Shown in pieces: positions 1-64,000 of a stretch of 64,000 nucleotides of DNA. The stretch's first letter is position 1. Every line of letters begins with the position of its first letter. Below the pieces are notes generated by a model, which had not been told where the DNA came from, did no database searches, and saw nothing but the letters and a program-made list of their open reading frames with translations. Source of the stretch: Sphingomonas sp. 28-66-16 (GTDB lineage: Bacteria > Pseudomonadota > Alphaproteobacteria > Sphingomonadales > Sphingomonadaceae). A program made the translations under genes and the position numbers. The DNA lies in assembly GCA_002281485.1 (NCBI GenBank), contig NCGF01000006.1, positions 62,001-126,000 on the forward strand, given 5' to 3'.

Positions 1-1
1 G

Positions 2-1252
2 TACGGCGCGCGCAAGATGTACCGCGAGGGTGCGTGGGAATGGCAGAAACCGTACAGCTTCACCGTCATGCATGCCCCCATTCTAATCGGGCTCTATAAT
101 GGCAATCCGGCGGCACGCGCGCTGGTGACCGGCGTCATCGATGGCTGGATGGCGCATGGCAAGCAAGCCGCCGATGGCAGCTGGAGCTATCCCAACGAGA
201 TCAACTGGCGCAGCGATGCCGAGCGCGCGGGCGATGGCGGCGGGGTCTCCACACCGCTGCAATCGGCCTGGGCGGCGTGGCGCTTTACCGGTGACGCAAC
301 CTATCTGCGACCGATCGAGGCGCGGCTGGGTCGCGGCGGCGGGGGCCTGTTCGAGTTCAACGAGAATGGATTTGCTGCACTCCCCAATGGTGCAGCATGG
401 CTCGCCAAGACAGCGCGCAAGGGCGACGATGCGGCGAGCCGTTTCGCCCGTTGGCAGGCGACCGGCGACACCAGCGCGCTTGCCGATCTCCACGGCGATG
501 CGATCGCCGACAAGAACCAGCGTTTCTACATGCTGACCGAAGGTCATTGGTGGTCCGACCGCGTCGAGATGGCGACCGACTGGCTCCAGCGCGAACGGCT
601 CGGCGGCATCGCGCTCAGGCGCAACCAGACCTGGCCGGGCAACATGGTGAGCTGGCGCTTTGCCGAACCGGGCGCGGCCGAGCAGGTGGCGATCCTGATG
701 CCCAATGCGACGCCCGAGCATTTCCGGGTGATCGCGTTCAACACCACCGACCACGCTCAACCGGTGACGATGACCGGGTGGAATGTCACGGCGGGGCGCT
801 GGCAGGTCAAGGCAGCAGACGGGACGACCCGCGAGGTCAAGCTCGAGCGCAGCGCGAGCACCGAGCTGGCGCTTGCCCCGGGCCTGTCCGAACTCGACTT
901 CACCCTCATCACCCCCGGTGAGCCGGTCGATCAGCGCGCCGATCTCGGCATCGGTGGCGACGATGTCCGGCTGGCGGGGCGGACGGTGACGCTGACCGTC
1001 CACAGTCTCGGCGCGAAACCGGCGGCGAATGGCACCGCGATGCTGGTCGATCGGGCGGGCAAGACCGTCGCCCAAACGCCGATCCCGGCAATGGCGGCAC
1101 CGCTCGACCTGATCCCGGTAAAACGCGACATCGCGCTACGGATACCCAACGGCGTCGATCCCGCCACCTTGACCGTCCGCGTCGCCCTGCCCGGCGGCAG
1201 GGCCGAGGTGACGCTGCGCAACAACAGCGTGGCGTTGGCATCGCGGCCATGA
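2..1252 (+). CDS. 3' part of a secreted protein of unknown function in a polysaccharide cluster
   Basis: The frame is open to the left edge, reading YGARK before the first internal Met at 17, so this is the C-terminal ~416 residues of a longer gene. I do not recognise the family. The first ~200 residues are rich in Trp/Tyr and contain a GDATYL segment like those in alpha/alpha-toroid carbohydrate enzymes. The last ~200 residues look like beta-sandwich (Ig-like) modules. Its stop overlaps the next start by 4 nt (ATGA), so it is translationally coupled to the DUF885 gene and then to the GH43 gene. That context suggests a secreted or periplasmic glycan-active enzyme. The enzymatic role is inference only. 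Confidence 0.6.
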   Translation, partial: YGARKMYREGAWEWQKPYSFTVMHAPILIGLYNGNPAARALVTGVIDGWMAHGKQAADGSWSYPNEINWRSDAERAGDGGGVSTPLQSAWAAWRFTGDATYLRPIEARLGRGGGGLFEFNENGFAALPNGAAWLAKTARKGDDAASRFARWQATGDTSALADLHGDAIADKNQRFYMLTEGHWWSDRVEMATDWLQRERLGGIALRRNQTWPGNMVSWRFAEPGAAEQVAILMPNATPEHFRVIAFNTTDHAQPVTMTGWNVTAGRWQVKAADGTTREVKLERSASTELALAPGLSELDFTLITPGEPVDQRADLGIGGDDVRLAGRTVTLTVHSLGAKPAANGTAMLVDRAGKTVAQTPIPAMAAPLDLIPVKRDIALRIPNGVDPATLTVRVALPGGRAEVTLRNNSVALASRP

Positions 1253-2469
1253 TCTCGCGCCGCGCGCTCGTGGCTGGCGGCGCGGCCTTGGCCCTGGCGA
1301 GACCGGCAATCGCGGCGCAGCCCGATCTCGCCGCCCTGCTCGACGCCGCAGCAGCCGAACGCGACCCTGCTCGCGCGCTCACCCTGCTCACACCCTTGCG
1401 CGCCGATCGGCTGGCGGGAGCAGCGCGACTCGACCTGATCACCGCGCGCGATGGTCTTGCGGTCGATGTTGCGCTGGCCCGGCACGGGGTCGAGCCGCGG
1501 GCGAAAACCGCTCCCGCCCGGAATGCGGCGATCTTCGCGCTGCTGCTGCGTCGCAAGGTCGGCTTCGCACCCAGCCTTGCGGCGATCGACCGGCGCTTGA
1601 TCGCCGAACAACGGCTGATCGACACCAGGGCGCAGCAGCTGTTCGACAAGCTCGGCATCGACGGCGCGAGCACCGGCGCGCGCTTTGCCCGGCTATTTGC
1701 CGATCCTGCGGGCCACTATCCCGATACCGACGCCGGGCGCGACGCGGCGGTGGCCGACATGAATGCGCTTCTCCCCCGCCTCGCCGCGATCATCCCGACG
1801 CTGATCGGCCCCGTGCCCACCTATTGCCTGAACGTCGCCGCCTCGCGCGGGTCGTCGGCCGAACAGGCAGCGGGCAAGGTCGGCACGCGCACGCTGCCGA
1901 CGCCCAACAGCCCCGGAAGCTACGTCATCGACCTGACGCGTATCGCCGATCGCCCCAGCTGGAGCCTGCCGAGCGTTACAGCGCACGAACTGTTGCCCGG
2001 CCATATGCTGCAGCTCCCGATCGAGGCCGCCGCGCACCCGCGCAAGCTGCGGCTCGACTATGCCCCCGCCTTTGCCGAAGCGTGGAGCATCCATATCGAA
2101 CATCTGGTCGCCGATGCCGGTCTGTGGGCCGATCCGCGCGCGATGCTCGGCTATCTCCACTGGCGACTGTTCCGCATCGTCCGCGCGCGCATCGATATCG
2201 CCCTGCATTGCCATGGCTGGTCGATCGATCAGGCCCGGGCGCGGCTGACCGAATGGCAGGGCGTCCCCGCCTATTTCGCGCCCTTCGACAGCGACCTCGC
2301 GCGCATCGCCGCCGAGCCTGCCACCCGCGCCGCCGAAATGCTGGCCGCGCTCGCGATCGAGGAGGGCGCGCGGGGGAAGCGCGGACCGGCATTGATCGCC
2401 TTCCACCAGGCGATGCTCGTCGATGGCCGCATGCGCAGCGACGAAATCGCCCGGCGGGCGCGGGCATGA
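1249..2469 (+). CDS. DUF885-family protein with Tat-like signal
   Basis: This 406-residue protein starts with SRRALVAGGAALALA, a twin-arginine-like export signal, ending near AIAA. The C-terminal half carries HELLPGHMLQ, the HExxPGH motif of DUF885 proteins, which resembles a zinc metallopeptidase site, followed by an EAW(S)xHxE segment. DUF885 members usually run 500-600 residues, so this one is short at the N-terminal side. It sits between two glycan-related genes with 4-nt overlaps on both sides (ATGA at 1249 and 2466) and is therefore surely co-transcribed. The family's substrate is unknown. A peptidase or hydrolase role in the periplasm is inference. Confidence 0.75.
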   Translation: MISRRALVAGGAALALARPAIAAQPDLAALLDAAAAERDPARALTLLTPLRADRLAGAARLDLITARDGLAVDVALARHGVEPRAKTAPARNAAIFALLLRRKVGFAPSLAAIDRRLIAEQRLIDTRAQQLFDKLGIDGASTGARFARLFADPAGHYPDTDAGRDAAVADMNALLPRLAAIIPTLIGPVPTYCLNVAASRGSSAEQAAGKVGTRTLPTPNSPGSYVIDLTRIADRPSWSLPSVTAHELLPGHMLQLPIEAAAHPRKLRLDYAPAFAEAWSIHIEHLVADAGLWADPRAMLGYLHWRLFRIVRARIDIALHCHGWSIDQARARLTEWQGVPAYFAPFDSDLARIAAEPATRAAEMLAALAIEEGARGKRGPALIAFHQAMLVDGRMRSDEIARRARA

Positions 2470-4022
2470 CGCTCTCCCGCCGCGATGCACTGCTGGCAGC
2501 CGGCGGGGCGGCGCTGGTCGCTGGTGCCATCCCGCCGCCGCGGCGCGGGCTCGACCATCAGCGCGTGCCCGATCTCGGCACCGGGCGTTTCCTCAATCCG
2601 GTGCTGGCGGGCGATCACCCCGATCCTGCGGTGCTGAAGGACGGCGCGGATTATTACGCGACCTTTTCGAGCTTCGACAGCTATCCCGGCTGCGTGATCT
2701 GGCATTCGCGCGATCTGGTCAGCTGGCAGCCGATCGGTCCCGCGCTCACCCGCAATATCGGCTCGGTCTGGGCGGTGAGCCTCGCCAAGCATGACGGGCG
2801 CTATTTCCTCTACATCCCCGTGAAATCGTCACCCAACTCGATTTTCGTCATCCATGCCGACCGGATCGAGGGGCCATGGAGCGATCCGATCGACCTCGGC
2901 CTCCCCCATCACATCGATCCCTGCCACGCGGTCGGCGCGGATGGCACCCGCTGGCTGTTCCTGTCGGGGGGCGATCGGGTGCGGCTGAGCGCCGACGGGC
3001 TGACGACAATCGGCGTGCCCGAACATGTCTATGACGCCTGGCATTATCCCAGCGACTGGGTGGTCGAGGGTTTCTCCCCCGAAGGCCCAAAGATCGCGCG
3101 GCGCGGCGACTGGTATTACCTGATCACCGCCGTTGGCGGGACGGCAGGGCCACCGACCGGCCATATGGTGATCGCGGCGCGGGCGCGCTCGATCGACGGG
3201 CCGTGGGAGAATTGCCCGCACAACCCGCTGGTCCGCACCCGCGACTCCGCCGAACGCTGGTGGTCGCGCGGCCATGCCTCGCTGATCGAGGGACCGTCGG
3301 GCGACTGGTGGGCGCTTTATCACGGCTATGAAAACGGCTTTTGGACATTGGGGCGACAGATGCTGCTCGATCCGGTGGTGTGGACCGACGATGGCTGGCC
3401 GCGCATGGCCGGCGGCGATCTGTCCCGGCCCCTCCCCAAGCCGCGCGACGGGCAAATCGTGCCGCACGGCATGGCGCTGTCGGATCGCTTCGATCGCCTC
3501 GCGCTCGGCACACGCTGGAGCTTTTTCCGGCCGGCGCCGGATGAGGCAAAGCGGGTGTCGGCGGCGAACGGCGTTCTGACCCTTACCGCAAAGGGCAATG
3601 CCCCGCTCGACAGCTCGCCCTTGCTGACGATCGCCGCCGATACCGCCTATCGCTTCGAGTGTTCGGTCGAAATCGATCCCGGGACGACGGCGGGACTGGT
3701 GCTGTTCTACGACGACAGGCTCTATTGCGGGCTCGGCTTCGACGCGAAGCGCTTCGTCACCCACCAATATGGCGCCGAGCGTGGCCGCCCCGCCAATCCA
3801 TACGGCAGCGCGATGCGGATTCGCGTTACCAACGACCGGCACATCGTCACCTATGACACCAGCGGCGATGACGGGCGGACCTGGACGCGCTTCGATCGCG
3901 GGATGGAGGTGTCCGGCTATCACCACAATGTGCGCGGCGGCTTCCTGATGCTGCGCCCCGGGCTCTATGCAGCGGGAGAGGGCAGCGCGCGGTTTCGGGA
4001 TTTCACCTACCGAGCGTTATAG
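2466..4022 (+). CDS. Glycoside hydrolase family 43 protein, exported
   Basis: The 518-residue product begins at ATG 2466, overlapping the previous stop by 4 nt. A longer frame upstream is a shadow. The Tat-like leader is SRRDALLAAGGAAL. A five-bladed propeller follows: HPDPAVLKDG holds the GH43 catalytic base Asp, HHIDPCH the pKa-modulating Asp, and EGFSPEGPKI the probable general acid Glu. The last ~190 residues form a beta-sandwich like the C-terminal concanavalin-type domain of many GH43 enzymes. GH43 enzymes release arabinose, xylose or galactose from plant side chains. Together with the convergent pectate lyase this points to pectin or arabinan breakdown. The exact sugar specificity cannot be read from the sequence. 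Confidence 0.88.
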   Translation: MTLSRRDALLAAGGAALVAGAIPPPRRGLDHQRVPDLGTGRFLNPVLAGDHPDPAVLKDGADYYATFSSFDSYPGCVIWHSRDLVSWQPIGPALTRNIGSVWAVSLAKHDGRYFLYIPVKSSPNSIFVIHADRIEGPWSDPIDLGLPHHIDPCHAVGADGTRWLFLSGGDRVRLSADGLTTIGVPEHVYDAWHYPSDWVVEGFSPEGPKIARRGDWYYLITAVGGTAGPPTGHMVIAARARSIDGPWENCPHNPLVRTRDSAERWWSRGHASLIEGPSGDWWALYHGYENGFWTLGRQMLLDPVVWTDDGWPRMAGGDLSRPLPKPRDGQIVPHGMALSDRFDRLALGTRWSFFRPAPDEAKRVSAANGVLTLTAKGNAPLDSSPLLTIAADTAYRFECSVEIDPGTTAGLVLFYDDRLYCGLGFDAKRFVTHQYGAERGRPANPYGSAMRIRVTNDRHIVTYDTSGDDGRTWTRFDRGMEVSGYHHNVRGGFLMLRPGLYAAGEGSARFRDFTYRAL

Positions 4023-4052
4023 CGCGGCGGCTTAAAAGCTGTAAATTCGGCC

Positions 4053-5378
4053 CTATCGCGCAGGCGCGACGAGTCCGTTCAGATAGACCTCGATATTGGT
4101 ATAGCCATCCGCGCCCATCCCGGCGGAATCATCCTTTTTCGGGTTCAGATGATGCGCCGTTTCCCAGGCATCGGGCATCCCGTCACCATCGCTGTCCTTC
4201 GGCGCCGGGAGCGATTTGAGGTCGGGCCAGCCGCCCATTTCGGTCTGGCTGTCGATCTGATGGCCGGTGCGGTCGCGCACGCCCTGCACCACCGCGAGGT
4301 CGATCGGGTCGCGCACCTTCGATGCACCTGCCGACGCCAGCACGCGCGCATAGGCATTTGCCGCCGGATCGGACGCGACCGGCGCGACCTCGACGGGCGC
4401 CGTCAGCCGATAGCCTTCCGGGCTGACCCCGACGACGAGGCTCCACGGATCGGCAGGAATGGTGCCGTTCATGCTGTTTCCGGCGAAATAGGCTTTGGCG
4501 AGCATGTCCGATTCTTGGAACGCGACCGGTTTTTCGGACTGCGGCCCGGCAACATAAGCGTTGTCGACGAAATTGTAGCGGGAGAGCGTCGCCTTGTCGG
4601 CATTATAGCCCGAATGCCCGCCGCCCCAATTGTAGAAGACGTTCGACCGGAAATCGAAGAACGCGCCCTCCGGGTCGATCTCAGGCCCCGAATAATTGCC
4701 CGGACGCGGCATCCGCGCCTCATGATTAGCCCATAGATTGTGATGCCAGCTCGCCTTCGATCCGCGCCCGCCGCGGATCAGGCTGCCATAGCCATGCTCC
4801 CCCTTGGCATGCAGCGAGTGGGTCAGCGAATTGGCGATGATCGACCATTGCACGGTGAGATCATAATAGCCCTCGCCGGGCTTGGTGTAGTTCGCCGATG
4901 CCGACAGCGTCTCGTCGACCGACCAGCTTGCCGAGACATGATCGAGGATGATCCGGTGCCCCGCCAAGATCCAGATCGCATCGCTCTCGGTCTTCGATTC
5001 ATCGCCCAGCCGCGAGCGGATATAGCGGATCACAACATCGTCGGCGGCGACCTCCAGCGGGTGATCGCGTAAGCTGATGCCGTCGCCCGGCGCACTCTGC
5101 CCGGCGATCGTGACCCGTCCTTCGCGAATGCGGAGCGGCTTGGCGAGTTTGATCGTGCCTGACACCGCAAACACGATGATGCGCGGACCTGAGGCCTCGA
5201 CCGCTGCGCGCAAACTGCCCGCGCCACCGTCATTCAGGTTGGTGACGGTCAAGACCCGGCCACCGCGGCCGCCGAGCGCGAGCCGCCCTGCCCCTTCGGC
5301 GCCGGGAAAGGCGAGTTGCTCTGCCGCCGCCGGTGCAGATGCCACCATCAAACCCATGATCAAGACAGCATGTTTCAC
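4053..5378 (-). CDS. Pectate lyase-like secreted polysaccharide lyase
   Basis: This is a right-handed beta-helix protein of ~441 residues. I chose the GTG at 5378, which opens a clean signal peptide (MKHAVLIMGLMVASAPAAAE). An ATG at 5429 would add 17 uncharacteristic residues. The mature start AFPGAEGAGRLALGGRGG and the stacked TIAGQSAPGDGISLRDHP segment are typical of family PL1-like pectate lyases of Proteobacteria and Bacteroidetes. SWSVDETLS resembles the substrate-groove strand. Near the C-terminus DSDGDGMPDAWE is a calcium-binding type-3-like repeat often found in secreted lyases. It converges on the GH43 gene with a 30-bp gap and lies downstream of the TonB receptor on the same strand, so receptor and lyase may form one unit. 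Confidence 0.85.
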   Translation of the reverse strand: MKHAVLIMGLMVASAPAAAEQLAFPGAEGAGRLALGGRGGRVLTVTNLNDGGAGSLRAAVEASGPRIIVFAVSGTIKLAKPLRIREGRVTIAGQSAPGDGISLRDHPLEVAADDVVIRYIRSRLGDESKTESDAIWILAGHRIILDHVSASWSVDETLSASANYTKPGEGYYDLTVQWSIIANSLTHSLHAKGEHGYGSLIRGGRGSKASWHHNLWANHEARMPRPGNYSGPEIDPEGAFFDFRSNVFYNWGGGHSGYNADKATLSRYNFVDNAYVAGPQSEKPVAFQESDMLAKAYFAGNSMNGTIPADPWSLVVGVSPEGYRLTAPVEVAPVASDPAANAYARVLASAGASKVRDPIDLAVVQGVRDRTGHQIDSQTEMGGWPDLKSLPAPKDSDGDGMPDAWETAHHLNPKKDDSAGMGADGYTNIEVYLNGLVAPAR

Positions 5379-5464
5379 CGGCAATTCCCAAAGCAAGGGC
5401 GGCAGGGCCCCGTCCCGCCGCCCTGCCACCGCGTTGATCGCGCTCCCTGGCGGAAAAATGGGCT

Positions 5465-8400
5465 TCAGAAGACCACGCGCAGCCCGGCGGTGACGATTCG
5501 GCCGGTGCTCGCGCTGACCGAACTCAGCGGGTTCGCGGCATAGATGGTGTTGTACTGAGTAGCATTGGTCAGATTGCGCGCCTCGAGCGAAATCCGCGCC
5601 CAGGGCGTCAGGGCATAGCTCGACGCAAAATCGAGGTTGAAGGTCGCCTCGCGATACCCGAAATCAGCCAGCACCGGCGAGTTGCACACGCCCCCGGCAT
5701 TGGTCGTCAACCCGACGCTGCACGTCCCCGTCGCCAGCGGGAAGCGGTTGACGTAGCGCGTGCGATACGCGCCCGAGAACCGGATCGAGAACTTGCTGTC
5801 CTCATAATAGAGCGTGGCATTGAACGCATCGGGCGACGCATTCAGGAACGGCGCGCTCGCATAGCTGTTCACCGCCGTCGAGGTGGTGCCCGTCTGGGTG
5901 GTCGCCAGCGTGGTGCCGGTCAGATAGCTCAGGCTCGAGTCGATATGGGTGTAGTTGGCGGTGATGCCGAAATTGTCGAACGGCGCCGGTAGGAAGCTGA
6001 AGTTCGATTGGACGTTGAGCTCGACACCCTTGATCGTGCCGCCGGGCGCATCGTTATACTGGCGGACGGCAAACACCCCGTTGCCTTGCGCATAAGCGAG
6101 CAGCGTCGGGCTCGTGATCGTGCCCAGGATCAGTTGATAGGTCGCTGCATCATAGACCGACGAAAGCGGTACCTCGCCCGCCGTCTGCTGCGGGAAATTG
6201 GCGAGGTCCTTCATGAAGAAGGCGACCGACACGAGGCCGTTCTTGCCGAAATAACGTTCGAAACTGATGTCGTAGTTGGTCGCGCGGAATGGCTTGAGAT
6301 AGGGATTGCCGACCGTGACCGAGGGCGCCGATCCATTCGTCGGCAGCCCGGTCGGGAACGACGTGGTCCCCGGCGTCAGCGAATTGAGCTGCGGCCGGGC
6401 GATCACCTTCGATGCGGCGAAGCGGAAAAGGAAATTGCGCGCGATCGTCCAAACCATGTTGGTGGAGGGCAGCACGTCGGTATATTCGTTGCTTGCGGTG
6501 ACCACCAGGCCGATCCCGCCATTGCCCGCCGCACCGACCGAGCCGGTGGAGCGGACCTGGGTATTGGCGACGCGAACCCCCGAATTGCCGCGGAAATCGT
6601 GCCCGAACAGCGTCGTATCCCAATCGAGCTCGATATAGCCCGACAGATCGCGCTCGGTCACCGAATTGGCGTTGCGACCGTCCTGCGTCAGGCGATAATC
6701 GGAATATTTGTTGACGCAGTTGCAGTCGATTCCGAAGGCGCTGATGAATTTGCCGAGATCGGGAACGAAGAAGCTCGTCGGCGTGCCGGGCTGGAGCGAG
6801 AGCCCCTGGCCGAAGCCGACGGTCGTTCCCAGATCGTTGATCGAGCCGATACCGGCCTCGCGCAGCGTCGGGTTGATCGCCTCGATCGTCGTGTTGTTGC
6901 GGCCCGAGTTGCTCGAATAGGTGAAGCGCTTCCAGGTCAGGCCCGCCTGCAGCGTCAGTTCGTCGCTCGCCTTCCAGCTCAGGCTGCCGCGATTGACCGC
7001 AAAGGTATTGCGGACATCGTCGGAGAAAATACGGATCGTCGACAGGCCTTTGACCAGATCCCAGTTGGCGGGATTGGCGACGTCGAAGCCCGGGTTGAAC
7101 ACCGGAATCTGCCCGCCATTGCGCTCGTCATAGGTATAGCCATTGCGATCTAGCGCGTTGAACTCGGTGAGATAACCGCGGCTGGTGAAATCGGACCGCG
7201 AATAACCGCCGGTATATTCGAAATGGAGATCGCTCGTGAAATCATGCTTGATGTTGATCGTGGCCTGCTTGAACGTCGTCTTGCCCGATTGTGAATCTGC
7301 AAAACTGCGCCAGTCGACCCGATCGAGCAGCAGATAATCGGCCTCGCCCGCCGAGTTCACGTTGGCAGCGCGGATCTGGGTGCTGGGGCGACCGATCAAC
7401 TGGTTGTAGAACCCGGTCTGGTTGGCGGTCGCGACATAGCCCGGCGATGCCGGGTTGTTGTAATAATCGAACGGATTGAGATTGTTCGGATTGAGGCTGT
7501 TGAGATAGCCGGGCAGCGCCGTCGCGCCGACGCCGGTGCCGCTCGCCGTGCCGTTGCAGTCGAGCGTCGCCGAGGGAACGCAGTTCGGATAGAGCGCGAC
7601 GCGATCGGCATTGCCGTTGGTGGTGCCAGGCGCCCGCAGGCCGCTCGAACCGGTCAATTGGGCGCGCGCATTGGTGCCGTTGCGATTGAGGCCGATCGTG
7701 GTGATCCCGCTGAGCGTGCTGTCCTGCTTGTAGGACGAATACACGCCGTCGAGGGTGATCTCGGTATGGTCGGTCGGCCGCCACTGCGCGGTAAGCGTCG
7801 CGCCGATCCGTTCATAGGTCAGATCCTGACGAGCGATCTGCGGCAGCGCGGGGATCAGCGTGGTCGGCGTCACCAGCGCATAGGCGGCCGGGTCGGAACC
7901 ATAGAGATAGCCGGTGCCCATCGTCGACGGCAGCGCGAAACCATAGGTGTTGGGCGTGATGCCGTTGAGCTGCGAATTACGATAGGTATATTCGAACTGC
8001 CCCGGATTGCGGCGATAGGAATCGATCGACTGGCGCTGTTTCTGATAGGCGATCGTGCCGAGGATACCGAAATTGTCGGTGATGTGCTGCGAGATCAGCG
8101 CGGTGATGCGCGGATTGAAAGTCTTGCCGTTTTCGCGATATTCGCCTTCGATTCCCAGCGCATAACGGTTCTTCTTGCTCGCCAGCGGGCGCCCGGTGTT
8201 GAGATCGATGATCGCGCCCAGCGATCCTTCGTCGTTCGAGGCGGCGGTCGACTTGGTCACGGTGACACCGCCGAACAATTCGGAGGCAAAGGTGTTGAAA
8301 TCGAAGCCGCGCGAGCGATTGGCGCCCGAATCGGACTGGTTGCCGCCCGAAATGCTGAGCGCGTCGGCACCGTTGAGGCGGACCTGCTGGAAATCGCCGC

Positions 8401-8800
8401 CGAGGCCGCGCACCGTGATCGTACGACCTTCGCCATTGTCACGATCGATCGAGACGCCGGGCAGCCGCTGCAGTGACTCGGCCAGATTGGCATCCGGGAA
8501 ATTGGCGATATCCTCGGCGGTGATCGCGTCGATGAACTGGTTCGACAGCCGCTTCTGATCGAGCGCGTCGGCGAGCGACTTGCGGAAACCGGTGACAACG
8601 ATATCCGAGGCTTTGTCGTCTTCGGTCGAATTTTGGGGGACGCCAGAGGCTGTGGCAGGCTCGTCGACCGCGACGACCGTCGTCAGCGGGGCGGTGGAGG
8701 CCGCCTGTTTCGCCGTAGCGGGGGCGCCGATCGCCATGCTCGCAATGACGAGGCTCAAAATCGAGCCCGACTGAAAAAGCTTTGATGCCTTGGTGACCAT
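5465..8800 (-). CDS. TonB-dependent receptor, large carbohydrate-type
   Basis: This outer-membrane receptor has 1111 residues. The start at 8800 is set by a strong GGGGGAGGG ribosome site 6-12 nt upstream. Earlier in-frame codons to 8944 lack one. After the signal peptide (ending near APATAKQ) there is a TonB box-like DIVVTGFRKSLADAL. The plug follows with NFPDANLAESLQRLPGVSIDRDNGEGRTITVRGLGGDFQQVRLNG split over two adjacent segments, the pattern of the Xanthomonas/Caulobacter-type receptors for glycans. The barrel ends in LRVVF with a terminal Phe, as needed for BAM insertion. Its neighbours, a pectate lyase and GH43, suggest uptake of pectin oligosaccharides. A palindromic site lies ~53 bp upstream of the start. 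Confidence 0.93.
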   Translation of the reverse strand: MVTKASKLFQSGSILSLVIASMAIGAPATAKQAASTAPLTTVVAVDEPATASGVPQNSTEDDKASDIVVTGFRKSLADALDQKRLSNQFIDAITAEDIANFPDANLAESLQRLPGVSIDRDNGEGRTITVRGLGGDFQQVRLNGADALSISGGNQSDSGANRSRGFDFNTFASELFGGVTVTKSTAASNDEGSLGAIIDLNTGRPLASKKNRYALGIEGEYRENGKTFNPRITALISQHITDNFGILGTIAYQKQRQSIDSYRRNPGQFEYTYRNSQLNGITPNTYGFALPSTMGTGYLYGSDPAAYALVTPTTLIPALPQIARQDLTYERIGATLTAQWRPTDHTEITLDGVYSSYKQDSTLSGITTIGLNRNGTNARAQLTGSSGLRAPGTTNGNADRVALYPNCVPSATLDCNGTASGTGVGATALPGYLNSLNPNNLNPFDYYNNPASPGYVATANQTGFYNQLIGRPSTQIRAANVNSAGEADYLLLDRVDWRSFADSQSGKTTFKQATINIKHDFTSDLHFEYTGGYSRSDFTSRGYLTEFNALDRNGYTYDERNGGQIPVFNPGFDVANPANWDLVKGLSTIRIFSDDVRNTFAVNRGSLSWKASDELTLQAGLTWKRFTYSSNSGRNNTTIEAINPTLREAGIGSINDLGTTVGFGQGLSLQPGTPTSFFVPDLGKFISAFGIDCNCVNKYSDYRLTQDGRNANSVTERDLSGYIELDWDTTLFGHDFRGNSGVRVANTQVRSTGSVGAAGNGGIGLVVTASNEYTDVLPSTNMVWTIARNFLFRFAASKVIARPQLNSLTPGTTSFPTGLPTNGSAPSVTVGNPYLKPFRATNYDISFERYFGKNGLVSVAFFMKDLANFPQQTAGEVPLSSVYDAATYQLILGTITSPTLLAYAQGNGVFAVRQYNDAPGGTIKGVELNVQSNFSFLPAPFDNFGITANYTHIDSSLSYLTGTTLATTQTGTTSTAVNSYASAPFLNASPDAFNATLYYEDSKFSIRFSGAYRTRYVNRFPLATGTCSVGLTTNAGGVCNSPVLADFGYREATFNLDFASSYALTPWARISLEARNLTNATQYNTIYAANPLSSVSASTGRIVTAGLRVVF

Positions 8801-8852
8801 GCAACCCTCCCCCATTGTTGGCGTCGGCAACTTGATGTCGCTCTCGACCGCA

Positions 8853-8868
8853 TTGACACCGGTATCAA
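8853..8868. promoter_or_regulatory. Palindromic candidate operator upstream of TonB receptor
   Basis: TTGACACCGGTATCAA is a 16-bp palindrome with one mismatched pair, centred on ACCGGT. It lies 53 bp upstream of the receptor ATG, where a LacI- or GntR-type sugar repressor would bind. No regulator gene is in the window, so the binding protein is unknown. Confidence 0.4.
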
Positions 8869-9144
8869 TAAGCTTCCGGCATTTCAAGTGACATTGGCCG
8901 CGTGGCGAAATTCGATGACGTGACGACCGGCTAGCGCCGACCATGACCGTGCCAATCGCGGCGTCTCAGCGCCTCGTCATGGCTGTGCGATATCGGGACA
9001 AGCACCCGTCTGGGGGCGCGTTGAAGGCGTGAAAAGGCCTGGACTCTCTTTTGGGAAAGTTGTGAAGAATGTTGGTTAATGCACAGTCATGATGTGGTGG
9101 GCGTAACAAAAATGACTTGGTAGGGCATCGACGGGGGCAACGTC
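8869..9144. other. Intergenic region between divergent genes, no gene seen
   Basis: The gap between the TonB receptor and the UrcA protein is about 340 bp. Apart from the palindrome at its left end, I see no open frame with a credible ribosome site and no strong hairpin. It must hold the promoters of both divergent genes. Confidence 0.4.
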
Positions 9145-9876
9145 ATGGCACGTAATTTTCTGGCGCTTGTCGGCCTCTTCGTAATTCTCTTCGGCGCCGC
9201 CCTCGCCGCTTATGCTTATCATGACGCGTTCGACGGGACCGAGCCGCGCCGAACCCAAGTCGACTTTGGCGGACTCGATCTAACTACCGACAAAGGCCGC
9301 GAATTGTTGGACAGGCGCCTTCGCCGCAGTCTCGATATGGTCTGTGGTCGGCCCGATGACGAACGCAATTTGCGGCTCCGGTCGATCATCGAAGATTGCC
9401 GGCGCGACGCCTGGGCCGGGACACGGCCGCAAGTCGCCGCCGCCGTCGCGAGAGCGCAGCGCCGGCTCGCCGCGCCCATTCAATGGCCCGAATCGCCGCC
9501 ACGCCGCGTCGCCGCGTTCGGCGCGGATAATCGCGCCCTCCCCGTGTCCGACGGGGTGGATCAGCCGCAAGTCCCGCTCGACGGTAGCGAACCCCAGCGA
9601 ACCGCCCGCGTCGATTTTACCGGGCTCGATCTCACCACCATGGCGGGCCGCCGGCTGCTCAACCGGCGCATTCGTGCGAGCCTCGATACGGTCTGCGGGC
9701 GACCCGACGACGAACGCAACCTCTCGCTCCGGTCGACGATTCGAGCCTGCCGCCGCGACGCCTGGGCCGGCACGCGTCCCCAAGTCGCGGCTGCCGTGCG
9801 CGAAGCCAAGCGCCGCCTGAAATGGGCGGATCGGCAAGATCCGACGGACATGGGCTATGTCGGCAGCATCGATTGA
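9145..9876 (+). CDS. Tandem UrcA-domain protein
   Basis: This 243-residue protein begins with a membrane anchor or signal (NFLALVGLFVILFGAALAAYAY) and then contains two UrcA-like modules, roughly residues 35-105 and 150-228. Each has the same skeleton: VDFxGLDLTT, G(R)xLLxRRxRxSLDxVCGRPDDERNL, a second Cys (DC or AC) and RRDAWAGTRPQVAAAV. UrcA proteins of sphingomonads and Caulobacter are normally single modules of ~100 residues with one Cys pair, so this is an internal duplication. The two copies are near identical over long stretches, which suggests a recent event. Function of the family is unknown. The protein should be periplasmic. Confidence 0.7.
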   Translation: MARNFLALVGLFVILFGAALAAYAYHDAFDGTEPRRTQVDFGGLDLTTDKGRELLDRRLRRSLDMVCGRPDDERNLRLRSIIEDCRRDAWAGTRPQVAAAVARAQRRLAAPIQWPESPPRRVAAFGADNRALPVSDGVDQPQVPLDGSEPQRTARVDFTGLDLTTMAGRRLLNRRIRASLDTVCGRPDDERNLSLRSTIRACRRDAWAGTRPQVAAAVREAKRRLKWADRQDPTDMGYVGSID

Positions 9877-10022
9877 CGCTGCCGCGCGGGTGTCGCTCGC
9901 TCTGATCCGGGAGTCCGATTAGGAGCTTCGCGCGTCGACGATCACTGCCGAATCAACCTGAAATGGCGGACCATCCACGACGGAGATGGTCACTGTGAAT
10001 TCGCTATGGCACTAAATGCGCG

Positions 10023-10859
10023 ATGAGCACGAGAGTCGACCCGTCGCGCTTCTTCGAATCAAAGGACATGGCGTCGAGGGTGACGCCGCCTGGTGCGACG
10101 ATTTTGTGGCTGGGCGGAACGTGCCTGCTGTGGACCTTGTACACGTTCGTATTTGTAGCCGCCTCTGGACAGACGATTGGCGATGCGATGCTGACGGCGG
10201 TGGCAAATGTCATGCCCTTGTCGCTGCTGGCGGCGGCCACACGTGCCATTCTAAAAAGCTACCTGATGCTGCTTGGCGTCAGGGTGCAAATGCTGCTGCA
10301 TCCGCTGCTGGCTGTCGCGTTTGCCACCACCTGGTACGCAACCGTGATCGTCCTGCTCGCCTTTTGTCGCGGCCTGCGCGGCGGGACATTCGCGGTCGAG
10401 GGATTTTCGGGACCGGGCTTTGTCTGGCAAGTGTTTCAGGGACTGGTCCTCTACGCGCTAGTCGCCGCGATCTGTTACGCGATCCGAGGTGGTCGCGAAG
10501 CCGCCACCATCCAGTTCGTCACGTCGCCCGAGCCGCTCGAACGCTATCTGACCCGGGATGGGGAAGAAATGCGGCCGGTGGAAGTGAAAGAGATCGTGTC
10601 GATCACCGGCGCGCAGGATTATTCGGAAGTGGCCACGCTTCGCGGCCGGCATCTGGTGCGCATGGGCCTGGGCGAATTCGAGAGCCGGCTCGACCGGGCC
10701 AGCTTCCTACGCGTCCACCGATCGACGATCATCAACTTCCATCATCTCGAACGGGTCGAGCCCGCTGGTGGCGGCCGCATGACCGCCCACATGGCCAATG
10801 GCGATTCGATCGATGTCAGCCGCACCGGCGCCCAGAAGCTGCGTTCGTTCGTCGTCTGA
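10023..10859 (+). CDS. Membrane-bound LytTR DNA-binding regulator
   Basis: The 278-residue product has about four hydrophobic segments in the first ~160 residues (for example ATILWLGGTCLLWTLYTFVF and FVWQVFQGLVLYALVAAICY) followed by a LytTR DNA-binding domain from ~185. The domain shows VEVKEIVSITGAQDYSEV, LDRASFLRVHRSTIINFHHL and ISVSRTGAQKLR-like ending (DVSRTGAQKL). This architecture is typical of membrane LytTR regulators in sphingomonads that act without a separate kinase. No clear ribosome site precedes ATG 10023. The alpha/beta-hydrolase gene 100 bp downstream on the same strand is a possible target. The signal sensed is unknown. Confidence 0.8.
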   Translation: MSTRVDPSRFFESKDMASRVTPPGATILWLGGTCLLWTLYTFVFVAASGQTIGDAMLTAVANVMPLSLLAAATRAILKSYLMLLGVRVQMLLHPLLAVAFATTWYATVIVLLAFCRGLRGGTFAVEGFSGPGFVWQVFQGLVLYALVAAICYAIRGGREAATIQFVTSPEPLERYLTRDGEEMRPVEVKEIVSITGAQDYSEVATLRGRHLVRMGLGEFESRLDRASFLRVHRSTIINFHHLERVEPAGGGRMTAHMANGDSIDVSRTGAQKLRSFVV

Positions 10860-10958
10860 GAAGCGCGTTCAACGGCGATTGCTTGCCGTTCACGGCTTTT
10901 TGCAAGCGTTCGTCGCGCCCGGTGGCACGCCGCTCGGACAAACCGAAGGAGATTGTCC

Positions 10959-12293
10959 ATGCGACGTGCGATGCCGTGCCGTGTCTTGTTTGTTGTCCTG
11001 CTGCTCGCGGTTGCCGCGCCAGCCGTCGCCAAGCCGGAGCTGTCGGTTCCGGCGGACCTGTCCGTTCCAGACCCCGGGCCGGTCCGCCTGACGGGCCTGG
11101 CCCCGGGTGATCAGGTGACGCTCGAAACATTTCGGGCGACGAGCGCCGGGATGATACTGACCGGCGCAGCGCTGTTTCGAGCCGACGCGTCGGGCGAGGT
11201 CGACACGGCGACGCTGGCGCCATTGGCGGGCGACTATCGGGAGGTCGATCCGCTGGGCCTGTTCTGGTCGGCAACACGCTCGCTCGATCCCGCTGCGCCG
11301 GCGCCGATGGCAGGCCATGTCACGATCCGGGCCCGCAGCGGAGATGCCATCATCGCGCAGGCAGAAGCGCGTATCGGTCCGGACCCGCAGACTCTGACGA
11401 CCGAGACCGCCCCCTTTCCCGGTGCATTCATTACCCGACCGGCCGACAACCAGAGGCATCCGGTTGTGATCGTGCTTGGCGGGTCCGAAGGCGGCGACAA
11501 AACCGCACGCGCGATGGCGCCGCTGTTCGCCGCGCAGGGATATTTTGTCGTCGGTCTGCCTTACTATGCGCCAGCGCGGGGGCAGGTCGGCCGCATCGCC
11601 GGCCTGCCCGAAAGCTTCACAAACATTGCCGTCGACCGGCTGGCCAGGGTGCGCGACTGGCTGCGCCACCAGCCGCGCGCCGATGCAGCGGCGATCGGCC
11701 TTTGGGGCGTTTCCAAGGGTGCGGAGTTCGCCGCGATCGCCGCTGCCCATTATGACTGGCTGAGGGCAGTGGCGCTGATCGTGCCCAGCGATGTCGTGTG
11801 GGAAGGCTGGGGCAAGGATAGCGCGCGAACATCCTCGTTTGCGTTCGAGGGGCATTCGCTCGCCTTCGTGCCCTATCTGGGCATTGACCTTGAATTTGCC
11901 CGCCTGTCGCGCGGTGAACCGATGCAGCTCGTTCGCGCTCACCGCGCCGGGCGCGCCGCCTACCCCGAACGCATTGCCGCCGCGCGCATTCCGCTCGAGC
12001 GCTACACAGGGGCACTACTGGTCGCTGGCGGCCGCGACGACCGCATCTGGCCTTCGGCCGAAATGGCGGAAGCGATTGTGCGTGAACGCGCCGACGCCGG
12101 GCTGCCCACGGTGTCGCTGGTATTTGAACGAGCCGGTCATGCGCTGGCCGGCCCTGGGTCCGATCCGGTTGCCGACTATACTGCCAACGGCGGCGAGGCA
12201 CCGTTCATCGCCCGCGCCAGAGCCGAGTTGTGGCGAGCCACAGCCCGGTTCTTCAAACGCAATCTCGCGCCATCCGGCAATGCCGGGCGGTAA
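10959..12293 (+). CDS. Acyl-CoA thioester hydrolase/BAAT-family alpha/beta-hydrolase, exported
   Basis: The start at ATG 10959 is preceded by AAGGAGA at 10946-10952. The 444-residue protein has a signal peptide ending at APAVAKP, an N-terminal beta-sandwich (Ac-CoA hydrolase/BAAT N-terminal domain: VRLTGLAPGDQVTLE) and a C-terminal alpha/beta-hydrolase domain. The nucleophile lies in GVSKGAEF (GxSxG). Many BAAT enzymes have Cys here, and Ser is the hydrolase form. The Asp lies in GGRDDRIWPS and the His in ERAGHAL. The family cleaves or transfers acyl groups from CoA thioesters. An exported form more likely hydrolyses another acyl or peptide substrate. Substrate is not predictable. Confidence 0.8.
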   Translation: MRRAMPCRVLFVVLLLAVAAPAVAKPELSVPADLSVPDPGPVRLTGLAPGDQVTLETFRATSAGMILTGAALFRADASGEVDTATLAPLAGDYREVDPLGLFWSATRSLDPAAPAPMAGHVTIRARSGDAIIAQAEARIGPDPQTLTTETAPFPGAFITRPADNQRHPVVIVLGGSEGGDKTARAMAPLFAAQGYFVVGLPYYAPARGQVGRIAGLPESFTNIAVDRLARVRDWLRHQPRADAAAIGLWGVSKGAEFAAIAAAHYDWLRAVALIVPSDVVWEGWGKDSARTSSFAFEGHSLAFVPYLGIDLEFARLSRGEPMQLVRAHRAGRAAYPERIAAARIPLERYTGALLVAGGRDDRIWPSAEMAEAIVRERADAGLPTVSLVFERAGHALAGPGSDPVADYTANGGEAPFIARARAELWRATARFFKRNLAPSGNAGR

Positions 12294-12349
12294 CATCGCC
12301 TGAACGCCAAGCTGACGCGCCAGATCGCACCTTCTGCTGATCTGGCGAA

Positions 12350-12439
<90 letters not shown>

Positions 12440-12598
12440 GCGAGGGAATTCGCATGACACCAAAGGCTCGAAAAGCCGTGTCACCGATCGACCGAGCGCG
12501 GGCCTCTAGCCCAATCATTCGGCGGGTTCAAGCGCCCATCCCCGGTTTACGCACCGTTCTCCGCTTGTGTGCGGCGCAACAGCCACTAGATTGAGCCA

Positions 12599-12979
12599 AT
12601 GCACCGCTCGCACATCCCCAATATTCCCGCCGACACCAGCATCGTGCTGCCGGCGATCGCGCACGCCAATTTCGCGATCGGCGATGTCGTGCGTCATCGG
12701 CTGTTCGATTTCCGCGGGGTGATCTTCGATGTCGATCCGATCTTCGCCAACAGCGAGGAATGGTATGATGCGATCCCGCTCGACATTCGGCCGCGCAAGG
12801 ACCAGCCCTTCTATCACCTGCTCGCCGAGAATATGGAGAGCAGCTACGTCGCCTATGTCAGCCAGCAGAATCTGGTGCTCGACGAGAGCGAGGAGCCGGT
12901 CGACCATCCCGCGATCTCGGGGCTCTTTACCGATTATGCCGACGGCCGCTACCGGCTGCGCCGCGAGCATCGCCACTAG
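12599..12979 (+). CDS. hspQ: Heat shock protein HspQ
   Basis: This 126-residue protein matches HspQ, the small hemimethylated-DNA-binding/Lon-associated heat shock protein. FAIGDVVRHRLFDFRGVIFD opens the core beta-barrel, followed by WYDAIPLDIRPRKDQPFYHLLAEN and SSYVAYVSQQNL. In E. coli HspQ is a specificity-enhancing substrate of Lon protease. The start used is ATG 12599. The first ~24 residues are outside the conserved core, so a later start is possible. A symmetric terminator follows at 13014. Confidence 0.92.
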   Translation: MHRSHIPNIPADTSIVLPAIAHANFAIGDVVRHRLFDFRGVIFDVDPIFANSEEWYDAIPLDIRPRKDQPFYHLLAENMESSYVAYVSQQNLVLDESEEPVDHPAISGLFTDYADGRYRLRREHRH

Positions 12980-13013
12980 GACCACCCTGCCCTGGACCGC
13001 GATCGGCGCATAA

Positions 13014-13040
13014 AAAAGGAGGCCAGCGCGGCCTCCTTTT
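13014..13040. terminator. Bidirectional intrinsic terminator
   Basis: An 11-bp perfect stem, AAAAGGAGGCC (13014-13024) paired with GGCCTCCTTTT (13030-13040), encloses the loop AGCGC. A/T tracts on both sides serve hspQ (+) and the convergent TonB receptor (-). Confidence 0.85.
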
Positions 13041-13064
13041 CTCTATCCGGCGGCGGCGGCGCGA

Positions 13065-15704
13065 TCAGAAGTTGATCGAGCCGCGGACATAGACGAACCG
13101 GCCGTTGAACCCATAGGGCGACAGGCTCGAATAGGGCAGGAAATAGCTGTTCGGCGTGAAGCCGGCAGCGATCGGCAGGCGATCGGGATAGACGTCGAAG
13201 GCATTGTCGACGCCGGCGGCGAGTTCGTAATTCTTGAAGATCTTGCCGCGAATTTCGAAATCGGTGATCCATTTCGGCGTCAGGGTGAAATCGCCCGTCT
13301 GGGTGCCGAGCGCGGGAATGTTGACCGTTCCGTTGGTGACCGTCACCCCGCTAGAGGCGGCACTGCTCACCTTGCCATAGCGGTTGGTCCGCGCCGTCAG
13401 GCTTAGATCGCCCAGCGTCCAGTCGACCGCGAGATTGATCTTGCTGCGCGGCTGGCCGTCGGTGAGACGGAAGCTTTCGGTGCGGCCGAACAGCACCGAA
13501 TTGGTCAGCGTCGGGATCGAAAGCGCCGCGCGGCTGGTGATCTTGGTCTCGTTATAATTGTAGCCGGCGGTCAGGCGGAACTTGCCCAGCCCGAATTCGG
13601 GGACGCGATAGGTGCCGATAATGTCGACGCCCTGGGTGCGCGTGTTGACGCCGTTGACGAAGAATCGCGCCGAGGTGACGTTGTTGATCCCGGCCGCCTG
13701 AAGCTGCGCAACGACCGCGCCACCGGTGAGGTTTTCGGTGAGCACGATCCGGTTGCGGATTTCGATGTTGTAATAGTCGGCGGTGAGGCTCAGCCCGGGG
13801 ATGAGATCGAGCGCGATGCCGCCGGCGATGTTGGTTGCCTTCTCGGGACGCAGCGGCTTTGACCCAAGCGCGCGGGCGACCGGGTCGCTGACCGGGAAGG
13901 TGCCGACCTCGATCAGCTGGGCCACCCCGTTGACGACGGTATTGTTGGTCGAGGTGGTCGCGAAGAATTGCTGCGCGAGGCTCGGCGCGCGGAAGCCCGA
14001 CGAGATCGAGCCGCGGATCGCGACCCCCTTGAATGGCTCATAGCGCGCGGCCGCCTTGCCGTTGAAGGTCGAGCCGAAGTCCGAGTAATTTTCATAACGG
14101 CTGGCCAGCTGCAGCGTCAGCTGGTCGTTGATGTCGGTATCGAGCTCGACATAGCCCGACCAGTTGCTGCGCGTCGCATCGACCGCATTGTTCGGACGGA
14201 AACCGGGAAATACCTGCGACCCGCCCGACGCGTTGAAGGGGGCTGCCGAGAATGGGCCGTTGATATAGCTGGTCGGCTCGCCCGCGCGGATCTTGAAATT
14301 CTCGGTCCGGTATTCGCCGCCAAACGCGATGCCGACCGATTTGAAGAAGCTCAAATCCAGCTTGCGCGAGAAATCGAGGTTGAGGACATGCTGGCCCAGC
14401 GACAGGCCGCCGGCATCGAACTTGCGCGGGCTGGCGATCCCTCCGAGCGACGTATTGAAACTGCTCTCGACGCCGTAATCAAGGCGATTCGAACCATAGA
14501 CCAGCGACAGATCGGCGGTCCACTCGCCGAGCGATGCCTTGACGCCGATCGCGCCCGAGACATCGCGGATATCACTGTCGATCAGCGGCAGGAAACCATC
14601 GGGATAAAAGGGCACGAAGGTCGTCGTCGATGCCGCGAAATCGCGGTTGCGGGCATCGTTGCTGCGCCGAAAGAAACCGGCGCCATTGGCGTCGCGCTGG
14701 CCGTAGCTGCCAAAGGCATAGGCCTCAACATCGGGGGTCAGCTCGTAGCCGGCGTTGATGAAGATATTATAGTCGGTTGCCTTACCGTCGCCGTAGCGGT
14801 GGTTGTAGCGGTTGATCGTCAGCTCGCGCGGATCGCCGATCGTTGCATATTGGCGGCGGGGATCGGCGCCGCTGCGATTGGTGGGATCGCGATCGCGGAA
14901 TTGCGCCGAGAACACGAAATAGCCGCGATCGCCGACCGGCAGGCCGAGCCGGGTCGCCAGCGTCAGCGTCTGACCGTCATGCACCTCGCGGTCCTTGCCG
15001 GTGGTGTTGAGCTGAAGAATGTCGTTGCCGCCGCCACCGGCGACGGCGACGATCGGCAGGCCGGTGGGGCCGACCGCGACGCCGGTCGCCTGGCTGACAC
15101 CCGGCATCACCGAATTGTACGCGCCATAGGTGACCGACGCGCTGACGCCGGTCTTGCGCGACAACTGGAGGTTGATGACGCCGGCAATCGCATCCGACCC
15201 ATATTGCGACGCCGCGCCATCGCGCAGGATTTCGATGCGATCGATCGCGATCGGCGGGATCTCGTTGAGATCAACCGCCGATGACCCGCGCCCGACCGAG
15301 CCGTTGAGATTGAGCAATGCGGCGGAATGGCGGCGCTTGCCGTTGATCAGCACCAACGTCTGATCGGGCGAGAGGCCGCGCAGCGTCGCCGGTCGCAGCG
15401 AATCGGTACCGTCGGTAAGCGAGGGCTGCGGGAAGTTGAACGAAGGCACCAGCTGATTGAGCACCTTGTTGGTCTCGGTATAGCCCGACGCCTGCAGCTC
15501 CTCACCGCCGATCACGTCGATCGGCACCGGGCTTTGCGCCACCGTGCGCGTCGCGAAGCGGCTGCCGGTGACGACGATCGTATCGCCAGGCGCTGCGGGC
15601 TCGTCGGCGGCCGGCGCCGATTGGGCATAGGCGGGCAGCGCCGCGAACATCGCCAGCGCCGAAGCAGATACCGAAAGCTGTGAAAAGATCGATCGTTGCA
15701 TCAT
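13065..15704 (-). CDS. TonB-dependent receptor
   Basis: The 879-residue receptor starts at ATG 15704 with GGGGAC upstream. The signal peptide ends at PAYAQS. A TonB-box-like DTIVVTGSR is followed by the plug (QSPVPIDVIGGEEL, ETNKVLNQLVPSFNFPQPS, RGLSPDQTLVLINGKRRH, DRIEILRDGAASQYGSDAIAGV). This is the plug style of receptors in the CirA/BtuB superfamily common in sphingomonads. The barrel ends in YVRGSINF with a terminal Phe. No neighbouring transporter or enzyme reveals the ligand. It converges on hspQ. Confidence 0.93.
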   Translation of the reverse strand: MMQRSIFSQLSVSASALAMFAALPAYAQSAPAADEPAAPGDTIVVTGSRFATRTVAQSPVPIDVIGGEELQASGYTETNKVLNQLVPSFNFPQPSLTDGTDSLRPATLRGLSPDQTLVLINGKRRHSAALLNLNGSVGRGSSAVDLNEIPPIAIDRIEILRDGAASQYGSDAIAGVINLQLSRKTGVSASVTYGAYNSVMPGVSQATGVAVGPTGLPIVAVAGGGGNDILQLNTTGKDREVHDGQTLTLATRLGLPVGDRGYFVFSAQFRDRDPTNRSGADPRRQYATIGDPRELTINRYNHRYGDGKATDYNIFINAGYELTPDVEAYAFGSYGQRDANGAGFFRRSNDARNRDFAASTTTFVPFYPDGFLPLIDSDIRDVSGAIGVKASLGEWTADLSLVYGSNRLDYGVESSFNTSLGGIASPRKFDAGGLSLGQHVLNLDFSRKLDLSFFKSVGIAFGGEYRTENFKIRAGEPTSYINGPFSAAPFNASGGSQVFPGFRPNNAVDATRSNWSGYVELDTDINDQLTLQLASRYENYSDFGSTFNGKAAARYEPFKGVAIRGSISSGFRAPSLAQQFFATTSTNNTVVNGVAQLIEVGTFPVSDPVARALGSKPLRPEKATNIAGGIALDLIPGLSLTADYYNIEIRNRIVLTENLTGGAVVAQLQAAGINNVTSARFFVNGVNTRTQGVDIIGTYRVPEFGLGKFRLTAGYNYNETKITSRAALSIPTLTNSVLFGRTESFRLTDGQPRSKINLAVDWTLGDLSLTARTNRYGKVSSAASSGVTVTNGTVNIPALGTQTGDFTLTPKWITDFEIRGKIFKNYELAAGVDNAFDVYPDRLPIAAGFTPNSYFLPYSSLSPYGFNGRFVYVRGSINF

Positions 15705-15976
15705 TTATCGTCCCCGTTGACTGGAGCGTCCGCGAGCCCCCGAACAATTTAAAAACATAAGCACATGGCGTTTTGTAACAATGGTGCAACAAGGGTGGCG
15801 GTGACGATTGTTCCGTCGCTGTTGCTGCTTTGCAACAAAGCATTGTCGGCCGCCTCGGGGCCTTGGGCAACTTGACAGCGGCGGCGGGTTGGCATAGCTG
15901 GCCCCTCTTTCCGCGCCGGTTGAACCGAGCGTGGGCTGATCTATTGGAAAGTGACAGTTTAGATATGACCGGGGCC
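15705..15976. other. Divergent promoter region between TonB receptor and rplU
   Basis: These 272 bp separate divergent genes and must contain the ribosomal operon promoter. No extra ORF with a credible start is visible. A GGAAC/GTT pair on the minus strand (15814-15788) is spaced 19 nt, too long for the EcfG promoter. Confidence 0.4.
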
Positions 15977-16351
15977 ATGTTCGCAGTCGTGCGCACGGGC
16001 GGCAAGCAGTACCGCGTTGCCGCAGGAGACAAGATCGTCGTCGAGAAGCTCGACGGCGAAGCTGGCGATTCGATCACGCTGAGCGACGTGCTGCTCGCGG
16101 GCGAGGGCGGCGATCTGAAATCGACCGACGGGCTCACCGTCGCCGCAGAGATCATCGCGCAGGCGAAGGGCGAGAAGGTCATCGTCTTCAAGAAGCGTCG
16201 CCGCCACAATTATCGTCGCCGCAACGGCCATCGCCAGCAGCACACGATCCTGAAGATCACGGCGATCGGCGCGGCCGAGAAGCAGACCAAGGCGAAGAAG
16301 GCAGCTGCCCCCGCCCCCACCGAGGCGGAAGCCCCGGCGGCGCAGGCGTAA
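15977..16351 (+). CDS. rplU: 50S ribosomal protein L21
   Basis: [25 protein letters not shown] is the classic L21 N-terminus, and [24 protein letters not shown] is the RNA-binding loop. The ~20-residue Ala/Lys/Pro-rich tail is an alphaproteobacterial extension. I chose ATG 15977 because it aligns with other L21 proteins. An ATG at 15965 would add four residues. L27 follows 24 bp later in the conserved rplU-rpmA order. Confidence 0.96.
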
Positions 16352-16375
16352 GACGAGATACGAGGAGCATAGACA

Positions 16376-16651
16376 ATGGCACATAAGAAAGCAGGCGGCT
16401 CGTCGCGCAACGGTCGCGATTCCGCCGGCCGCCGCCTTGGCGTGAAGAAGTTCGGCGGACAGGAAGTCGTCCCCGGCAACATCCTCGTCCGCCAGCGCGG
16501 AACGAAATTCTATCCCGGCCGCAATGTCGGCATCGGCAAGGATCATACCTTGTTCGCGCTCGTCGAGGGCCGCGTGGAGTTCCACGCGGGCAAACTCGGC
16601 CGTACCTTCTGCTCGGTAGCCCCGGCAGAGATGGCGATTGCCGCCGAATAA
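16376..16651 (+). CDS. rpmA: 50S ribosomal protein L27
   Basis: The 91-residue product starts [16 protein letters not shown], the flexible N-terminus of L27 that reaches the peptidyl-transferase centre, followed by [27 protein letters not shown]. The upstream CGAGGAG is a good ribosome site. It forms an operon with rplU and is followed by a run of hairpins. Confidence 0.97.
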
Positions 16652-16692
16652 CATCGGGTAACCAGCCGGGTTGCCCACCAGGGTGATCCGGG

Positions 16693-16713
16693 GTTCCTTT
16701 CACCAAGGAACCA
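16693..16713 (+). repeat. Perfect hairpin between rpmA and its terminator
   Basis: GGTTCCTT (16693-16700) pairs perfectly with AAGGAACC (16706-16713) around a 5-nt loop. A weaker hairpin, GGGTAACC/GGGTTGCCC, lies just before it. These hairpins would protect the 3' end of the rplU-rpmA mRNA. Confidence 0.5.
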
Positions 16714-16721
16714 GCCAAACA

Positions 16722-16754
16722 AGGGAGCCGGGTCAGCCAGGCTCCCTTTTTTCT
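16722..16754 (+). terminator. rplU-rpmA intrinsic terminator
   Basis: AAGGGAGCC (16722-16730) pairs with GGCTCCCTT (16741-16749), followed by a T-rich tract, giving a standard Rho-independent terminator. Confidence 0.85.
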
Positions 16755-16829
16755 TGCTCCCTCAACAGCTTTGTCGCGAACACGTCATGGGGGCGTGCGA
16801 GCGGCTGGCTGACCGACGAGGAGAGTAAC

Positions 16830-17387
16830 ATGTTCGCTCGGACACCAAGATTGACGCTGCGGCCTGGCTGGCCGGAAGACGCCCCCGCACTCGCCGAGGC
16901 GATCGCGCATGAATCGGTGGCATTCAGGCTGGCTCGGTTGCCATGGCCCTATACGCTCGAGCATGCCATCGACTGGCTGCAGCGGTCGCAGAGTCGGGGC
17001 GATGTCGTGCTGCACATCCTGGCGCATGAGGGTGCCTGCCCGCGCCTGATCGGCGCCATCGGCATTCATCCCGACGGCGACAAGGGCGGCCATGAGATCG
17101 GCTATTGGCTAACCCCGGATGCCTGGGGACGCGGCTATGCCACGGAGGCCGGTTTCGCGATGCTGGGCATCGCCCGCCACGCCATGGGATTGCGCAGGCT
17201 TCATTCGGGGCATTTCATCGACAATCCCGCCTCGGGCCGGGTGCTTGCCAAGCTCGGCTTCCGCAACACGGGCGTCGAGATGCGGCATTGTCTTGCGCTC
17301 GGCATCGACAAGCCGTGCGCGACGCTCGAACGGGATCTGATTGGCGAGGAAGGATCGTGTGAGGACCCGGAGCGTATGGCGGCATGA
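16830..17387 (+). CDS. GNAT N-acetyltransferase, RimJ/RimL type
   Basis: The start at ATG 16830 is preceded by GAGGAGAG. A longer frame upstream runs through the terminator and is rejected. The 185-residue product has a GNAT fold: RTPRLTLRPGWPEDAPAL at the N-terminus, EIGYWLTPDAWGRGYATEA with the acetyl-CoA pyrophosphate loop (RGYATEA), and N(P)ASGRVLAKLGF near the end. RimJ/L-type enzymes acetylate N-terminal or small amine substrates. A GNAT gene between rpmA and obgE is common in alphaproteobacteria. Confidence 0.9.
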   Translation: MFARTPRLTLRPGWPEDAPALAEAIAHESVAFRLARLPWPYTLEHAIDWLQRSQSRGDVVLHILAHEGACPRLIGAIGIHPDGDKGGHEIGYWLTPDAWGRGYATEAGFAMLGIARHAMGLRRLHSGHFIDNPASGRVLAKLGFRNTGVEMRHCLALGIDKPCATLERDLIGEEGSCEDPERMAA

Positions 17388-17414
17388 AACCGAGCGACGT
17401 CACTCTCCCTTCGC

Positions 17415-17474
17415 GCTGAGCTTGCCGATTTTCTCAACCGGCGAAAAGAAGGACAGGGCTTCGACAGGCTCAGC
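17415..17474. repeat. REP-like imperfect inverted repeat
   Basis: GCTGAGCTTGCCGA (17415-17428) and TCGACAGGCTCAGC (17461-17474) form a 14-nt inverted repeat with two mismatches. This resembles the dispersed CTGAGC...GTCGAAG palindromes found between genes in many sphingomonads. It lies between the convergent GNAT and hydrolase genes. Confidence 0.55.
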
Positions 17475-17501
17475 CCAAGCGGGCGGAGAGCAATCGCTCG
17501 A

Positions 17502-18371
17502 TCATGCCGCCGCCAATTCCCGCTCGCCGTGCGGCAGCACTGCCGCCGCATAGTCGCTCTCGGCGCGCGCGATCAGTGTGCGGTCGTCATTATTCCACGG
17601 GTGAAATCCGGGCAGGAAAAAAGAGAACCAAGCGCCCATCACCTTGCGGCCCATGCCCGGGTTGCCGAACACATACCAGGCGAGCCTGGCCCAGACGACC
17701 GGCCCGGTCAGCCCGTCTTGCCGGAGCAGTTCGAGCATGCCGCGCCGCCGCCCGTCGAAGAATTTCCACGTCGTCAGCAGCATCACGATCGCCTTGACCC
17801 GCCAGCGTTTGAAGCGCGGCCAATTGCGGGTGGCGTGGAGCCAGGTATCGTAAGCGACGCCCTTGTGCTCGATCTCCTCGGCGGCATGCCAGCGCCACAG
17901 GGCCGCCGGCTGCGCCTCGCCGCCCGCCAGATGCGCCGGCGTCGCGATCAGTTCATGCGCGATGATCGCGGTGAAATGTTCGAGCGCCATCGTCGCGGCG
18001 AGATTGGCGATCATCGGCCGCCCCTTGGTCAGCGCCAGCGCCGCGTCGATGTGCTGTTCCAGCAGCGTCACGTCATAGCCCTGATCGGTGACATGCCGGT
18101 TGAACGCGACATGCTCGCGGGTGTGCATCACTTCCTGCTTGATGAAGGCGTTGATCTCGCGCTCCAGCTTGGGCGGCGTACCTTCGCGAAACGCGCGGAC
18201 GCTGTCGATGAAATAGCCCTCGCCCTTGGGAAAGGTCACCGACAAGGCGTTGAAGAAGGCCGTCGCATAGGGATCATTGTTGAGCCACCAGCGCCCCATT
18301 TTCTGGCCGCGCCCAAAGCGAATGTCGCGCGGCGTGATCGTCAGATCGGCGGGAGTAGTTGCTTTCGCCAA
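17502..18371 (-). CDS. Predicted metal-dependent hydrolase (COG3687 type)
   Basis: I place the start at TTG 18371 because GGAGG (18377-18381 on the complement) lies 5 nt upstream. The longer frame to 18428 runs through the operator repeats. The 289-residue protein is helical and rich in His/Glu pairs: FIKQEVMHTREHVAFNRH, MALEHFTAIIAHEL and RWHAAEEIEHKGVAYDTW. These give the EH...EE.EH ferritin-like di-metal pattern of this family. The biochemical reaction is not established for the family. It is divergent from a TetR gene across a 68-bp gap with two operator-like repeats, so it is probably the regulator's target. Confidence 0.8.
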   Translation of the reverse strand: MAKATTPADLTITPRDIRFGRGQKMGRWWLNNDPYATAFFNALSVTFPKGEGYFIDSVRAFREGTPPKLEREINAFIKQEVMHTREHVAFNRHVTDQGYDVTLLEQHIDAALALTKGRPMIANLAATMALEHFTAIIAHELIATPAHLAGGEAQPAALWRWHAAEEIEHKGVAYDTWLHATRNWPRFKRWRVKAIVMLLTTWKFFDGRRRGMLELLRQDGLTGPVVWARLAWYVFGNPGMGRKVMGAWFSFFLPGFHPWNNDDRTLIARAESDYAAAVLPHGERELAAA

Positions 18372-18404
18372 GAAAACCTCCGAACAGTTGAGTCGGCCAT
18401 GATG

Positions 18405-18449
18405 ACTTACACTCCTGTCAATAGGCATTACTTACACTCGTGTCAATAG
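18405..18449. promoter_or_regulatory. Pair of direct repeats, likely TetR operators
   Basis: Two 20-bp repeats (18405-18424 and 18430-18449) differ at one base (ACTTACACTC then C or G then TGTCAATAG) and are 25 bp apart. Each contains an ACACnnGTGT-like dyad, perfect in the second copy. They fill the gap between the hydrolase and TetR genes, and the second covers the proposed TetR start codon. This fits autorepression. Confidence 0.65.
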
Positions 18450-19027
18450 CTCGCCGCCGCCTCTCCCCTGAAGAATCCCGTGACAATGCCCTTGATGCGG
18501 CGCGCGCGCTGCTGCTCGAATTCGGTCCGCAGGCGGTAACGCTCAAGGCCGTCGCGGCGCGCATCGGTCGCACCCATGCCAATCTCCTCCATCATTTCGG
18601 CTCGGCCGCCGGGCTGCAGCGCGCGTTGATATCGAGCATGGCCGATGGCATCGTCGGCAAGATCGCCGATGCGGTGGTGCGCGCCCGAACGACCGATCAC
18701 AACCCGCGCGAAGTGGTCGACCTGACCTTCGACGCGTTCGGGAAGGAAGGGGCCGGCGCGCTGGCCAGCTGGATGATCCTGTCGGGCAATCACGACGCCC
18801 TCGATCCGATCCTGGAGGCGATCCATCGCCTGGTCGATCAGCTTGCCGAGGATGATGACGGTTTCGCCGGATCGATCCATGAACAGACGCTGTCGCTGGT
18901 GCTGATGGCGCTGGGAGACGCGCTGCTGGGCGGGCCGATGGCCAAGGCGCTGGGTCTGCCGCGCAGCGCAGCCCGCGAACTGGCGACGCAGCAACTGGCA
19001 GCCGGGCATACGCCGACAACCGATTGA
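18440..19027 (+). CDS. TetR-family transcriptional regulator
   Basis: The 195-residue protein has an N-terminal TetR helix-turn-helix: DNALDAARALLLEFGPQAVTLKAVAARIGRTHANLLHHFGS, cited in two parts as the recognition region near residues 15-60. The ligand-binding half is degenerate, as usual. The only reasonable start is GTG 18440, with no ribosome site, so translation may be leaderless. That GTG lies inside the second operator-like repeat. It is divergent from the metal-dependent hydrolase and probably represses both genes. The ligand is unknown. Confidence 0.82.
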   Translation: MSIARRRLSPEESRDNALDAARALLLEFGPQAVTLKAVAARIGRTHANLLHHFGSAAGLQRALISSMADGIVGKIADAVVRARTTDHNPREVVDLTFDAFGKEGAGALASWMILSGNHDALDPILEAIHRLVDQLAEDDDGFAGSIHEQTLSLVLMALGDALLGGPMAKALGLPRSAARELATQQLAAGHTPTTD

Positions 19028-19073
19028 CGTGGCGTGATCAGGAACAAATCGCTGCGGCGACGGTATATTAGGC

Positions 19074-19438
19074 ATGACTGATCCCACCCGTTCCGAGCTC
19101 GATGCGTCCCCGGCGCCGCGATCGACGGCCGCTCTCTTCGGGCACCCGCTGCACGCCATGCTGGTCCCGTTCCCGATCGCGTTCTCGGCGAACAAGGCAG
19201 CTGGGATCGCTATACGCTGAACGGCTAAAAGGTCGTGTTCGTGCCCTTTTCGGGCGGCAAGCCGAGCGGCAAGGCGCAGGATTTCCTTACCGGTTTCCTC
19301 ACCGGCAATGGCGAGACGCATGGTCGCCCTGTCGGAGTCGCCGTCGATGGGCGCAGTGCGCTGCTCGTCGCAGACGATGCCGGCAACACATTGTGGCGCG
19401 TGACCGCAAAGTCAGCGGTGCGAACCGCACAGCGCTGA
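19074..19438 (+). pseudogene. Chimeric remnant: DUF2231 5' end fused to sorbosone dehydrogenase 3' end
   Basis: From ATG 19074 the frame reads MTDPTRSELDA..., then GHPLHAMLVPFPIAF, the N-terminus of DUF2231 membrane proteins, and loses homology near 19190. From ~19190, in another frame, the sequence reads SWDRYTLNG, stop (TAA 19226), [35 protein letters not shown] and [16 protein letters not shown]. This is the C-terminus of PQQ-type L-sorbosone/glucose dehydrogenase-like proteins, where Tyr normally occupies the stop position. The two gene types are neighbours in many proteobacteria. A deletion has joined the start of one to the end of the other, with an added nonsense change. No functional product is expected. 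Confidence 0.75.
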
Positions 19439-19558
19439 TTGCCGAGGCAGCAGCCTCGACAGGCGCGTCGGCGCCGGACGTCAATGAATTGTTGCTCGGA
19501 ACATAGAGAGCCGTTGCTGACGACTGGATAAAATGCGGCATTGCGCTAGAGAACGGCG

Positions 19559-20602
19559 ATGCATTTTCTCGATCAAGCCAAGATTTTCGTCCGTTCGGGC
19601 GCCGGTGGCCCCGGCGCGGTCGCGTTTCGCCGTGAAAAATTCATCGAATATGGCGGCCCCAATGGCGGCAATGGCGGCAAGGGCGGCGACATCATCTTCG
19701 AAGCCGTTGCCGGCCTCAATACCCTGATCGATTTTCGCTACACCCAGCATTTCCGCGCCCCGCGCGGCAAGGGCGGCGCCGGGCAGAACCGCACCGGCGC
19801 GGGCGGCGAGGACCTGATCATCCGCGTGCCCGTCGGCACCCAGGTGCTGAGCGAGGACAAGGAGCATGTGCTGGCCGACTTCACCGTGCCCGGCCAGCGC
19901 ACCGTCTTCATGCGCGGGGGCGATGGCGGGCGCGGCAATGCCAGCTATAAAACCTCCACCAACCGCACCCCGCGCCAGCACGGCACCGGCTGGCCAGGCG
20001 ACGAGGGATGGGTGTGGCTGCGGCTGAAGCTGCTCGCCGATGCCGGACTCGTCGGCCTGCCGAATGCGGGCAAATCGACCTTCATCAACGCGACGACCAA
20101 CGCCAATGCCAAGGTCGGCGATTACCCCTTCACCACCACGCGCCCACAGCTCGGCGTGGTCAGCCACCGCAACCGCGAATTCGTGCTGGCCGACATCCCC
20201 GGCCTGATCGAGGGTGCGGCGGATGGCGCGGGGATCGGCGATCGCTTCCTCGGCCATATCGAGCGCTGCAAGGTGCTGCTCCACCTTGTGGATGCAACCG
20301 AGGATAACCCTGTGGAAAACTACCGGATCGTTCGTGGAGAACTCGAAGCCTATGGCGCGGACCTGATCGACAAGCCCGAGGTGATTGGCCTGAACAAGAT
20401 CGACGCCCTGCCCGCCGCCGAGCTCAAGAAGCTGGCGACCAAATTGAAGCGCGCGAGCAAGGCCGAGGTGATGCTGCTGTCCGGCGCCGGCGGCGAAGGC
20501 ATCGAGGCGGTGCTCGACCGGCTGGTCGAGGCGATCGGCCCGCTGGAGGCGGCACCCGCCGAGGGCGACAGTGAAGAGGCAGCGGAATGGTCACCGATCT
20601 GA
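19559..20602 (+). CDS. obgE: GTPase ObgE/CgtA
   Basis: The 347-residue product has the Gly-rich Obg fold first ([38 protein letters not shown]). The G domain follows with P-loop GLPNAGKST, switch [11 protein letters not shown] and NKID specificity motif (GLNKIDAL). Obg is an essential GTPase for 50S assembly and stress/cell-cycle control. It is downstream of rplU-rpmA as usual, but here separated by the GNAT, hydrolase/TetR and pseudogene segment. The 3' end overlaps the next gene by 16 nt. Confidence 0.97.
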
Positions 20603-21009
20603 CGATGCCGCACGGCCTTCCGCTGACACTCAAGCTGATCGACGGCAGCATGCTGCTCTATTGGGGCATTGCGGCGCTTGGGTGCTTTGGCCTGCTGCAT
20701 TTGCCAAAGGAAGCCATGTATGCGGGCTATGGCACCCCGCACGTTGATGCGTGGAACTGGTCGTTCGCGCCAATCGACCTTGCCTTTGCGCTGACTGGCC
20801 TGCTCGCCGTTCGGATGGCGCGTCAGGGCGACCCGCGCTGGCGACCCTATGCGCTCATATCACTAGCGCTTACCTTTTGCGCGGGGCTGATGGCGGTTTC
20901 CTATTGGGCGCTGACGAGTGATTTCGACCCGGCGTGGTGGGGGCCCAATCTAGCGCTGGTCGGCGCGGCCTTGTGGTGGACGCCGCGACTGATCGGTTCA
21001 CACGGCTGA
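20587..21009 (+). CDS. Small four-helix membrane protein, YvaD/DUF5360-like
   Basis: The 140-residue protein has four hydrophobic segments ([68 protein letters not shown]). The layout and the [16 protein letters not shown] motif resemble the YvaD/DUF5360 family, whose function is unknown. It overlaps obgE by 16 nt and proB by 1 nt (TGATG), so it is translated as part of the obgE-proB operon. The family call is tentative. Confidence 0.7.
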
Positions 21010-22124
21010 TGGATTTTTCCCCGGCGAATTGCCCGCGGCTGATCGTCAAGGTCGGCTCGTCGTTGCTCGTCACACCGGATGGGCAGGTTCGGCGCGATTG
21101 GCTGGCCACTTTGGCCGCCGATATCGCCGCGCGGGTTCAGGCGGGTCAGCAGATCGCGGTGGTGTCGTCGGGCGCGATCGCGCTCGGCGCGCGGCGTCTC
21201 AAGCTCGCCAAAGGAGGCCGCGCCAGCCTCGAGGATGCGCAGGCCGCCGCCGCGACCGGGCAGATTGCGCTCAGCCAGATCTGGGCCGAACTGCTCGGCG
21301 CCGAAGGGCTCACCGCCGCGCAGATGCTGGTGACGCTCGACGATCTCGAGGATCGGCGGCGCTATCTCAATGCCTCGGCGACGCTCAACCGATTGCTGAC
21401 GCTCGGCGTCGTTCCGGTGATCAACGAGAATGACAGCGTCGCCACCGAGGAAATACGCTTCGGCGACAACGACCGGCTCGCCGCGCGCGTCGCCCAGGCC
21501 GCCGGCGCCCAGGGCGTGGTGCTGCTGTCCGATGTCGACGGCCTCCATGCCGCCAACCCGCTCACCCATCCCGAAGCGCCGCTGATCGAGCGGGTCGAGC
21601 GGATCGACGCCGCGATCGACGCGATGGCGAACGGCGCCTCGTCATCGGGGATGGGATCGGGGGGGATGGCATCGAAGATCGCCGCCGCGCGGATAGCCAC
21701 CGGGGCGGGCGTCGCCCTCGCCATCGCCTCGGGCCGAGTCGATCACCCGCTGGCGCGCCTCGCCGACAGTGGGCGCGGCACGCTGTTCGTTCCCGAACGC
21801 ACCGCCAATGCGCGCAAGGCGTGGCTTGCCGGCGGGCTGACCGCGCGCGGCCAGATCGCGATCGATGCCGGCGCCGCGCGGGCGCTGGCGGATGGCAAGA
21901 GCCTGCTCGCCGCCGGCGCCCTCAGTGTCACCGGGCGATTTCGGCGCGGCGATCTCGTCGCGATCCTGGGCCCCGACGGGGGCGTCGTGGCGCGTGGGCT
22001 GAGCGAATATGATGCCGATGATGCGGCTCGTTTGTGCGGCACGCGCAGCGAGGATCACGCCGCGATCCTCGGCTATGCGCCGCGTTCGGCGCTGGTCCAT
22101 CGCAATCAGATGGCGCTGCTGTGA
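21009..22124 (+). CDS. proB: Glutamate 5-kinase
   Basis: The start at ATG 21009 overlaps the previous stop. An in-frame ATG at 20934 lies inside the upstream gene. The 371-residue protein shows an amino-acid kinase domain (RLIVKVGSSLLV, VVSSGAIALGARRL, PVINENDSVATEEIRFGDND, LLSDVDGLH, GGMASKIAAARIA) and a C-terminal PUA domain from ~residue 275. It phosphorylates glutamate in the first step of proline synthesis and is normally feedback-inhibited by proline. It overlaps the next gene by 4 nt (GTGA). Confidence 0.97.
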   Translation: MDFSPANCPRLIVKVGSSLLVTPDGQVRRDWLATLAADIAARVQAGQQIAVVSSGAIALGARRLKLAKGGRASLEDAQAAAATGQIALSQIWAELLGAEGLTAAQMLVTLDDLEDRRRYLNASATLNRLLTLGVVPVINENDSVATEEIRFGDNDRLAARVAQAAGAQGVVLLSDVDGLHAANPLTHPEAPLIERVERIDAAIDAMANGASSSGMGSGGMASKIAAARIATGAGVALAIASGRVDHPLARLADSGRGTLFVPERTANARKAWLAGGLTARGQIAIDAGAARALADGKSLLAAGALSVTGRFRRGDLVAILGPDGGVVARGLSEYDADDAARLCGTRSEDHAAILGYAPRSALVHRNQMALL

Positions 22125-23029
22125 TCGTCGCGCTGACCGGCGGCACCGGTTTTGTCGGCAGGCGCCTGATCGCGCTCGCGGTCGAGGCCGGCCACGAGGT
22201 CCGCGCGCTCACCCGTCGCCGCCAGGCTGCAGAGCCCGGCGTCAGTTGGATCGAAGGGGCGCTCGACAACCCCGCGGCACTGGCGACGCTGGTCGATGGG
22301 GCCGACGCCGTCATCCATGTCGCCGGCGTCGTCAGGGCGCCCGACCGCGCCGGCTTTACCGTGGGCAATATCGACGGGACGCGGGCGATCGTCGCCGCCG
22401 CGCTCGGCGCCGGCGTCGACCGCTTCGTCCATGTCTCTTCGCTCGCCGCGCGCGCGCCCGCGCTGTCGGACTATGGCTGGTCGAAGGCCGAATCCGAACA
22501 GCTCGTCTGCAGCGCGGCATTGCCCTCGGCGGTGATCGTCCGCCCGCCCGCCGTCTACGGCCCCGGCGATCTCGAGATGCTCGACACCTTCCGCGTCGCG
22601 CGCTGGGGCGTCGCCTTCACCCCGCCGGCAGGCCGGATGGCGGTGATCCATGTCGATGATCTCGCCCGGCTGCTCCTCGCCCTCGCGGCCGACGCCGCTT
22701 ACGGCGGCGTGCTCGAGCCCGATGACGGCACCCCCGGCGGCTGGAGCCATGCCGATTTCCTTGGCCATGCGATCGGCAAGGCCGTCGGCAAGCGAGTCAC
22801 GCCGATCGCCCTGCCCCGTCCGCTGTTGTCGCTCGCGGCGCGGATCGACGGCGCGCTGCGCGGGGCCGATGCGCGGCTGACGCCGGACCGCGTCGGTTAT
22901 ATGTGCCACCCCGACTGGACGGTCGATCCCTTGCGGCGCCCGGATCCGGCGCTGTGGCAGCCGCAGATTCCCACCCGCGACGGTCTGGCCGAGACCGTCG
23001 CCTGGTATCGGGCGCAAGAGCTGCTCTGA
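22121..23029 (+). CDS. NAD-dependent epimerase/dehydratase, CerR-like
   Basis: The start is GTG 22121, overlapping the proB stop. The 302-residue SDR protein begins with the dinucleotide motif TGGTGFVGRRL, followed by VIHVAGVVRAPDR and a YGWSKAESE active site (YxxxK). It belongs to the NDUFA9-like extended/atypical SDRs. Family knowledge: in Caulobacter an enzyme of this type (CC_1164, CerR) adjacent to acp and spt is needed for ceramide synthesis and acts on the 3-keto group. Its position beside the acp-spt pair here supports the same role. A generic oxidoreductase is the alternative. Confidence 0.75.
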   Translation: MIVALTGGTGFVGRRLIALAVEAGHEVRALTRRRQAAEPGVSWIEGALDNPAALATLVDGADAVIHVAGVVRAPDRAGFTVGNIDGTRAIVAAALGAGVDRFVHVSSLAARAPALSDYGWSKAESEQLVCSAALPSAVIVRPPAVYGPGDLEMLDTFRVARWGVAFTPPAGRMAVIHVDDLARLLLALAADAAYGGVLEPDDGTPGGWSHADFLGHAIGKAVGKRVTPIALPRPLLSLAARIDGALRGADARLTPDRVGYMCHPDWTVDPLRRPDPALWQPQIPTRDGLAETVAWYRAQELL

Positions 23030-23038
23030 GCGGCGCCG

Positions 23039-23551
23039 CTATCGAATATGCTGGCCGACGAACGCCAGCGCCGACACGATCAACCCGGTCAGGAACACCT
23101 TGTAGGCGAGCTCCAGCCGGCGATATTTCTTGCGCTGAAGCACCTGACCGTTGCCGTACAGATCGACCGCCATCGCCCGCAGCATCGTCTCCTCATCGGC
23201 CATCGTTTCGATCATCCGATCGACGAAATCATCCTGCGACAGCTGGGTGAAAGAGCCGAAGAACAGCAGGTTGAGCGGGACACCCGCCGGCATCCGCGTC
23301 TTCGGTATGATGGCGAGCACCGTCATCACCGCGCTGCCGAACGCGAACAGGCCAAGGATCAGCAGTGGCAGCGGCGGTGTCCCCGAACGGCCCTGATTGA
23401 TCATGATCGTGAAGGTGACGAAGCTCGCCCCCATCAGGATACTCGCTTTCTGATCCGCCATCTGGCTCAGCTGGACGTGGATCATCTCGGTGGTGCGCAC
23501 CATATGGATGGCATTGGGCGCGAAGCGGCGCGGGGTCTCGGCGGTTTCCAT
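23039..23551 (-). CDS. DUF5706/Pycsar effector-like two-helix membrane protein
   Basis: I use ATG 23551 (METAETPRR); the frame extends to a TTG at 23587. The 170-residue protein has QLSQMADQKASILMGASFVTF with a first membrane helix, a second helix (LLILGLFAFGSAVMTVLAII), then a cytoplasmic helical part and a C-terminal hydrophobic segment (KVFLTGLIVSALAFVG). The ADQKASI(L)xGA signature is that of DUF5706, which includes the membrane effectors of Pycsar anti-phage systems. No cyclase gene is adjacent. It converges on the CerR-like gene (9-bp gap) and is divergent from acp, so a housekeeping role in the sphingolipid locus is possible. Confidence 0.7.
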   Translation of the reverse strand: METAETPRRFAPNAIHMVRTTEMIHVQLSQMADQKASILMGASFVTFTIMINQGRSGTPPLPLLILGLFAFGSAVMTVLAIIPKTRMPAGVPLNLLFFGSFTQLSQDDFVDRMIETMADEETMLRAMAVDLYGNGQVLQRKKYRRLELAYKVFLTGLIVSALAFVGQHIR

Positions 23552-23640
23552 CTGGTCAAGGTGACACGGCGGTCGCGCGATTGCCAATTATTCGCCGCAT
23601 TCGCTAGGCAAGGCCGCATCGACCCCGCTAAGGACATTCG

Positions 23641-23883
23641 ATGAGCGATCGCGCCACCATTTCGTCAACGATCACCGATCTGATCGAGCCCTTCAACAAA
23701 AAGGGCGTCGCGCTCACCGAGGCGACCAGCTTCCAGACCGATCTGGAATGGGACAGTCTGACCGTGATGGACTTCGTCGCGAACATCGAAGACGAGTTCG
23801 ACATCATCATCACGATGAACATGCAGGCCGAGATCGAGACCGTCGGCCAGCTGATCGATGCCGTCGTCAAGTTGAAGGGCTGA
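23641..23883 (+). CDS. Acyl carrier protein of the sphingolipid locus
   Basis: This 80-residue acidic four-helix ACP has Ser39 in LEWDSLTVMDF, the phosphopantetheine site (DSL). It is distinct from the fatty-acid AcpP, which has a longer, more acidic sequence. It lies 4 bp upstream of serine palmitoyltransferase. In Caulobacter and other alphaproteobacteria a dedicated ACP (AcpR) next to spt supplies the acyl thioester used for sphingoid base formation. Co-transcription with spt is nearly certain. Confidence 0.92.
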   Translation: MSDRATISSTITDLIEPFNKKGVALTEATSFQTDLEWDSLTVMDFVANIEDEFDIIITMNMQAEIETVGQLIDAVVKLKG

Positions 23884-23887
23884 TCGC

Positions 23888-25156
23888 ATGACCGAAGCCG
23901 CCGCCACCGCGCATGCCTTGCCGATCGAAGCCGAGACGGTCGCCCCCGAACATGATCTGTTCAGCAAGTTCGATCCGCTGATCGCCGAGCGCCAGGCGCT
24001 GGTCGACAGCGGCGTGCGCGATCCCTTCGCGATCGTGATGGACGCAGTGAAATCGCCGACCGTCGCGATGATCAAGGGCAGGGAAACGATCCTCGTCGGC
24101 ACCTATAATTATATGGGGATGACCTTCGATCCCGATGTCATCCAGGCGGGCAAGGATGCGCTCGATCAGTTCGGCTCGGGCACCAACGGCAGCCGCATGC
24201 TCAACGGCACGTTCCGCGATCATATCGCCGCCGAAGACGCGCTCAAGGAATTTTACGGCGCCTCGTCAGCAATGGTGTTTTCGACCGGTTATCAGGCCAA
24301 TCTCGGGATCATCTCGACGCTCGCCGGCAAGGGCGAATACATCATCCTCGACGCCGACAGCCATGCCTCGATCTATGATGGCTGCGCGCTGGGCAACGCC
24401 GAAATCGTCCGCTTCCGCCACAATTCGGTCGATGATCTTGACAAGCGGCTCGGCCGCCTGCCCGCAGAGGCCGGCAAGCTCGTCGTGCTCGAAGGCGTCT
24501 ATTCGATGCTCGGCGACATCGCGCCCCTGAAGGAAATGGTCGCGGTCGCCCGGCGCCACGGCGCGATGGTGCTGGTCGACGAAGCCCATTCCATGGGGTT
24601 TTTCGGCACGCATGGCCGCGGCGTCTATGAGGATCAGGGGCTCGATCTCGGCGCCGACGTCGATTTCGTGATCGGCACCTTTTCCAAATCGGTCGGCACC
24701 GTCGGCGGCTTCTGCGTCTCCAACCATCCCAAGTTCGAAGCGATGCGGATGGTCTGCCGCCCCTATATCTTCACGGCCTCGCTGCCACCCTCGGTGGTGG
24801 CGACAGCGGAGACTTCGATCCGCAAGCTGATGCACGCGCACAACAAGCGCCAGCATCTGTGGGAGAATGCGCGCGCGCTGCATGACGGCCTGCGCGCGAT
24901 GGGTTTCAAGCTCGGCACCGAAACCCCGCAATCGGCGATCGTCGCGGTGATCCTCGAGGATCAGGCGCAGGCGATCATGATGTGGCAGGCGCTGCTCGAA
25001 GGTGGCATCTATGTGAACATGGCGCGCCCGCCGGCGACGCCTGCCGGCACGTTCCTGCTGCGCTGCTCGCTGTGCGCCGAACATAGCGCCGATCAGGTGG
25101 CCGCGATCCTGGCGATGTTCGAACTGGCAGGCCGTGCTGTGGCTGCGATCGACTAA
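23888..25156 (+). CDS. spt: Serine palmitoyltransferase
   Basis: The 422-residue PLP enzyme belongs to the alpha-oxoamine synthase family. Key parts are YNYMGMTFDPDV, FGSGTNGSRMLNGT, LVDEAHSMGFFG and GTFSKSVGTVGGF, with the PLP lysine at residue 267. It condenses serine with an acyl thioester to 3-ketosphinganine. The serine-specific families (KBL, BioF, HemA) share the fold, but the NGSRMLNGTFRDH and SMGFFGTHGRG motifs and the adjacent ACP match bacterial SPT. This is the committed enzyme for the glycosphingolipids that sphingomonads use instead of LPS. It is followed 50 bp later by a histidine kinase. Confidence 0.95.
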   Translation: MTEAAATAHALPIEAETVAPEHDLFSKFDPLIAERQALVDSGVRDPFAIVMDAVKSPTVAMIKGRETILVGTYNYMGMTFDPDVIQAGKDALDQFGSGTNGSRMLNGTFRDHIAAEDALKEFYGASSAMVFSTGYQANLGIISTLAGKGEYIILDADSHASIYDGCALGNAEIVRFRHNSVDDLDKRLGRLPAEAGKLVVLEGVYSMLGDIAPLKEMVAVARRHGAMVLVDEAHSMGFFGTHGRGVYEDQGLDLGADVDFVIGTFSKSVGTVGGFCVSNHPKFEAMRMVCRPYIFTASLPPSVVATAETSIRKLMHAHNKRQHLWENARALHDGLRAMGFKLGTETPQSAIVAVILEDQAQAIMMWQALLEGGIYVNMARPPATPAGTFLLRCSLCAEHSADQVAAILAMFELAGRAVAAID

Positions 25157-25206
25157 CGCCCCCTTTCGCTTCCCCCGCTTGTCCGCAGCGACTAGGGTCG
25201 CCCGGC

Positions 25207-27195
25207 ATGACCGAACCTGATCCGAACGCGGCACGGCTGGCTGACCGCGACAGGCCGTGGCGGAGCGCGATGCTGGCAGTGACCGCGCTGCTGGGCGCGG
25301 CGGTGCTGATCGCACTGATGCTGACGCTGGGCGAGGCGACCCGCCAGCGTGACCGGGCGCTTCAATTGCAGGATCACAGTTTCCAAGTGATGTCGCTCGC
25401 CAGGTCGCTGTCGGCAACGACGGCGCGTGCCGAAGCCGCACTCGGGCGCTATGTGATCAGTGCCGATCGGCGGCTCGGGGTCCTCTATGGCGAGCAGTGG
25501 CAGCTCGCCGGCGCACAGCTCGATCAGCTCGGCAAATCGGCCTTTGCCGATCGCTCGCAGCAAATCGCCCGGATCGAAGCGCTGCGCAAGGCGTACCGGG
25601 CCCGCGGCGAAGAACTCGGGATGATCGCGCTGAGCACGCGCTATCGCAAGAACGACCAGGCGTTGTCGCGCTTCTACCAGGCGCGGGAGTCGCAATCGCT
25701 CACCCAGATCAACACGCTGCTCGATCAGATCATCGCAACCGAACGAAGCCTGCTCGCCGAACGGACGAGCGCGGCGCTTCGGTCGGTCAAACAGTCGACC
25801 GATGCGGCGACGGTGCTGATCGCATTCGGCATTCTGATCGCGCTTGGCGCGATCCTGCTCGGCTGGATGACCGTGGAAGCGCTTGGCCAGCGCGCCGTCG
25901 CGCGTGCCGAGGCCGATGCCGAACGCGAGCGTGCCTTCGAACTCGAACGGGCGGTCACCGCCGCGACCGCCGAACTTCAGCAACAGGCCGAGGAGCGCGC
26001 CGCGACCGAGGAGCGGCTCCGGCAAGTTCAGAAAATGGAAGCCGTCGGCCAACTTACCGGTGGGATTGCGCATGATTTCAATAATATGCTCGCGGTCGTT
26101 CTGGGCGGGCTCGAACTCGCCAAGCGCAATATCGACGATCCCGCCGGCGTCGCCCGTCATATCGACAATGCTGCCGAAGGCGCCAACCGCGCGGTCGCGC
26201 TGACCAAGCGTCTGCTCGCCTTTTCGCGGGCCGAACCGCTGCTCCCCGCGGCGATCAGGGCCCGCGATCTGATCGAGGGCATGTCCGACATGCTCGATCG
26301 CACGCTGGGCGATGCCATCACCGTGGTCACCGCCGACGATGGCCATGACTGGCGTACCTTCGTCGATCGCCACCAACTCGAAAACGCGCTGCTCAACCTC
26401 GCCGTCAACGCCCGCGACGCGATGGAGGGCCGCGGAACGCTGACGATCAGGACCGGCGGCTGCCGGCTCGATGCAGGGCAGATCAACGCCTGTGCGGCAG
26501 GCGAATATGTCACGATCGCGGTGACCGATACCGGATGCGGCATTTCGACCGACGTGCTCGACCGGGTGTTCGAGCCCTTCTTCACCACCAAGCCGGTCGG
26601 CAAGGGTACCGGTCTCGGGCTGAGCCAGATATTCGCGCTCGTGAAACAGTCCCAGGGCGAGATCACGATCGATTCGAGCCCAAGGGGCACCACCGTCACG
26701 CTCTATCTGCCCCGCTACGAAGGCACTGACGATGTCGCCTCGCCCGCCTGCGACGGCGCCGAAACCGGCGATGCCGTCACCAGCGAGGCCCTGACGATCC
26801 TGATCGTCGAGGACGATCCCCGCGTGCTCGCCAGCACGACGGCAGCGGTCGAGGCGCTGGGGCACCGGCCGATCAGTTGTAGCGACCCAACGGCGGCGAT
26901 CACGATGCTGCGCGGCGATCCGGCGATCGCGCTGATCATCAGCGACGTGCTGATGCCCGGGCTGACGGGCCCTGAAATGATCGCCCGGCTGCGGCCGATG
27001 TTCCCCGACGTCGCCGTGCTGTTCGTGACCGGCTATGCGGGTGAAGCGGGCGATACCCAGGCGTTTGGCGGCCATGAGGTGCTCCGCAAGCCCTTCACGA
27101 TCGCAGCGCTTGGTCACGCGATCGCCCGTGCGACCGGGCAGCACGGCGACGAGACCGGACCGCTCCCCAAGCTTGCGGCACGATTTCATGGCTGA
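25207..27195 (+). CDS. Hybrid sensor histidine kinase with CHASE3-like domain
   Basis: The 662-residue protein has TM1 (MLAVTALLGAAVLIALMLTL), an extracytoplasmic helical CHASE3-like domain (to ~195), TM2 (VLIAFGILIALGAILLGW) and a coiled coil. A HisKA domain with phospho-His289 in GGIAHDFNN follows, then an HATPase domain (LLNLAVNARDAM, DTGCGIS, GKGTGLGLSQ). A C-terminal receiver domain has Asp580 in ISDVLMPG. It lies between spt and lptF on the same strand, with lptF 70 bp downstream, so it may be co-transcribed with the sphingolipid/Lpt genes. The ligand and any external response regulator are unknown. Confidence 0.9.
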   Translation: MTEPDPNAARLADRDRPWRSAMLAVTALLGAAVLIALMLTLGEATRQRDRALQLQDHSFQVMSLARSLSATTARAEAALGRYVISADRRLGVLYGEQWQLAGAQLDQLGKSAFADRSQQIARIEALRKAYRARGEELGMIALSTRYRKNDQALSRFYQARESQSLTQINTLLDQIIATERSLLAERTSAALRSVKQSTDAATVLIAFGILIALGAILLGWMTVEALGQRAVARAEADAERERAFELERAVTAATAELQQQAEERAATEERLRQVQKMEAVGQLTGGIAHDFNNMLAVVLGGLELAKRNIDDPAGVARHIDNAAEGANRAVALTKRLLAFSRAEPLLPAAIRARDLIEGMSDMLDRTLGDAITVVTADDGHDWRTFVDRHQLENALLNLAVNARDAMEGRGTLTIRTGGCRLDAGQINACAAGEYVTIAVTDTGCGISTDVLDRVFEPFFTTKPVGKGTGLGLSQIFALVKQSQGEITIDSSPRGTTVTLYLPRYEGTDDVASPACDGAETGDAVTSEALTILIVEDDPRVLASTTAAVEALGHRPISCSDPTAAITMLRGDPAIALIISDVLMPGLTGPEMIARLRPMFPDVAVLFVTGYAGEAGDTQAFGGHEVLRKPFTIAALGHAIARATGQHGDETGPLPKLAARFHG

Positions 27196-27265
27196 CGCCG
27201 ACGAGCCGGGCGGATATAGCGGCGGCGACGGGCGTATTCGGGCGCCCCGCCAACGCCTCAAGGCC

Positions 27266-28471
27266 ATGTCCTTCCGCATGAATTCGATCGATCGCTACAT
27301 GGCCCGGCTGATCGCCGTGCCGCTAATTTCGACGCTGGTGATTTCGGCGATGCTGCTCGTGCTCGATCGCATGCTGCGGCTGTTCGATTTCGTCGCGACC
27401 GAAGGCGGGCCGGTGAGCGTGGTGTGGAAGATGCTGGCCAATCTGTTGCCCGAATATCTCGGCCTCGGCATTCCGATCGGGTTGCTGCTCGGGGTGCTGC
27501 TGGCGTTCCGCCGGTTGTCGACGACATCGGAGCTCGACGTGCTCCGCGCCGTCGGCATGAGCTACACCCGGCTGTTGCGCGTGCCCTATATGTACACGAT
27601 CGCGCTCGCGCTCGTGAACCTGGCGATCGTCGGCTATGTCCAGCCCTATGCGCGCTATGCCTATGAAGGGCTGCGTTACGAATTGCGCACCGGCGCGCTC
27701 GGCGCGTCGATCAAGGTCGGCGAGTTCACCAATTTTCCCAATGGCGCCACCGTGCGGATCGAACGCAGCGAGGATCAGGGGCGCAAGCTTTCCGGAATCT
27801 TCGTCCACAAGGATACGCCGAACGGCGGCTGGCTCGCGGTGACCGCGGCGAGCGGCCAGTTCCTGGGCACCGACAACCCCGACGAGATCATCTTCAGATT
27901 GACCAACGGTACGCTGATCAGCATCGCCGATGCCAGCGCGACGCCCCGAACGCTGACCTTCAGTTCGCATGATCTGCCGATCCCGCTGCCCAAATCGGAA
28001 AATTTCCGCAACCGCGGCGAGCGCAATCTCGAACTCACCCTGCCCGAGCTCGCACGGCTGGGCGGGAGCCCCGATGCATCGATGGAACAGCGCGACACGA
28101 GCCGCGCGGCGTTTCACTTCCGGATCGCCGAAGTCGCGACGATGTTCCTGCTGCCGATGCTCGCGCTCGCGCTCGGCGTGCCGCCCAAGCGATCGAGCTC
28201 GGCGCTCGGCGTGTTCCTGTCGATCATCATGATCGTCACCTATCACAAGGTCAACGAATACGCCCAAGCGGTCGGCTCGCTCGGCAAGATCGACCCGTTC
28301 ATCGCCTTATGGGTGCCGTTCGCGCTGTTCGCGGCGCTGGTGATCTGGATGTACCACACGATTGCCTATGTCCCCGGCGGCCAGCCGATCGGCGCGCTCG
28401 AGCGCGGCTTCGCCAAGATCGGCCCGAGCCTGGCCCGGTTGGTGCGTCGGCGGCACCGGGAGAAAGCCTGA
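27266..28471 (+). CDS. lptF: LptF-type permease of the envelope lipid ABC exporter
   Basis: I use ATG 27266 (MSFRMNSIDRYMARL). An ATG at 27188 would overlap the kinase gene and add a low-complexity leader. The 401-residue protein shows the YjgP/YjgQ layout: three N-terminal helices, a periplasmic beta-jellyroll (about residues 130-290) and three C-terminal helices. The start IDRYMARLIAVPLISTLVI is typical. LptF and LptG form the inner-membrane channel of the LptB2FG exporter that hands LPS to LptC. In sphingomonads, which contain glycosphingolipid in place of LPS, the cargo may be sphingolipid. The stop overlaps lptG by 1 nt (TGATG). Confidence 0.92.
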   Translation: MSFRMNSIDRYMARLIAVPLISTLVISAMLLVLDRMLRLFDFVATEGGPVSVVWKMLANLLPEYLGLGIPIGLLLGVLLAFRRLSTTSELDVLRAVGMSYTRLLRVPYMYTIALALVNLAIVGYVQPYARYAYEGLRYELRTGALGASIKVGEFTNFPNGATVRIERSEDQGRKLSGIFVHKDTPNGGWLAVTAASGQFLGTDNPDEIIFRLTNGTLISIADASATPRTLTFSSHDLPIPLPKSENFRNRGERNLELTLPELARLGGSPDASMEQRDTSRAAFHFRIAEVATMFLLPMLALALGVPPKRSSSALGVFLSIIMIVTYHKVNEYAQAVGSLGKIDPFIALWVPFALFAALVIWMYHTIAYVPGGQPIGALERGFAKIGPSLARLVRRRHREKA

Positions 28472-29565
28472 TGCGGTCGCAATTCTTCCCGTCGCGGACG
28501 GTCTCGCTCTATATGGGCAAGATGTTTCTGGTGCGGACGCTCGCCATCCTGGCGGCGCTCGTGCTGGTGCTGCAGGCGCTCGACCTGTTGAGCGAATCGG
28601 GCACGATCCTTACTTATCCAGGCAATGGCGATGCCCAGATCTGGCGCTATGTCAGCCTGCGCACGCCCGAGATCATCGCGCGCTTCCTGCCGTTTTCGGT
28701 GCTGCTCGGCACGATTATCACGTTGACCACGCTCAACCAGAACAGCGAAGTGATCGCCCTCAAGGCCTCGGGCCTGTCGGCGCACCAGGTGCTCGCGCCG
28801 CTGATCGTTGCCAGTCTGGCGATTGCAATGCTGTCCTTTGCCTTCAACGACCGGATCGTCTCCCGCGCGACCGCCACGCTCAACCGCTGGCAAAAGGTGC
28901 AATATGGCCCGATGCCCACCGATCGTGGCGATCGCCAGAACGTGTGGGTGCGCGACGGCGAAGACCTGATGCTGGTCGGGCAGGTCAAGGGCAAAGGCGA
29001 TCAGGCCAAGCTGTCGACCGTGACGATCTATGATCGCGAAGACGGCAATCTCGCCGCCATCATTCGCGCGCCGCGGGGCGTTCGCGACGGCGATGGCTGG
29101 CGAATCGGACCTGCGACGCGCTTTGCGGTGGCGAGCGGCAAGACGACGCCGATGGGCGCGATCGTCGTCGCGCGCGGGGTGCGGGCCGATCAGTTCACGC
29201 TGACCAACATCGACGCCGACGGCACCTCGTTCGGTGCGCTGCGCGAGGCAATTGCCGATCTCGGGGCCGCCGGTCGGCCGACCAAGGCGCTCGAGGGATC
29301 GCTGTGGCACAAGATTTCGGGGCCGCTGTCATCGGTGCTGATGCCGCTGCTTGGCGCCGTGGCGGCGTTCGGGCTCGCCCGTTCGGGCCAGCTCTTTCTG
29401 CGCGCGGTGATCGGGATGTCGCTAGGCTTCGCCTATTTCGTTGCCGACAATTTCGCGCTCGCGATGGGCAATCTGGGTGCTTATCCGCCGTTTCTGGCGG
29501 CGTGGGCGCCGTTCCTGCTGTTTCTGATGATCGGCGAATTGCTGCTCGTCAGAACCGAGGAATAG
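28471..29565 (+). CDS. lptG: LptG-type permease of the envelope lipid ABC exporter
   Basis: The start at ATG 28471 is fixed by the 1-nt overlap with lptF. The 364-residue protein begins SRTVSLYMGKMFLVRTLAILAAL, has a periplasmic jellyroll and ends with helices including SSVLMPLLGAVAAFGLARSG and MSLGFAYFVADNFALAMG. It pairs with LptF and the ATPase LptB, which is not in this window. It converges on the desaturase gene, with 1 bp between the stops. See lptF for the substrate question. Confidence 0.92.
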   Translation: MRSQFFPSRTVSLYMGKMFLVRTLAILAALVLVLQALDLLSESGTILTYPGNGDAQIWRYVSLRTPEIIARFLPFSVLLGTIITLTTLNQNSEVIALKASGLSAHQVLAPLIVASLAIAMLSFAFNDRIVSRATATLNRWQKVQYGPMPTDRGDRQNVWVRDGEDLMLVGQVKGKGDQAKLSTVTIYDREDGNLAAIIRAPRGVRDGDGWRIGPATRFAVASGKTTPMGAIVVARGVRADQFTLTNIDADGTSFGALREAIADLGAAGRPTKALEGSLWHKISGPLSSVLMPLLGAVAAFGLARSGQLFLRAVIGMSLGFAYFVADNFALAMGNLGAYPPFLAAWAPFLLFLMIGELLLVRTEE

Positions 29566-29566
29566 C

Positions 29567-30673
29567 TCAGCGCCCCCGGCGGGTCATCGTCGAGCCCACC
29601 AACCGATCGACCAGCCCGGGCAGCCCCGCATAATTCGCCCGATGATAGGGCGAGTCGGGAGCCAGCGTCGCCGACAACCGGCGATGCGCCTCGGCAAGCG
29701 CGTGATATGGCAGGCCCGGCAGCAGATGATGCAGCGCATGATAGCGCAGCCCGACCGGCGCCCAGAGCTGAGGCAGCATCGCCGGTGGCGGAACGTTAAC
29801 GCTATCGAGGAACTGCGCGGTGACCGACATCGCTTCCCCTTCATTCTCCCACAGATGCGCGACCAGCGTGCGGACCTGGTTGATAACCGCCACCCCGGCG
29901 GCCACCGCGAGGAAGATCAGAAAAGCGCGCAGCGCAACGGTGCCGGTCGCGACCAGCGTCAGCAAGGTGATCGCCCAGGCGCTGCACGCTGCCGCCTGCC
30001 AACGCCACTGACGCGCGAGCGGCCCCTCGGGCGGGCGCCGGACAAAGGCCGGATTGATCGATAGTGCCGAATAGCGCGCAACGACCGTGTCGCGCAGCGC
30101 TGGAAAGAGCGCCGCAAGCGGGGTGATCACGCCGAACCGGAACAGCAGCGCGACCGGCGCGAGCAACGACGCAGCGATGAACAGTGGCAGCGTCCAGGGC
30201 TTCATCAGCGCCAACGGCAGATATTCCGGATCCTCGACGGTGCCATAGCGGGTGCGGGCATGGTGGAGCGTGTGGACGCCCTCATAGAGAAACGAAGGCA
30301 CCATCATCGGGACGCCGACGAGCAGGTTCCACCCGAGCCGAAAGCCGGGCACCGCGCTATGCTTGATATGCGTCAGTTCGTGGATAAAGCTGCCGGCACG
30401 GTACAGTGCCAGCACGGCAACCGCTCCGGCGAGCAGCGCCCAGCCGATCGCCGGTATCAGGATCGCGGCAGCCAGCGCGGCATAGCCGATCGTCGCCGAC
30501 GCCAGGAGATCGGCCCAATATACCAGCGGGCGCGGCGCATGCAGATCGCGCGTGAGCTCCGCCGCTGCGCGCAGCATCGCCATATCGTCCGCAATCCGGG
30601 TCGAACGCGGCCGTGCCGACGCCGGCGCCGTTTCGCCTGAGGTCCGACGATCGAGAAAAAGCGTGTTGTTCAT
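29567..30673 (-). CDS. Membrane fatty acid desaturase
   Basis: The 368-residue protein starts at ATG 30673. Three histidine boxes typical of membrane di-iron desaturases are present: HELTHIKH, HTLHHA and HALHHLLP, with paired hydrophobic segments between them. It would introduce a double bond or hydroxyl into an acyl chain at the cytoplasmic face. It sits between lptG and the ceramide-synthase-like gene, and sphingolipid desaturases/hydroxylases share this fold. A role in modifying sphingoid or ceramide acyl chains is plausible but not shown by sequence. Confidence 0.85.
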   Translation of the reverse strand: MNNTLFLDRRTSGETAPASARPRSTRIADDMAMLRAAAELTRDLHAPRPLVYWADLLASATIGYAALAAAILIPAIGWALLAGAVAVLALYRAGSFIHELTHIKHSAVPGFRLGWNLLVGVPMMVPSFLYEGVHTLHHARTRYGTVEDPEYLPLALMKPWTLPLFIAASLLAPVALLFRFGVITPLAALFPALRDTVVARYSALSINPAFVRRPPEGPLARQWRWQAAACSAWAITLLTLVATGTVALRAFLIFLAVAAGVAVINQVRTLVAHLWENEGEAMSVTAQFLDSVNVPPPAMLPQLWAPVGLRYHALHHLLPGLPYHALAEAHRRLSATLAPDSPYHRANYAGLPGLVDRLVGSTMTRRGR

Positions 30674-30807
30674 AGTGTGGGAAAATGCCCAAAGATCGTG
30701 GCGATATGGTGGCAAATTGCGGCGATTACTCTCCCCCCGCGGCCACCGCTTGACATCGCGGCGCGAAGGTTGGACGTCACCGCCCTTGGCGACAAAGGGT
30801 CTTCATC

Positions 30808-31965
30808 TTGGCTAGCAATCCCCTTGCGGTGCATCCGGTCAGCAGCAATGCCGATCGCAAGGCTTTTATCGACATCGCCTACACGCTCAACGGCGACGAT
30901 CCGAATTGGGTCCCGCCGCTCCGCTCGGAGGTCGCCGGCACGATCGATCCGAAGAAGAATGCCTGGTTCAGCCATGGCCGCGGCCAGCTTTTCCTGGCGA
31001 CGCGCGGCGGCAAGCCGGTCGGGCGGATTTCGGCGCATATCGATACGCTGGCGCTCGACATGCCGGCCGATCGCGGTTTCGGCCCGGGCACCGGTTTCTG
31101 GGGGATGTTCGATGCCGCCGATGCGACGACGGCGCGGGCGCTGATCAATACCGCCGAGGATTGGCTTCGCCAGCAGGGCATGACCCGCGTGATCGGCCCG
31201 GTCAGTCTGTCGATCTGGGAAGAGCCAGGGCTGCTGATCAAGGGTCAGGATCATCCGCCGACCGTGATGATGGGCCATCATCCGCCGCAATATCAGTCTT
31301 GGATCGAAGCCGCGGACTATCACCCCGTCAAGCAATTGCTGACCTTCGAACTCGATATCACCACCGGCTTTCCACCGATCGTCAATCGCATCATCCAGTC
31401 GGGCGAGAAGAATCCGCGCATCGTCATCCGCCAGGTCGACAAAAGCAAATTCGCCGCCGAAGCCGAGATCATCCTGGCGATCCTCAACGATGCCTGGTCG
31501 GACAATTGGGGGTTCGTCCCGCTGACTCCGCCGGAAATCGCCGATGTCGGCAAGAAACTCAAACCGATTGTGTTCGAGGATCTGATCCGCATCGCCGAAC
31601 TTGATGGCGAGCCCGTCGCCTTCATGATCACCCTGCCCGATCTCAACGAAGCGATCGCCCCGCTCAAGGGATCGCTGCTGCCGTTCGGCTGGGCAAGGCT
31701 GTTGTGGTGGCTGCGCAAGCCGCAAGTGCGGACGATGCGCGTGCCGCTGATGGGCGTGGTTAAACGGCTGCAATCGTCACGAATGGCAAGCCAATTGGCC
31801 TTCATGATGATCGAATATATCCGTCGTGCTGCGATCGCGCGCTACGGCGCCACGCGTGGCGAGATCGGCTGGATCCTCGACGACAATCAGGGGATGCGCT
31901 CGATCGCCGAAGCGATCAACAGCCACGTCAACCGCGTCTATCAACTTTACGACAAGGCGCTGTAG
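30808..31965 (+). CDS. GNAT-fold protein, candidate bacterial ceramide N-acyltransferase
   Basis: The start is TTG 30808 with AAGGG upstream. The 385-residue protein has an N-terminal portion NPLAVHPVSSNADRKAFIDIAY, then GDDPNWVPPLRSEV, SHGRGQLFLATRGGKPVGRISA and GVIGPVSLSIW-like (VIGPVSLSIWEEPGLLI). A C-terminal GNAT half ends in EIGWILDDNQGMRSIAEAI. Relatives are often labelled dATP pyrophosphohydrolase, with no supporting motif. Family knowledge: the Caulobacter ceramide synthase bCerS (CC_1154) is a GNAT-like acyltransferase near spt. Location and fold make this gene the best candidate for N-acylation of the sphingoid base. It is divergent from the desaturase. Confidence 0.7.
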   Translation: MASNPLAVHPVSSNADRKAFIDIAYTLNGDDPNWVPPLRSEVAGTIDPKKNAWFSHGRGQLFLATRGGKPVGRISAHIDTLALDMPADRGFGPGTGFWGMFDAADATTARALINTAEDWLRQQGMTRVIGPVSLSIWEEPGLLIKGQDHPPTVMMGHHPPQYQSWIEAADYHPVKQLLTFELDITTGFPPIVNRIIQSGEKNPRIVIRQVDKSKFAAEAEIILAILNDAWSDNWGFVPLTPPEIADVGKKLKPIVFEDLIRIAELDGEPVAFMITLPDLNEAIAPLKGSLLPFGWARLLWWLRKPQVRTMRVPLMGVVKRLQSSRMASQLAFMMIEYIRRAAIARYGATRGEIGWILDDNQGMRSIAEAINSHVNRVYQLYDKAL

Positions 31966-31981
31966 CGGCGACATGGGCCAT

Positions 31982-32012
31982 GGGCTCGCCGCACCGTCCA
32001 GGCGGCGAGCCC
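31982..32012. terminator. Strong hairpin between convergent genes
   Basis: GGGCTCGCCG (31982-31991) pairs perfectly with CGGCGAGCCC (32003-32012) over an 11-nt loop. There is no long T tract, so it may act as a Rho-assisted or mRNA-protecting structure for both convergent genes. Confidence 0.5.
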
Positions 32013-32021
32013 CGGCGGCGA

Positions 32022-32291
32022 TCATTTGGCGAGGATATCGACGCCGAGATCGGTCCATTCGCTGCGGGTGTGGCAGGTCTTGCGCGCGATACGCGAGCCG
32101 GTCGGGGTGTCGACGATGCAATAGCGACGCTTGTCGGCACGCGTGTTTTCGTCCTTGACGGGTGCGCCTTCGACCGCCGGTGCTTCGGCGGCAGGCTTGT
32201 TGGTCGCCTGCGCCGGCAGGGCAATGGCGACCAGCAGGCCACCGGTTGCAGCAAAGAAGGCGCTGCTGACGAAACGGTTGATCTTGATCAT
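32022..32291 (-). CDS. Small secreted Cys-pair protein of unknown function
   Basis: The 89-residue product starts at ATG 32291 with AGGAG upstream. It has a signal peptide (FVSSAFFAATGGLLVAIALPAQA), a Pro/Ala-rich linker and a C-terminal motif, RRYCIVDTPTGSRIARKTC, with two Cys 15 residues apart that could form a disulfide. Short exported proteins with this C...TGSRI...C...W ending recur in sphingomonads, but no function is known to me. It has its own AT-rich upstream region. Confidence 0.75.
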   Translation of the reverse strand: MIKINRFVSSAFFAATGGLLVAIALPAQATNKPAAEAPAVEGAPVKDENTRADKRRYCIVDTPTGSRIARKTCHTRSEWTDLGVDILAK

Positions 32292-32522
32292 GGGGCATCT
32301 CCTGACATTGCGCGCGGCTTCATTGTCCGCCCGTAACTGTGCCAGTGCATTAATAATGCCAAACACCTATATCATTGATATATAATTGTATTATTCAAAT
32401 CGCGTCATCGAGATGTCATGGGACGATGCCAAAAGTTGGCGTGTCGTCCGTGAATGTGGCGTTCCCTGCCGATCCGGAGACAGGTCTGGTATGACAAGGG
32501 GGTTGGCAGGATCGCAAGGCCT
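32292..32522. promoter_or_regulatory. AT-rich intergenic region
   Basis: The segment around 32345-32405 is strikingly AT-rich for this genome (runs such as ATATCATTGATATATAAT). It lies upstream of the small secreted protein and after the outer-membrane protein gene stop region. It probably carries the small gene's promoter. No ORF is seen. Confidence 0.4.
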
Positions 32523-33329
32523 CTAGAAGCGTCGTGAAATGCCCAGATAAAGCTCTGCTTGGCTGCTGCTGCTGTTGAGCCCGGCGACGGCGCCGACATC
32601 GAGTTGCAGATCGGCGCGGGGCATCCACGCCATCGACAGCGAGGCAAAGGCCTTGGTCGTCGCGCCGGCGGGATCGTCGTCGCGCATCCCCTGCACCTCG
32701 AACGTACCCGAAACGGCATCGGACACGGCCAGCCCCAGCCCGACGACGCCACTATAGGCGAGGTGGCGGCCCGCACGGCTGCCATTGACCGCCGCATCGA
32801 GCTCGGGCGTCACTTGCAGGCTCAGCGCATGCCCCAGATCATAGCTCATCGGCAGTAACACGCCGGTGCTCCAGTCGCCGGCACCAAGCGTCGCGCCGCC
32901 AGCCGGCACACTGACGAATGGATTGACCGCGATCGAAAAGCCGCTGCCGTCGGGATGCAGCAAATTGGCCTTCACCCCGAGCGTCACGTCGCCGACCCCG
33001 CCCTGACGGGTCACCAGGCCCGTGCTCTTGTCGCGCATGCGGGAACGGCCATAGGGCGTCCACGCAAGCTGCGCCTCGATCGAACTGGTCAGCCCGAGGC
33101 GCAATTGCGTGTCGGCGAACACGATCTTGTCGGTGCGCTGGCCGGCGTCCTGATCGAGCGTCCAATCGGCAATCGCGGTTTCCACCGACAATCGACCCGG
33201 TGCGATCGTGCAGGGCGGCGTCCCGAGCCCGGGGCGTGCCGGACAATACGCTCTGTCTTCGGCACGCAGCGGGGCCGCGATCAGCGACGCCGTCGCCATC
33301 GCCGCCAGAAATCCGAGTACCCGCATCAT
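32523..33329 (-). CDS. Outer-membrane beta-barrel protein, MetA-pathway (transporter-like) type
   Basis: The start is taken at ATG 33329, preceded by a G-run. The frame continues to 33431 without a ribosome site. The 268-residue protein has a signal peptide (MMRVLGFLAAMATASLIAAPLRA) and then amphipathic strands: LSVETAIADWTL, TQLRLGLTSSIEAQLAW, GVGDVTLGVKANL, ELYLGISRRF with terminal Phe. This fits the Phenol_MetA_deg/putative outer-membrane transporter family. There is a Cys pair near the mature N-terminus (YCPARPGLGTPPC). It is 19 bp downstream of xth on the same strand. Substrate unknown. Confidence 0.75.
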   Translation of the reverse strand: MMRVLGFLAAMATASLIAAPLRAEDRAYCPARPGLGTPPCTIAPGRLSVETAIADWTLDQDAGQRTDKIVFADTQLRLGLTSSIEAQLAWTPYGRSRMRDKSTGLVTRQGGVGDVTLGVKANLLHPDGSGFSIAVNPFVSVPAGGATLGAGDWSTGVLLPMSYDLGHALSLQVTPELDAAVNGSRAGRHLAYSGVVGLGLAVSDAVSGTFEVQGMRDDDPAGATTKAFASLSMAWMPRADLQLDVGAVAGLNSSSSQAELYLGISRRF

Positions 33330-33348
33330 GTCCCCCCAACTCGGACGT

Positions 33349-34125
33349 TCACCCGTCGCGAAAGCTTGCCCAGGTGGGTGCGTGATCACTCGCCTTGTCC
33401 CGCCCCCGATATTCCTTGTCGACCCCGGCATCGACCAGGCGATCAGCAGCCTGTGGGCTCAGCAGCAGATGATCGATCCGAAAGCCGGCATCGCGCTGCC
33501 ACGCGCCCGCCTGATAATCCCAAAAGGTCCAGACGCCGCCACGCGGATGGCGCGTCCGCAACGCATCGGTCCAGCCCTGCGCCGCGACCGCCCGAAATCC
33601 GGCCCGGCTTTCGGGCTGCATCAGCGCATCGTCCTGCATCGCGTGTACCGAATAGGTATCGTCGTCATTGGGGATGACGTTGTAATCGCCGGCGAGGATC
33701 GTCGGTCGCTCCTCGGCGAGCAGTGCGCGCGCGCGCTGACCCAGCCGGTCTATCCAGCGCAGCTTATAGTCGAATTTGGGGCCCGGCTGGGGATTGCCGT
33801 TGGGCAGATAGATCGACGCGACGACCACGCCATCGACCTCCGCCTCGAGATAGCGGCTGTGATCGTCGTCGGATTCGCCGTCCAGCCCGCGCTGCCGTTC
33901 GACCGGATCAGCGCCCCTGGCGAGCACGGCGACACCGTTGAAGGCTTTTTGCCCGTGCCACACGGCGCCATATCCGGCGGCGCGGATATCGGCTTCGGGA
34001 AAGGTCTCGTCGCTCGATTTGAGTTCCTGAAGGCAGACGATATCGGGCGCTTGCTCGGCAAGATATTCGAGCAGCCGCGGCAGGCGCGCCTTGATGCCGT
34101 TGACGTTGTAGGTGACGATTTTCAA
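33349..34125 (-). CDS. xth: Exodeoxyribonuclease III
   Basis: The 258-residue protein starts at TTG 34125 (MKIVTYNVNGIKARL), 5 bp after erpA. It shows the EEP nuclease motifs: NVNGI, CLQELKSSDE (metal-binding Glu), YLPNGNPQ, LAGDYNV and the catalytic KASDHAPTW near the C-terminus. It repairs abasic sites and acts as a 3'-5' exonuclease/3'-phosphatase. It sits in an operon-like row erpA-xth-outer-membrane protein. Confidence 0.95.
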   Translation of the reverse strand: MKIVTYNVNGIKARLPRLLEYLAEQAPDIVCLQELKSSDETFPEADIRAAGYGAVWHGQKAFNGVAVLARGADPVERQRGLDGESDDDHSRYLEAEVDGVVVASIYLPNGNPQPGPKFDYKLRWIDRLGQRARALLAEERPTILAGDYNVIPNDDDTYSVHAMQDDALMQPESRAGFRAVAAQGWTDALRTRHPRGGVWTFWDYQAGAWQRDAGFRIDHLLLSPQAADRLVDAGVDKEYRGRDKASDHAPTWASFRDG

Positions 34126-34130
34126 GTCGA

Positions 34131-34472
34131 TCAGACCGAAAAGCTCGATCCGCAGCCGCAGCCCGATGCCGCCTGGGGGTTGTCGACGCGAAACGCGGTG
34201 CCGCCCAGGGTCTCGACGAAATCGACCGAGCAGCCGCGCACCAGATCGAGGCTGACTGGATCGACCACCAGTGTCGCCGTGCCGGTCGTCGCGACTGCGT
34301 CGTCGGCATCGATCGTCTCGGCCAGGCCGAACTTATACTGGAAGCCCGAACAGCCACCGCCGTCGACCGACAGCCGCAGGATCGCCGGCTTGCCTTGGCG
34401 CTCGGCGATCGCGGCCACACGCGCGGCCGCCGATTCTGTCAGGGCGATGGTGTCGGAGGCAAGCGTCGTCAT
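34131..34472 (-). CDS. erpA: Iron-sulfur cluster insertion protein ErpA (A-type carrier)
   Basis: The 113-residue product starts at ATG 34472. It contains the three conserved cysteines of A-type carriers: GGGCSGFQYKF and the C-terminal SGCGCGSSF. It delivers Fe-S clusters to apoproteins. The frame extends to 34547 but the N-terminus of the family begins here (IALTESAAARV). It is divergent in context from M23 only by strand order; both are on the minus strand with a 75-bp gap. Confidence 0.93.
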   Translation of the reverse strand: MTTLASDTIALTESAAARVAAIAERQGKPAILRLSVDGGGCSGFQYKFGLAETIDADDAVATTGTATLVVDPVSLDLVRGCSVDFVETLGGTAFRVDNPQAASGCGCGSSFSV

Positions 34473-34547
34473 CGCGCCGAGATAGGCGCTTCTAGCGACG
34501 ACGGCAACTGGCGCGATCGGACGACACCCGTTTCGGCCATATCGCAA

Positions 34548-35735
34548 TCAGTTGCTCGAATCGCTCCCGCCGATGGCAGCGGCCTCGGTCTTGATCGCGC
34601 GATCCTGGGTCGCCAGCAGATAATCGCTCGCCTGCAGGAAGGGGATCGGATTGACGGCCTGGCCGTCGATCCGCACTTCATAATGAAGATGGCTGCCGGT
34701 CGAGCGACCGGTCGATCCCATCAGCGCGATCACCTGCCCGCGTGTCACCCGCGTGTTGGCGGCGACGAGGATCTTCGAGAGATGGCCGTAACGGGTCGCA
34801 ATCCCCCGACCGTGATTGACCTCGACCAGATTGCCGTAACCGCCGCTGCGCTCGGCGCGCGACACGATGCCGTCGGCGGTCGCGTAGACGGGGGTACCGA
34901 TCGCGCCGGGGATATCGACGCCGGCGTGCATCGCTGCCGTGCCGCGAAACGGATCGCTGCGAACGCCGAATCGGCTGCTGAAGCTTACCTGCGCGACGGG
35001 CTCGGCCGACGGGATCGAGATCACCGCATGCTGGAGCGTATCGAGCTTCTTCCAGGTCATGAACAGCGAGCGGAACTGCGCGTCGGCGTTGGCCTCGGCG
35101 ACCGGCTCGTTGCCGTTGACCGGCTCATAGGGACCGCCCACACCGCCGGCAGCCGGCGCGAGACGTTCAGGCGCGATGCCGAGCTGGCGGACGCTGCCGG
35201 CGGCAGATGCATAACGTTGTTCGACGATCTGGCGCGCCTTGATGGCGAGCGCGAGCTGGCGGTCTTCGACGCGACGGAACGGGGCGACGATATCGGCTGC
35301 CAGCGCTGCCGTTTCGGCGTCGATCAGCGGGGTGGTGAGCGCCAGTTTCGGGTCGCTCTTGCCGCTCAGCGCCGCCGCGATCAGCGCCTGACGTTGATCG
35401 ACGCGGGCAGCATGGACTTCAGCGGCACGTTTGATCGCGGCGACCTTTGCCTGCATCTTGATGACACGGGCCTGAAGCTGGGCGAGCCGCGCCTCGGGCG
35501 ATTGCGGAGAAGCCAGAATGCCGCTCATCTGGACCGCGCTGACCCCAGCCTGGGCGACACCATAAGCCGAAAAGCACAGCGTGACGCAGGCAATCCCGGC
35601 GAGCGCAGCCTGCGTATTGCCGCCGACACTGAAGCGGCGAAGATCGCGACCGTCATGGAAGATGAAATCGCGCGTCTTGAAGCTGTCCCGCAGCTGAGAG
35701 ACGTACCTGGTAATCGGAATCGTGATGATGCCCAT
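34548..35735 (-). CDS. M23-family peptidoglycan endopeptidase with membrane anchor
   Basis: I chose ATG 35735 (MGIITIPITRYVSQL) with GGGGA upstream. The frame runs further to 35903 without support. The 395-residue protein has a transmembrane segment (LAGIACVTLCFSAYGVA), a coiled coil (LAQLQARVIKMQAKVAAIKRAAEVH split at ~95-145) and a C-terminal LytM/M23 domain. The zinc ligands are visible in HAGVDIPG, GHLSK and HLHYEVR. It should cut peptide cross-bridges or act as a LytM amidase activator at the cell wall. All zinc ligands appear present, so an active enzyme is likely. Confidence 0.9.
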   Translation of the reverse strand: MGIITIPITRYVSQLRDSFKTRDFIFHDGRDLRRFSVGGNTQAALAGIACVTLCFSAYGVAQAGVSAVQMSGILASPQSPEARLAQLQARVIKMQAKVAAIKRAAEVHAARVDQRQALIAAALSGKSDPKLALTTPLIDAETAALAADIVAPFRRVEDRQLALAIKARQIVEQRYASAAGSVRQLGIAPERLAPAAGGVGGPYEPVNGNEPVAEANADAQFRSLFMTWKKLDTLQHAVISIPSAEPVAQVSFSSRFGVRSDPFRGTAAMHAGVDIPGAIGTPVYATADGIVSRAERSGGYGNLVEVNHGRGIATRYGHLSKILVAANTRVTRGQVIALMGSTGRSTGSHLHYEVRIDGQAVNPIPFLQASDYLLATQDRAIKTEAAAIGGSDSSN

Positions 35736-36002
35736 GAATCCCCGGCGATTTGACGATGGAAGGCGGCAACCGCAATCCATCCTGTCCCGCTCGCAGCCCC
35801 TCCGCAGCGTCGACGCATCCGTGTCGCAAGGTGGCTTCGGCTCGGCAAGAGCGGACGGCCAATCGCGGGGCGAGGCGAACGCCAAGCACGGCGAGCCGTT
35901 CAATCCAAGTTAACCGATTCGAGAAAATGGCTGAATTCGGCGCTGGATGGTCTCGCCGCGCGAATCGTTGGTGCTGATTTGTCGATTCGGCGAAACGCGG
36001 CT

Positions 36003-36470
36003 TCAGCCAAGCGCGCGGACCGCCTCGAGCACTTCGACCGCATGGCCCGGCACCTTGACCCGGCGCCACGACCGAACGAGCCGGCCGCCGGCATCGAACA
36101 GGAACGTCGATCGATCGATTCCCATATATTTTTTGCCGTACATGCTCTTTTCGACCCACACCCCGAACGCTTCCATCGCCGTACTGTCCCCGTCGGTCGC
36201 GAGCGCGACGGTCAGATCATATTTGTCGATGAACTTCTGATGCTTGATCGGCGAGTCCTTGGAAACGCCCAGTACGGCCGCGCCGAGGGCGGTGAATTCG
36301 TCGAGATGCTGGCTGAAATCCTGCGCTTCGCGGGTGCAGCCCGACGTGTCGTCCTTGGGATAAAAATACAGCACCAGCGGCTTGCCGATGAAGCTGTGCA
36401 GCGAAAGTTTGCCGCCGCTCGTCGTGGTCAGTTCGACATCGGGCAGCTTGGCCCCTTCATCCATCGCCAT
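36003..36470 (-). CDS. bcp: Thioredoxin-dependent peroxiredoxin, Bcp/PrxQ family
   Basis: The start at ATG 36470 is favoured by GGGAGG ten nt upstream; ATG 36479 is too close to it. The 155-residue product has the peroxidatic Cys in KDDTSGCTREAQDF. The usual resolving Cys five residues later (C-x4-C in E. coli Bcp) is replaced by Gln, and the protein has no other Cys, so it should work as a one-Cys enzyme. It reduces hydroperoxides using thioredoxin or another thiol. It overlaps glnE by 14 nt. Confidence 0.93.
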   Translation of the reverse strand: MAMDEGAKLPDVELTTTSGGKLSLHSFIGKPLVLYFYPKDDTSGCTREAQDFSQHLDEFTALGAAVLGVSKDSPIKHQKFIDKYDLTVALATDGDSTAMEAFGVWVEKSMYGKKYMGIDRSTFLFDAGGRLVRSWRRVKVPGHAVEVLEAVRALG

Positions 36471-39174
36471 GATCGTCATGCCTCCCGGTAAGTGCCTGCC
36501 AACATCCGCGCACCTCCTGCCGTGTCGCGTCGAGCATGGCAACCAGCGCGGGCCAATCGTCGAACCCGAGCGCCCGAACGATCAACACCTGCGTCGCCGG
36601 GCGCGGCGGCTGGGCATCGGGCGCGACCAGCCGCGCGGTTACCAACAGCCGCGTCAGAAAATCATGGGCCTCGTGCATCGTCGCCGGCAAAATGCCTGCC
36701 GCGACAAGCTGATCGATCGCCTGCGCGAGGTTCGGATCGAAGCCGGTCCGGTGGAGGAGCTGGGCGACATGAACGGTGAATTCGAGATCGACCAGCCCGC
36801 CGGGGAGCAGCTTGGCATCGAGCGGCCCGATCGGCGGTTTGTGCGCGGCCATCTCTGCGCGCATTTTGACGGCGTCGGCGATCAGATCGTGGTTCGGGCG
36901 CGCCCCGCCCAGCACGACAGCGATCTCCGCTGAGACTTCGGCGCGCGCCGCCGGCGAGCCGAACACCGGCCGCGCCCGGGTGAGCGCCATATGCTCCCAC
37001 GTCCAGGCGCTCTCGCGCTGATAAACCGAAAACCCCGTCGTCGAGACGACCAGCGGCCCCTGCGTGCCCGATGGCCGCAACCGCGTGTCGATTTCGTAGA
37101 GAGGGCCGGCCGCCGTCGGCACCGACAGCGCCGCCGATACCCGCTGGGCGAGCCGGTTGTAGTAGAGCACGGCCCCGATCGGCTTCGCCCCGTCCGATTC
37201 GGCGGCATAATCGCCCGTAAAAAGATAGATCAGGTCGAGGTCGGAGGCATGGGTCAGCACCCCGCCGCCCAGCCGACCGAGCGCAAGGATCACCAGTTCG
37301 CTGCCGGGAACGCGACCATAACGCCGTGCGAAATCCTCGACCGTCGCCTCGACGATGATCGCGATCGCGGCTTCGGCGACCCGGGCATAGCCGGCGGCGA
37401 CCGCGATCGGATCAGCGGCGCCGGCGATGATCTGGACGCCAAGCGCAAAGCGCTTTTCGCCCACCACCCGGCGGACATGATCGAGCAACGCCTGATAGTC
37501 GGCACCGGACTCTCGCGGTGTCATTTCGTCGATCAGCGTCGCGACGCTGCCGACTCCATCGAGCGCGCTGGCGTCGATCAGCCCGTCGAACAGGCCCGGC
37601 CGCCGGCCCAGCGCGTCGGCGAGCGGCGGCGCATGGCTCAGAATGGCACCGAGCAGATTGGCGAGCGCCGGCTGTGCCTCAAGCAGCCGGAAGAAATTGA
37701 TCGCACTCGGCAGTTTGGCGAGCACGTGATCGAGCCGGATGATCGCCGCGCCCGGATCGGCGGCTTGTCCCAATGCCCTCGCCAGCCCCGGCAACACCGC
37801 CTCAAGCGCACATCGCGCCGGGCCGCTGCGCAGCGCGGGGTACACCCCCGATCGCCACCCCAGAATGCGCGCCGCGCCGATCTGCGCGGCGGGCTCGGGA
37901 AAGCCATCGGCACATAGCTGCGCACGCAACCGACCATCTTCGCGCGACAATTCGGGCGCGGCATCGGGCTCGATCGAATCATAGATCGCGCCGGTCGCGG
38001 CGACGTGCGGGGCGAGCAGCGCCAGCAGCGCGCCGCGATCGGCAAGCCCGTGCAGCCTAGCGAGTGAATCGAGCGGCGGCCCCTCGGGCAGATGGTGGGT
38101 CTGGCGATCGTCGACCATCTGCGCGCGGTGTTCGATCGTGCGCAGCAGCGTGTAGCTCTCGATCAGCGCGGCCGCGTCGCCCTGATCGATCCAGCCGCCT
38201 TGCGCCAGCGCGCGGAGCGCATCGCGAGTCGCCGGCGCCCGGATCGCCGGATCGCGGCCGCCATGAATCAGCTGGTGGATCTGCGCGAAAAACTCGACCT
38301 CGCGGATGCCGCCGCGCCCGCGCTTGAGATCATAGCCGGGCCCGAACGACTGGCCCTGGCTGTGATGATCACGGATCCGTCGCGAAATCCCCCTGATCTC
38401 GCCGATCGCCCCGAAATCGAGCGCGCGCCGCCAGATGAACGGATGGATGGCCGCGAGAAATCGCGCGCCGAGCGCCACGTCGCCCGCCGCCGCGCGCGCG
38501 CGGATGAACGCCGCGCGCTCCCACGGCAGCGCCTGCGATTCATAATAGGAGATCGCGGCATCGACCGGCAGCACGATCGGCGTGATCTCCGGCGACGGGC
38601 GGAGCCTGAGATCGACCCGCAGGACATAGCCGTCGGCATCGCGGGTCTGGAGAAGCTCGATCACGCGGCGGCCTATCCGTACCGCTGCGTCGTCAGGCGC
38701 CTCGCGCGGCCGGCACGGCAATGTCGCAGGATGGAAAATCAGGATCGGATCGATGTCGGACGAATAGTTGAGCTCGCGGCTGCCCTGTTTGCCAAGTGCG
38801 ATCGCCGCGAGGCCGCGGGGGTCGGCACCCGGCGTGCGCTCGCTGATGGCAGCCCGGATCGCGGTATCGAGCGCGTGATCGGCAAAATCGCTGAGCGCCG
38901 CGGTCACCGCATCGAGATCGAGCCGTCGCGAGAGATCGCCGACCGCCACGACGAGCGCGAGCCGTCGACGCTCGATCCGCAGCCGCTGCCCGGGCGGGAG
39001 CCCGGGATCGTCGATCCGCAGCGATGCCGGATCGGGCAACAGGCCCTGCGCGAACTGATCGGCAAGCGCGGTCTCGCGATCGAGCAGCCCCGCAAGGAAA
39101 GGCGCTTCGGTTCGGGCGCGCTCGACGGCACCCCGGATGTCGTCTTGGTTCGCTGCGGGCGACGTGACTTTCAT
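36457..39174 (-). CDS. glnE: Bifunctional glutamine synthetase adenylyltransferase/deadenylase
   Basis: The 905-residue protein carries two nucleotidyltransferase domains. The N-terminal one has LGKQGSRELNYSSDIDPILIF (near residue 140) and the C-terminal one GRLGGGVLTHASDLDLIYLF (near residue 645), each with the DxD metal site and followed by GlnD-type helical domains. It controls glutamine synthetase by adding or removing AMP on a Tyr in response to PII. Length matches the family, and the operon partner downstream is bcp. Confidence 0.97.
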   Translation of the reverse strand: MKVTSPAANQDDIRGAVERARTEAPFLAGLLDRETALADQFAQGLLPDPASLRIDDPGLPPGQRLRIERRRLALVVAVGDLSRRLDLDAVTAALSDFADHALDTAIRAAISERTPGADPRGLAAIALGKQGSRELNYSSDIDPILIFHPATLPCRPREAPDDAAVRIGRRVIELLQTRDADGYVLRVDLRLRPSPEITPIVLPVDAAISYYESQALPWERAAFIRARAAAGDVALGARFLAAIHPFIWRRALDFGAIGEIRGISRRIRDHHSQGQSFGPGYDLKRGRGGIREVEFFAQIHQLIHGGRDPAIRAPATRDALRALAQGGWIDQGDAAALIESYTLLRTIEHRAQMVDDRQTHHLPEGPPLDSLARLHGLADRGALLALLAPHVAATGAIYDSIEPDAAPELSREDGRLRAQLCADGFPEPAAQIGAARILGWRSGVYPALRSGPARCALEAVLPGLARALGQAADPGAAIIRLDHVLAKLPSAINFFRLLEAQPALANLLGAILSHAPPLADALGRRPGLFDGLIDASALDGVGSVATLIDEMTPRESGADYQALLDHVRRVVGEKRFALGVQIIAGAADPIAVAAGYARVAEAAIAIIVEATVEDFARRYGRVPGSELVILALGRLGGGVLTHASDLDLIYLFTGDYAAESDGAKPIGAVLYYNRLAQRVSAALSVPTAAGPLYEIDTRLRPSGTQGPLVVSTTGFSVYQRESAWTWEHMALTRARPVFGSPAARAEVSAEIAVVLGGARPNHDLIADAVKMRAEMAAHKPPIGPLDAKLLPGGLVDLEFTVHVAQLLHRTGFDPNLAQAIDQLVAAGILPATMHEAHDFLTRLLVTARLVAPDAQPPRPATQVLIVRALGFDDWPALVAMLDATRQEVRGCWQALTGRHDDHGDG

Positions 39175-39250
39175 GCAACAAAAGCCGATTCAGAGGACGT
39201 CGTGCCTTGAGGTGAGGCAACAAAATGGTCACAAGGTCGTTATCATCAAC

Positions 39251-39442
39251 ATGTCGAACCTGCCACCACTCCTCTCTGACCAGATCGCCGAGTCCGGCGG
39301 GACGCTGCGCCGGCCGCGTCTCGACGACGCGATCGGATCGGCGCTGACCGCGGCGTATGGATATGCCGACAAATTGCCGGACGATATGATGGCAGCGCTC
39401 CAGAAACTCGATGCGGTACAGTTCTCGCAGTCGAGGAGCTGA
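39251..39442 (+). CDS. Second NepR-like anti-sigma factor (63 aa)
   Basis: This short ORF (ATG 39251) reads through LRRPRLDDAIGSALTAAYG and LPDDMMAALQKLD. It aligns with the NepR core IG..LR..Y.....P..ml.LL.kLD and with the other NepR in this window (DMGPALRSIYQQ, IPPEMLDLLGKLD). Charged basic residues precede the first helix as in NepR. It converges on ecfG, whose stop is 88 bp away. Family knowledge: NepR binds EcfG and is titrated away by phosphorylated PhyR. A second copy could tune EcfG or bind a different sigma factor. No strong ribosome site is seen. Confidence 0.6.
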   Translation: MSNLPPLLSDQIAESGGTLRRPRLDDAIGSALTAAYGYADKLPDDMMAALQKLDAVQFSQSRS

Positions 39443-39529
39443 CGGGGCGATCAGACGCGCTTCGCGCGCGGCCCGCTTCGCGAAATCGACAGCGCCTTTC
39501 CTGCCGAACGACCGCGAACGATACGCGCC

Positions 39530-40171
39530 CTAACGGTCGCGGCTCAGTTCAGCGACATCGCCCATGATCGTGTCGAGCACCGTCTGGCCCGGCGGGTTGC
39601 TATGGGTGCGGCGCGACGGCAGCGAGCCGTCGGTGAGCAGCGTCTCGAGCGCGACGCGTCCGCGCGCGACCCGGCTTTTGATCGTCCCGACAGCCACGCC
39701 GCAAATTTCCGCCGCTTCCTCATAGGCGAAGCCACCGGCACCGACGAGAATCAGCGCCTCGCGCTGTGCTGCGGGCAGATGGAGCAGCGCTCGCTGGACG
39801 TCGCCCAGCTCGACCTGCTTGTCCTGACCCGCCGGCGCCGCAAGGATGCGGTCGGCGACGAGATCGTCCCATTCTCCCCGAAAGCGCGTCCGTCGCATCT
39901 GCGAAAGAAAAAGGTTGCGAAGGATGATGAAGGTCCATGCGCGCATGTTGGTGCCCGCCTGGAAACGCTTCCGCGCGGCCCAGGCCTTGAGCAGCGTTTC
40001 CTGCACCAGATCGTCGGCGAGATCGCGGTTTCCCGAAATCGACCGGCCGAACGCGCGAAGATGCGGGATCACCTGCGCCAGCTGCGCCTTGAACTCGGGG
40101 TCGGGCAGCGCGATGCGCTCCTCCGGCAGCGTGTCCGGCGTATCGCTTGCGAGGGGATCGGGATTCGTCAT
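39530..40171 (-). CDS. ecfG: General stress response ECF sigma factor EcfG
   Basis: The 213-residue protein starts at ATG 40171 with GGAG upstream. Region 2 has LADDLVQETLLKAWAARKRF and TNMRAWTFIILRNLFLSQMRR; region 4 has LPAAQREALILVGAGGFAYEEAAEICGV and GTIKSRVARGR. It directs RNA polymerase to GGAAC-N16/17-GTT promoters. NepR holds it inactive until PhyR is phosphorylated. It is beside phyR, nepR and the PhyP-like gene, the conserved alphaproteobacterial module. Confidence 0.93.
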   Translation of the reverse strand: MTNPDPLASDTPDTLPEERIALPDPEFKAQLAQVIPHLRAFGRSISGNRDLADDLVQETLLKAWAARKRFQAGTNMRAWTFIILRNLFLSQMRRTRFRGEWDDLVADRILAAPAGQDKQVELGDVQRALLHLPAAQREALILVGAGGFAYEEAAEICGVAVGTIKSRVARGRVALETLLTDGSLPSRRTHSNPPGQTVLDTIMGDVAELSRDR

Positions 40172-40251
40172 GCAACTCCGTTCAGTCTTGCACATCACAA
40201 GACATCATGCACGGGCCTTCGGCCGGCGCCAATCTGGTCTGATCAATCTGG

Positions 40252-40389
40252 TCAGCGAATAAAGAGCCAGGCAAAGATGACCACCACCAGCACGAGCGAT
40301 ATGCCAAGCACATAGCGTACGATGTGCGGCGTCGCGCCGGCGCGGGCGTCCTGAGTGTCGATATGGGTCTGGTCGTTTCGGTCAGTCAT
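40252..40389 (-). CDS. 45-residue single-pass membrane protein between ecfG and phyR
   Basis: Reading from ATG 40389 gives a short polar N-terminus (MTDRNDQTHIDTQDARAG), a helix VLGISLVLVVVIFAWLF and a stop at 40252. An ATG at 40392 would add one Met. It lies between phyR and ecfG on the same strand, with about 40 and 80 bp on each side. It is too short to be called by many gene finders. The placement suggests co-transcription with the stress module. Function is unknown; a membrane-linked modulator is speculation. Confidence 0.65.
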   Translation of the reverse strand: MTDRNDQTHIDTQDARAGATPHIVRYVLGISLVLVVVIFAWLFIR

Positions 40390-40429
40390 CATGCTTCAAC
40401 ACGCCAGACCCGTTTTGGCTCCGTACCAA

Positions 40430-41233
40430 TCATTCGGTGGGCAAGGTTGCCTCATCAAAGAACAATGCCTGGCTGATCGCCGCCTTTACCGTCGAGCGCT
40501 GGAACGGCTTGGTGATCAGGAAGGTCGGCTCCGGCCGCTCCCCTGTCAGCAGCCGTTCGGGGAAGGCGGTGATGAAGATCACGGGGACCGAGAATTGCGC
40601 GAGAATATCCTTCACGGCGTCGATTCCCGAGCTGTCGTCTGCGAGCTGGATATCGGCCAACACCAGACCCGGCCGGTCTTCCATCGCCAGCGCGACGGCT
40701 TCGTCACGGGTAACGGCGACGCCGGTCACCTCATGCCCCAGATCGCGGACGATCGTTTCGATATCCATGGCGATCATCGGCTCGTCCTCGATGATCAAAA
40801 CGCGCGCACGGGTCTGTTTTTCGATTTCCGCGAGCGCATCCGAGACCAACGTCTCGAGTTCTTCGGTGTCCACATCGATGAGATAAGCGGCGTCCTCCGG
40901 CGAAAATCCTTCCATCGCGGTCAGCAGCAACGCCTGGCGCGAGAGCGGCGACATCCGCGCCAGCCGCGCGCGCGCGATGGCTTCGGCAGCGGCGGCCGAA
41001 TTTGGCGTGTCGTCATCGACCACATCGTAATTGGCCGAATTCCAGATCGCGTGAAAGGTCCGGTAAAGCCCCAGCCGGGCATCAACGTCGCTCGGAAATT
41101 CCTCCGGCGCCGCAACGATCGCTTCGAGCGTTGCCCGCACATACCGATCGCCCTGGTCCTGGGATCCGGTCAGCGCGCGCGCATAACGCCGCAACAGGGG
41201 AAGGTGGGGCGCAAGTTGTTGTCCAAGCGACAT
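40430..41233 (-). CDS. phyR: General stress response regulator PhyR
   Basis: The start at ATG 41233 (MSLGQQLAPHLPLLRRYARAL) is chosen over 41293. The 267-residue protein has an N-terminal sigma-like domain (regions 2 and 4 of an EcfG mimic, residues 1-135) and a C-terminal receiver domain with acidic pocket E149-D150-E151, phospho-acceptor D194 (LADIQLAD) and Lys in TKPFQRS. When phosphorylated it releases its sigma-like domain to bind NepR and free EcfG. It is the master switch of the general stress response. Confidence 0.97.
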   Translation of the reverse strand: MSLGQQLAPHLPLLRRYARALTGSQDQGDRYVRATLEAIVAAPEEFPSDVDARLGLYRTFHAIWNSANYDVVDDDTPNSAAAAEAIARARLARMSPLSRQALLLTAMEGFSPEDAAYLIDVDTEELETLVSDALAEIEKQTRARVLIIEDEPMIAMDIETIVRDLGHEVTGVAVTRDEAVALAMEDRPGLVLADIQLADDSSGIDAVKDILAQFSVPVIFITAFPERLLTGERPEPTFLITKPFQRSTVKAAISQALFFDEATLPTE

Positions 41234-41343
41234 GATCGACGAAAACTCCCTGATATCGGCCCCCGTTCTGCGTTCGGCGGGCTGCCATTGCAATGCGTTT
41301 TATGCCGGCCTGCACGCGGCGAACTTGATTTTGCAGCGAACGT

Positions 41344-41368
41344 GGAACAAATGAACCGCTGTTTTGTT
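41344..41368 (+). promoter_or_regulatory. EcfG-type promoter of nepR-phyP
   Basis: GGAAC at 41344-41348 and GTT at 41366-41368 are separated by 17 nt (16 nt plus TGTT). This fits the EcfG consensus and points toward nepR, about 100 nt downstream. It suggests feedback control of the negative regulators. Confidence 0.6.
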
Positions 41369-41474
41369 TCATTGGCTTCGGGGATCGTCGCAAGGGGCGG
41401 ATTCACGATCCACGGTGGGTTCTGAAATCAATCTGCAAGGCACTGAGGTGCCGTCGCCACGCATGATGTGAGGG

Positions 41475-41645
41475 ATGTCGTTGAAGTCTGTTCGAGAAAC
41501 GCCGAAGCAGGCTCGCCGTCCTCGCAATGCCAAGCAAGGCAGCGGTAGCGCTGACATGGGCCCGGCCCTGCGATCGATCTATCAGCAGACGGTCGATGAA
41601 CAAATTCCCCCCGAAATGCTCGATCTGCTTGGCAAGCTCGATTAG
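41475..41645 (+). CDS. nepR: Anti-sigma factor NepR
   Basis: This 56-residue protein is read from ATG 41475. A TTG at 41481 has a better spaced GAGGG. The core ADMGPALRSIYQQ and DEQIPPEMLDLLGKLD match NepR, which wraps around EcfG and the sigma-like domain of PhyR. A basic stretch (KQARRPRNAK) precedes it. It is divergent from phyR and 9 bp upstream of the PhyP-like gene, giving the typical sphingomonad order. It is below common ORF cut-offs and easily missed. Confidence 0.9.
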   Translation: MSLKSVRETPKQARRPRNAKQGSGSADMGPALRSIYQQTVDEQIPPEMLDLLGKLD

Positions 41646-41654
41646 CCGTCAGCA

Positions 41655-43241
41655 ATGAATCATCAGGGCGAAGTCGGTCGCAACATCCCAGGACTTACGC
41701 GTGGCTTCGCCCGGTTGCGGACGGGGGCCAAGCTTTTCCTGATTCTGAGCGCAGCGTTGCTGCCGCTCGCGATCATCGCTCTGGTGGCGGCGCGGCAGAC
41801 GAGCCAGGTCGCCGATTCAGAGCTGCGGTCTAACCTTCGCCTCGCCGCGACCGAAAGTGCCCGCGCGCTCTCCATCGAGCTGGGCGGCGACATGACGGCG
41901 CTGCGGGTCGCGCTCAACGCCCTCGACGAGGATCCCAGCGACGCGGCGAGCTGCGCGCGCGCGCAGGGCGTCTTTGCCGGCCAGTTGAGCCGCGGCGCGC
42001 GTTTCACCATCATCGATCGTGACGGCAGCGTGATCTGCGGCGTGTCGATTCCCGCTGCAAACCTCGTGCCGTTGACCAAAAAATCGCCGGCGATCGTCGC
42101 CCGCCTGGTGCCCGACGCTGATCTGGCGCTCGGGATCGCCGCCGCGAGCGGGCGCCTGCGTGCGGTCGCGACGTTTCCGACCGCCGCGCTGGCGGAGATT
42201 GCACGGCCCAGCGGATTTACCCCTGCCTTCGCCGCTACTCTCGTGCAGGGGTCGCAGCGGCTCGAGCTCGATGCGATGCCCTCGCTCGGCACGTTCGATC
42301 GCACCGAGACGATCGGCATTCCGGTCTCGATCGGCGGCCTGTTGTTCGAAATGACGGTGCGCGCCGCACCGATCTCCTCGCCGATGGTGATCGCGATGCT
42401 GCTGCCGCTGCTGATGTGGGCGGCGGCGGCGAGCATCGGCTGGTTCGTCGTCGATCGGTTGCTGATTGGCCCGCTCCGCGATCTCCGCGCCCGGGTGGCG
42501 CGGTACCGGCCCGGCGAAGAGATCGATCTGGCCGAGGCACGGTCGGTGCCCGCCCAGGAAATTCGCGAACTCGGCGAAACCTTTCAGGCGATCAGCCGCA
42601 CCGTGAAGCAGCACGAGGCCGGGCTGGCCGAGGGCCTGGTCCGCCAGACCAAACTGACGCGGGAGGTCCATCACCGCGTCAAGAACAACCTTCAGGTAAT
42701 TTCGAGCCTGATCAATTTTCACGCGCGCGGTGCGCGGAGCCCCGACGCGACTGCCGCCTATGCCGCGATCCAGCGCCGGGTCGATGCGCTGGCGGTGGTG
42801 CACCGCAACCATTTTGCCGAACAGGAGGAGAGTCGCGGGCTCGGGTTGCGCTCGGTGATCGGCGAACTCGCCGCCAATATTCGCGCCACCGCTCCCGACC
42901 AGGCCGCCTTGTCGATCACGCTCGACGTCGATTCGTTCCTGGCGACGCAGGACGTCGCGATCGCGATCAGCTTCCTGATCACCGAGATCATCGAACTGGC
43001 CATGACGTGCCAGCCCGATGCGCATGTGCGCCTGTCGCTCAAACCGGCGACCGAGCCGACCAAGGCAGTGTTGCGGATCAGTTCGGTCGCGCTGATCGGC
43101 GGCGATTGCCTCACGACCGAATTGAGCCAGCGTTATGGAAGGGTGATCGACGGCCTGTCGCGCCAGCTTCGGTCGACGCTGCATCATGACCCGCTGGCCG
43201 GGGCTTACGAGATCGCCGTCGCGGTCGTCGGGCTCGATTAA
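41655..43241 (+). CDS. phyP: PhyP-like HisKA_2 sensor protein with degenerate ATPase domain
   Basis: The 528-residue protein has TM1 (LFLILSAALLPLAIIALVA), a periplasmic region, TM2 (near 245-262) and HAMP. A HisKA_2 dimerisation domain follows with His340 in EVHHRVKNNLQ. In the C-terminal ATPase-like domain the N-box position reads FLITEIIELAMTC, lacking the conserved Asn. I see no D-x-G-x-G G1 box and no GLGL motif. The kinase ATP site is therefore degraded. This matches PhyP of sphingomonads, described as a negative regulator acting on PhyR, probably as a phosphatase. It is co-transcribed with nepR. Confidence 0.85.
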   Translation: MNHQGEVGRNIPGLTRGFARLRTGAKLFLILSAALLPLAIIALVAARQTSQVADSELRSNLRLAATESARALSIELGGDMTALRVALNALDEDPSDAASCARAQGVFAGQLSRGARFTIIDRDGSVICGVSIPAANLVPLTKKSPAIVARLVPDADLALGIAAASGRLRAVATFPTAALAEIARPSGFTPAFAATLVQGSQRLELDAMPSLGTFDRTETIGIPVSIGGLLFEMTVRAAPISSPMVIAMLLPLLMWAAAASIGWFVVDRLLIGPLRDLRARVARYRPGEEIDLAEARSVPAQEIRELGETFQAISRTVKQHEAGLAEGLVRQTKLTREVHHRVKNNLQVISSLINFHARGARSPDATAAYAAIQRRVDALAVVHRNHFAEQEESRGLGLRSVIGELAANIRATAPDQAALSITLDVDSFLATQDVAIAISFLITEIIELAMTCQPDAHVRLSLKPATEPTKAVLRISSVALIGGDCLTTELSQRYGRVIDGLSRQLRSTLHHDPLAGAYEIAVAVVGLD

Positions 43242-43259
43242 AAAAATAATTGGTGGCCG

Positions 43260-43284
43260 GGAACCGGCGCCCGCCTTCCTCGTT
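43260..43284 (+). promoter_or_regulatory. EcfG-type promoter upstream of entericidin gene
   Basis: GGAAC (43260-43264), 16 nt, CGTT (43281-43284): a full match to the GGAAC-N16-CGTT EcfG promoter. It lies in the gap after phyP and is directed toward the small lipoprotein gene at 43445, implying a ~150-nt leader. Confidence 0.65.
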
Positions 43285-43444
43285 TTATATTCCGGACAGC
43301 GAATAAGCCCCCCCGCTCTCGCTATCCACAAAATAGGCCCGGGTGCGCTCGCCCTCCCCCCCCGGTGGCGTGCCCGGGCCTTCCAATCTCCCTCCCGTTC
43401 ATACCGTCCCCGATCTCGCACGACCGGGGAAGAAGGAGCCGTTC

Positions 43445-43579
43445 ATGCGTGGTATTTTCAAGATGTTGATCGTCGTGGGCGCGCTGGCCGTCAGCGCCTG
43501 CAATACCGTCGAAGGTGTCGGTAAGGATGTCAGCTCGGCCGGCGATACCGTTGCCAAGACGGCCGACAGCGCCAAGTAA
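43445..43579 (+). CDS. Entericidin A/B-family small lipoprotein
   Basis: The 44-residue protein starts at ATG 43445 after a purine-rich GAAGAAGGAG site. It has a lipoprotein signal with lipobox LAVSAC and a mature part CNTVEGVGKDVSSAGDTVAKTADSAK, the EcnA/B pattern. In E. coli entericidins form an antidote/toxin pair linked to stationary-phase lysis. In alphaproteobacteria, single entericidins are often EcfG/general-stress targets. Position beside the stress module and an EcfG-like promoter support that here. Confidence 0.88.
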   Translation: MRGIFKMLIVVGALAVSACNTVEGVGKDVSSAGDTVAKTADSAK

Positions 43580-43599
43580 CCGCCGCCGAGCGGCGGGCG

Positions 43600-44373
43600 C
43601 TAGCTCGCCTCTGCTGGCGTCTGCTTGCGCCGCCGCTCGGTTATATAGATGCCGATGATGGCGATTTCATACAGCAGGATCAGCGGGATCGCGAGCAACA
43701 GCTGCGAGCCGATATCGGGCGGCGTCAATACCGCCGCGATCCCCACCGCCGCGACGATTGCATAACGCCGCGCCGAGATGAGCTGCTTGCGCGTGACGAT
43801 GCCCGCGCGCTCGAGCAGCATCAGCAGCACCGGCAGAAGGAACGACAGCCCGAATCCGAACAGAAACTGCATCACGAACGACAGATAACTGTCGATCGCC
43901 GGCAAGGCCTCGCGCTCGACCCCGCCGATGCTGCCCTGGAAGCCGAGCAGAAAATGCAGCGCCATCGGCACCGCGACATAATAGGCAAGTGCCGCGCCGA
44001 GGGTGAACAGCACCGGCGTCGCCAGCAGAAACGGCAGCAGCGCGCGCTTTTCGTTGCGATAAAGCCCCGGCGCGACGAATTGCCAGAGCTGATTGGCGAT
44101 CACCGGGAACGACACCATCATCGCCGCGAAAAACGCTACCTTGATCTGGACGAAGAACGCCTCGAACAATTGCGTGTAGATCACCTTGTGCTGGCCCGCA
44201 CGCAGCAGCGGCTGGAGCAGGAAGCCGAAAATCGCTTCCGAAAAATAGAAGCATACGCCAAACGCCAGCACGACCGCGATGACGCAATAGATCAGCCGCC
44301 GGCGCAGCTCGATGAGATGATCGAGCAAGGGCGCGCGCGACTGATCGATCTCTTCGGTCGACTCGGCGGTCAT
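43600..44373 (-). CDS. tatC: Sec-independent protein translocase TatC
   Basis: The 257-residue protein has six membrane helices and the N-terminal [14 protein letters not shown] signal-peptide-binding motif, followed by [17 protein letters not shown]. It recognises twin-arginine signals with TatB. Its ATG overlaps the tatB stop by 4 nt. The Tat pathway would serve the DUF885, GH43 and DUF1501 proteins seen in this window. Confidence 0.97.
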
Positions 44374-44813
44374 GACTGCGTCGATCCGGCCTGGCTGACA
44401 GGTTTGGCAGGCGTCGCATCGATCGCCGTCTCGGTGGCACCGTCGTTCGCGGCGGAGATTTCAGCCGGGGTCGCCGTCTCGGCGAGCGGGGCGATGATCG
44501 CCGGCATCTCGACCATGGCTGGCGCCGGTTCGTCATCGGCGGAGACCATCGGCGCGGCCGGCAGCATCGCCGGCGTCGGCGGATGATCGCGCATGATGCG
44601 TTCGTTTTCGGCTGCCCAGCGCTCTTCCATTTCCTTGAGCTCGGCCTCGCGCAGCATCGAATCGAAGCCGCTGCGGAACTGGCGCATCACGCCGCGGCCC
44701 CGGCCCACCCAATAGCCGACGACCCGCATCGCCTTGGGCAAATCCTTGGGGCCGATCACCACCAGCGCGACGAGCGCGACGAGCAGCAGTTCGGACGGCG
44801 CAATATCGAACAT
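44370..44813 (-). CDS. tatB: Sec-independent protein translocase TatB
   Basis: The 147-residue protein begins [26 protein letters not shown], a TatB-type single helix with Gly-Pro hinge, then an amphipathic helix ([17 protein letters not shown]) and a low-complexity Pro/Ala/Glu tail. It partners TatC in signal recognition. It overlaps tatC by 4 nt and lies 45 bp after tatA. Confidence 0.95.
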
Positions 44814-44858
44814 TCAGTGAAACCTAGCTGGATGCGGCGACCGGTCGCGCAGGGGCGA

Positions 44859-45077
44859 TCAGTGGTCTTCGCGCAGCGGCGCCGGCTCAGCATCGCGCTT
44901 GGCATCGATCCGGCTCGGCTCGCGCTTCGGCTCGTCTTCGTCGGCCATGCCCTTCTTGAATTGCTTGATGCCCTTGGCAACGTCGCCCATCATGCTCGAG
45001 AAGCGACCGCCGCCCAGCACGAGGATGGCGACACCGCCGAACAGCAGCCAGTGCATGAGGCTGAAACTACCCATCAT
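44859..45077 (-). CDS. tatA: Sec-independent protein translocase TatA
   Basis: The 72-residue protein starts at ATG 45077 with AAGGAGA upstream. [37 protein letters not shown] holds the TatA helix and amphipathic helix, given here as two parts of residues ~9-45. The acidic/basic tail is typical. It polymerises to form the transport pore. Confidence 0.95.
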
Positions 45078-45102
45078 CAATCTCCTTGAGGATAGACCCT
45101 AT

Positions 45103-45681
45103 CTAGGCGTCCTCGTCGGAATTTGCCACCTCAAGCTGCTCGATCGCGAGATCGACAGGGTCGAGCAGCCCGGCGGCGCGCAAATCGTCGATGCCGGGCA
45201 GGTCGCGGCGGCTCGACAGCCCGAAATGGTCGAGAAATTCGGGCGTCGTCGCGTAGGTCAGCGGCCGTCCGGGCACCTCGCGGCGCCCCGCCGGGCGCGC
45301 CCATCCCGCCTCCATCAGCACGTCGAGCGTTCCCTTCGAGATCTGCACGCCGCGAATCGCCTCGATCTCGGCGCGGGTCACCGGCTCGTGATAGGCGATG
45401 ATCGCCAGCGTTTCGATCGCCGCGCGGCTGAGCTTGCGCGGCTCGTCGCGATCGCGGCGGAGCAGGTGCGCCATGTCGCCGGCGGTCTCGAAATGCCAGC
45501 GGTCGCCGCGCCGTACGAGCGCGATGCCGCGCCCGGCAAAATCGGCCTCGATCGCCGCAAGCGCGCTGCGCAGATCGCCTTCGCTCCCGACATGCGCGCG
45601 AATTGCCTCGATCGTCATCGGCTCGCCGGCGGCGAACAGCACCGCCTCGACCGCGCGGACGAGATCATCGGCGGGGCTCAT
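45103..45681 (-). CDS. scpB: Segregation and condensation protein ScpB
   Basis: The 192-residue protein has the two winged-helix repeats of ScpB: [24 protein letters not shown] at the start, then [25 protein letters not shown] (cited as residues ~95-115) and [15 protein letters not shown]. With ScpA it bridges the SMC heads. The ATG overlaps scpA by 4 nt. Confidence 0.95.
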   Translation of the reverse strand: [192 protein letters not shown]

Positions 45682-46424
45682 GCCGGCTTTCTTAGATAGA
45701 GCGGCGCGAACGGCGATTTCTGCCGCAGCTCGACCCTGCCCTGCCGCGCGAGTTCGAGCGAGGCGAGAAAGCTCGATGCGAGCGCCGATTTCCGAAACGC
45801 GCCGTCGACGGTGCTCGGCAGAAATGCCTCGATCGCCGCCCAGTCGAGTTGCTCGCCGAGCAGCCGCGACAGCCGTTCGAGTGCGACCTCAAGCGTCATC
45901 ACCGGGCGATTGGCAACGACATGCATCACCGGCCGGGTGCGCGCGCTGACGCGGCCATAGGCGGCGATCAGATCATAGATTTCGGCCTGCCACACCGCCC
46001 GGCGGACGGTCCGCAGCCCCTCGGGCGCGCCGCGCGTGAAAACGTCGCGCCCGAGCCGGTCGCGCGCCATCAACCGGGCGCCCGCTTCGCGCATCGCGTT
46101 GAGCCGCTCGAGCCGCAGTTGCAACCGCAGCGCGAGTTCCTCGGGGCTCGGCTCGACTTCGGGGTCGCGCGGCAGCAGCAGCGCCGATTTGAGATAGGCG
46201 AGCCACGCCGCCATCACCAGATAATCTGCCGCGAGTTCGAGTCGAAGCGCGCGCGCCTGATCGACATAGGCGAGATACTGATCGACCAGTTCGAGGATCG
46301 AGAGCGCCCGGAGATCGACCTTTTGCGTGCGCGCGAGCGCGAGCAGCAGATCGAGCGGCCCTTCCCAGCCATCGATATCGAGCGTCAGCGTGTCGGGGTC
46401 GGGAGCGAGATCGGTCTGGGCCAT
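45678..46424 (-). CDS. scpA: Segregation and condensation protein ScpA
   Basis: The 248-residue protein starts at ATG 46424 (a GTG lies one codon upstream). It contains DIDGWEGPLDLLLALARTQKVDL and ILELVDQYLAYVDQARAL, the kleisin N-terminal domain, and a C-terminal winged helix. It links SMC ATPases in chromosome condensation. It is 23 bp downstream of nagZ. Confidence 0.94.
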   Translation of the reverse strand: MAQTDLAPDPDTLTLDIDGWEGPLDLLLALARTQKVDLRALSILELVDQYLAYVDQARALRLELAADYLVMAAWLAYLKSALLLPRDPEVEPSPEELALRLQLRLERLNAMREAGARLMARDRLGRDVFTRGAPEGLRTVRRAVWQAEIYDLIAAYGRVSARTRPVMHVVANRPVMTLEVALERLSRLLGEQLDWAAIEAFLPSTVDGAFRKSALASSFLASLELARQGRVELRQKSPFAPLYLRKPA

Positions 46425-46447
46425 CACCTGCGCATTAAACAGGCATC

Positions 46448-47449
46448 TCAGGCAAAGGCGAGCAGTGAATCACGCTTGGCGATCAGCTCGGCCATGTCGC
46501 CGCTCGGCGGCCCGAGCGTCGCCATCGCGCGATCGAGCCGCGCGACCGACCGAGGCGCGATATCGCCGATCCGCCCGGCGATGTCGGTCATTTCCTCCAT
46601 TCGCGCCCAGCAATCGAGGACGATGTCGCATCCCGCCGCGAGCGCGCCGGCCGCCTTCTCGCCCGCCGTGCCCGACAGCGCCTTCATGTCGATGTCGTCG
46701 GTCATCAGCAGCCCGTCGAAGCCGATCCGCCCGCGGATGATGTCGTGGACGATGATCGGCGAGAGCGTCGCCGGACGCTCGCGGTCCCAGGCTTCGAAGA
46801 CGATGTGCGAGGTCATCCCCATCGGCGCGTCGCGCAGGGCCTGAAACGGGGCGAGATCGATCGCCAGCGCGGCATCGTCGGCGGTCACGGTCGGCAGATG
46901 ATAATGGGTATCGACGATCGCGCGGCCATGCCCCGGCATGTGCTTGACGACCCCGACCACGCCGCCCGAGCGCAAGCCATCGAGCATCGCCCGGCCCATC
47001 GCCGCCACGCGTTGTGGCTCGTGGCCCAGCGTACGGGTCGAGATCGCCTCGGTGGTATCGGGCTGCGCGACATCGAGCAGCGGCAGGCAGTCGACGTTGA
47101 TGCCGACCTCGGCGAGCATCAGCGCGATCGCCTGGGCATTGGCGCGCGCCGCCTCGATCGCCGACATCGGCGCGCGGTCGTAGAGCGCGTCGAACATCGG
47201 CCCCGCCGGAAAGGCCGGCCATTCGGGTGGCGCCATCCGGGCGACGCGACCGCCCTCCTGATCGATCAGGATCGGCACGTCGTCGCGCCCCGACAGCGTG
47301 CGCAAGCTATCGGTCAGCGCCCGCAACTGCGCCCGCGTCTCGACGTTGCGCCGGAACAGGATGAACCCAACCGGCGCCGCTTCGGTGAAAAACGCGCGTT
47401 CGTCGTCGGTGAGCGCCGGGCCCGACAGCCCGAAAATGACTGGCTTCAT
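46448..47449 (-). CDS. nagZ: Beta-N-acetylhexosaminidase NagZ (GH3)
   Basis: The 333-residue GH3 enzyme shows ILIDQEGGRVARM, KHMPGHGRAIVDTHYHLPTV (the NagZ loop with His nucleophile-assisting residue) and LLMTDDIDMKAL with the catalytic Asp. It removes GlcNAc from anhydro-muropeptides in cell-wall recycling. No signal peptide is present, consistent with cytoplasmic action. It lies in a row with the SPOR protein and argS. Confidence 0.96.
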   Translation of the reverse strand: MKPVIFGLSGPALTDDERAFFTEAAPVGFILFRRNVETRAQLRALTDSLRTLSGRDDVPILIDQEGGRVARMAPPEWPAFPAGPMFDALYDRAPMSAIEAARANAQAIALMLAEVGINVDCLPLLDVAQPDTTEAISTRTLGHEPQRVAAMGRAMLDGLRSGGVVGVVKHMPGHGRAIVDTHYHLPTVTADDAALAIDLAPFQALRDAPMGMTSHIVFEAWDRERPATLSPIIVHDIIRGRIGFDGLLMTDDIDMKALSGTAGEKAAGALAAGCDIVLDCWARMEEMTDIAGRIGDIAPRSVARLDRAMATLGPPSGDMAELIAKRDSLLAFA

Positions 47450-47464
47450 GGCACGCCGGCTAGC

Positions 47465-48184
47465 CTAGTTGGTGGCGACGAAACAAGCCTCGCCGGCCAC
47501 CTTCAGCTTGCCGCACAGTTCGGACGCCTGGCTCGCGCTGCCGGCGTTGACCCGCAGCCGCCACACCGTCCGCCCGTTGACGGTCGCGCTCTGCACCGAT
47601 TTGCCGAGCGGGGCGAGATAGGCGAAGCGCTTCGATGCCTTGGTCCAGGCGGCGTTGGCCGATGCCTCATTGGGGAACGAGCCGAGCTGGACCAGCGCCC
47701 CGCCCGACGTGCCGCCCGTCTTGCCGGTGGGCAGCGCCATCGGCTTGGGCGCGGTCAGCTTGCCGCCGGAAGCCGGCACCACGCCGGTCGCCGGCTTGGC
47801 GGTCCTGGCGGCGTCGCCCTTGGTGCCCTTCAGCGGTGCCTCGGGCACGGCCTTCAGATCGATCGAGGCATTGGGCGCGGCCTTGCCCTCGCTGGTGGCA
47901 AAGGCGGTGTCGCCCTCGCCTTCCACCTTCATGCCGCCGGGGGTGTCGGGCTTGACCTTGTAATCGCCTTCCTGCGCGGCGATCAGCGCGCCATTGCCGT
48001 CGCCGACCGAGCGGTGCTTGACCCAATAGGTGCCGCCGATGATCGCGGCGATGATGAGCAGGCCAAGCAGCACGAACAGGCCGACGCGGACCAGCGACGT
48101 TTCGTCGCGATAATCGTCATCGACCGTTTCCAGCCACGGCAGTCGATCCTCGTCACGAATATCAAAGTCGCCAGACGTCGCCAT
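47465..48184 (-). CDS. SPOR-domain membrane protein
   Basis: The 239-residue protein has a cytoplasmic start (DFDIRDEDRLPWLETVDD), one helix (VGLFVLLGLLIIAAIIGGTYW), a Pro/Lys/Ala-rich linker and a C-terminal SPOR domain (ALVQLGSFPNEASANAAWTK, LRVNAGSASQASELCGKL). SPOR domains bind denuded glycans at the septum. It overlaps argS by 1 nt, and the argS-SPOR-nagZ order is common in sphingomonads. Confidence 0.92.
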   Translation of the reverse strand: MATSGDFDIRDEDRLPWLETVDDDYRDETSLVRVGLFVLLGLLIIAAIIGGTYWVKHRSVGDGNGALIAAQEGDYKVKPDTPGGMKVEGEGDTAFATSEGKAAPNASIDLKAVPEAPLKGTKGDAARTAKPATGVVPASGGKLTAPKPMALPTGKTGGTSGGALVQLGSFPNEASANAAWTKASKRFAYLAPLGKSVQSATVNGRTVWRLRVNAGSASQASELCGKLKVAGEACFVATN

Positions 48185-49911
48185 CAGCTCATCTCCTCGA
48201 CGGCCTCCACCCCCATGATGCTCAGGCCATTGCGCAGAATCTGTCCTATCGCATCGGCCAGGAAAAGTCGCGCGCAGGTAAGCGGTGCGTTATCCAGAAT
48301 CAGGAATCGCCGCTCGGGCCGATCGTTGCCGACATTCCAGAGCGCGTGAAATTCGGCTGCCAGATCATAGAGATAAAAGGCGATACGGTGTGGCTCGCGG
48401 GCTACCGCGGCGGTCTCCACCACCCGCGGAAATTGCGCGGCGACCTTCACCAGCGCAAGCTCGTCTGTATCAAGCAGGGACAGATCGGCGCTGGGACAGG
48501 CGATTCCCGCCTCGGCCGCGCGGCGATGGAGCGACGCGATTCGCGCATGGGCATATTGCACGTAGAACACCGGGTTGTCCTTCGACGCCTCGACCACCTT
48601 GGCGAAATCGAAATCCATCTGCGCGTCCGCCTTGCGGGTCAGCATCGTGAAGCGGACGACATCCTTGCCGACCTCGTCGACGACATCGGCTAGGGTGACG
48701 AAATTGCCCGACCGCTTCGACATCTTGACCGGCTCGCCCGCGCGCAGCAGCCGCACCATCTGGACGAGCTTCACGTCGAACTTCTTCTCGCCGTGGGTCA
48801 GCGCGTTGACCGCCGCGACGATCCGTTTGACCGTGCCCGCATGATCCGCCCCCCATATGTCGATCAACTCGTCGGCGGTCTGCGTCTTCTGATAGTGATA
48901 AGCGAGATCGGCCCCGAAATAGGTCCATTGCCCGGTCGATTTGCGGATCGGCCGGTCCTGATCGTCGCCAAACCGGGTCGAGCGGAACAGCGGCAGCACG
49001 ACGGGCTCCCAATCTTCTGGCGTCTCGCCCTTGGGGGCTTCGAGCACCCCGTCATAGATCAAGTCTCGCGCGCGCAACGCCGCCTCGGCCGCTTCGGGCT
49101 TGCCCGCTGCCTGCAGGTCGGCCTCCGAAGAGAACAGGTCGTGGTGGATTCCGAGCTTCGCCAGATCGGCCTTGATCAGCACCAGCATCGCCGCCACCGC
49201 CCGCTTGCGGAACGGCACCAGCCACTCGGCCTCGGGCGCGCCGACATAGCGATCGCCATATTCGGCGGCGAGCGCCTCGCCGATCGGGATCAGATAATCG
49301 CCGGGATAAAACCCTTCGGGAATTTCGCCGATATCCTCGCCCAGCGCCTCGCGGTAGCGCAGGTGCGCCGAGCGCGCGAGCGTATCGACCTGGCCCCCGG
49401 CATCGTTGACATAATATTCGCGGATCACCTTGTGGCCCGAAAATTCGAGCAACGCCGCCAGCGCATCGCCCACCACGGCACCGCGGCAATGCCCCATGTG
49501 CATCGGCCCGGTCGGGTTGGCGGAGACATATTCGATATTGACCGTCGGCTTGCTGGCACGCGTGACGCGGCCGTAATCGTCGCCCTCGGCGAGGATCGTC
49601 GAGAGTTCGGCGCGCCATCTTTCGTCGGTCAGCGTCAGGTTGATGAACCCGGGGCCCGCCACTGCCACCGAGGCGACATCGGGCAGCGCGGCGAGTTCGG
49701 CCGCGATCTTGTCCGCGAGCGCGCGCGGGTTGGTGCCCGCGGGCTTGGCGAGCACCATCGCGGCGTTGGTTGCCAGATCGCCATGCGTCACGTCGCGCGG
49801 CGGCTCGACCGTCACGTTGCGCCGGTCGAGCCCCGCCGGCAACACGCCGGCGGCGACCAGCGCGTCGAGCGCGGCTTCGAGATGGGCGGCGAACCGGTGG
49901 TACAGCGTCAT
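48184..49911 (-). CDS. argS: Arginyl-tRNA synthetase
   Basis: The 575-residue class I synthetase has the HIGH-type motif PTGPMHMGHCRGA, the KMSKR signature (VKMSKRSGNFVTL) and the C-terminal DALR anticodon-binding domain. It charges tRNA-Arg. Start ATG 49911 gives MTLYHRFAAHLEAALD as in homologues. Confidence 0.97.
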   Translation of the reverse strand: MTLYHRFAAHLEAALDALVAAGVLPAGLDRRNVTVEPPRDVTHGDLATNAAMVLAKPAGTNPRALADKIAAELAALPDVASVAVAGPGFINLTLTDERWRAELSTILAEGDDYGRVTRASKPTVNIEYVSANPTGPMHMGHCRGAVVGDALAALLEFSGHKVIREYYVNDAGGQVDTLARSAHLRYREALGEDIGEIPEGFYPGDYLIPIGEALAAEYGDRYVGAPEAEWLVPFRKRAVAAMLVLIKADLAKLGIHHDLFSSEADLQAAGKPEAAEAALRARDLIYDGVLEAPKGETPEDWEPVVLPLFRSTRFGDDQDRPIRKSTGQWTYFGADLAYHYQKTQTADELIDIWGADHAGTVKRIVAAVNALTHGEKKFDVKLVQMVRLLRAGEPVKMSKRSGNFVTLADVVDEVGKDVVRFTMLTRKADAQMDFDFAKVVEASKDNPVFYVQYAHARIASLHRRAAEAGIACPSADLSLLDTDELALVKVAAQFPRVVETAAVAREPHRIAFYLYDLAAEFHALWNVGNDRPERRFLILDNAPLTCARLFLADAIGQILRNGLSIMGVEAVEEMS

Positions 49912-49985
49912 TCAGGGTTCCAATGCTTGACAGGCGGCCCCGTTAGCGGATCGCGGCGCATGGGGCAAAGGGGCCCGACGTGACT

Positions 49986-50010
49986 CACCCCCGGGCTTGA
50001 CTCGGCCGGG
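49986..50010. repeat. Imperfect GC-rich hairpin between argS and M20 peptidase
   Basis: CCCCCGGGCTTGACTCGGCC followed by GGGGC forms an imperfect palindrome of the kind dispersed between genes in alphaproteobacteria. It lies in the ~210-bp divergent gap between argS and the peptidase gene, which otherwise shows no ORF. Confidence 0.35.
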
Positions 50011-50123
50011 GCAAGCCGTGTCACTGCCGCGCGTTGCTTTATCCATGCCGATCGTCACCTCGGACCCGTTCGGGGCCCGCCGGGTCGGAGTTGAACATGA
50101 TCGTCCAATCCGGAGACCTCCCG

Positions 50124-51368
50124 ATGCGCTTTCGCCACGCCGCCCTCATTGCTTCCTTCCTCGCCTCCACACCCGCACTTGCCGCGCCGAGCGGCAAGGA
50201 CGGCCCTGTCTGGAAGGCAGCCGCCGCCGCACGCGCCGATCAGCTCGCGATGCTCGAGAAACTGGTCAACATCGATTCGGGCACCGGCGACAAGGCAAGC
50301 GGGCAGAAGGCGTCCGACTTCGTTGCCAGCGAGCTCCGCGCGATGGGCATGACGGTGACGCTCGTCCCCGCCGAACTCCCCACCCTGCCCGACAATGTCG
50401 TCGGCACGCTGAAGGGCACCGGCAAGGGCCGCATCCTGATCATCTGCCACACCGACACCGTGTTCGGTCCGGGCACCGTCGCCAATCGCCCGTTCAGGAT
50501 GGATGACAAGCGCGCTTATGGCCCCGGCGTCAGCGACGAGAAGGGCGGCGTGATCGAGGGACTTTTTGCTATCCGTCTGCTCAACCAGCTGAAGCAACGC
50601 GATTTCGCACAGATCACCTTCCTTGCCGAAACCTCCGAAGAGCGCGGCTCGCCCGGCACGCGCCAACTGATCGACAAATTGCTCGCCGACGCCGATGTCG
50701 AGTTGAACCTCGAACCCGGCGACGCGCCCGACATCGTCACGGTGTGGCGCAAGGGCAGCACCGCGTTCAAGATCGACGTGAAGGGCCGCCCGGCGCATGC
50801 CGGCGTTGCCCCGCAGGATGGCCGCAATGCCGCGCTCGAACTCGTCCACCAGATCCAGCTCGCCGACAGCCTGCCCAAGACCGGCGACGGGCTGACCGCC
50901 AACGTCACGCTGATGAGCGCCGGCTCGCGCTACAACATCATCCCCGAAGACGCCTCGGCGACGATCAACGTCCGAATCCGCGAAAAACGGCAGGGCGAGG
51001 AGACCGACGCCTTCCTCCAGAAGAACGCGCAGACGACGGTGATCCCCGACACGAAGGTGACGGTCAGCCACGAAGCGAGCTTCCCGCCGCTGCCCACCAA
51101 CCCCGCGACCGAAACGCTCGCCGACCGCGCGACCCGGATCTACGCGGCCGCCGGGCTGACGCTGGGTCGCGGCGGCAATGGCGGCGCCTCCGAATCCGCG
51201 CTCGCCCACGAAGCCGGCGTCGCCGCGCTCGACGGCCTCGGCCCGGTCGGCGGCGGTTTCCATTCGGAGCAGGAATATCTCGAGCTCAACTCGCTGACCC
51301 CGAGGCTCTATCTGCTCACCAGCCTGATCATCGAGCTGGGCAAGAACCCGCCCGCCCGGGGGAAATAG
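50124..51368 (+). CDS. M20-family zinc carboxypeptidase, glutamate carboxypeptidase type, exported
   Basis: The start at ATG 50124 is supported by GGAG 8 nt upstream; an ATG at 50097 would add nine residues. The 414-residue protein has a signal peptide (ending PALAAP) and the M20 metal-binding set: CHTDTVFGPG (His/Asp), GPGVSDEKGG, the catalytic pair in LAETSEERGSPGTR, and a C-terminal His in GGFHSEQEYLE. A dimerisation lid domain lies around residues 200-310 (VKGRPAHAGVAPQDGRNA). It resembles CPG2-like enzymes that cut C-terminal glutamate, and is periplasmic. Confidence 0.92.
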   Translation: MRFRHAALIASFLASTPALAAPSGKDGPVWKAAAAARADQLAMLEKLVNIDSGTGDKASGQKASDFVASELRAMGMTVTLVPAELPTLPDNVVGTLKGTGKGRILIICHTDTVFGPGTVANRPFRMDDKRAYGPGVSDEKGGVIEGLFAIRLLNQLKQRDFAQITFLAETSEERGSPGTRQLIDKLLADADVELNLEPGDAPDIVTVWRKGSTAFKIDVKGRPAHAGVAPQDGRNAALELVHQIQLADSLPKTGDGLTANVTLMSAGSRYNIIPEDASATINVRIREKRQGEETDAFLQKNAQTTVIPDTKVTVSHEASFPPLPTNPATETLADRATRIYAAAGLTLGRGGNGGASESALAHEAGVAALDGLGPVGGGFHSEQEYLELNSLTPRLYLLTSLIIELGKNPPARGK

Positions 51369-51459
51369 CGGGTCGGAAAGGCACCGACCGTGTCTCGCAC
51401 CCAGCGCCTGCTCGATCTGGTTCAGGTCCTGCGCCGGCATCGGCGCGCGGTTGCCGGCG

Positions 51460-51947
51460 CCGTCCTCGCCGCCGCAAGGCTGCACCGAAGAGGGCACCCA
51501 CGGGGATGGCGCCATCACTTACCGAACGCGGTTCAGCCTTCAGGGCTATTGCATGCGCATCGACAGCGCTCGGGCTTGCCTGTCGCCGTCGATGGGATTC
51601 AACGGCTTCTTCTTTCCCGATCGCTTCCCCGCGACGGTCAGCTATCGGCGCTCCGCACGCGAGGGCGGGCGGCGCTTCGACATCATCCGGGTCACGCCGC
51701 AGGGTAGCCGTCCGCTCGACATCTGGTTCGACCGCCGGACGCATCTGATCAAGCGCGTGATCGACAAGGGAGCACCCCGCCGGTCACCATCGAGGCGCGC
51801 GACGATCGCCGCGTCGACGGGCTCACCGTTGCCTACGTGCTCGACGTCCATGGCCCCGATGGCGCGCTGGCTGATCGCGGCGCGGTTACCGCGTTTCACT
51901 GCGGACCTGTCGACACCACCCGCTTCGGTCCGCCCACGCCGCGCTGA
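51460..51947 (+). pseudogene. Frameshifted fragment of a LolA-like/aspartyl protease-family protein
   Basis: One frame (to ~51775) reads GDGAITYRTRFSLQGYCMRI, FPDRFPATVSYRRSAREGGRRFDIIRVTPQGSRPLDIWFDRRTHLIKRV in successive short stretches. After ~51775 the matching sequence continues in the next frame: PPVTIEARDDRRVDGLTVAY, VTAFHCGPVDTTRFGPP, stop at 51945-51947. The layout matches the N-terminal lipoprotein-carrier-like half found in sphingomonad retropepsin-like proteins. A 1-nt deletion (or 2-nt insertion) near 51775 and missing ends make it non-functional. Confidence 0.6.
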
Positions 51948-52043
51948 TCGGCCGGGAGCGTTCCTCGCCCGTCACCACGGACTTGACCCGAAGCCATGCC
52001 TGGCACGCTCGCTACCCGACCGCTTCGAACGCCCGCACCGAGC

Positions 52044-52352
52044 CTAAGCCCCGGTCGCTTCTTCTTCGTGCCCGGCAATGTCGCCTTCGGTGAACAGATA
52101 CTCTCGCAACTCGCGGTCGAAATCTTTGCTGTTGCGCCGCAGCCATTCGAGCACCATCGCCGCGTGCTCGATCTCTTCGCGCATATTGTGCAGGAGCACG
52201 GCCTTGAGTGCCTCGTCCTCACAATCGTCGGCGCGCTGGCGATACCAGTCGGCCGCTTCGAGCTCTTCCATCAGCGAGACGATCGCATGATGCATGCTGA
52301 GCGTTTCCTTGCTCAATCGTTCGCGGGGCGCGTGGAGACCTTCACTCGACAT
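52044..52352 (-). CDS. Encapsulated-ferritin-like protein (EncFtn family)
   Basis: The start is ATG 52352 with AAGGAA 8 nt upstream. The 102-residue two-helix protein carries MHHAIVSLMEELEAADWYRQR and HNMREEIEHAAMVLEWLRR. E32, W36/Y37, E59, E62 and H63 fit the ferroxidase ligands of EncFtn, which forms ring-shaped decamers and oxidises iron inside encapsulin shells. Typical EncFtn proteins end in a short hydrophobic targeting tail. This one ends GHEEEATGA and lacks it, and no encapsulin gene is adjacent. It may be a free iron-handling protein. Confidence 0.85.
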   Translation of the reverse strand: MSSEGLHAPRERLSKETLSMHHAIVSLMEELEAADWYRQRADDCEDEALKAVLLHNMREEIEHAAMVLEWLRRNSKDFDRELREYLFTEGDIAGHEEEATGA

Positions 52353-52602
52353 TGGCTGTTCCTTCGATTCGCAATCACCGGTGCCGGTGCGCCCCATTGC
52401 CGATCGTCTCCCAACGCACGGCCGAGCAACGATCGTTGCGCAACCGACGCTTTTGCGAAAGCCGATCAGCGATGGTTGATCCGCGCAACAGCGTCGCGAT
52501 CCTATGGCAAAGCGGGCGCGCGGGATAGCGATCGCCGCGACCATAGGATCGCCGGCCTCGACCGACAGCCGCGTAAAGGGTCCTGGCAACGCCGGGAGGG
52601 CG

Positions 52603-53760
52603 CTAGACCAGCCCCGCCACCGCCTTCGCGCTCGTCCCAGGGAACAGCGCGGGCATCAGTCGCGCCGGATCGACGCCGAAATGCCCAGAAACCGCCCCGC
52701 CAATGAAAGCGTCGAGCCTCAGCGTCGGCTTCAGATCACGCCCTTCGTAGAGCGCGGCGGCGCCCAGCCCCGGCCAGTCAGCGAGCACGCGGCCGCCCTT
52801 CACCGCGCCGCCCATCAACATCGCCGCAGACGCCGTGCCGTGATCGGTGCCGCCGGTGCCGTTGAGCGCCACGGTCCGCCCGAATTCGGTCGCGACGAGC
52901 ACCATCGTCTCTCCCCAGAGTGGCCCTAGCCCGTCCTTGAGCGCGCCTATCATCGCGTCGAGCGCCCCGAGCTGGTTGCCGAGCCGGCCGCGCTGTCCGG
53001 CATGCGTATCCCAGCCGCCGGTTTCGATCATCGCGATTCGTGCGCCGTCTTCGGGCGCGAGCAATTTGGCGGCGAGCGCGCCGGTCGCCATCGCCGCCGC
53101 AGGCCCCTGCCCCTGCCCGCCGGTCGCGGCCATGTCGGTCGTCAGCGCGCGGGTCTTCATCGCGTCGTTCCACAGCGCGTGGAGCTGGGCATCGCCCTGA
53201 TAGAGCATCGCCACCCGCTGGAGCAGATCCTCATTGGCCTGAGGCAGGTTCGACGGTGCATAGGAAGATACCTCGCGGGCGCCGCGCAGGGCCATCGGTA
53301 CCGTGACGGCAACGGCGATTGCGCGCGCCTGATCCTGCGGGAGCAGCCCGAGCAACCGGTTGAGCCAGCCGTCCTTGATCTGATACGCCCCCGCCCCGCC
53401 GGTCTCGAGCACATTCTGCCCATCGAAATGCGATCGATCGCGATAGGGCGAGGCGACGGCATGCGCGATCAGCGCCTGCTTCTGCGCGAACAGCCCCGCG
53501 ACCGTCTTGAGATTGGGATGGAGCGCGAACATCCCGTCGACCGGGGCGAGCCCGGCAAAATCCTCGGCCAGCACGCCGCGTGCCGGCGCAAAGGCCGGGT
53601 CGCCGATCGGCGCCACTGTTCCCAGCCCGTCGGCAGCGCCGCGCTGGATGATGAACACGAAGCGCTTGCCGGTCGCGGCGCGGGCAAAGGCGATGCGCGG
53701 GGCAAGCCCGAGCGCCAGCGCGGTCGCGCTGGTCGCGAGGAAGGAACGACGGTCGATCAT
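52603..53760 (-). CDS. DUF1501 Tat-exported protein
   Basis: The 385-residue protein has a Tat signal (DRRSFLATSATALALGLA) and DUF1501 features: RFVFIIQRGAADGL, HFDGQNVLETG, MIETGGWDTHAGQ, VLVATEFGRTVALNGTGGTDHGTASA. DUF1501 has the alkaline phosphatase/sulfatase-like fold, but its activity is not defined. It is paired with the DUF1800 gene, 5 bp downstream of that gene's stop, an arrangement conserved across many bacteria. Confidence 0.92.
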   Translation of the reverse strand: MIDRRSFLATSATALALGLAPRIAFARAATGKRFVFIIQRGAADGLGTVAPIGDPAFAPARGVLAEDFAGLAPVDGMFALHPNLKTVAGLFAQKQALIAHAVASPYRDRSHFDGQNVLETGGAGAYQIKDGWLNRLLGLLPQDQARAIAVAVTVPMALRGAREVSSYAPSNLPQANEDLLQRVAMLYQGDAQLHALWNDAMKTRALTTDMAATGGQGQGPAAAMATGALAAKLLAPEDGARIAMIETGGWDTHAGQRGRLGNQLGALDAMIGALKDGLGPLWGETMVLVATEFGRTVALNGTGGTDHGTASAAMLMGGAVKGGRVLADWPGLGAAALYEGRDLKPTLRLDAFIGGAVSGHFGVDPARLMPALFPGTSAKAVAGLV

Positions 53761-53765
53761 GACGC

Positions 53766-55265
53766 TTATCTCCGCATCGATTCGGGGGCGACCAGCAACA
53801 GCGCGAGCGCCTGGCCAGGGCTTTCGGCATTGGTCAGCGCCTGCGCCGTCGGCGCGCTGACGGCATCGGGAAACAGTTTCGGTGCGAGCGCGCGCGCGTC
53901 GAGGCCACCACCGGCTCGCTGGGCGAGCCGTTCGGCCACCTCGACCCGTCGGACCACCGCATCGGGTCCGGCCCAGGTCGCAGTCAAATCATCCCAGCCC
54001 GCGGGCGATCCCGGACGCCACACCGCCTGGCCGAGCTGGTTGAGCAAGCCCGTCGCCTGCGGCGCGGGCACGTCGCGCGCGCCGGTCGCGCGCAGCGACG
54101 AAATCGTCCACTCCCACGGCGATTTGAACTTGGTGGGCGTATCGACCCAAAGCTCGGGCGAGTCGATCAGCGCGCGGTACACCGTCGGCAAATCGCCACG
54201 CGACGCGACGAACGCCGCCTTGACCCGCGCCACCATCGCCGGCGGCGGGGTATCGCCCGCGAAGTGGCGGCATAATTTGGTGGCGAGATGCTCGGCGGTC
54301 GCGGGGTGGGCGGCAAGATCGTCGAGCACCGCCTGCGCCTGGCGCTCGCCGGGCTTATCATAGCGCTTGCCCATGATCGTGCGTGCGCCCGGCTCGTGCA
54401 GCGGTTCGGCAAAGCCGAAATCACCCGGGGCGCCCTCGATCCCGGCGAAGCGCGCGAGCGGACCCCGCGTGATCCCCACCACCGTCCAGCCGGTCATCGC
54501 CCGCGCGAATTCGGTGACATCGGCCTGATCATAACCGGTCCGTACGCCAAGAGTGTGCAGTTCCAGAATCTCGCGCGCCAGATTCTCGTTGATCCCCACC
54601 TTGCGCTTGCCCCGCGCCGCGACCCGGCTGCCGACAACGCTGTTGGGACCGACCGATTGCGCCTGATCGAGATAGAGCAGCATCGCCGGGTGCCGCTCGA
54701 CGGCATTCAGCATCTGTGAAAAACTGCCGAGCACATGCGGGCGGATCGCCTCGAACTCGAGCAGGCCCGAAAGCCCGATCACCGTCAGCTTGTCGGCGGA
54801 AACGGCAAAGTGATTGGCCCAGAAATGCACCATCCGCTCGACGAACGGCGACGACGTGCCGAGCGCGGCATCGACCCGCGCACCGACCGCGCCGACATAA
54901 TTGTCGCGGCCCTGGCGCCGCAGGAATTGCCGCGTGCGCTGGATCGCCTCGGGCTCGTTGCCGTCGCCGGCGGGCTTCGTCGCCGCGTCAGACATCGCCC
55001 CCTCGGCCATCGCCTGAGGTGTCTGGGTCATCGCGGCCGCAGGAGCGCGCACGCCGGACGGCGGCCCCATCGGGCGCGGGCCGGCGAGATAATCGGCGAG
55101 TTGCCCGGCGATGACCGCGCGCGAGGGCAAGGCGGCGATCGCCGGCGGGCGCGGCTCGAACCGGTCGAGCTGGGCATGAAGCCATTTCCTGGGGTTGGCA
55201 GGCAACGGCTCATCGGGGCGCGCGCCCAGACCGAAACGATTGAGCGCGATACTGGCTGTCGACAT
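53766..55265 (-). CDS. DUF1800 protein
   Basis: The 499-residue protein shows RFGLGARPDE, MVHFWANHFAVSADK, NAVERHPAMLLYLDQAQSVG and NENLAREILELHTLGV, the DUF1800 hallmark motifs. It has no clear signal peptide. It is transcribed just before the DUF1501 gene. The pair is thought to be exported or cell-surface associated, but the function is unknown. Confidence 0.93.
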   Translation of the reverse strand: MSTASIALNRFGLGARPDEPLPANPRKWLHAQLDRFEPRPPAIAALPSRAVIAGQLADYLAGPRPMGPPSGVRAPAAAMTQTPQAMAEGAMSDAATKPAGDGNEPEAIQRTRQFLRRQGRDNYVGAVGARVDAALGTSSPFVERMVHFWANHFAVSADKLTVIGLSGLLEFEAIRPHVLGSFSQMLNAVERHPAMLLYLDQAQSVGPNSVVGSRVAARGKRKVGINENLAREILELHTLGVRTGYDQADVTEFARAMTGWTVVGITRGPLARFAGIEGAPGDFGFAEPLHEPGARTIMGKRYDKPGERQAQAVLDDLAAHPATAEHLATKLCRHFAGDTPPPAMVARVKAAFVASRGDLPTVYRALIDSPELWVDTPTKFKSPWEWTISSLRATGARDVPAPQATGLLNQLGQAVWRPGSPAGWDDLTATWAGPDAVVRRVEVAERLAQRAGGGLDARALAPKLFPDAVSAPTAQALTNAESPGQALALLLVAPESMRR

Positions 55266-55328
55266 GGGCGTTCTCCGACTCGATCAACGCATGACGCAGC
55301 GATATCCTTCGCGTGTCGCAGAAGTTTG

Positions 55329-56507
55329 TCAGAAACCGTCGGGCAGATCGATCGCGCCGACCACCTCGCGGTAACGGGCGATCGCGTAACGATCGGTCAT
55401 CCCGGCAATGAAATCGGCGATATGACGGCTGCGTGCGGGCTCTTCGGCGGGCAGACGCGCGGCCCAATCGGGGGCGAGCAGCGCGGGATCGTCGCGATAG
55501 GCGGCGAACAGCCCGCTGACGATGCCGCGCGCGAGCTCGGCGGCCTCGAGCTGGCGCGGATGATGATAGAGCTTGGCGTACATGAAGCGCTTGAGCGTGC
55601 GTTCTTCGTCGGCGAGCGCGCCCGAAAAGCCGACGAGGCACGTGCCCGCCGCGCGCACGTCGTCGGCATCGGCGATCCCGGCTGCGGCGATACGCGCGCG
55701 CGTCTCGGCGATCAGATCGCTCACCATCGCGCCGATCTGCGATCGGATCAGTTCGCCGATCAGCCGCTCCTCGGCGACATCCGGGAACCGCGCCCGCACC
55801 CCTGCCCAAAGCCGCGCGACGATCGGCACCTCGAGCAATTGATCGAGCGTCAACAGCCCGGCGCGCAACCCATCGTCGATATCGTGATTGTCATAGGCGA
55901 TATCGTCCGCCAGTGCGGCGATCTGCGCCTCGATCGACGGCCATTGATCGAGCTCGAGCGGAAACCCCGCGTCGGCCGCCGCCAGCGCCCAGCCGGGCGC
56001 CGTCACCGGCCCGTTATGCTTGGCGAGTCCCTCGAGCGTTTCCCAGCTCAGATTGAGGCCGTTCCAGCGCGGATAGGGCCGCTCGATCTCGGTCAGCGCG
56101 CGCAGCGTGTGGCCATTATGGTCGAACCCGCCCTGCCCCGCGAGCGCCGCCTGCAGCGCCGCCTCCCCGGCATGGCCGAACGGCGGGTGGCCGATATCGT
56201 GCGCGAGGCACAGCGCTTCGGTCAGATCCTCGTTGACGCCGATCACGCGTGCGATCGTTCGCCCAATCTGCGCGACCTCGAGGCTGTGGGTCAGCCGGAC
56301 GCGGAAGTGATCGCCGTCGGGGGCCATGAACACCTGGGTCTTGTGGCGCAGTCGGCGAAAGCTGATCGAATGGATGATGCGATCGCGGTCGCGCTGGAAG
56401 GCGTCGCGCGGGCCGCGCGGGGCGTCCGGCGCGGTTTCGTTTTGTTCCTCGAACCGGCGACCTCGACTGCGCGCTGGGTCGGCGGCCCAGGGCGCACGCG
56501 CCGTCAT
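55329..56507 (-). CDS. dgt: Deoxyguanosinetriphosphate triphosphohydrolase-like HD protein
   Basis: The 392-residue protein starts at ATG 56507, overlapping the TPR/SPOR stop by 4 nt. HD-domain metal ligands appear in [25 protein letters not shown] and [18 protein letters not shown]. It hydrolyses dNTPs to nucleoside and triphosphate, with the shorter non-E. coli form likely allosterically controlled. An upstream frame to 56714 is a shadow. Confidence 0.94.
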
Positions 56508-58483
56508 TTGGCGGGCAATCGTGCGATCTTCTGGCCCGCCTCGCTGGTGAAGACGAAACCGGTGAGCCCCGATTTGGCGATCTGGTTGACGAAGCTCTGG
56601 GCGTCGTCGTCGGTCTTGAACGGGCCGGTGAGCAGCCGGTTGGTGAAGCGCAGCGGCGTCGTCCACGCCTGTCGCCCCTTCAGCAACGCCGTCTTGGCCT
56701 GCAGCTTGCTCCATTCCTTGGGCAGGTCGCGCACGCTCGATCCCCCCGCGACCTGCACCCAGACGCGTGACGGATCGGCCTTGGCCGCGCGCAGTTCGGC
56801 GGCCTTTTCGTCGGCGGCTTTCTTGTCGGCTGCCTTTTTCTCGGCTGCCTTTTTGTCGGCCAGCTTTTTCTCGGCGGCCTTGCGCGCCACCTCCTTGGGA
56901 TCGGCCCCCTTGGCCGATGCCGGCGGCGCCGTCTCTCTTGGCTTCGGCGCCGCGACCACCGGGGTCGGCTGGATCGCGCCTTCGGTTGGCTGGCCGTCGA
57001 TCGCCTTCACCGGCGCCGGATCGCGGGTCTCGGGCGGGGCTACCGGCCGGACCGGCGCGACCCCGAGCTCGGCTGCGGGGACGCCGATACCGGCGATGAT
57101 CCGCGACAGTATCGCGTCCTCGCGCGACAGCGATCGCGTCGGCTGGGCCACCGCCACCTCGGTCGGCAGTGCCCGCAGCGGCGCTGAGTCATCTACGAGG
57201 GCGACCGGTGGCGCTGTCGGCGACGGCGGCGTCGGTGCAGGCACCGTCACGATCGGCGGCGCGACGGATGGCGCGATCCGGACGCTCGGCTTCTGGGCTG
57301 CGCGGACAGGTTCGCCGGCGCCGCCCAAGAGGCGCGGCGCGCTCACGACGGGCCGGGGCGACGGCACCTGCGTCGGAGTCGGCGTCGGCACCGTCGCCGG
57401 CGTCTCGGTGGGGGCGCCGCCACGCGGCGCAGGATCGGCTTTCGCCGTCGCCCCGCGCTCGACCACCACGGCTGCCGGGGGCGGCGATGCCGCCGCCAGC
57501 ACGACCGGGGTCGCTGCCGCCGGGGGCGGTGTCGGGACGGCAGAGGCGGCGATCGCGGCGACCGTTGCGTCGGCGCCGCGATCGCGCGGGCGGCGCCGGT
57601 CTCGCCGATCATTGGCATGGCTCGCCCGGCTCGGCACGCCGTCGGCCGCGGCCACGCGCACGGGCGGCTGCGCCTCGGGGGCAAGCGGGGCGAGTGGCGG
57701 CACCAGCCGCGCATCGGCGAGCCGCTCGGGGGTCGGCGCGACCTCCCCGAAATGGACCGCGAAGGCGCGATCGGCGGGTTTGAGCGTCGGCAATCGCTGG
57801 AAAAAGGGCAAGAGCCCGCCGGCCATGTCGCCGGGCAGCATGCTCGTCGCGATACGGCCAGCGCCGGCGACGTCGCCCGACATTGCCAGGACAAAGGCAC
57901 GCACCCGCCATGCCGCCCGATCGCTCTTTCGAATCTGCGCATCGATCTGTTCGAGCGCGAGTTCGCGCTTTCCCGAAATGCCCAGCGATAAGGCGTACCG
58001 ACGCAGCGTCTCGTCATCACGATCCTGCTTCAGCGCCAATCGGTAATCGCGCTGCGCACGCTCCTGCTCGCCGACCAGATCATAAGCGAGCCCGCGATCG
58101 GCGGCGAAGCTGCGGGGCTCGATCCCCAGTCGCTCGGCATCGGCGAACAGCCGCAGCGCCTCGCCGGGGCGTTCCATCGCCACCATGGCGCGCGCCGCGC
58201 CGGCCTTGAGCCGGCCATTTTGCGGATCGATCCGGTCGGCCCGCGAAAAGAACAGCATCGCCGCCGTCGTATCGCCGAGTTTTAGCGCCAGTTCGCCCGC
58301 GCTGATCAGCGCGGACAGATCATTCGGGTTGGCCGCCAGCACGCGCATCTCGGCGGCCAGCGCATCTGCTTCGGGGGCTGGCGGGGCCACCACCTCGGTC
58401 TGCGCGGCCCATGCGGGCGCAAGGGGGCAGAATCCCACTACCGCAGCCAGCCAGACCCGGCGCCGAACGATCCTCAACGTCAT
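56504..58483 (-). CDS. TPR and SPOR domain envelope protein
   Basis: I use ATG 58483 ([20 protein letters not shown]), giving a signal peptide cut near AWAAQ and a 659-residue protein. The N-terminal ~200 residues form TPR repeats ([50 protein letters not shown]). The middle is Pro/Ala-rich and low-complexity. A Lys/Ala repeat ([20 protein letters not shown]) lies near residue 545, and the C-terminus has a SPOR domain ([37 protein letters not shown]). It follows ftsZ, so septal localisation is likely. Confidence 0.9.
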
Positions 58484-58584
58484 CTGCCAGTCGCTAGACG
58501 CCAGCCCGCGCCGGGCCGCAATCGGCCATGAGGCAGGGCGCGACGGAGCGAGGCGCGCCGGCGACGAACCGGCGCGCACCCATC

Positions 58585-60066
58585 TTATTGATTGTTCTGG
58601 CGATGCAAGAAGCGGGGAATGTCCGGCGGGTCCTTGTCGCCCGCGGCGTCGTCGCGGGCGGCGCCGCGAGTCACATTGGCCATCCGTTCGAACAACGTCC
58701 CCCCCGTCTTGGCGCGCGGCTCGGCCTCGGGCTCGGCCTCTGGCGCCGGTTCGGCGTGCGGCGCTTCCGCTTCGGGCACGGCAGGTGCATCGGGTGTCAT
58801 CCAGCGCCGCCGGGTCGCGGGCGCCTCGGGCACCTCGACCGTCTCGTCACCAAACACCTTGGGTGCCGGGGGCGCTTCGGTATCGAGCACCAGTTCGTTG
58901 TCGTCGCCATCGGCGTCATCGCCCGACAAATCCTCGAAAACCGGGGCGATGCTCGCTGTGTCGGCGGCGGTCTCCGTTTCGCGCGAGGCGGCGATCGGCT
59001 CGGGGTCGGGCCTGACCGGCACCGCAGCCGGTGTCTCGGCACGGCGCGGTGCCGCGAAACTGAAGCTCCGGGTGGGCTCGGGCGCGCGTTGCGGCTGGGC
59101 TTCGGCCTCGATCCCGGTGGCCACCACTGAGACGCGAACCTTGCCGTCCAGATCGGGATTGAACGCCGAACCCCAAATGATATTGGCATCCGGATCGACC
59201 AGTTCACGGATGTGATTGGCGGCCTCGTCGACTTCGAGCAGACGCAGATCCTCGCCGCCGGTGATCGAGATGATCACGCCCTTGGCCCCCTGCATCGACA
59301 CACCGTCGAGCAGCGGATTGGCGATCGCCTTCTGCGCCGCGATCAGCGCGCGATCGTCGCCCTCGGCCTCGCCGGTCCCCATCATCGCCTTGCCCATTTC
59401 CTGCATCACGCTGCGGATATCGGCAAAATCGAGGTTGATCAGGCCGGGCATCACCATCAGATCGGTGATGCCGCGCACGCCCTGCTGAAGCACCTCGTCG
59501 GCCATTTCGAAGGCCTGCTTGAACGTTGTGTTGGCGTTGGCGATCAGAAACAGATTCTGGTTGGGGATGACGATCAACGTATCGACGTGCTTCTGCAGCT
59601 CCTCGATCCCGGCCTCGGCGCTCTTGGCGCGCCGGTTGCCCTCGAACGCGAACGGCTTGGTCACCACGCCGACGGTGAGGATACCCATGTCGCGCGCCGC
59701 CTTGGCGATCACTGGTGCCGCACCGGTACCGGTACCGCCGCCCATGCCCGCCGCGATGAAGCACATATGCGCGCCTTCGAGCATCTTGGTGATCTGCTCG
59801 ATCGTCTCTTCGGCCGCCGCGCGGCCGATTTCAGGTCGCGATCCGGCGCCCAGACCCTGGGTGATCTTCGCCCCCAGTTGCACCTTGTGCGGCGCACTCG
59901 ACTGCTTGAGCGCCTGCGAATCGGTATTGGCGACGAGAAAGTCGACCCCCTGAACATCGGCGCGCATCATGTTCTGGATCGCGTTGCCACCCGCCCCGCC
60001 GACACCGATCACCGCGATACGCGGTGTCAGCTCGTCGACATCGGGTGGAAGAAATTCAATGCTCAT
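58585..60066 (-). CDS. ftsZ: Cell division protein FtsZ
   Basis: The 493-residue tubulin homologue starts at ATG 60066. It has the GTP-binding GMGGGTGTG loop, NTDSQAL, and [16 protein letters not shown] long acidic linker of ~160 residues ends in the conserved C-terminal peptide [12 protein letters not shown] that binds FtsA and other partners. The long linker is usual in alphaproteobacteria. It forms the Z-ring, and lies 104 bp after ftsA, room for its own promoter. Confidence 0.98.
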
Positions 60067-60170
60067 CGCCCTGTCTCCGCTTGCCCCCATATGTCGGGAC
60101 GTCAATTCTATCGTTCTGCACCAAGCATTACAGCGACTCTAGCCCCAAAGCGGGCTCCTGTCGCAATAGT

Positions 60171-61433
60171 TTAATAATTTGTCTTGAACGCGCGAATCAG
60201 CCGCTGGAAGGCGGCCATGCCATGCGGCCGGTGCACGGTCTGATGCACGGGCGAAATCGCCCGCAAATCAGCCGGATCGGAGGCCGCATATTGTGCCAGC
60301 CCGGCCAGTGTCGCAAAGGCCGGGCCGCTGTGCGCCTCGGGCAGCGCGGTCAGCCCACGCGGCCGCCCGACCCGCACCGACCGGCCGAGCGCTGCCTGGA
60401 CATAATCGGCGATCCCCTTCAGCTCGGCGCCGCCGCCGGTCAGGACCACCTGGCGCCCGACCGGCCCGCCGAAGCCGAGATCGGTCAACGCCTTCTGCAC
60501 TTCGACCATCAGCAGATCGAGCCGCTGCCGGATCACCCCGATCAGCTGCGCCTTGGTGATCCGCGCGCCATCGCTGGCATCGTCATCGGCCGAAATCGGC
60601 GCGACGTCGATCATGTCGTGATTGTCGCGCGGCGAGGCGTTGGCGGAGCCGTAGAAACATTTCATCCGTTCGGCCTGCGTCCGGCGGGTGCCGAACGCGC
60701 TGGCGATATCATCGGTAATGTCGGCCGCGCCGATCGGGATCGAGGTGAGCCCCACGAGCATGCCGCCGGCGAACAGCGAGACGTTGGTGATCCCTGCCCC
60801 CATCTCGACGAGCGCGACGCCCAGCTCGCGCTCCTCGTCGGACAGGCATGCCATCCCCGTCGCCACCGGCGAGGCGATGATCGACTTCACTTCGAGATGC
60901 GCCGAGCGGACGCACAGATCGAGATTGCGCACCGGCGATCCATCGGCGGCGACGACGTGGATGTGCACGCCGAGCCGATCGGCATGCAGCCCGAGCGGCT
61001 TCTTGACCCCGGTCAGCCCGTCGAGCGTATAGAGCGTGGGTTGGGCATGGAGCACCATCCGCCCGGCCGGGTCGATCGACTCGCGCCCCGCCGCCAGCAG
61101 CGCATCGATATCGGCCTGTTCGATCCGGTGGCCGCCCAGTTCGACCTCGACCGAGGCGACGTCTGAGACGAGCCCGCCGGCCGAAAAGCTCACCCAGACA
61201 TTCTCGATGTTGAGCCCGGCGATCCGCTCGGCCTGTTCGACGGCTTCGCGCACCGCTGCTTCGGTCGCGGCCATGTCGGCGATATAGCCGCGCTTGACGC
61301 CGCGACTCTCGCGCTGGCCGGTACCGAGCACGATCAGTTCGCCGCCCTCGGCCTTTTGCGCGATCATCGCCGACACCTTGGACGAGCCGATGTCGAGTGC
61401 GGTAATCAATCCTTCGGGAGCTGCCTTCGCCAT
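60171..61433 (-). CDS. ftsA: Cell division protein FtsA
   Basis: The 420-residue actin-like ATPase begins LITALDIGSSKVSAMIAQ, contains VVLTGGGAELKGIADY and the 1C domain inserted near residues 85-165, and ends in an amphipathic helix (AFQRLIRAFKTNY) that tethers it to the membrane. It anchors FtsZ. ftsQ ends 3 bp upstream. Confidence 0.97.
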   Translation of the reverse strand: MAKAAPEGLITALDIGSSKVSAMIAQKAEGGELIVLGTGQRESRGVKRGYIADMAATEAAVREAVEQAERIAGLNIENVWVSFSAGGLVSDVASVEVELGGHRIEQADIDALLAAGRESIDPAGRMVLHAQPTLYTLDGLTGVKKPLGLHADRLGVHIHVVAADGSPVRNLDLCVRSAHLEVKSIIASPVATGMACLSDEERELGVALVEMGAGITNVSLFAGGMLVGLTSIPIGAADITDDIASAFGTRRTQAERMKCFYGSANASPRDNHDMIDVAPISADDDASDGARITKAQLIGVIRQRLDLLMVEVQKALTDLGFGGPVGRQVVLTGGGAELKGIADYVQAALGRSVRVGRPRGLTALPEAHSGPAFATLAGLAQYAASDPADLRAISPVHQTVHRPHGMAAFQRLIRAFKTNY

Positions 61434-61436
61434 GTC

Positions 61437-62366
61437 TTATCCTTCCGTGCCGCGGCTCATCGCGGTCTGCACTATTGGTTGGCTCTCGCTCGTATCGGTG
61501 ATCGCGCGCTGGGTTTCGGCGCCGGGCTTGCGGACGACCAGCCGGGTCGGATCGCGCATGTCGAACCGCAGCCAGCCCTTGCCGAGCAACGGGCGGGCGC
61601 CGTCGAGCTCGGCAAATTTCACCAGTGCGCGCGTGGGTTCCTCCTCGGGCAGCACCAAGGTCTCGCCGGTTTCGAAGGTCAGGTTCCAGCGCCGGTTGCC
61701 AACCCAGGTGGCGGCCCTGACCAGCGGGCGCAGCGCCGGTGCGGAATCGAGCAGCGCACGATAGGCGGGCGTCTGCAGATTGGCACCCTCGCCGATGACG
61801 AGCGGCAGATCGGGCATCTTGTCGAGCGCGACCGGCTCGAGCAGCACGCCGTTCGCGTCGATCAGCGTCAGCTGGCCGTGATTCTGCCATACCGCCGCCG
61901 GCTCGCGCTCGACGATGTTGACGACCAGCTTGTCGGGCAGCCGGCGCGACACCTGGGCGTCGGCGATCCAGCCATAACCGAGCAATTTCTGGCGAACCCC
62001 CTCCAGATCGACCAGCGGCATCGCTCGCGATTGCTGTTCGAGCACGACGGCATAGACCGTCATCGCGTTCATCCGCTTCGCGCCGGTGATCTCGATCCCC
62101 TCGACCCGGAAGCCGGCCTTGCCCACCTGCTCGGCAGCAGCCACCCCGATCGCCTGCGGTACGCCGAAAAACGCGCCGACCGTCACCGATACCGCGAGCA
62201 CCAGCGCGAGAATCGCGAGCGTCGCCGCCCGCCGCAGGGTCGCCTCGCTGACCGGCAGCAGCGCGATCGCGCGGTCGATCGACGATCGCTTCGTCTGCCG
62301 GGTCTGGCGCCGTTGCGGCTGGACGGGGCGCCGCGCCGGGGCGCCCCGCTTGATCGTCTTGCTCAT
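61437..62366 (-). CDS. ftsQ: Cell division protein FtsQ
   Basis: The 309-residue protein starts at ATG 62366 (MSKTIKRGAPARR), overlapping the ddl stop by 4 nt. It has a basic cytoplasmic tail, one helix (LAILALVLAVSVTVGAFFG), a POTRA domain (FRVEGIEITGAKRMN, GYGWIADAQVSRRLPDKLVV) and the FtsQ beta domain. It bridges early and late divisome proteins. Confidence 0.96.
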   Translation of the reverse strand: MSKTIKRGAPARRPVQPQRRQTRQTKRSSIDRAIALLPVSEATLRRAATLAILALVLAVSVTVGAFFGVPQAIGVAAAEQVGKAGFRVEGIEITGAKRMNAMTVYAVVLEQQSRAMPLVDLEGVRQKLLGYGWIADAQVSRRLPDKLVVNIVEREPAAVWQNHGQLTLIDANGVLLEPVALDKMPDLPLVIGEGANLQTPAYRALLDSAPALRPLVRAATWVGNRRWNLTFETGETLVLPEEEPTRALVKFAELDGARPLLGKGWLRFDMRDPTRLVVRKPGAETQRAITDTSESQPIVQTAMSRGTEG

Positions 62367-63283
62367 AACGCCGCCTCCACGATGCGCTGGACGAGTTGCG
62401 GATAGCTCATGCCGCGGTGGCGCGCCTGTTCGGGGACCAGGCTGAGGGGGGTCATGCCCGGCTGGGTGTTGACCTCGAGCAGGAACAAGCCCTCGGCGCC
62501 CTGCTCGTCGTCCCAGCGGAAATCGGCGCGCGAGACGCCCCGGCAGCCGAGCAGCCGGTGCGCCTCGAGCGCGATCCGTTCGCACGCCGACGCGATCGCG
62601 TCGGGGATGTCGGCGGGATAGATGTGGTCGGTCATGCCCTCGGTATATTTGGCATCGTAATCGTAGAAACCGCTCTTTGGCCTCAGTTCGGTCACGCCCA
62701 GCGTCTCGCCGTCGAGCACGGCGGCGGTCAGCTCGCGCCCGCGAACGAAGGGCTCGGCGAGCAGCTCGTCGAATGCCTGCCACGGCCCTTTGGCGTCGGC
62801 TGCAATCGGATTGCCGTAATTGCCGGCCTCGGTGACGATCGCGACGCCGACCGACGAGCCTTCGTTGACGGGTTTCAGCACATAGGGACGCGGGATCGGA
62901 TCGCCCTCATACAAGCTCGCCGACTTGACGATCCGCCCGCCAGGCATCGGGATGCCGTGCGGCACCAGCAGCAGTTTGGTGAGCTGCTTGTCGATCGCGA
63001 TGACCGAGGTGGCGAGGCCGGAATGCGTATATTTCAACCCCATCAGGTCGAGCATGCCCTGCACCGCGCCATCCTCGCCCGGCGTGCCGTGCAGCGCGTT
63101 GAACACCACATCGGGCGCGGCCTCGGCCAGCTTCTGTGCAACGTCACGGCCCATATCGATTCGCGTCACACGGTGACCAAGCGACTCGAGCGCCTCGGCA
63201 ACGCCCGCACCGGTGACGAGCGACACCTCGCGCTCGGCGGACCAGCCGCCCATCAGGACCGCGACGTGGAGGGCCCTGGTCAT
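62363..63283 (-). CDS. ddl: D-alanine-D-alanine ligase
   Basis: The 306-residue ATP-grasp enzyme starts HVAVLMGGWSAEREVSL and contains VFNALHGTPGEDG, NEGSSVGV, FVRGRELTAAVL and LLEVNTQPGMTPLSL. It joins two D-Ala for peptidoglycan precursors. It overlaps ftsQ by 4 nt. Its position between murB and ftsQ is standard for the dcw cluster. Confidence 0.97.
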   Translation of the reverse strand: MTRALHVAVLMGGWSAEREVSLVTGAGVAEALESLGHRVTRIDMGRDVAQKLAEAAPDVVFNALHGTPGEDGAVQGMLDLMGLKYTHSGLATSVIAIDKQLTKLLLVPHGIPMPGGRIVKSASLYEGDPIPRPYVLKPVNEGSSVGVAIVTEAGNYGNPIAADAKGPWQAFDELLAEPFVRGRELTAAVLDGETLGVTELRPKSGFYDYDAKYTEGMTDHIYPADIPDAIASACERIALEAHRLLGCRGVSRADFRWDDEQGAEGLFLLEVNTQPGMTPLSLVPEQARHRGMSYPQLVQRIVEAAL

Positions 63284-63350
63284 GCCAGCGCCCTCCCCAC
63301 CGCCGCGTTTGCCGAGCGAAAGAGTGTCATCGAAGCGCCACCCGCCACGC

Positions 63351-63440
63351 CGTCATTGCCGTGCAAGCGGGAATCTGCGGACCCAACCACGCTGCAGTTC
63401 TCCGCAAGGCCGATGAGTCCCCGCTTTCGCGGGGATGACG
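63351..63440. repeat. MITE-like 90-bp inverted-repeat element between ddl and murB
   Basis: The left end CGTCATTGCCGTGCAAGCGG and the right end, whose complement begins CGTCATCCCCGCGAAAGCGG, form ~26-bp imperfect inverted repeats. The right half contains the perfect hairpin CCCCGC-TTTC-GCGGGG (63419-63434). No ORF is inside. This is the form of small dispersed non-coding repeats in alphaproteobacteria. Confidence 0.6.
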
Positions 63441-63467
63441 ACGGGGAGCCGGAGATTACTGTCATGC

Positions 63468-64000
63468 TCATGCGACCTCGCCCACCCGCTGGATTTCCCA
63501 TTCAAGCATCAACCCCGAATGCGCCTTCACCCTCTGCCTCACTTCTTCGCCCAAGGCCTCGATATCGGCGCTCGTCGCCGACCCCAGGTTGAGCAGGAAA
63601 TTGCAGTGCTTCTCGCTGACCTGCGCGTCGCCGATCCTGAGGCCCCGGCATCCGGCGGCATCGATCAGCGCCCAGGCCTTGTGCCCGTCGGGGTTCTTGA
63701 AGGTCGACCCGCCAGTCTTCGACCGCAGCGGTTGCGATTCCTCGCGCGCGGCGGCGATGCGGTCCATCTCGGCCTGGATCGCAGCAGGATCGCCTGGGGT
63801 GCCCTGGAACGTCGCCTCGACCACGATCGCGCCCTCGGGCAGCGTCGAGTGGCGGTAGCTGTAGCCGAGCGCCTCAGCAGGCATCGTCTCGACCGAGCCA
63901 TCACGCAAAACGACGACGCAGGCCATCAGTACGTCCCTGGTCTCACGCCCATAAGCGCCGCCGTTCATCCGCACGAACCCGCCGACCGTGCCCGGAATGC
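63468..64000 (-). CDS. murB: UDP-N-acetylmuramate dehydrogenase, C-terminal part (runs off the window)
   Basis: The frame is open beyond position 64000 ([17 protein letters not shown] reads through the edge), so only the C-terminal ~177 residues are present. [14 protein letters not shown] holds the catalytic Ser that protonates the flavin-reduced product, and [21 protein letters not shown] has the conserved SEKH/NF segment with the active-site Glu. It reduces UDP-GlcNAc-enolpyruvate to UDP-MurNAc using NADPH and FAD. It precedes ddl in the dcw cluster. Confidence 0.95.

Follow-up and report, generated by a model that had tools for sequence, protein, structure and literature searches.

A sphingolipid locus of Sphingomonas carries a distinct type of LptF/LptG permease that may export sphingolipid in place of LPS

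Introduction

Which lipid is carried by an LptF/LptG permease whose genes lie among those for sphingolipid synthesis, in a bacterium without detectable LpxC or LpxB? In 2024 the route of bacterial sphingolipids to the outer membrane was stated to be unknown in the available portions of two papers (PMC11324152, PMC11087976). The Caulobacter crescentus sphingolipid cluster, CC_1168-CC_1152, includes LptC2, LptF2 and LptG2, and these have been proposed to serve sphingolipid transport, according to the available part of Olea-Ozuna et al. 2024 (PMC11324152). Within the open-licence PMC literature, which holds neither preprints nor subscription papers, that is the only paper whose available text discusses LptF or LptG together with sphingolipids, and no Lpt terms were found in PMC10734547. 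Here we analyze a locus within a 64,000-nucleotide stretch of the Sphingomonas sp. 28-66-16 genome, which we call the window, and compare it across the Alphaproteobacteria.

Results

An earlier note on this DNA had listed eight genes between 22121 and 31965 that could together make, modify, sense and export a sphingolipid. We found all eight in this interval:

22121-23029, + strand, CerR-like NAD(P)-binding reductase, epimerase/dehydratase fold (PF01370, 77.9 bits)
23641-23883, + strand, acyl carrier protein in the AcpR position, directly before spt (PF00550, 34.9 bits)
23888-25156, + strand, serine palmitoyltransferase, SPT (NF047603, 800 bits, cut-off 670)
25207-27195, + strand, CHASE3-HisKA-HATPase-REC hybrid histidine kinase, following spt after a 50-nt gap
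27266-28471, + strand, lptF, type B permease subunit (TIGR04407, 247.6 bits, cut-off 230)
28471-29565, + strand, lptG, type B permease subunit (TIGR04408, 283.7 bits, cut-off 240)
29567-30673, - strand, membrane oxygenase of the FA_desaturase family (PF00487, 86.9 bits)
30808-31965, + strand, tandem-GNAT protein (GNAT-like), probable bacterial ceramide synthase (bCerS)

The ATG of lptG overlaps the lptF stop codon (TGATG), and the GTG start codon of the reductase gene overlaps the proB stop. A ninth gene, of the PycTM family and not mentioned in the earlier note, lies on the minus strand at 23039-23587. Scans of positions 22000-32000 found three promoters where 1.5 were expected and nine terminators where 5.9 were expected.

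That this locus makes a sphingolipid is well supported, as SPT, the acyl carrier protein, the CerR-like reductase and the tandem-GNAT protein form a conserved ceramide set with predicted enzyme activities; Spt, bCerS and CerR are the same enzymes as those in the available portion of PMC11087976. SPT satisfies the curated equivalog model NF047603 and scores 750 bits against PDB 2jg2, a serine palmitoyltransferase. The phmmer matches of the CerR-like protein were NDUFA9/NUEM subunits of complex I, the group that CerR is said to resemble in the available part of PMC11087976, and as an NDUFA9-like reductase beside acpR-spt it can be placed with CerR. The same source describes Caulobacter CerR as periplasmic, whereas the window protein starts at its Rossmann motif with no visible signal peptide. 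For the tandem-GNAT protein, an AlphaFold2 model (pLDDT 92.4) has the GNAT fold and finds the tandem GNAT 7q3a as its top PDB match (E 5.3e-15), while a PDB sequence search with the GNAT profile gave no matches. Among 22 SPT-positive genomes outside the order, 16 have the gene for this probable bCerS next to spt or lptFG. In the synthesis that we envisage, SPT would condense serine with an acyl thioester, probably held on the neighboring acyl carrier protein, the tandem-GNAT protein would attach the second acyl chain, and reduction of the keto group would fall to the CerR-like reductase.

Conservation of gene order across relatives was a check set beforehand, and the order proved to be conserved in the loci compared, in other families of the order and in the class. 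The loci compared are the best 80 of 584 confirmed loci from the SPT search, some of which end early. Of these best 80, 79 have acpR, 77 the reductase (no more than 3.5 kb upstream of spt in 75 of the 77), 76 lptF, 75 lptG, 67 the kinase, 54 the GNAT gene and 53 the desaturase gene. Sixty of the best 80 have lptG followed by no less than 4 kb of sequence; the GNAT gene is present in 52 and the desaturase gene in 47, leaving eight with no GNAT gene beside lptG, and the same-genus genome G054 (L147) lacks it there too. At least 3 kb follows spt in 78 of the best 80, 67 of which have the kinase. Because acpR, the reductase, lptFG, the kinase, the GNAT gene and the desaturase gene recur in this way in the best 80 of 584 loci, their grouping is not due to chance.

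The earlier note had called the presence of lptFG at a sphingolipid locus unusual, a view that does not hold: the arrangement is already published for Caulobacter, in the available part of PMC11324152, and it is common in the window's order, Sphingomonadales, where 73 of 99 genomes have spt and lptFG no more than 10.3 kb apart (only 19 of 38 in the window's own family). We therefore also rejected the idea that lptFG near spt is peculiar to the source genome. What PMC11324152 offers on Sphingomonadales, in the portion available, is that the genes are scattered, from two species, in contrast to the linkage in these 73 genomes. As described in that portion, the Caulobacter cluster and the window have cerR, acpR, spt, lptF, lptG and cerS together, and lptG2 (CC_1155) is numbered next to cerS (CC_1154); aasR, a flippase gene, lptC2 and headgroup genes belong to the Caulobacter cluster and not to the window locus, which unlike it has a desaturase-family gene and a kinase.

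Judged from its sequence and from the position of its gene, the desaturase-family enzyme is a plausible candidate for modifying ceramide. It matches the FA_desaturase family profile and has three histidine boxes (H99/H103, H135/H138/H139 and H313/H316/H317), invariant in all 12 sequences aligned. Its fold model is poor (pLDDT 71.6) and resembles nothing in the PDB at E 0.001 or better, and a PDB sequence search with its profile gave no matches. CC_0202 reportedly acts on ceramide. Among the best 80 of 584 loci, 53 have both this gene and lptG, no more than 1.5 kb apart in 52 of them, and on this ground the modifying step that had been proposed stands as plausible; against it, the gene is absent from 13 of the 60 loci among these best 80 with room for it.

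The kinase fits the proposed pathway less well. CHASE3, its sensor domain by Pfam, is an extracytoplasmic domain, and one can picture a unit that makes, modifies, senses and exports the lipid, in which the kinase senses the exported sphingolipid and feeds back on synthesis. Such a unit would be compatible with the reading that we favor below and would add to it. The kinase gene does follow spt directly, within 300 nt downstream in all 67 loci that have it among the best 80 of 584, and it keeps this place in all eight of the best 80 in which lptFG is inverted upstream. However, it is missing from 11 of the 78 loci with room for it in that set and from the same-genus genomes G005 and G054, no kinase reaching 150 bits was found in any cluster fetched outside the window's family, and its Pfam matches include no DNA-binding domain. 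The sensing role put forward in the earlier note, for which the position after spt is what speaks, is unsupported, and we consider the feedback unit unlikely; the kinase is better seen as an accessory and probably lineage-specific addition.

We turned to the LPS genes. With positive controls that included E. coli and Caulobacter, LpxC was found in none of the 99 genomes of the order, the source genome among them, and LpxB had no match in the source genome (G000) or in G005 and G012. Neither of the two lipid A genes searched for, which would accompany a canonical LPS exporter, was thus found in the source genome. Bacteria of this order appear to be without LPS and to have sphingolipid genes instead. 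The source genome, 86% complete, gave two PF03739 matches, both at the locus, and hence a single lptFG pair, which led us to reject the idea that this lptFG is an extra copy, with a canonical pair at another site in the genome. LptFG matches were found in 96 of the 99 order genomes, exactly two of them in 82 and more than two in 13 (counted as matches, with no type A or B assigned to the extras); the three genomes with none are draft assemblies of 100-370 contigs. An LptD partner is encoded in the source genome (G000:C38:33399-34502, E 9.7e-62). LptC (PF06835) had no match in this 86% complete genome and one in G005, of the same genus.

Both window proteins match curated LptB2FG family models above cut-off, and they belong to the same permease families as the E. 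coli LPS exporter LptB2FG (PDB 6mit, 6mhu, 6s8h), to which LptG aligns over nearly its full length whereas LptF aligns in two stretches. We built one tree for LptF and one for LptG, each with 67 rows and neither including E. coli itself; a second LptF piece of G001 (L177) was dropped before the careful LptF tree. Both trees split an LPS type of the Alphaproteobacteria (type A) from a second type (type B), and the window pair falls in type B. Type A comprises 25 rows, 16 from LPS-only genomes, six from genomes with both SPT and LpxC and three from genomes with neither, and type B the other 41 ordinary rows, the window included, every one of which belongs to the order or to an SPT-positive genome. 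For LptF the window lies on the type B side of a branch with 100/100 support, and for LptG the branch that cuts off the 25 type A rows has 100/100 support. The remaining row is the very divergent second pair of G112, with its LptF within type B on a branch of 4.7 and its LptG at the midpoint root. In neither tree does the window pair group with the permeases of LPS makers, and we rejected the notion that Sphingomonas re-uses its LPS permease since both trees place the pair on the other side. Seven genomes carry SPT, LpxC and both pairs, and their second copies group with the window pair in type B. Four of these copies share a contig stretch with spt (G226, G189, G114, G212), and the type B pair is off the spt contig in the other three (G167, G217, G115) and in the SPT-only genomes G242 and G155. 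Four SPT-negative genomes from families of SPT-positive ones (G116, G247, G120, G133) have type A throughout. By this grouping and by gene order, the window pair would be a member of the sphingolipid-associated LptF2/LptG2 subfamily. Caulobacter, one of the positive controls above, has LpxC and carries LptF2/G2 as second copies (PMC11324152), whereas in the window's genome we found no pair other than the type B one and no LpxC.

The two types differ in short signatures, counted without L185 (G112; the column table also leaves out L169). The LptF TM1 motif [ED][RK][ML][LVI] occurs in 40 of 41 type B rows versus two of 25 type A rows, and a basic residue at the columns of E. coli LptG K40/K41 in six of 41 versus 25 of 25. 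The meaning of the LptG signature is uncertain because growth of E. coli is unaffected by K40E/K41E (PMC5548808), and we rejected the basic pair as proof of cargo since the matching double mutant grows normally. Missing LPS genes, a sole lptFG pair among those found and a separate permease subfamily all go beyond the earlier note.

A census of 153 alphaproteobacterial genomes, 25 SPT-positive and 128 SPT-negative, found type B LptF in 23 of the former and in none of the latter (Fisher 2.5e-25, with genomes counted as independent and ancestry ignored). The 23 genomes score 405-548 bits against the type B model (window LptF, 509.8), and the next best, an SPT-negative genome, 183.3; seven of the 23 contributed no sequence to the model, and these score 405-501. 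Of the eight genomes with SPT and LpxC, seven carry both types and have four or more LptFG matches; of the 17 with SPT and no LpxC, 16 have exactly two, a single pair, and LpxB is missing from 16 of these 17. LptD is single in all eight and in 16 of the 17. Caulobacter has been proposed to have a second LptC, but none turned up in the eight, each of which gave one PF06835 match. Of the two SPT-positive genomes lacking type B LptF, G154 has SPT and LpxC with a type A pair only, and G145 has cerR-acpR-spt-gnat and no matches for LptFG, LptD, LptC, LpxC or LpxB. SPT is thus not always paired with Lpt.

Together, the split between LptFG types and the co-occurrence with SPT give strong comparative support to the export that the earlier note had suggested, with sphingolipid as the probable cargo. 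Type B LptFG might instead export another outer-membrane lipid or glycan that co-occurs with sphingolipids, such as a hopanoid or other glycolipid, and owe its position in the locus to shared regulation. Its substrate is deduced from comparison, and the window cluster has no headgroup enzyme, unlike L139 and L100, which have lipid-kinase genes. The co-occurrence is with SPT itself, however, and among the best 80 of 584 loci, 52 of the 60 with room have the permease close to the ceramide synthase candidate, as it is also in G012 (L149), where it has moved away from spt; this alternative seems to us quite improbable. It is very improbable that spt and lptFG merely share a conserved chromosomal stretch, from obgE and proB to xth, with no functional tie. 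The flanking housekeeping genes are indeed kept as well (obgE in 68, proB in 76 and xth in 40 of the best 80 of 584 loci), but spt, cerR, acpR, lptFG and gnat are also found together, in differing arrangements, in many other families, and the census of co-occurrence is independent of position. That lptFG is an ordinary LPS exporter, serving an unusual LPS made without LpxC or LpxB, is scarcely credible, for although the NCBI LptF and LptG models whose cut-offs are exceeded are named for LPS export and LptD is present, LpxC was found in none of the 99 order genomes, LpxB is missing from nearly all of the class genomes with SPT and no LpxC, and the pair is outside the LPS type in both trees.

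Discussion

We consider it likely, from the comparisons above, that a dedicated type B permease feeds sphingolipid into an Lpt pathway that is otherwise standard, so that ceramide synthesis would be coupled to export. LptF and LptG would make up the membrane portion of an ABC transporter of the LptB2FG type. Its cargo would not be LPS, which the cell apparently does not produce; it would extract the finished sphingolipid from the inner membrane and pass it to the remaining Lpt route and its one outer-membrane LptD. Before export, the desaturase-family enzyme would probably hydroxylate or desaturate the ceramide. The presence of lptFG at a sphingolipid locus was already known; what is new here is the comparative part, namely the split of type B, the failure to find LpxC in the order, the single lptFG pair and the co-occurrence with SPT.

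Type B may be an ancient paralogue of the LPS permease, kept alone where LPS synthesis has been lost. Throughout the order and in further alphaproteobacterial lineages (in our sample, 13 genomes under ten other family codes), it is rather probable that the cargo of Lpt was swapped, with LPS and its LptFG lost and an old paralogous, sphingolipid-loading pair feeding the same single LptD. If this is true, the choice of Lpt cargo would lie largely in LptFG, and in species that have both lipids two permeases would feed a single gate in the outer membrane. Where LPS genes are missing and LptFG is present as one pair, export can be tested cleanly, free of LPS phenotypes, and if LptFG sets the cargo, exchanging types A and B in a two-lipid bacterium would show what Lpt reads in its substrate. 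Type B LptF may further serve as a sequence marker for sphingolipid-exporting, LPS-free bacteria.

Gene content and conservation of the locus

All eight genes that an earlier note had placed in a candidate sphingolipid synthesis and export locus (22121-31965) were confirmed. Their order is proB / CerR-like reductase - (PycTM) - ACP - SPT - hybrid kinase - lptF - lptG - (desaturase family) - tandem GNAT, with the two bracketed genes on the opposite strand to the others. The GTG start of the reductase gene overlaps the proB stop; likewise, the stop codon of lptF and the ATG start codon of lptG overlap within TGATG. SPT scored above the equivalog model cut-off in a profile search and matched PDB 2jg2 at 750 bits. 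Sequence search found complex I NDUFA9/NUEM subunits among the epimerase-fold proteins resembling the reductase, and Caulobacter CerR is likewise described as NDUFA9/NUEM-like in excerpts of PMC11087976. Neither Pfam, at its cut-offs, nor NCBIfam gave a match for the GNAT protein; its AlphaFold2 model (pLDDT 92.4, from a 28-row alignment) has a tandem GNAT fold matching PDB 7q3a (E 5.3e-15). In 4/4 other clusters checked (L139, L135, L100 and L095) a gene for an AMP-binding enzyme lies upstream of cerR, at the position that the acyl-ACP synthetase gene has in Caulobacter, whereas proB occupies this slot in the window. The locus is ordinary in gene content and in part already proposed for Caulobacter.

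We examined gene order at the best 80 of 584 confirmed places from an SPT search, nearly all in Sphingomonas or close kin by record title (L042 is titled Bacillus); 65 of these loci span at least 21 kb, and a gene was counted when at least 60% of the query was covered. Among these best 80 of 584, acpR was found in 79, the reductase in 77, lptF in 76, lptG in 75, the kinase in 67, GNAT in 54 and the desaturase in 53. With at least 4 kb available past lptG (60 loci), GNAT was present in 52 and the desaturase in 47; with at least 3 kb past spt (78 loci), the kinase was present in 67. Where lptF and lptG were both found (75 loci), the pair lay on the same strand downstream of spt (65), inverted and upstream (8) or in another arrangement (2). 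The kinase began no more than 300 nt after spt in 67/67 loci having it, and kept that position in 8/8 loci with inverted upstream lptFG. GNAT lay within 3.5 kb of lptG wherever found (54/54), and the desaturase within 1.5 kb in 52/53. With the kinase staying next to spt, and GNAT and desaturase close to lptG, the locus probably consists of two modules: cerR-acpR-spt-(kinase), and lptF-lptG-(desaturase)-gnat. At L147, in the same genus (G054), lptF lies directly 3' of spt, the kinase is absent, and GNAT and desaturase were not found within 6 kb beyond lptG.

One further gene lies between cerR and acpR, and was found in the same place in 7 of the best 80 of 584 loci:

23039-23587, minus strand, PycTM-family membrane protein (PF18967 85.7 bits; PADLOC PycTM 50.6 bits)

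Neither gene flanking it encodes a cyclase, so it appears to be an orphan, effector-like gene embedded among lipid genes.

Linkage of spt and lptFG across the order

The Sphingomonadales sample comprised the window's own genome (86% complete) and 98 genomes at least 90% complete. LpxC was found in 0/99, and SPT of at least 387 bits in 98/99. LptFG matches were present in 96 (exactly two in 82, more in 13, one in 1), with no match in three. Measured start to start to the nearest listed lptFG match (coordinates of three genomes came from a separate listing), spt lay within 12 kb of lptFG in 73/99 genomes (1.2-10.3 kb, median 4.0 kb); in the remainder the genes were farther apart on the same contig (12) or on another contig (10), or LptFG (3) or SPT (1) was missing. 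Linkage by family was 19/38 in f1, the window's family, 24/25 in f5 and 21/22 in f8. Excerpts of PMC11324152 call Sphingomonadales sphingolipid genes scattered, from two species; given 19/38 in f1, that description and order-wide linkage can both be true.

A sphingolipid-associated LptFG subfamily

Among 153 alphaproteobacterial genomes, SPT exceeded the NF047599 cut-off in 25 (lowest 590.5 bits; next-best genome 331) and LpxC was present in 129; four of the 24 LpxC negatives (G220, G234, G240 and G242) were assigned by elimination. The eight genomes with both genes had at least four LptFG matches in seven cases and two in G154, and the 17 with SPT and without LpxC had two in 16 cases and none in G145. 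In LptF and LptG trees of 67 rows each, a branch with 100/100 support split LPS-type permeases (type A: 16 LPS-only, 6 'both' and 3 'neither' rows) from the rest; type B, which includes the window's pair, held 21 order, 13 SPT-only and 7 'both' rows. Four SPT-negative sisters from families of SPT-positive genomes, picked as a test (G116, G247, G120 and G133), were all type A, and G139, G142 and G198, which lack LpxC and SPT and have an LpxB match, were type A also. Placement of a second, very long-branched pair in G112 is unsure (the LptF tree puts it inside B, the LptG tree at the midpoint root). This extremely divergent LptFG-like pair (L185, G112:C2, about 499772-501927; 82 and 76 bits) belongs to an SPT-negative genome. 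In G154 (L103, L166 and L182), SPT, ACP, reductase and GNAT are clustered and LpxC is present, and its LptFG pair is type A only.

A profile built from 18 type-B LptF sequences scored 405-548 bits in 23/153 class genomes and at most 183 bits in the rest. All 23 were SPT-positive, giving type-B LptF in 23/25 SPT-positive (missing in G145 and G154) vs 0/128 SPT-negative genomes (Fisher p 2.5e-25, n=153, shared ancestry uncorrected). Sixteen of the 23 had contributed to the profile; the seven non-contributors scored 405-501 bits. SPT was also associated with missing LpxC (17/25 vs 7/128; Fisher p 1.6e-11, shared ancestry uncorrected). In 7/8 genomes with LpxC and SPT, one match above 400 bits accompanied one of 128-159 bits elsewhere, corresponding to one permease of each type. 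The LptF TM1 pattern [ED][RK][ML][LVI] occurred in 40/41 type-B vs 2/25 type-A rows, and in LptG the columns aligned with E. coli K40/K41 held a basic residue in 25/25 type-A vs 6/41 type-B rows; set beside excerpts of PMC5548808, these signatures are subfamily markers, not proof of cargo.

LptD was present in 141/153 class genomes, as a single match in 8/8 genomes with LpxC and SPT and in 16/17 with SPT and without LpxC (none in G145); that of the window's genome sits on a separate contig, C38. LpxB was missing from 16/17 of the latter group (G242 by elimination), with a weak 105-bit match in G138, and also from the LpxC-positive G115. LptC (PF06835) gave a single match in each of the eight genomes with LpxC and SPT, in contrast to Caulobacter with its second LptC, and no match in the window's own genome. 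The single-contig genome G145 carries cerR-acpR-spt-gnat (L186, G145:C1:1495000-1514900), with transposase and integrase genes near the cluster, and had no match to LptFG, LptD, LptC, LpxC or LpxB; G234, of the same family, has type-B LptFG and LptD.

Accessory genes

The window's kinase combines CHASE3, HisKA and HATPase domains with a receiver domain. By alignment, its desaturase-family protein keeps three histidine boxes, and a relative (283 bits) adjoins spt in G151 (L100). Clusters in other genomes carry the following genes:

L100:16102-16884, fatty-acid hydroxylase (PF04116), between lptG and gnat
L095:1677-2459, fatty-acid hydroxylase (PF04116), between lptG and gnat
L139:13391-14914, 507-aa protein with no Pfam match, between lptG and gnat (family f5)
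L139:9228-10241, DAGK_cat lipid-kinase gene, candidate ceramide kinase, between spt and lptF
L100:9992-10981, DAGK_cat lipid-kinase gene, candidate ceramide kinase, between spt and lptF

The candidate ceramide kinases of L139 and L100, from other families, have no counterpart in the window's locus. The lptG-gnat slot holds an FA_desaturase-family gene in the window and a PF04116 hydroxylase in L100 and L095, so a lipid-modifying oxygenase recurs there from different families. Excerpts of PMC11324152 report hydroxylation of the amide-linked chain for the DesA-family Caulobacter protein CC_0202. Because of this report and the recurring oxygenases, hydroxylation is at least as likely as desaturation for the window's candidate enzyme.

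A predicted dedicated permease

Outside support comes from Rhodothalassium salexigens, an alphaproteobacterium in its own order, which is described in excerpts of PMC11762602 as having dihydroceramides and no LPS. What is new over the Caulobacter proposal is the finding of LpxC in 0/99 genomes of the order, of a single type-B pair in this genome, and of co-occurrence with SPT in 23/25 vs 0/128. Together these make what was a conjecture into a precise claim open to testing, that the locus encodes a predicted dedicated sphingolipid permease that would load a standard Lpt route.
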